Shown piece by piece: positions 1-8,546 of a stretch of 8,546 bases of DNA. The stretch comes from a bacterium. GTDB taxonomy: Bacteria; Patescibacteriota; Doudnabacteria; UBA920. Position 1 is the stretch's first letter, and each line of letters opens with the position of its first letter. Location of the stretch: positions 1-8,546 of the forward strand of contig JAJYJE010000036.1 in NCBI GenBank assembly GCA_021789715.1, in the 5' to 3' direction. The notes beneath the pieces were generated by a model, which made no database searches, was not told where the DNA came from, and saw nothing but the letters and a program-made list of their open reading frames with translations. Made by a program: the position numbers and the translations under genes.

Positions 1-112
1 TCTTAGTGACGCTGATGATATCATCGAGTACTTTGCCCTTACCTGCTTTGTCCGCGGCCAGGTAATCCGCTAATTTTTCCTTTAAAATCTCCTGTTTTGT
101 TGCCATAGTCAT
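1..112 (-). CDS. Partial ORF, possible N-terminus of an integrase-type transposase
   Basis: Only the first 37 codons lie in the window; the gene runs off the left edge. The protein begins MTMATKQEILKEKLADYLAA and continues with a Lys/Gly-rich segment and an ILD-like stretch (VLDDII) before SVTK. A basic helical start followed by 'KGK(V/I)LD...VT' resembles, from memory, the N-terminal helix-turn-helix region of integrase-core (DDE) transposases common in CPR genomes, but no catalytic residue is visible. Two in-frame ATGs (ending at 112 and at 106) are possible. Neither has a Shine-Dalgarno sequence, so the outer one is listed. It could equally be an unrelated small basic protein. Confidence 0.45.
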   Translation of the reverse strand, partial: MTMATKQEILKEKLADYLAADKAGKGKVLDDIISVTK

Positions 113-135
113 AGTACTGACTACGGTAACACTAA

Positions 136-181
136 TTATTATCTAACCGCTAACCTTACGGTTGCAGTATTTATTATCTAA
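136..181. repeat. Pair of 11-bp direct repeats
   Basis: The 11-mer ttattatctaa occurs at 136-146 and again at 171-181, 35 bp apart. It lies between the partial minus-strand ORF and the tRNA-Leu promoter. The spacing is compatible with protein-binding sites or part of a mobile-element end, but the sequence is AT-rich and chance is possible. A weak aaccg/cggtt inverted pair (145-149, 159-163) lies between the copies. Confidence 0.35.
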
Positions 182-190
182 AGCGAGAGG

Positions 191-219
191 TTTACACGAA
201 AGCGGGATTCTGCTAGACT
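191..219 (+). promoter_or_regulatory. Sigma70-like promoter of tRNA-Leu
   Basis: TTTACA (191-196) is a one-mismatch -35 box. A 17-bp spacer separates it from TAGACT (214-219), which is preceded by TG to give an extended -10 (TGCTAGACT). The predicted transcript start near 226 is about 11 bases before the mature tRNA 5' end at 237. Confidence 0.65.
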
Positions 220-236
220 AATTGAAGATTTATTGT

Positions 237-321
237 GCCGCTGTGGTGGAATTGGCAGACACGCACGACTCAAAATCGTGTGCCTAACGGCATGTCGGTT
301 CGACTCCGACCAGCGGCACCA
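237..321 (+). tRNA. tRNA-Leu, anticodon CAA
   Basis: This 85-base tRNA folds completely by eye. The acceptor arm is GCCGCTG (237-243) with CAGCGGC (311-317), then discriminator A318 and an encoded CCA (319-321). The anticodon stem is CACGA/TCGTG (264-268, 276-280) around the loop CTCAAAA, giving anticodon CAA (271-273), which reads UUG. The class II variable arm (281-293) has a TGCC/GGCA stem, typical of leucine tRNAs. The T arm is GTCGG/CCGAC (294-298, 306-310) with loop TTCGACT. It is transcribed toward glyA. Its cognate synthetase gene, leuS, lies about 3.3 kb away in the same window. Confidence 0.97.
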
Positions 322-347
322 TGCAAGAATTTCCCGAGTTTAATTGC

Positions 348-375
348 AAAAAATCCGCCACTGGCGGATTTTTTT
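348..375. terminator. Bidirectional intrinsic terminator between tRNA-Leu and glyA
   Basis: The stem AATCCGCC (352-359) pairs with GGCGGATT (363-370) around a 3-base ACT loop. It is flanked by an A-run on the left (348-353) and a T-run on the right (369-375). It therefore works as a hairpin plus U-tract in both directions: 3' of the tRNA-Leu transcript on the plus strand, and about 55 bases after the glyA stop on the minus strand. Confidence 0.85.
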
Positions 376-428
376 ATTACCATAATTCAAAAAGCTCGAA
401 CCCGAAGCCGGGCCGTTCTTAATTACAA

Positions 429-1679
429 CTACGCGATTCCCGGAACCGGAAACTTTAACGAAAATTCTCTGACTTCTTTTTGAATCGACGCAAGCCTGGC
501 GTCGTCGGTGCGGCTCATTAAGGCGCGGTCCAATAAATCCGCCACCATTTCCATATCGGATTCCTTGGCCCCGCGGGTGGTTAGCGCCGGCGTACCCAGG
601 CGGATACCGGATGGGTCCAGCGGTTTGCGGGGATCGAACGGGATCATATTCTTCTTCATGCATATGCCGGCACATTCCACAACCTTCTCCGCCTCCTTGC
701 CGGTAATCTGCTTGCTGCCGTAAACGTCAATTAGCATCAGGTGATTATCTGTGCCGCCCGAAACCACTCGGTAGCCGCGCTTTTGCAAAGCTGACGATAA
801 TGCCTTGGCGTTTCTGATGACTTGCGCTGAATAATCGACAAAATCAGATTTCAGCGCTTCTCCGAACGCCACGGCTTTAGCCGCGTTAATATGGTCGTGT
901 GGGCCGCCCTGCACGCCCGGAAATACCGCCTTGTCAACAGCGGAAGCAAACTTTTCCTTGCACATAATCATAGCGCCGCGCGGGCCGCGCAAAGTCTTAT
1001 GGGTCGTGGTGGAAACAACGTCAAAATACGGCACCGGACTCTCTAATTGTTTACCCGCGATGAGGCCGGCGATATGGGCAATATCAGCAAAAGTATAAGC
1101 TCCGGCCTTGTCGGCGATCTCCTTAAACCGCTTCCACTCCATGGAGCGCGAGTAGGCGCTAAAACCCGCCAAAATCAGCTTTGGTTTTTCCCGCAGCGCA
1201 ATTTCTTCCAGCTCGTCCATATCGACAACTTCCGTATCTTTGTCCACAAAATACGGAATGATGGTGTAGAGTTTACCGGAAAAGTTTAACGGATGGCCGT
1301 GGGAAAGGTGCCCGCCTTGGTCGAGCGAAAACCCCAGGACCTTATCGCCGGGATTTAACAGAGCCATATACACGGCCAGGTTAGCCGGCGAACCCGACAA
1401 AGGCTGGACATTAACGTGTTCGGCGCCGAATAACTCCTTGGCGCGCTCAATGGCCAAATTTTCCGCCTGGTCAATAACCTCGTTGCCGCCATAGTAACGC
1501 TTGCCGGGATAACCCTCCGAATATTTATTGGTAAGAATCGAGCCCATGGCTTCCAGCACCGCCGGGCTAACATAGTTCTCCGAGGCTATCAGTTCTATCC
1601 CCTCTTTCTGTCTTTGCTCCTCGCGTTTGATGATCTCGTACAAACGCGGATCGTTTTTCTCAATATTTGGATAATTCAT
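429..1679 (-). CDS. glyA: Serine hydroxymethyltransferase
   Basis: This cytosolic PLP enzyme interconverts serine plus tetrahydrofolate with glycine plus 5,10-methylene-THF, the main one-carbon source. It has 416 residues, full length for the bacterial family. Hallmarks in order are: ELIASENYVS (29-38); NKYSEGYPGKRYYGG (51-65), with the active-site Tyr/Glu; LSGSPAN (94-100); GGHLSHG (122-128); DIAHIAGL (199-206); the PLP-lysine motif TTTHKTLRGPRG with K228; QGGPHDH (257-263); and GIRLGTPA (358-365) with the carboxylate-binding Arg360. The LDQGGHLSHG and QGGPHDH variants differ from the E. coli versions and are what I recall from CPR enzymes. The ATG at 1679 has no Shine-Dalgarno sequence; TAAAAT ends 8 bases before it. 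An alternative longer leader is described in the gap entry. The gene converges with tRNA-Leu on a shared terminator. Confidence 0.97.
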   Translation of the reverse strand: MNYPNIEKNDPRLYEIIKREEQRQKEGIELIASENYVSPAVLEAMGSILTNKYSEGYPGKRYYGGNEVIDQAENLAIERAKELFGAEHVNVQPLSGSPANLAVYMALLNPGDKVLGFSLDQGGHLSHGHPLNFSGKLYTIIPYFVDKDTEVVDMDELEEIALREKPKLILAGFSAYSRSMEWKRFKEIADKAGAYTFADIAHIAGLIAGKQLESPVPYFDVVSTTTHKTLRGPRGAMIMCKEKFASAVDKAVFPGVQGGPHDHINAAKAVAFGEALKSDFVDYSAQVIRNAKALSSALQKRGYRVVSGGTDNHLMLIDVYGSKQITGKEAEKVVECAGICMKKNMIPFDPRKPLDPSGIRLGTPALTTRGAKESDMEMVADLLDRALMSRTDDARLASIQKEVREFSLKFPVPGIA

Positions 1680-2005
1680 ATATTTGCAAATTTTACGCGG
1701 GTGCGCTCGCTGATCTCCGGACAGTATCGTAGCCTATCCGTTTAATGTCTAATTTACTCCTTTATTTCCAAAATTTATAAAAAAGCCGAGTTTGTAATCC
1801 GTAGGCCTGAAATACCTCCAAAACCGCTTGATCTAACCTTCGACAAGAAAAGGCTTCGATTTAAGCTCGGAAATAATATTTGGTATTATTTACCATTTTA
1901 TCTGGCACATAAGTACCAATTTTTTGACCATTGTAATATATACCTGTTCGTTTTAGTTTGCATATGAATGTTCCATATTGTAGCTGGTCCGCGCGGGATC
2001 CGCGT
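1680..2005. other. 326-base gap between glyA and the MFS gene; no convincing gene
   Basis: The gap is AT-rich, apart from a GC-rich patch at 1985-2004. On the minus strand it holds a TATAAA hexamer (1774-1779) without a good -35, a perfect AAAGGAG (1756-1762), and a 7-bp hairpin upstream of glyA. The AAAGGAG has no ATG, GTG or TTG at a useful distance. The nearest frame starts with ATT and closes after 17 codons (MKRIGYDT-like if initiated). Next to the MFS stop, a second minus-strand frame stays open to 1861 without its own start codon. The likeliest contents are the glyA leader and promoter and the MFS 3' end. Confidence 0.5.
1718..1740 (-). promoter_or_regulatory. Hairpin in the glyA upstream region
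   Basis: Read on the minus strand, CGGATAG (1740-1734) pairs with CTGTCCG (1724-1718), seven pairs with one G-U, around a 9-base loop. If glyA is transcribed from the TATAAA at 1774-1779, this hairpin lies inside an approximately 90-base leader. I could not match it to the THF or glycine riboswitch consensus. Confidence 0.35.
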
Positions 2006-3154
2006 CTATATGTACATGTATAGCAGGCTATAACACCCTGCCAATACAAATAATACCACAAAACTGCCGGTAATATGAAATAACAAGGCGCCAAGGAGAC
2101 AGGCCGAAAGCTTGCCGACAGAAAGAGATTGTTCAAAAAAAATCGCGTATGGCACAACGTGATTGGCAGCCGCGCGCAGATAGGTAACAGTGGACAGCGG
2201 GATAAAATCCATTTCCTTGCTGGCGCGGGACAGCGTATCCAAAGCAAATACATTCCAAACATTGCTGGCAATAAAGCGGGCGAACCATACCAACGCGCTA
2301 AAAAACGCGCCGAGCTTAATGAGCACGCGCTTAGTGTACTGGTCGGTAATCTTGCCGATAATTACCGCCATTACCGCAGCAATCAAACTGGCCATGGTCG
2401 CCAGGATGCCGGTACCTTCATAATTTTTGACGACAATGTAAATGAACACCGGCCATATTGTCAGCATTATCAGCTCTTCCCCAAAGCCCATATAGCCCAC
2501 GAATTTTTTTGGAATGGCTTTAAACAGATTCCACGTATCGCCGTAATGGTAATTTTTGGGCACGAATAGCTCCTGCTTGGTGAATAGCGGCATTACGGAG
2601 AACGAATAGACAATGGCGGCAATTACGAAGGTCGCGGTCATGCTGAAGCGCTGCGCCAAAAATCCGCCAATAAAAGGGCCGATAATTTGCGAGATCATTT
2701 CAATGGCGTAAACTACGCTAAACTCCCGGCCGAGCTGCTGCTGGTCGGCATAGCGCGCCATAAGCGCGTGAAAACCGGGCCAAAACAAGGCCTTTTGCAA
2801 ACCTAAAGCAATGGCCGCAGTGTAAGCAAGTCCCGGACTTTCGCGGCCGAGCAAAAGCAGCACCCAATACAGCACCTGAAACGGCACGCTCATGGCTATG
2901 GAATGCTTATAGCCGTAAGCGCTGGCGAACTTGCCGCCCAGTATGATGGTTGGCAAATAAGTTATATACACGACCGCGAAAAAAAGCAGAACCTGCGGCA
3001 CGGTAAAATGCAGCACGTTGTACAAAAAAATCGGCTCAAACAGAGCGGTTATCGATTGGGCCAAATTGCTGATAACCGAAGAAGCGTAAAGTTCGCCAAT
3101 TTCCTCGCGGACTTTTTTTGTAAAGTAGCTGGGCAGATGGTAATTAAGATGCAT
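2006..3154 (-). CDS. MFS-type membrane transporter
   Basis: The protein has 382 residues and is dominated by hydrophobic helices, about 12 by eye: near 24-46, 53-73, 84-103, 107-127, 145-167, 171-191, 217-242, 248-268, 278-298, 300-322, 345-361 and 362-382. A central hydrophilic loop (about 192-216) splits two six-helix halves, as in the major facilitator superfamily. GGKFASAYGYKHS (73-85), between helices 2 and 3, resembles a degenerate MFS motif A. It sits in the cytoplasmic membrane and the substrate cannot be deduced. The protein ends inside the last helix (…LLYMYI) with no charged tail, and another frame stays open past the stop, so a 3' frameshift is conceivable. The ATG has no Shine-Dalgarno sequence; the bases before it are A/T-rich. 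Confidence 0.85.
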   Translation of the reverse strand: MHLNYHLPSYFTKKVREEIGELYASSVISNLAQSITALFEPIFLYNVLHFTVPQVLLFFAVVYITYLPTIILGGKFASAYGYKHSIAMSVPFQVLYWVLLLLGRESPGLAYTAAIALGLQKALFWPGFHALMARYADQQQLGREFSVVYAIEMISQIIGPFIGGFLAQRFSMTATFVIAAIVYSFSVMPLFTKQELFVPKNYHYGDTWNLFKAIPKKFVGYMGFGEELIMLTIWPVFIYIVVKNYEGTGILATMASLIAAVMAVIIGKITDQYTKRVLIKLGAFFSALVWFARFIASNVWNVFALDTLSRASKEMDFIPLSTVTYLRAAANHVVPYAIFFEQSLSVGKLSACLLGALLFHITGSFVVLFVLAGCYSLLYMYI

Positions 3155-3230
3155 TTTTATTTTTAACTCAAGACTAACACTTAAAACCTATTTCCGTCAT
3201 CAAGAATACAACGGCCAAAAGGAGGCACCA

Positions 3231-3557
3231 ATGACCGCTACGGAACTCGCCACTTACTTTGCGATAGTATGCAGAAATTACGGCTTTGCCGACCAAGTGT
3301 CGCTTGAAGAAATTAACAATACGCTAAGAGAGCATTGCCGCGGGCTGCGGAACTCGCCTACGGAAGAAATGTTTGTCATGCTTCGCCGTATTTGCAGCCA
3401 GCGCGACAACCAAAGAATGTCCACCTTGGTCCTGCGCCATACCCGCGCTATTTTACAGAGACTGGAAGACCTGGGGGTCTCCCGAAACGATATAATTCGG
3501 CGACTCTCGAACGGCGAAGCAAAACCCCGTAGCGCGACCGCGACCGGTTCTCCCTAA
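3231..3557 (+). CDS. Small hypothetical helical protein (108 aa), strong RBS
   Basis: I do not recognise this family. The protein is polar, apparently soluble and mostly helical (MTATELATYFAIVCRNYGFA… through LEDLGVSRNDIIRRL near 77-91). It has two cysteines (14, 36) before a third (55), and no signal peptide or membrane segment. The last part resembles a helix-turn-helix only loosely. Expression is well supported: AAGGAGG (3219-3225) lies 5 bases before the ATG and a strong terminator coincides with its end. It stands divergent to the MFS gene and convergent with leuS, and no clear promoter was found. The basic, low-complexity tail (KPRSATATGSP) is partly encoded by the terminator stem. Confidence 0.8.
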   Translation: MTATELATYFAIVCRNYGFADQVSLEEINNTLREHCRGLRNSPTEEMFVMLRRICSQRDNQRMSTLVLRHTRAILQRLEDLGVSRNDIIRRLSNGEAKPRSATATGSP

Positions 3558-3576
3558 GGAGAGAACCGGTTTTTTT
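3543..3576 (+). terminator. Intrinsic terminator overlapping the end of the small gene
   Basis: ACCGGTTCTC (3543-3552) pairs perfectly with GAGAACCGGT (3561-3570) around an 8-base loop and is followed by a run of seven T (3570-3576). The TAA stop of the upstream gene (3555-3557) lies in the loop. The T-run overlaps the leuS stop codon on the opposite strand. There is no U-tract on the minus strand, so it acts for the plus strand only. Confidence 0.9.
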
Positions 3577-6421
3577 ATACTACCAAATTAATCAATCTAT
3601 CGGCCACAAAAATAGCGCGTTTAACTGGACTGCCGCCAATACTGTTAATAACGGCCGGCATTGCCAAAGCCGCCTGCCTGACCGCCGCTTCACCGCTGCC
3701 GGTCGGCAGCGCAATTTTTCCCCTGACCTTGCCGTTAACCTGGACAATGAACTCCGTAGTTGCGTCAATAATCATTTTCGGATCGTAAACCGGCCAGGGC
3801 TCCAGCTGCAAAGATTTCTTGCCGCCCAACAGCTGATTCAGCTCTTCGCAAATATGAGGCGCGAATGGATACAGCAATTTCAAAAAAATTTTAACCGTCT
3901 TAACCGAGACCTCTGCATCCTTAACCTGGTTATGGAATTCCATGAAACTGGATATGGCGGTGTTGAAACTGAAATTTTCGATATCTTCCGTAATCTTCTT
4001 GATCAACTTGTGAAGAGCCCTGGTTACCGATTCCGAATCTTTCAATCTTTTAGTCTTTAAATCTTTAAATTTATTATTTCCCCACCCCCACACCCGGTCT
4101 AAAAACCTCCGAATACCCACAATGCCCTGAGTTTGCCAGGGCTTGGCGTCTTCCAGCGGTCCCATAAACATTTCGTACATCCGCAAAGAATCCGCGCCGA
4201 ATTCTTTTACCACGTCATCCGGATTTATCACATTACCGCGGCTTTTGCTCATCTTTTCTCCGTCCGGTCCTAAGATTAACCCCTGATTGCGCAGCTTCAA
4301 GAATGGCTCGCCAAAATTCAAATAGCCAAAATCACGCAATGCTTTGGTAAAAAACCGGGAATAAAGCAAGTGCAAAACCGCGTGCTCGGCGCCGCCAACA
4401 TAAACATCAACGGGCAGCCATTTATGCATTTTCTGTTTGCCGGCAAAGACTTTTTTATCTTTAGAGTCGGTGTAGCGCAAAAAATACCAGGACGAGTCGA
4501 CGAACGTATCCATTGTATCGTAATCTCGCTCAGCCGCTCCTTTGCAATTCGGACAAGCAACTTTTCTAAATTGCTTCGACCGCTTAAGCGGCGATTCGCC
4601 GGTCGGGCGAAAATCCACATCTGTGGGCAATTTAACCGGCAAGTCCTTTTCCGGCACCGGCTGCATCCCGCATTTTTCGCAGTAGATAATGGGAATCGGC
4701 GCGCCCCAGTAGCGCTGGCGGGATACCAGCCAGTCGCGCAGTTTATATTTGGTGGTAAGCTTGCCGAATTTAGATCCGATTTTTTCGATCGCATCTTCGG
4801 ATTTAAGGCCGGTGAACTCGCCGGAATCAATCAGCGCGCCATAATTGACGGCCGCCTGTTCTTTGCCGGCTACCCGCTCCCAAAAAACCGGATCAGCCAA
4901 ACCCGTCCCAATAGCCTGGCTGACTTTTTCTTTGGCCAGCCATTCGCAGACATGCTTTTGTTCTTCTTCGGCCGCCACGCCAATCTGTCGGCCGCTTCTT
5001 AGCTCCACATAAAAACCCGATTGCGTATCTAATCGGTTCTGTTTTTTTAAAGGAGCGAAAAATTTGACCGTAACCGCCCCGAGCGGCCTGACCACGGCGG
5101 CATCAACATAACCAGTTTCCTCTTTAATCTCCCGCAACACGGCTTGCTCCGGCAATTCGCCAGATTCCGCGCCGCCGCTGACAAAAGCATGGCGGTCGCC
5201 GTCAAGCCATTTTAAAACCAAATATTCATCTTTTTCCCAATGCTTAATAACTGCGCGGACCACCGCGCGCTCCATTGCCGGTTCGTTTTCATGGAATGCC
5301 AACGGTCCCTCCTTTGTCACCAAAAGCGGGGCCACAACCTGTTTAATCGGCAATGCAAACTTCTTGGCGAACTCAAAATCCCGCTCGTCGTGGGCAGGCA
5401 CGGCCATAATCGCTCCGGTGCCATAGCCGGTAATTACGTAATCGGCGATCCATACCGGAATTTCTTGGGCCGTGGCGGGATTAATCGCCTTCAAACCTTT
5501 CAATTCAACACCGGTTTTTTCTTTTTCCAGTTGTGTGCGCTGCAATTCCGATTTCTTTTTGGTCGCCTCGATGTATTTTTGAACTTCATCCCAATTTTCA
5601 ATTTTCAATTTAAAATTTTCAATTGCTCCATGCTCAGGCGCCAAAACCATATACGTCGCTCCGAATAGCGTATCTGGCCTAGTCGTGAATACCTTAATAC
5701 TTACTTCGTGATCCTTGATTCTAAAATCTATTTCCGCTCCCTGGCTCTTGCCGATCCAATTCCGCTGCATCAGCTTTATCGGCTCCGGCCAGTCAAGCTT
5801 ATCTAAATCTGACAATAATTCTTCGGCGTAATCGGTAATCTTAAAGAACCATTGCGATAACAATTTTTGTATAACCACCGTGCCGCAGCGCTCGCACTTA
5901 CCATCCGCTACCTGCTCATTGGCCAAAACCGTATTATCCTTGGGGCACCAGTTTACATAAGCTTCCTTTTTGTAGGCCAAACCCTGCTTATAAAACTGCA
6001 AAAACAGCCACTGGGTCCACTTATAGTAGTCTGGCGAAGAAGTGTTGACTTCCCTGCTCCAGTCGTACGAAAGACCCAGCGACTGGATTTGCTGGCGGAA
6101 ACGCTTGATGTTCTTTTGTGTAGTCTTTTGAGGATGCACGCCCTCTTTAATCGCATAATTCTCGGCAGGCAAACCAAATGCATCCCAGCCCATGGGGTGC
6201 AGAACGTTATCACCTTTCATTCGGCGGAAACGCGATAAAATATCGGTGGCCGTGTAACCTTCCGGATGGCCCACATGCAACCCTGCGCCCGAAGGATACG
6301 GGAACATATCTAAGATATATTTTTTAGGCTTTTTCCCGCTATCTTTCGTCTGAAAAGTTTTATGCGCAAGCCAATATTTCTGCCAATTCTTTTCGATTTT
6401 CTGATGGCTGTACTTGTTCAT
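3575..6421 (-). CDS. leuS: Leucyl-tRNA synthetase with an internal Nudix domain
   Basis: This class Ia synthetase charges tRNA-Leu in the cytosol. It has 948 residues, longer than the roughly 860 usual for bacteria. Visible in order: the HIGH-type motif HVGH (49-52) after PYPSG; Cys pairs near 159-179; the CP1 editing domain with TTRPDTLFGAT (246-256), GYGTGAIMAVPAHDERD (332-348); a Nudix insertion (about 380-510); SGEFTGL (533-539); LRDWLVSRQRYWGAPIP (561-577); a zinc-knuckle-like CEKC/CPNC (581-584, 623-626); DTFVDSSWYFLRY (638-650); KMSKS (723-727); the helical anticodon domain; and the C-terminal domain with VNGKVRGKI (895-903). Two micro-repeat segments lie at residues 267-276 and 785-795. 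The ATG at 6421 has no Shine-Dalgarno sequence; TATAAT on the minus strand (6446-6451) lies 24 bases upstream without a good -35. Confidence 0.98.
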   Translation of the reverse strand: MNKYSHQKIEKNWQKYWLAHKTFQTKDSGKKPKKYILDMFPYPSGAGLHVGHPEGYTATDILSRFRRMKGDNVLHPMGWDAFGLPAENYAIKEGVHPQKTTQKNIKRFRQQIQSLGLSYDWSREVNTSSPDYYKWTQWLFLQFYKQGLAYKKEAYVNWCPKDNTVLANEQVADGKCERCGTVVIQKLLSQWFFKITDYAEELLSDLDKLDWPEPIKLMQRNWIGKSQGAEIDFRIKDHEVSIKVFTTRPDTLFGATYMVLAPEHGAIENFKLKIENWDEVQKYIEATKKKSELQRTQLEKEKTGVELKGLKAINPATAQEIPVWIADYVITGYGTGAIMAVPAHDERDFEFAKKFALPIKQVVAPLLVTKEGPLAFHENEPAMERAVVRAVIKHWEKDEYLVLKWLDGDRHAFVSGGAESGELPEQAVLREIKEETGYVDAAVVRPLGAVTVKFFAPLKKQNRLDTQSGFYVELRSGRQIGVAAEEEQKHVCEWLAKEKVSQAIGTGLADPVFWERVAGKEQAAVNYGALIDSGEFTGLKSEDAIEKIGSKFGKLTTKYKLRDWLVSRQRYWGAPIPIIYCEKCGMQPVPEKDLPVKLPTDVDFRPTGESPLKRSKQFRKVACPNCKGAAERDYDTMDTFVDSSWYFLRYTDSKDKKVFAGKQKMHKWLPVDVYVGGAEHAVLHLLYSRFFTKALRDFGYLNFGEPFLKLRNQGLILGPDGEKMSKSRGNVINPDDVVKEFGADSLRMYEMFMGPLEDAKPWQTQGIVGIRRFLDRVWGWGNNKFKDLKTKRLKDSESVTRALHKLIKKITEDIENFSFNTAISSFMEFHNQVKDAEVSVKTVKIFLKLLYPFAPHICEELNQLLGGKKSLQLEPWPVYDPKMIIDATTEFIVQVNGKVRGKIALPTGSGEAAVRQAALAMPAVINSIGGSPVKRAIFVADRLINLVV
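4038..4069 (-). repeat. Octamer tandem array inside leuS
   Basis: On the minus strand four 8-bp units follow each other: TTTAAAGA, TTTAAAGA, CTAAAAGA, TTGAAAGA. They encode the charged segment FKDLKTKRLKD (785-795) in the helical anticodon-binding part, an area that is not conserved in LeuRS. Confidence 0.75.
4892..5284 (-). other. Nudix hydrolase domain inserted within LeuRS
   Basis: These are residues about 380-510 of LeuRS. The Nudix signature G-x5-E-x7-R-E-U-x-E-E-x-G-U is fully met: G416, E422, R430, E431, I432, E434, E435, G437, Y438. It is preceded by the strands expected for the fold (VVRAVIKHW, EYLVLKW). The catalytic metal-binding glutamates are all present, so the domain is probably active. 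The segment sits between PIKQVV and the LeuRS motif NSGEF-like DSGEFTGL, where ordinary LeuRS has a short linker in the distal part of the editing domain. The substrate is unknown. Confidence 0.9.
5589..5623 (-). repeat. Heptamer tandem array inside leuS
   Basis: On the minus strand five 7-bp units run ATTGAAA, ATTTTAA, ATTGAAA, ATTGAAA, ATTGGGA (the last degenerate). They encode IENFKLKIENW (267-277) in a loop of the CP1 editing domain. The period is 7, so the three exact copies fall in different codon phases. Confidence 0.75.
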
Positions 6422-6425
6422 CGGT

Positions 6426-6453
6426 TTGACTAATTACGTTGATTGATTATAAT
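6426..6453 (+). promoter_or_regulatory. Sigma70-like promoter of the 6473 gene
   Basis: TTGACT (6426-6431) and a perfect TATAAT (6448-6453) are separated by 16 bp. Transcription would start near 6460, right before the Shine-Dalgarno sequence, giving a leader of about 13 bases. ATTATAAT reads as TATAAT on both strands, so the same site could offer a -10 for divergent leuS, though no minus-strand -35 is evident. Confidence 0.75.
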
Positions 6454-6460
6454 TGCGGTG

Positions 6461-6480
6461 GGAGGTCCTCATATGGAGGA
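6461..6480 (+). promoter_or_regulatory. RBS and start-codon hairpin that fix the start at 6473
   Basis: GGAGG (6461-6465) lies 7 bases before ATG 6473, which makes this the start rather than the upstream TTG at 6443 that overlaps the promoter. Immediately after the Shine-Dalgarno sequence, TCCTC (6466-6470) can pair with GAGGA (6476-6480), leaving the 5-base loop ATATG that contains the start codon. Confidence 0.6.
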
Positions 6481-6781
6481 GCCATTGAAACGCCTGATGC
6501 AGGAATTGGGGAACGCGATCAACGATTCGCTTTCCGAATCGGACCGGATTGCGGAAGCGATCGGTGAAATCAAGCGCGCCGGGTACGATGTTTTCCTGGT
6601 GCTTGAGGCCACCATTGGCTTTAATAGGCGGGAAACGAACGGGGAAGAGGAAGAAGCAGACGAACAGATTCAGAAAGAAAATTGCACCTTTGAGGCGACT
6701 GGCAAAATCAAATTCACAAGCCAGGACCACCGCTTCCTGCGAGCGCTGAAGATCGCCGTAGATGATGATAATAATCGCTAA
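6473..6781 (+). CDS. Small acidic conserved-looking hypothetical protein (102 aa)
   Basis: The function is unknown. The N-terminal half (MEEPLKRLMQELGNAINDSL, then about 20 residues rich in Glu/Ile/Arg, then GYDVFLVLEATIGF at 37-50) looks like one compact alpha/beta domain. A very acidic stretch (about 55-64, EEEEADEQ) and a short C-terminal part ending DDDNNR follow. From memory the first 50 residues resemble a small hypothetical family in Acidobacteria-like genomes; I could not verify this. There is no signal peptide or membrane helix. It has its own promoter and RBS, is divergent from leuS and convergent with tatD. Its TAA (6779-6781) overlaps the tatD TAG (6778-6780). Confidence 0.85.
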   Translation: MEEPLKRLMQELGNAINDSLSESDRIAEAIGEIKRAGYDVFLVLEATIGFNRRETNGEEEEADEQIQKENCTFEATGKIKFTSQDHRFLRALKIAVDDDNNR

Positions 6782-7638
6782 AGCCGGAACAGCCGGCGGG
6801 CGTTCTCTGTCGTCCGCGCCGCGATCTCCTCTACGCTCACGCCCTTTAATTCGGCTACCTTGCCGGCCACGTATTGCACGTAGGCCGGCTCATTTCTTTT
6901 GCCGCGGTTCGGCACCGGCGTCAAATAAGGACAATCGGTTTCCAGTAGTATTCTATCAAGCGGAACCATTTTTACCAACTGCTCCATATTTCCGGTCTTG
7001 TCGAACGTGGTTATACCGTTAAAACTCACATAAGCCCCGCGATCGAGAAATTTTTGCAGCGCCTGAGGACTGCCGGTAAAGCTATGGATTTCAAAACGCA
7101 AGGGCTGAGGGCTGAGGGCTGAGGGCTGATTATTTTCCTCATCCAAAATCCCCAGCAAATCATCATACAGCGACTCGTCGCCTTTGGCCGGACGGCTGTG
7201 GATTACCAAAACTTTATCAAGCTCTTTGGCCAGGCGCAACTGGGCGCGGAACGCGTCGCGCTGTTTTTGCTTGATGGGTTCAGAGTCTTGAACCTCAGGA
7301 AGCCGATAATAATCCAGCCCGCACTCCCCTATGCCAACCACTTTGGGGTCGAGGGCTAATTTTTTATATGCATCATAATCAAAAACTTCCTCGCGGGTTT
7401 TAAAATGCGTCTCTTCCTCATCCACAAACTGCGAATGAGTATGCTCGGGATGCAAGCCGACCACGGCGTAGACGCCGGATGCAAATTGGTTGGCCAATTC
7501 CACTGTCTGGCGGGAGGTGTCGATCTGCGATCCGACGTTGATGACTTGAATACCACTCTCTAAAGCCCGCTGCAAAACCTCTTTTGCATCGTCCTTAAAA
7601 GCGCGAAAATTTACATGGGCGTGGGTGTCTATCAGCAT
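6778..7638 (-). CDS. tatD: TatD-family metal-dependent hydrolase (DNase-like)
   Basis: This cytosolic TIM-barrel enzyme belongs to the family of 3'-5' DNases and D-aminoacyl-tRNA-deacylase-like hydrolases (TatD/YcfH/YabD). It has 286 residues, with all metal ligands visible: H6 and H8 (DTHAHVNF), E105 (GIGECGLDYYR), H147 (VIHSRP), H185 (EIHSFTGS) and D235 (LLETDCPYLTPVPNRGKRNEP). The frame stays open upstream to 7893. The start at 7638 is chosen because the family begins at M-(L/I)-(I/F)-DTH and the upstream part is non-homologous and overlaps an opposing gene. There is no Shine-Dalgarno sequence; TACAAT ends 12 bases before the ATG. A heptamer array encodes QPSALSPQPL (171-180). The gene lies downstream of metG on the same strand, a linkage also known in Firmicutes (metS-yabD). 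Confidence 0.95.
   Translation of the reverse strand: MLIDTHAHVNFRAFKDDAKEVLQRALESGIQVINVGSQIDTSRQTVELANQFASGVYAVVGLHPEHTHSQFVDEEETHFKTREEVFDYDAYKKLALDPKVVGIGECGLDYYRLPEVQDSEPIKQKQRDAFRAQLRLAKELDKVLVIHSRPAKGDESLYDDLLGILDEENNQPSALSPQPLRFEIHSFTGSPQALQKFLDRGAYVSFNGITTFDKTGNMEQLVKMVPLDRILLETDCPYLTPVPNRGKRNEPAYVQYVAGKVAELKGVSVEEIAARTTENARRLFRL
6782..6796. terminator. Weak hairpin at the convergent gene ends
   Basis: GCCGG (6782-6786) pairs with CCGGC (6792-6796) around a 5-base loop. There is no T-run on the plus strand and only TTT on the minus strand. It lies within the last codons of tatD, just after the stop of the 6473 gene. It may slow polymerase but is not a convincing terminator. Confidence 0.3.
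7102..7129. repeat. Perfect heptamer GGGCTGA x4 inside tatD
   Basis: Four identical 7-bp units (7102-7108, 7109-7115, 7116-7122, 7123-7129) are followed directly by non-repeated sequence. On the coding strand (TCAGCCC) they give SALSPQP-type residues in a loop between DEENN and LRFEIHSF. Gain or loss of one unit would shift the tatD frame. Confidence 0.95.
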
Positions 7639-7691
7639 ATGGACAAAACAATTGTAAATTGATAAACTTAAAAAACTTTGCGCCATAATTT

Positions 7692-7709
7692 CTGGGGCGC
7701 GCGCTCCAG
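7692..7709. promoter_or_regulatory. GC-rich imperfect palindrome upstream of the 7746 gene
   Basis: CTGGGGC pairs with GCTCCAG (one G-U or mismatch) around a self-complementary GCGC centre. It lies about 37 bases before the start of the small plus-strand gene and about 55 bases before the divergent tatD start. An operator or leader hairpin is possible. No clear promoter was found beside it. Confidence 0.3.
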
Positions 7710-7734
7710 CGTTAACCTCCCCCGATAGACTACT

Positions 7735-7739
7735 AGGAG
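7735..7739 (+). promoter_or_regulatory. Shine-Dalgarno sequence of the GTG-started small gene
   Basis: AGGAG (7735-7739) is placed 6 bases before the GTG at 7746. This is the main evidence for choosing GTG over the internal ATGs at 7788 and 7800, which have no such site. Confidence 0.7.
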
Positions 7740-7745
7740 CAAAAA

Positions 7746-7919
7746 GTGTCCGACGACCAAAGCAAGAAGAGGACAACCGGGCCCGCAATGAGGCCCCCCA
7801 TGGATCCGCCCAACCCGGCAACGCCACGTTCAGCGTTACCTTTCCGCAAGCCGCTACATCCGACAGTGCCCAAGAGGGGCATGGCGCCCCCAATGGATCC
7901 GCCCAACCCCGCTGCCTAA
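7746..7919 (+). CDS. Small proline-rich repeat protein (57 aa), GTG start
   Basis: I do not recognise this protein. It starts (V/M)SDDQSKKRTTGPAMRPPMD and is basic, Pro-rich and probably disordered, with no membrane segment or cysteine. The motif PPMDPPNPA occurs twice, at residues 17-25 and 48-56. The two DNA copies differ at three of 27 bases, all at third codon positions and all synonymous, which argues strongly for selection on the peptide. It is preceded by AGGAG at proper spacing and followed by a structured region and a terminator. It lies in the metG-tatD junction on the opposite strand. Proline-rich linear motifs usually bind partner proteins, but no partner can be named. Confidence 0.75.
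   Translation: MSDDQSKKRTTGPAMRPPMDPPNPATPRSALPFRKPLHPTVPKRGMAPPMDPPNPAA
7794..7913 (+). repeat. Two 27-bp direct repeats within the proline-rich gene
   Basis: The copies are 7794-7820 and 7887-7913, 93 bp (31 codons) apart, with 24 of 27 identical bases. Both include ATGGATCCGCCCAACCC. Confidence 0.9.
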
Positions 7920-7997
7920 ACGGCAGCTCCGCGTTATGCGGGCAGGAATTTTCTTAGGTCGCAAGACATGTCCCGATCTGAGCCGCTTTCTGCCCGC
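7919..7997 (+). other. Structured 3' region of the proline-rich gene
   Basis: After the stop codon there is a small AACG/CGTT hairpin (7919-7922, 7932-7935). GCGGGCAGGAA (7938-7948) can then pair with TTTCTGCCCGC (7987-7997) in 11 pairs with one G-U. The enclosed 38 bases hold a short GTC-GCAA-GAC hairpin (7958-7967) with a GNRA loop. The long stem competes with the terminator for bases 7996-7997 and encloses the terminator's 5' arm. It may be a regulatory or stabilising 3' UTR, or a small RNA. Confidence 0.45.
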
Positions 7998-8007
7998 GGC
8001 TTTTTTT
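7981..8007 (+). terminator. Intrinsic terminator of the proline-rich gene
   Basis: AGCCGC (7981-7986) pairs with GCGGCT (7996-8001) around a 9-base loop, followed by seven T (8001-8007). The T-run overlaps the metG stop codon (8006-8008, opposite strand), the same arrangement as at the 3231 gene and leuS. Confidence 0.8.
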
Positions 8008-8546
8008 ATTCAATTCTCGGAAACAGCCGCGGAATATTTTCCAGCTTCGGATCTTCTAATACTGACAAGATCCTCTCGCTGGTTTGGGGAAGGAAAGGCT
8101 TTAAATTATGAGCGATGCTATATAGTTCAGTCAATAACCATTGAATATCTTTGGTTGCTTTTTCCTTATCGGTTTTAATGGTCTTATAAGGTTCGTTCTT
8201 TTGAATAAAACCGTCACAATACTGAATATTTTCCCAAATGAGATCAATTGCCTTTTTTAGATCGTATGTCTGGAGGCATTCGTCATATTCTGATGGCTTC
8301 TTAATTCTTAACTCATAATTCATAATTCCTGCGTTCACCGCCATCTTCAAGATCCGGCTCACCAAATTCCCCAACCCGTTAGCCAAACCGGAATTATAGC
8401 TCTCTTTAAACTTCTCCCAAGTAAAATCGCCGTCTTCAAACGTGGAAATTTCGCGGCACAGCCAGTAACGCAGCGCGTCCGTTCCATACTTTTCTACGAC
8501 CTCATACGGGTCGATCACGTTACCGAGCGATTTGGACATTTTTTGT
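8006..8546 (-). CDS. metG: Methionyl-tRNA synthetase, C-terminal part
   Basis: The gene is cut by the right edge: only the last 179 codons are visible, starting inside the catalytic loop at QKMSKS. The sequence [20 protein letters not shown] followed by [24 protein letters not shown] is typical of Met[11 protein letters not shown] then holds the expected anticodon-reading Asn and Arg (N58, R62 counted from the Met of MSKS). The anticodon helix bundle follows and the protein ends with [10 protein letters not shown]…LFPRIE, without the C-terminal tRNA-binding (EMAP-like) domain of E. coli MetRS. The usual Pro-Trp of the anticodon pocket appears as Pro-Tyr (117-118). A heptamer array encodes [10 protein letters not shown] (72-81). 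The start and any RBS lie outside the window. Confidence 0.96.
8301..8328 (-). repeat. Heptamer tandem array inside metG
   Basis: On the minus strand four 7-bp units follow each other: GAATTAT, GAATTAT, GAGTTAA, GAATTAA. They encode MNYELRIK within the non-conserved stretch between the [11 protein letters not shown] helix and the next helix of the anticodon-binding domain. Confidence 0.8.

Follow-up and report, generated by a model that had tools for sequence, protein, structure and literature searches.

Leucyl-tRNA synthetase (LeuRS) is an essential and closely studied enzyme that proofreads its product in the CP1 editing domain. In the window, which designates here the whole stretch of 8,546 nucleotides that was analysed, the leuS gene encodes a LeuRS whose editing domain is split by a complete Nudix domain. 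How did such a domain come to lie in this protein, is it still an enzyme, and is its activity linked to the chemistry of its host? The reading that we favour, with somewhat more belief than doubt, is that the nested Nudix domain would be an active and autonomous hydrolase, lodged in a part of the LeuRS editing domain that serves repeatedly as a socket; it draws on sequence comparisons and on a predicted structure. According to this reading, the domain (residues 368-520) would be a Mg2+-dependent hydrolase, predicted to be active and to work on its own, independently of the editing site, probably on dinucleoside polyphosphates such as Ap4A or on similar nucleotides. The synthetase would keep charging and proofreading alongside it, and the loop concerned, together with a few other loops of class Ia synthetases, would serve as sockets for whole small enzymes riding on an essential protein.

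The leuS gene and its nested domain

The minus strand of the window carries, in order, the end of MetRS, TatD, LeuRS, an MFS transporter and serine hydroxymethyltransferase. The LeuRS is the only one found in the source assembly (completeness 78%) and scores 1065.2 bits against the NCBIfam full-length equivalog TIGR00396 (leuS_bact), well above the cut-off of 548.4. The features used below are the following.

3575..6421, minus strand: leuS, leucyl-tRNA synthetase with nested Nudix domain (948-aa open reading frame; TIGR00396, PF00293 and Thermus thermophilus alignment)
5324..5764, minus strand: CP1 editing domain ahead of the insert, residues 220-366 (Pfam PF13603, profile positions 1-143 of 185)
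within 5324..5764, minus strand: editing motifs TTRPDT (residues 246-251) and AHDERD (residues 343-348), from conserved motif residues
5699..5716, minus strand: site A, residues 236-241, empty in the window and occupied by an alpha/beta hydrolase in relatives
4862..5320, minus strand: the insert, at site B, residues 368-520 (alignments to insert-free LeuRS and to T. thermophilus LeuRS)
4922..5194, minus strand: NUDIX PF00293 match, residues 410-500 (40.3 bits; predicted fold with pLDDT of about 90 over residues 380-510)
5108..5176, minus strand: Nudix box, residues 416-438, with predicted catalytic E431, E434 and E435 (read from the sequence)
5055..5057, minus strand: F455, an aromatic residue 17 residues past the box, at the ApnA-type X-loop position (alignment of 62 domains)

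A sequence-only reading of the window had placed a Nudix domain in the LeuRS editing region, at 4892-5284, which corresponds to residues 380-510. The domain search bears this out, with a PF00293 match (E 3.9e-10) that exceeds the curated gathering cut-off of 21.1 bits. The perfect Nudix box with all catalytic glutamates that this reading had described is also exact, as GGAESGELPEQAVLREIKEETGY at residues 416-438 matches the pattern GX5EX7REUXEEXGU printed in PMC10148737. The insertion had been located between two named motifs of the editing domain, and the alignments agree. The match to T. thermophilus LeuRS ends at residue 364 and restarts at residue 521, and the multiple alignment with insert-free LeuRS gives borders at 368 and 520. 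The length of the excess, put at about 90 residues, has to be corrected: the insertion spans about 153 aa. The protein as a whole is lengthened by less, since a stretch of about 57 residues present in T. thermophilus LeuRS (580-636), which we take to be the leucine-specific domain, is absent from the window protein between residues 718 and 723.

The fold of residues 380-510 had been proposed as a test of the assignment. In the AlphaFold2 model of the window LeuRS (alignment of 24 proteins, mean pLDDT 88.9), this segment is predicted with a pLDDT of about 90 and its secondary-structure elements follow the order generally expected of a Nudix fold; a non-Nudix fold did not appear. A structure search with the full-length model returned LeuRS chains and one ValRS chain as the best 50 matches listed; no Nudix chain was among these 50, and since the query was the full-length model this says nothing about the nested domain. 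The word-limited protein search found two close full-length relatives of the window LeuRS besides itself. Protein P0002 (1150 aa, 78% identical to the window LeuRS) shares the Nudix domain and has, in addition, an alpha/beta hydrolase at about 240-420, the latter being among the less certain regions of its model (mean pLDDT 84.0). Protein P0003 is a LeuRS with two Nudix domains at a different site.

Recurrence in the phylum and in the class

The insert was sought in a sample of 379 genomes of the phylum, in 355 of which leuS was detected, with a profile built from 22 inserts and a threshold of E 1e-10. The profile matched 79 of the 379 genomes and, in 51 of them, the match lay within a frame of at least 640 aa. 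Matches in shorter frames reached E 5e-18 at best, with the exception of two genomes, G006 (a complete domain) and G111 (122 aa with an internal stop). The host of the long-frame domain was read in 41 of the 51 genomes and was LeuRS in 39, including the window genome (G000) as well as G014, G021 and G026, ValRS in one and IleRS in one. Nudix was found at site B in 38 of these 39 LeuRS. One of them (G318) has a second copy at site A, and the remaining protein (G277) has its Nudix domain only near residue 210. Named relatives bearing the insert include Moranbacteria, Nomurabacteria, Taylorbacteria and Parcubacteria, so that the guess that related insertions exist in other LeuRS of the candidate phyla radiation proved right. 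These names also point to Patescibacteria as the phylum of the window. Outside the phylum, the five genomes behind loci titled Bacteroidetes, Flavobacteriales, Helicobacteraceae, Flavobacterium and Vicingus gave no fused match to the profile and two of them gave weak free-standing matches. An assembly chimera was considered as the source of the nested domain and rejected, because independent genomes repeat the identical insertion at the identical site. For annotators, this means that a long LeuRS with extra Pfam matches in these genomes is real and not a chimeric assembly.

The window's class comprises 49 genomes, 47 of which have a LeuRS match, and the 46 loci besides the window's own (L063-L108) were examined. 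In 27 of the 46, site A (after residue 239) is occupied by an alpha/beta hydrolase; these loci include L063, which combines it with a site-B Nudix, and the fragment L096. Site-B Nudix alone was observed in three loci (L070, L091, L102). Other occupants of site B, in one locus each, are an alpha/beta hydrolase (L071) and a methyltransferase (L099), and one further locus (L072) has a site-A insert lacking a clear Pfam match. Nine full-length proteins of 784-823 aa are without any insert of 30 aa or more, seven of which served, together with L084, as the insert-free reference, so that the emptiness of this set is partly by definition. The remainder consists of L084, with a 39-aa insert only, two partial proteins (L085, L106) and a masked one (L064). 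The existence of insert-free LeuRS in the same class (9 of 46) indicates that the insert is dispensable. Within the window's own genus, site B of G001 is free of Nudix and the hydrolase sits at its site A.

Other cargo, other sites and other synthetases

The Nudix domain is only one of several enzymes nested in LeuRS. Serine hydrolase and alpha/beta hydrolase domains (Ser_hydrolase/Abhydrolase in Pfam) are found at site A, at site B in L071 and at core residue 429 or so in L141. Pfam also recognises Ham1p_like domains in L032 and, at lower score, in L138, HAD_2 domains in L043, L138 and L145, a methyltransferase in L099 and a nucleotidyltransferase-like domain in L138. The last of these loci encodes a LeuRS of 1795 aa. 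Its site A is filled by a HAD and a HAM1-like domain and its site B by a Nudix domain, and the nucleotidyltransferase-like domain lies farther along the chain; an additional segment at about core residue 430 has a weak HAM1-like match in NCBIfam and none in Pfam. The inserts of L037 (site A), L072, L100 (site B) and L148 (site A) are without clear Pfam match. In the same way, other class Ia synthetases are hosts: L137 (2141-6772) encodes an IleRS of 1544 aa with Ser_hydrolase, Nudix and His-phosphatase domains, and L135 a ValRS of 883 aa with Nudix. The variety of enzymes at the same and at other LeuRS sites, along with the presence of Nudix in ValRS and IleRS, argues against a leucine-specific role.

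A wider picture can be drawn, which we hold tentatively and would place slightly on the doubtful side. The class Ia editing synthetases of Patescibacteria, mostly LeuRS and also IleRS and ValRS, might be enzyme carriers in which a few fixed sockets in or near the editing domain repeatedly take in, swap and let go of small enzymes that are whole and catalytically intact (Nudix, serine hydrolase, HAD, HAM1, His-phosphatase, methyltransferase, nucleotidyltransferase). The largest load, in a LeuRS of 1795 aa, amounts to four additional domains that are recognised and a fifth that is weak. The essential gene would then act as a protein-level operon in reduced genomes, and the Nudix cargo would limit the nucleotide by-products of charging.

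At the start of the site-A insert, the palindromic intergenic-repeat motifs GTCATTCC and GGAATCCAG were observed in frame in four of the ten loci examined, both of them in L063 and L100 and one each in L042 and L079. The same motifs and their complements also occur in frame within TatD (L105:835-1196). Such in-frame motifs in LeuRS and TatD are reminiscent of the Rickettsia palindromic elements. At site A they are a possible trace of how such loops acquire DNA.

Substrate clues

In the PDB, the 22-insert profile has its best match in lupin Ap4A hydrolase (E 2.9e-7). AvrM14 comes next, and the dihydroneopterin triphosphate and diphosphoinositol polyphosphate enzymes rank lower. An NCBIfam RppH model matches 21 of the 22 profile members far under its cut-off, and the window insert, at 25.1 bits at best against a cut-off of 118, falls outside this equivalog. 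An aromatic residue is present 17 residues past the box, at the spacing of the known ApnA motif, in 56 of the 62 domains aligned (Tyr in 33, Phe in 23), the window domain having Phe (F455). A Tyr in the X-loop region downstream of the box marks ApnA hydrolases (PMC5389931). Aminoacyl-tRNA synthetases rank among the main producers of Ap4A, which Nudix enzymes break down (PMC10148737), and ApnA is for this reason the most economical guess. Taken together, these sequence clues do no more than suggest an ApnA/RppH-like substrate class. They lend weak support to the proposal of the sequence-only reading that the domain removes Ap4A, the tie to LeuRS chemistry that went with it being disfavoured; removal of an adenylate by-product found no support in this analysis, Nudix enzymes being hydrolases of NDP-X compounds.

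The domain could be bound to its host more closely if it destroyed Ap4A or related by-products arising at the synthetic site of the same LeuRS. The origin of Ap4A in synthetases, its degradation by Nudix enzymes and the ApnA-like hints, i.e. the lupin hydrolase match and the aromatic residue at the X-loop position, are what one would expect in this case; however, a Nudix domain is also housed by ValRS and IleRS, unrelated enzymes occupy the identical site and nine of the 46 class loci are insert-free. Such a self-cleaning synthetase is, in our estimation, unlikely, and the autonomous hydrolase is the preferred reading. Whether a synthetase carries its own clean-up activity can be tested directly on this system, as can the way in which proteins gain nested enzymes.

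Signs of catalysis

Among 62 distinct Nudix domains borne by synthetases, the first catalytic glutamate is retained in 62, the second in 60 and the third in 61. The full box is present in 46, the E..EE core in 13 and a broken core in three (the first copy of L109, L114 and L138). The boxes of relatives are thus not consistently degraded, an outcome that had been named as an argument against catalysis. The nested Nudix domain is likely to be catalytically active, judging from these residues. A comparable retention was observed in the other main cargo, as the nucleophile Ser and the His are present in all 30 aligned alpha/beta hydrolase inserts and the Asp in 28 of them. On the side of the host, H49, H52 and K723-K726 of the HIGH and KMSKS signatures, as well as T246, R248, T251 and D345 of the editing site, are invariant in the 24 aligned proteins, and therefore the insert does not replace editing.

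These counts also bear on a purely structural explanation, in which the Nudix fold would stiffen or extend CP1, or contact the tRNA, with no enzymatic role. It would suit a location within the domain that handles the tRNA end, and three broken boxes among 62 are compatible with it, yet a scaffold need not retain metal-binding glutamates in 60 to 62 of 62 sequences and LeuRS of the same class manage without any insert. We consider this explanation improbable and retain that of an active hydrolase.

Selection on the insert

The dN/dS of the insert ranges from 0.042 to 0.232 in seven of ten chosen pairs, the other three being saturated, and that of the remaining LeuRS protein from 0.087 to 0.116 in six pairs. 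The insert pairs are not independent because six of the seven draw on only four sequences. In the testable cases, selection holds the Nudix domain about as strongly as LeuRS, since the two sets of values are close. The idea of a degraded insert is refuted by these values (0.04-0.23) and by the glutamates kept in 62, 60 and 61 of the 62 domains. A tolerated passenger, that is DNA lodged in permissive surface loops of LeuRS with cargo devoid of selected function, would account for the several sites, the many domain families, the variation of cargo within one genus and the palindromic repeats at the site-A junction of four of ten loci, but it is very improbable against purifying selection roughly as strong as on LeuRS and catalytic residues retained in both Nudix and alpha/beta hydrolases.

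Recombination at the level of the domain was also examined, as the inserts looked far more alike than the downstream LeuRS. It was rejected when segment checks showed this to be largely misalignment around other inserts. There remains a dS that is lower for the insert than for the other parts of the protein in all six pairs computable for both (e.g. 0.60 versus 0.95), five of which share four sequences; this is a weak hint of domain-level recombination.

Origin of the insert

A midpoint-rooted tree was built from 80 of 81 Nudix domains, one free domain from L137 being omitted. A branch with support 98/93 splits it into groups of 58 and 22 rows. The larger group contains LeuRS copies from site A, site B and near residue 210, the ValRS copy and two non-fused domains (complete in G006, broken in G111). 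In the smaller one, five LeuRS copies from site B and the IleRS copy are grouped with 16 generic free Nudix proteins. A single acquisition followed by simple vertical descent is not sustained, given that LeuRS site-B copies lie on both sides of the branch. This topology makes two or more captures at site B likely, provisionally so since some of the 22 rows are long-branched. More generally, the tree agrees with a domain that was captured repeatedly, moved between sites and was released at least once. No free-standing donor of the window insert was found at E 1e-3.

In G006, a complete free-standing Nudix of the LeuRS-insert kind (L105:1580-2128) begins 8 bases past TatD, the LeuRS of the same genome being without insert. 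Over 152 residues this protein shares 57% identity with a Moranbacteria LeuRS insert, and it sits within the synthetase-borne clade (97/67 with one copy), which favours its descent from a LeuRS-borne domain. That it is the remnant of an eroded old leuS was rejected as the main reading, as the same-genus G007 has TatD beside an insert-free LeuRS of the same type and no such gene in that stretch. In G111, a short Nudix frame of the LeuRS-insert kind (L136:3009-3374) has a stop within the profile match.

Relation to known systems

The window protein shares with bacterial LeuRS (TIGR00396, CP1 PF13603) the host protein itself, both signature motifs and the editing residues. It differs in that its editing domain is split by Nudix and about 57 T. 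thermophilus residues are missing. The insert resembles Ap4A hydrolase, RppH and DIPP Nudix enzymes in its predicted fold, its exact box and its closest solved structures, whereas it is nested in a synthetase and scores under every NCBIfam cut-off listed. A curated precedent for an enzyme domain within a class Ia synthetase is the model named IleRS plus N-acetyltransferase (NCBIfam NF040702), with a different host and a different cargo; no paper on this type of IleRS was found in the open-licence literature searched. A 2026 study of inserted modules describes the LeuRS editing domain as always a guest, with zero host events in 213 (PMC13114784), while the same PF13603 domain is itself the host in the window LeuRS. 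In the accessible portions of the open-licence literature searched, neither LeuRS nor any CPR synthetase was described with a Nudix or other enzyme nested in it. The parts are known; what had no description there is that they are nested, that this recurs and that the cargo changes at fixed sites. What makes them matter is that an essential protein hosts active-looking hydrolases at repeated sites across many bacteria with reduced genomes.

Neighbourhood of leuS

Several observations concern the surroundings of the gene. A tRNA-Leu (CAA) lies at 237-321 on the plus strand of the window, about 3.3 kb from the end of leuS and on the opposite strand. The TatD reading frame, listed as 6778-7893, probably has an over-long N-terminus because its Pfam match begins only at residue 88 of 371. 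Finally, over its C-terminal half the window LeuRS shares 78% identity with the LeuRS of G025 (L063), a genome of another family, and only 59% with that of the same-genus G001 (L008). An MFS gene of similar size and sequence nevertheless follows leuS in both the window genome and G001, and given these identities despite the common neighbour, leuS may have been replaced in place.
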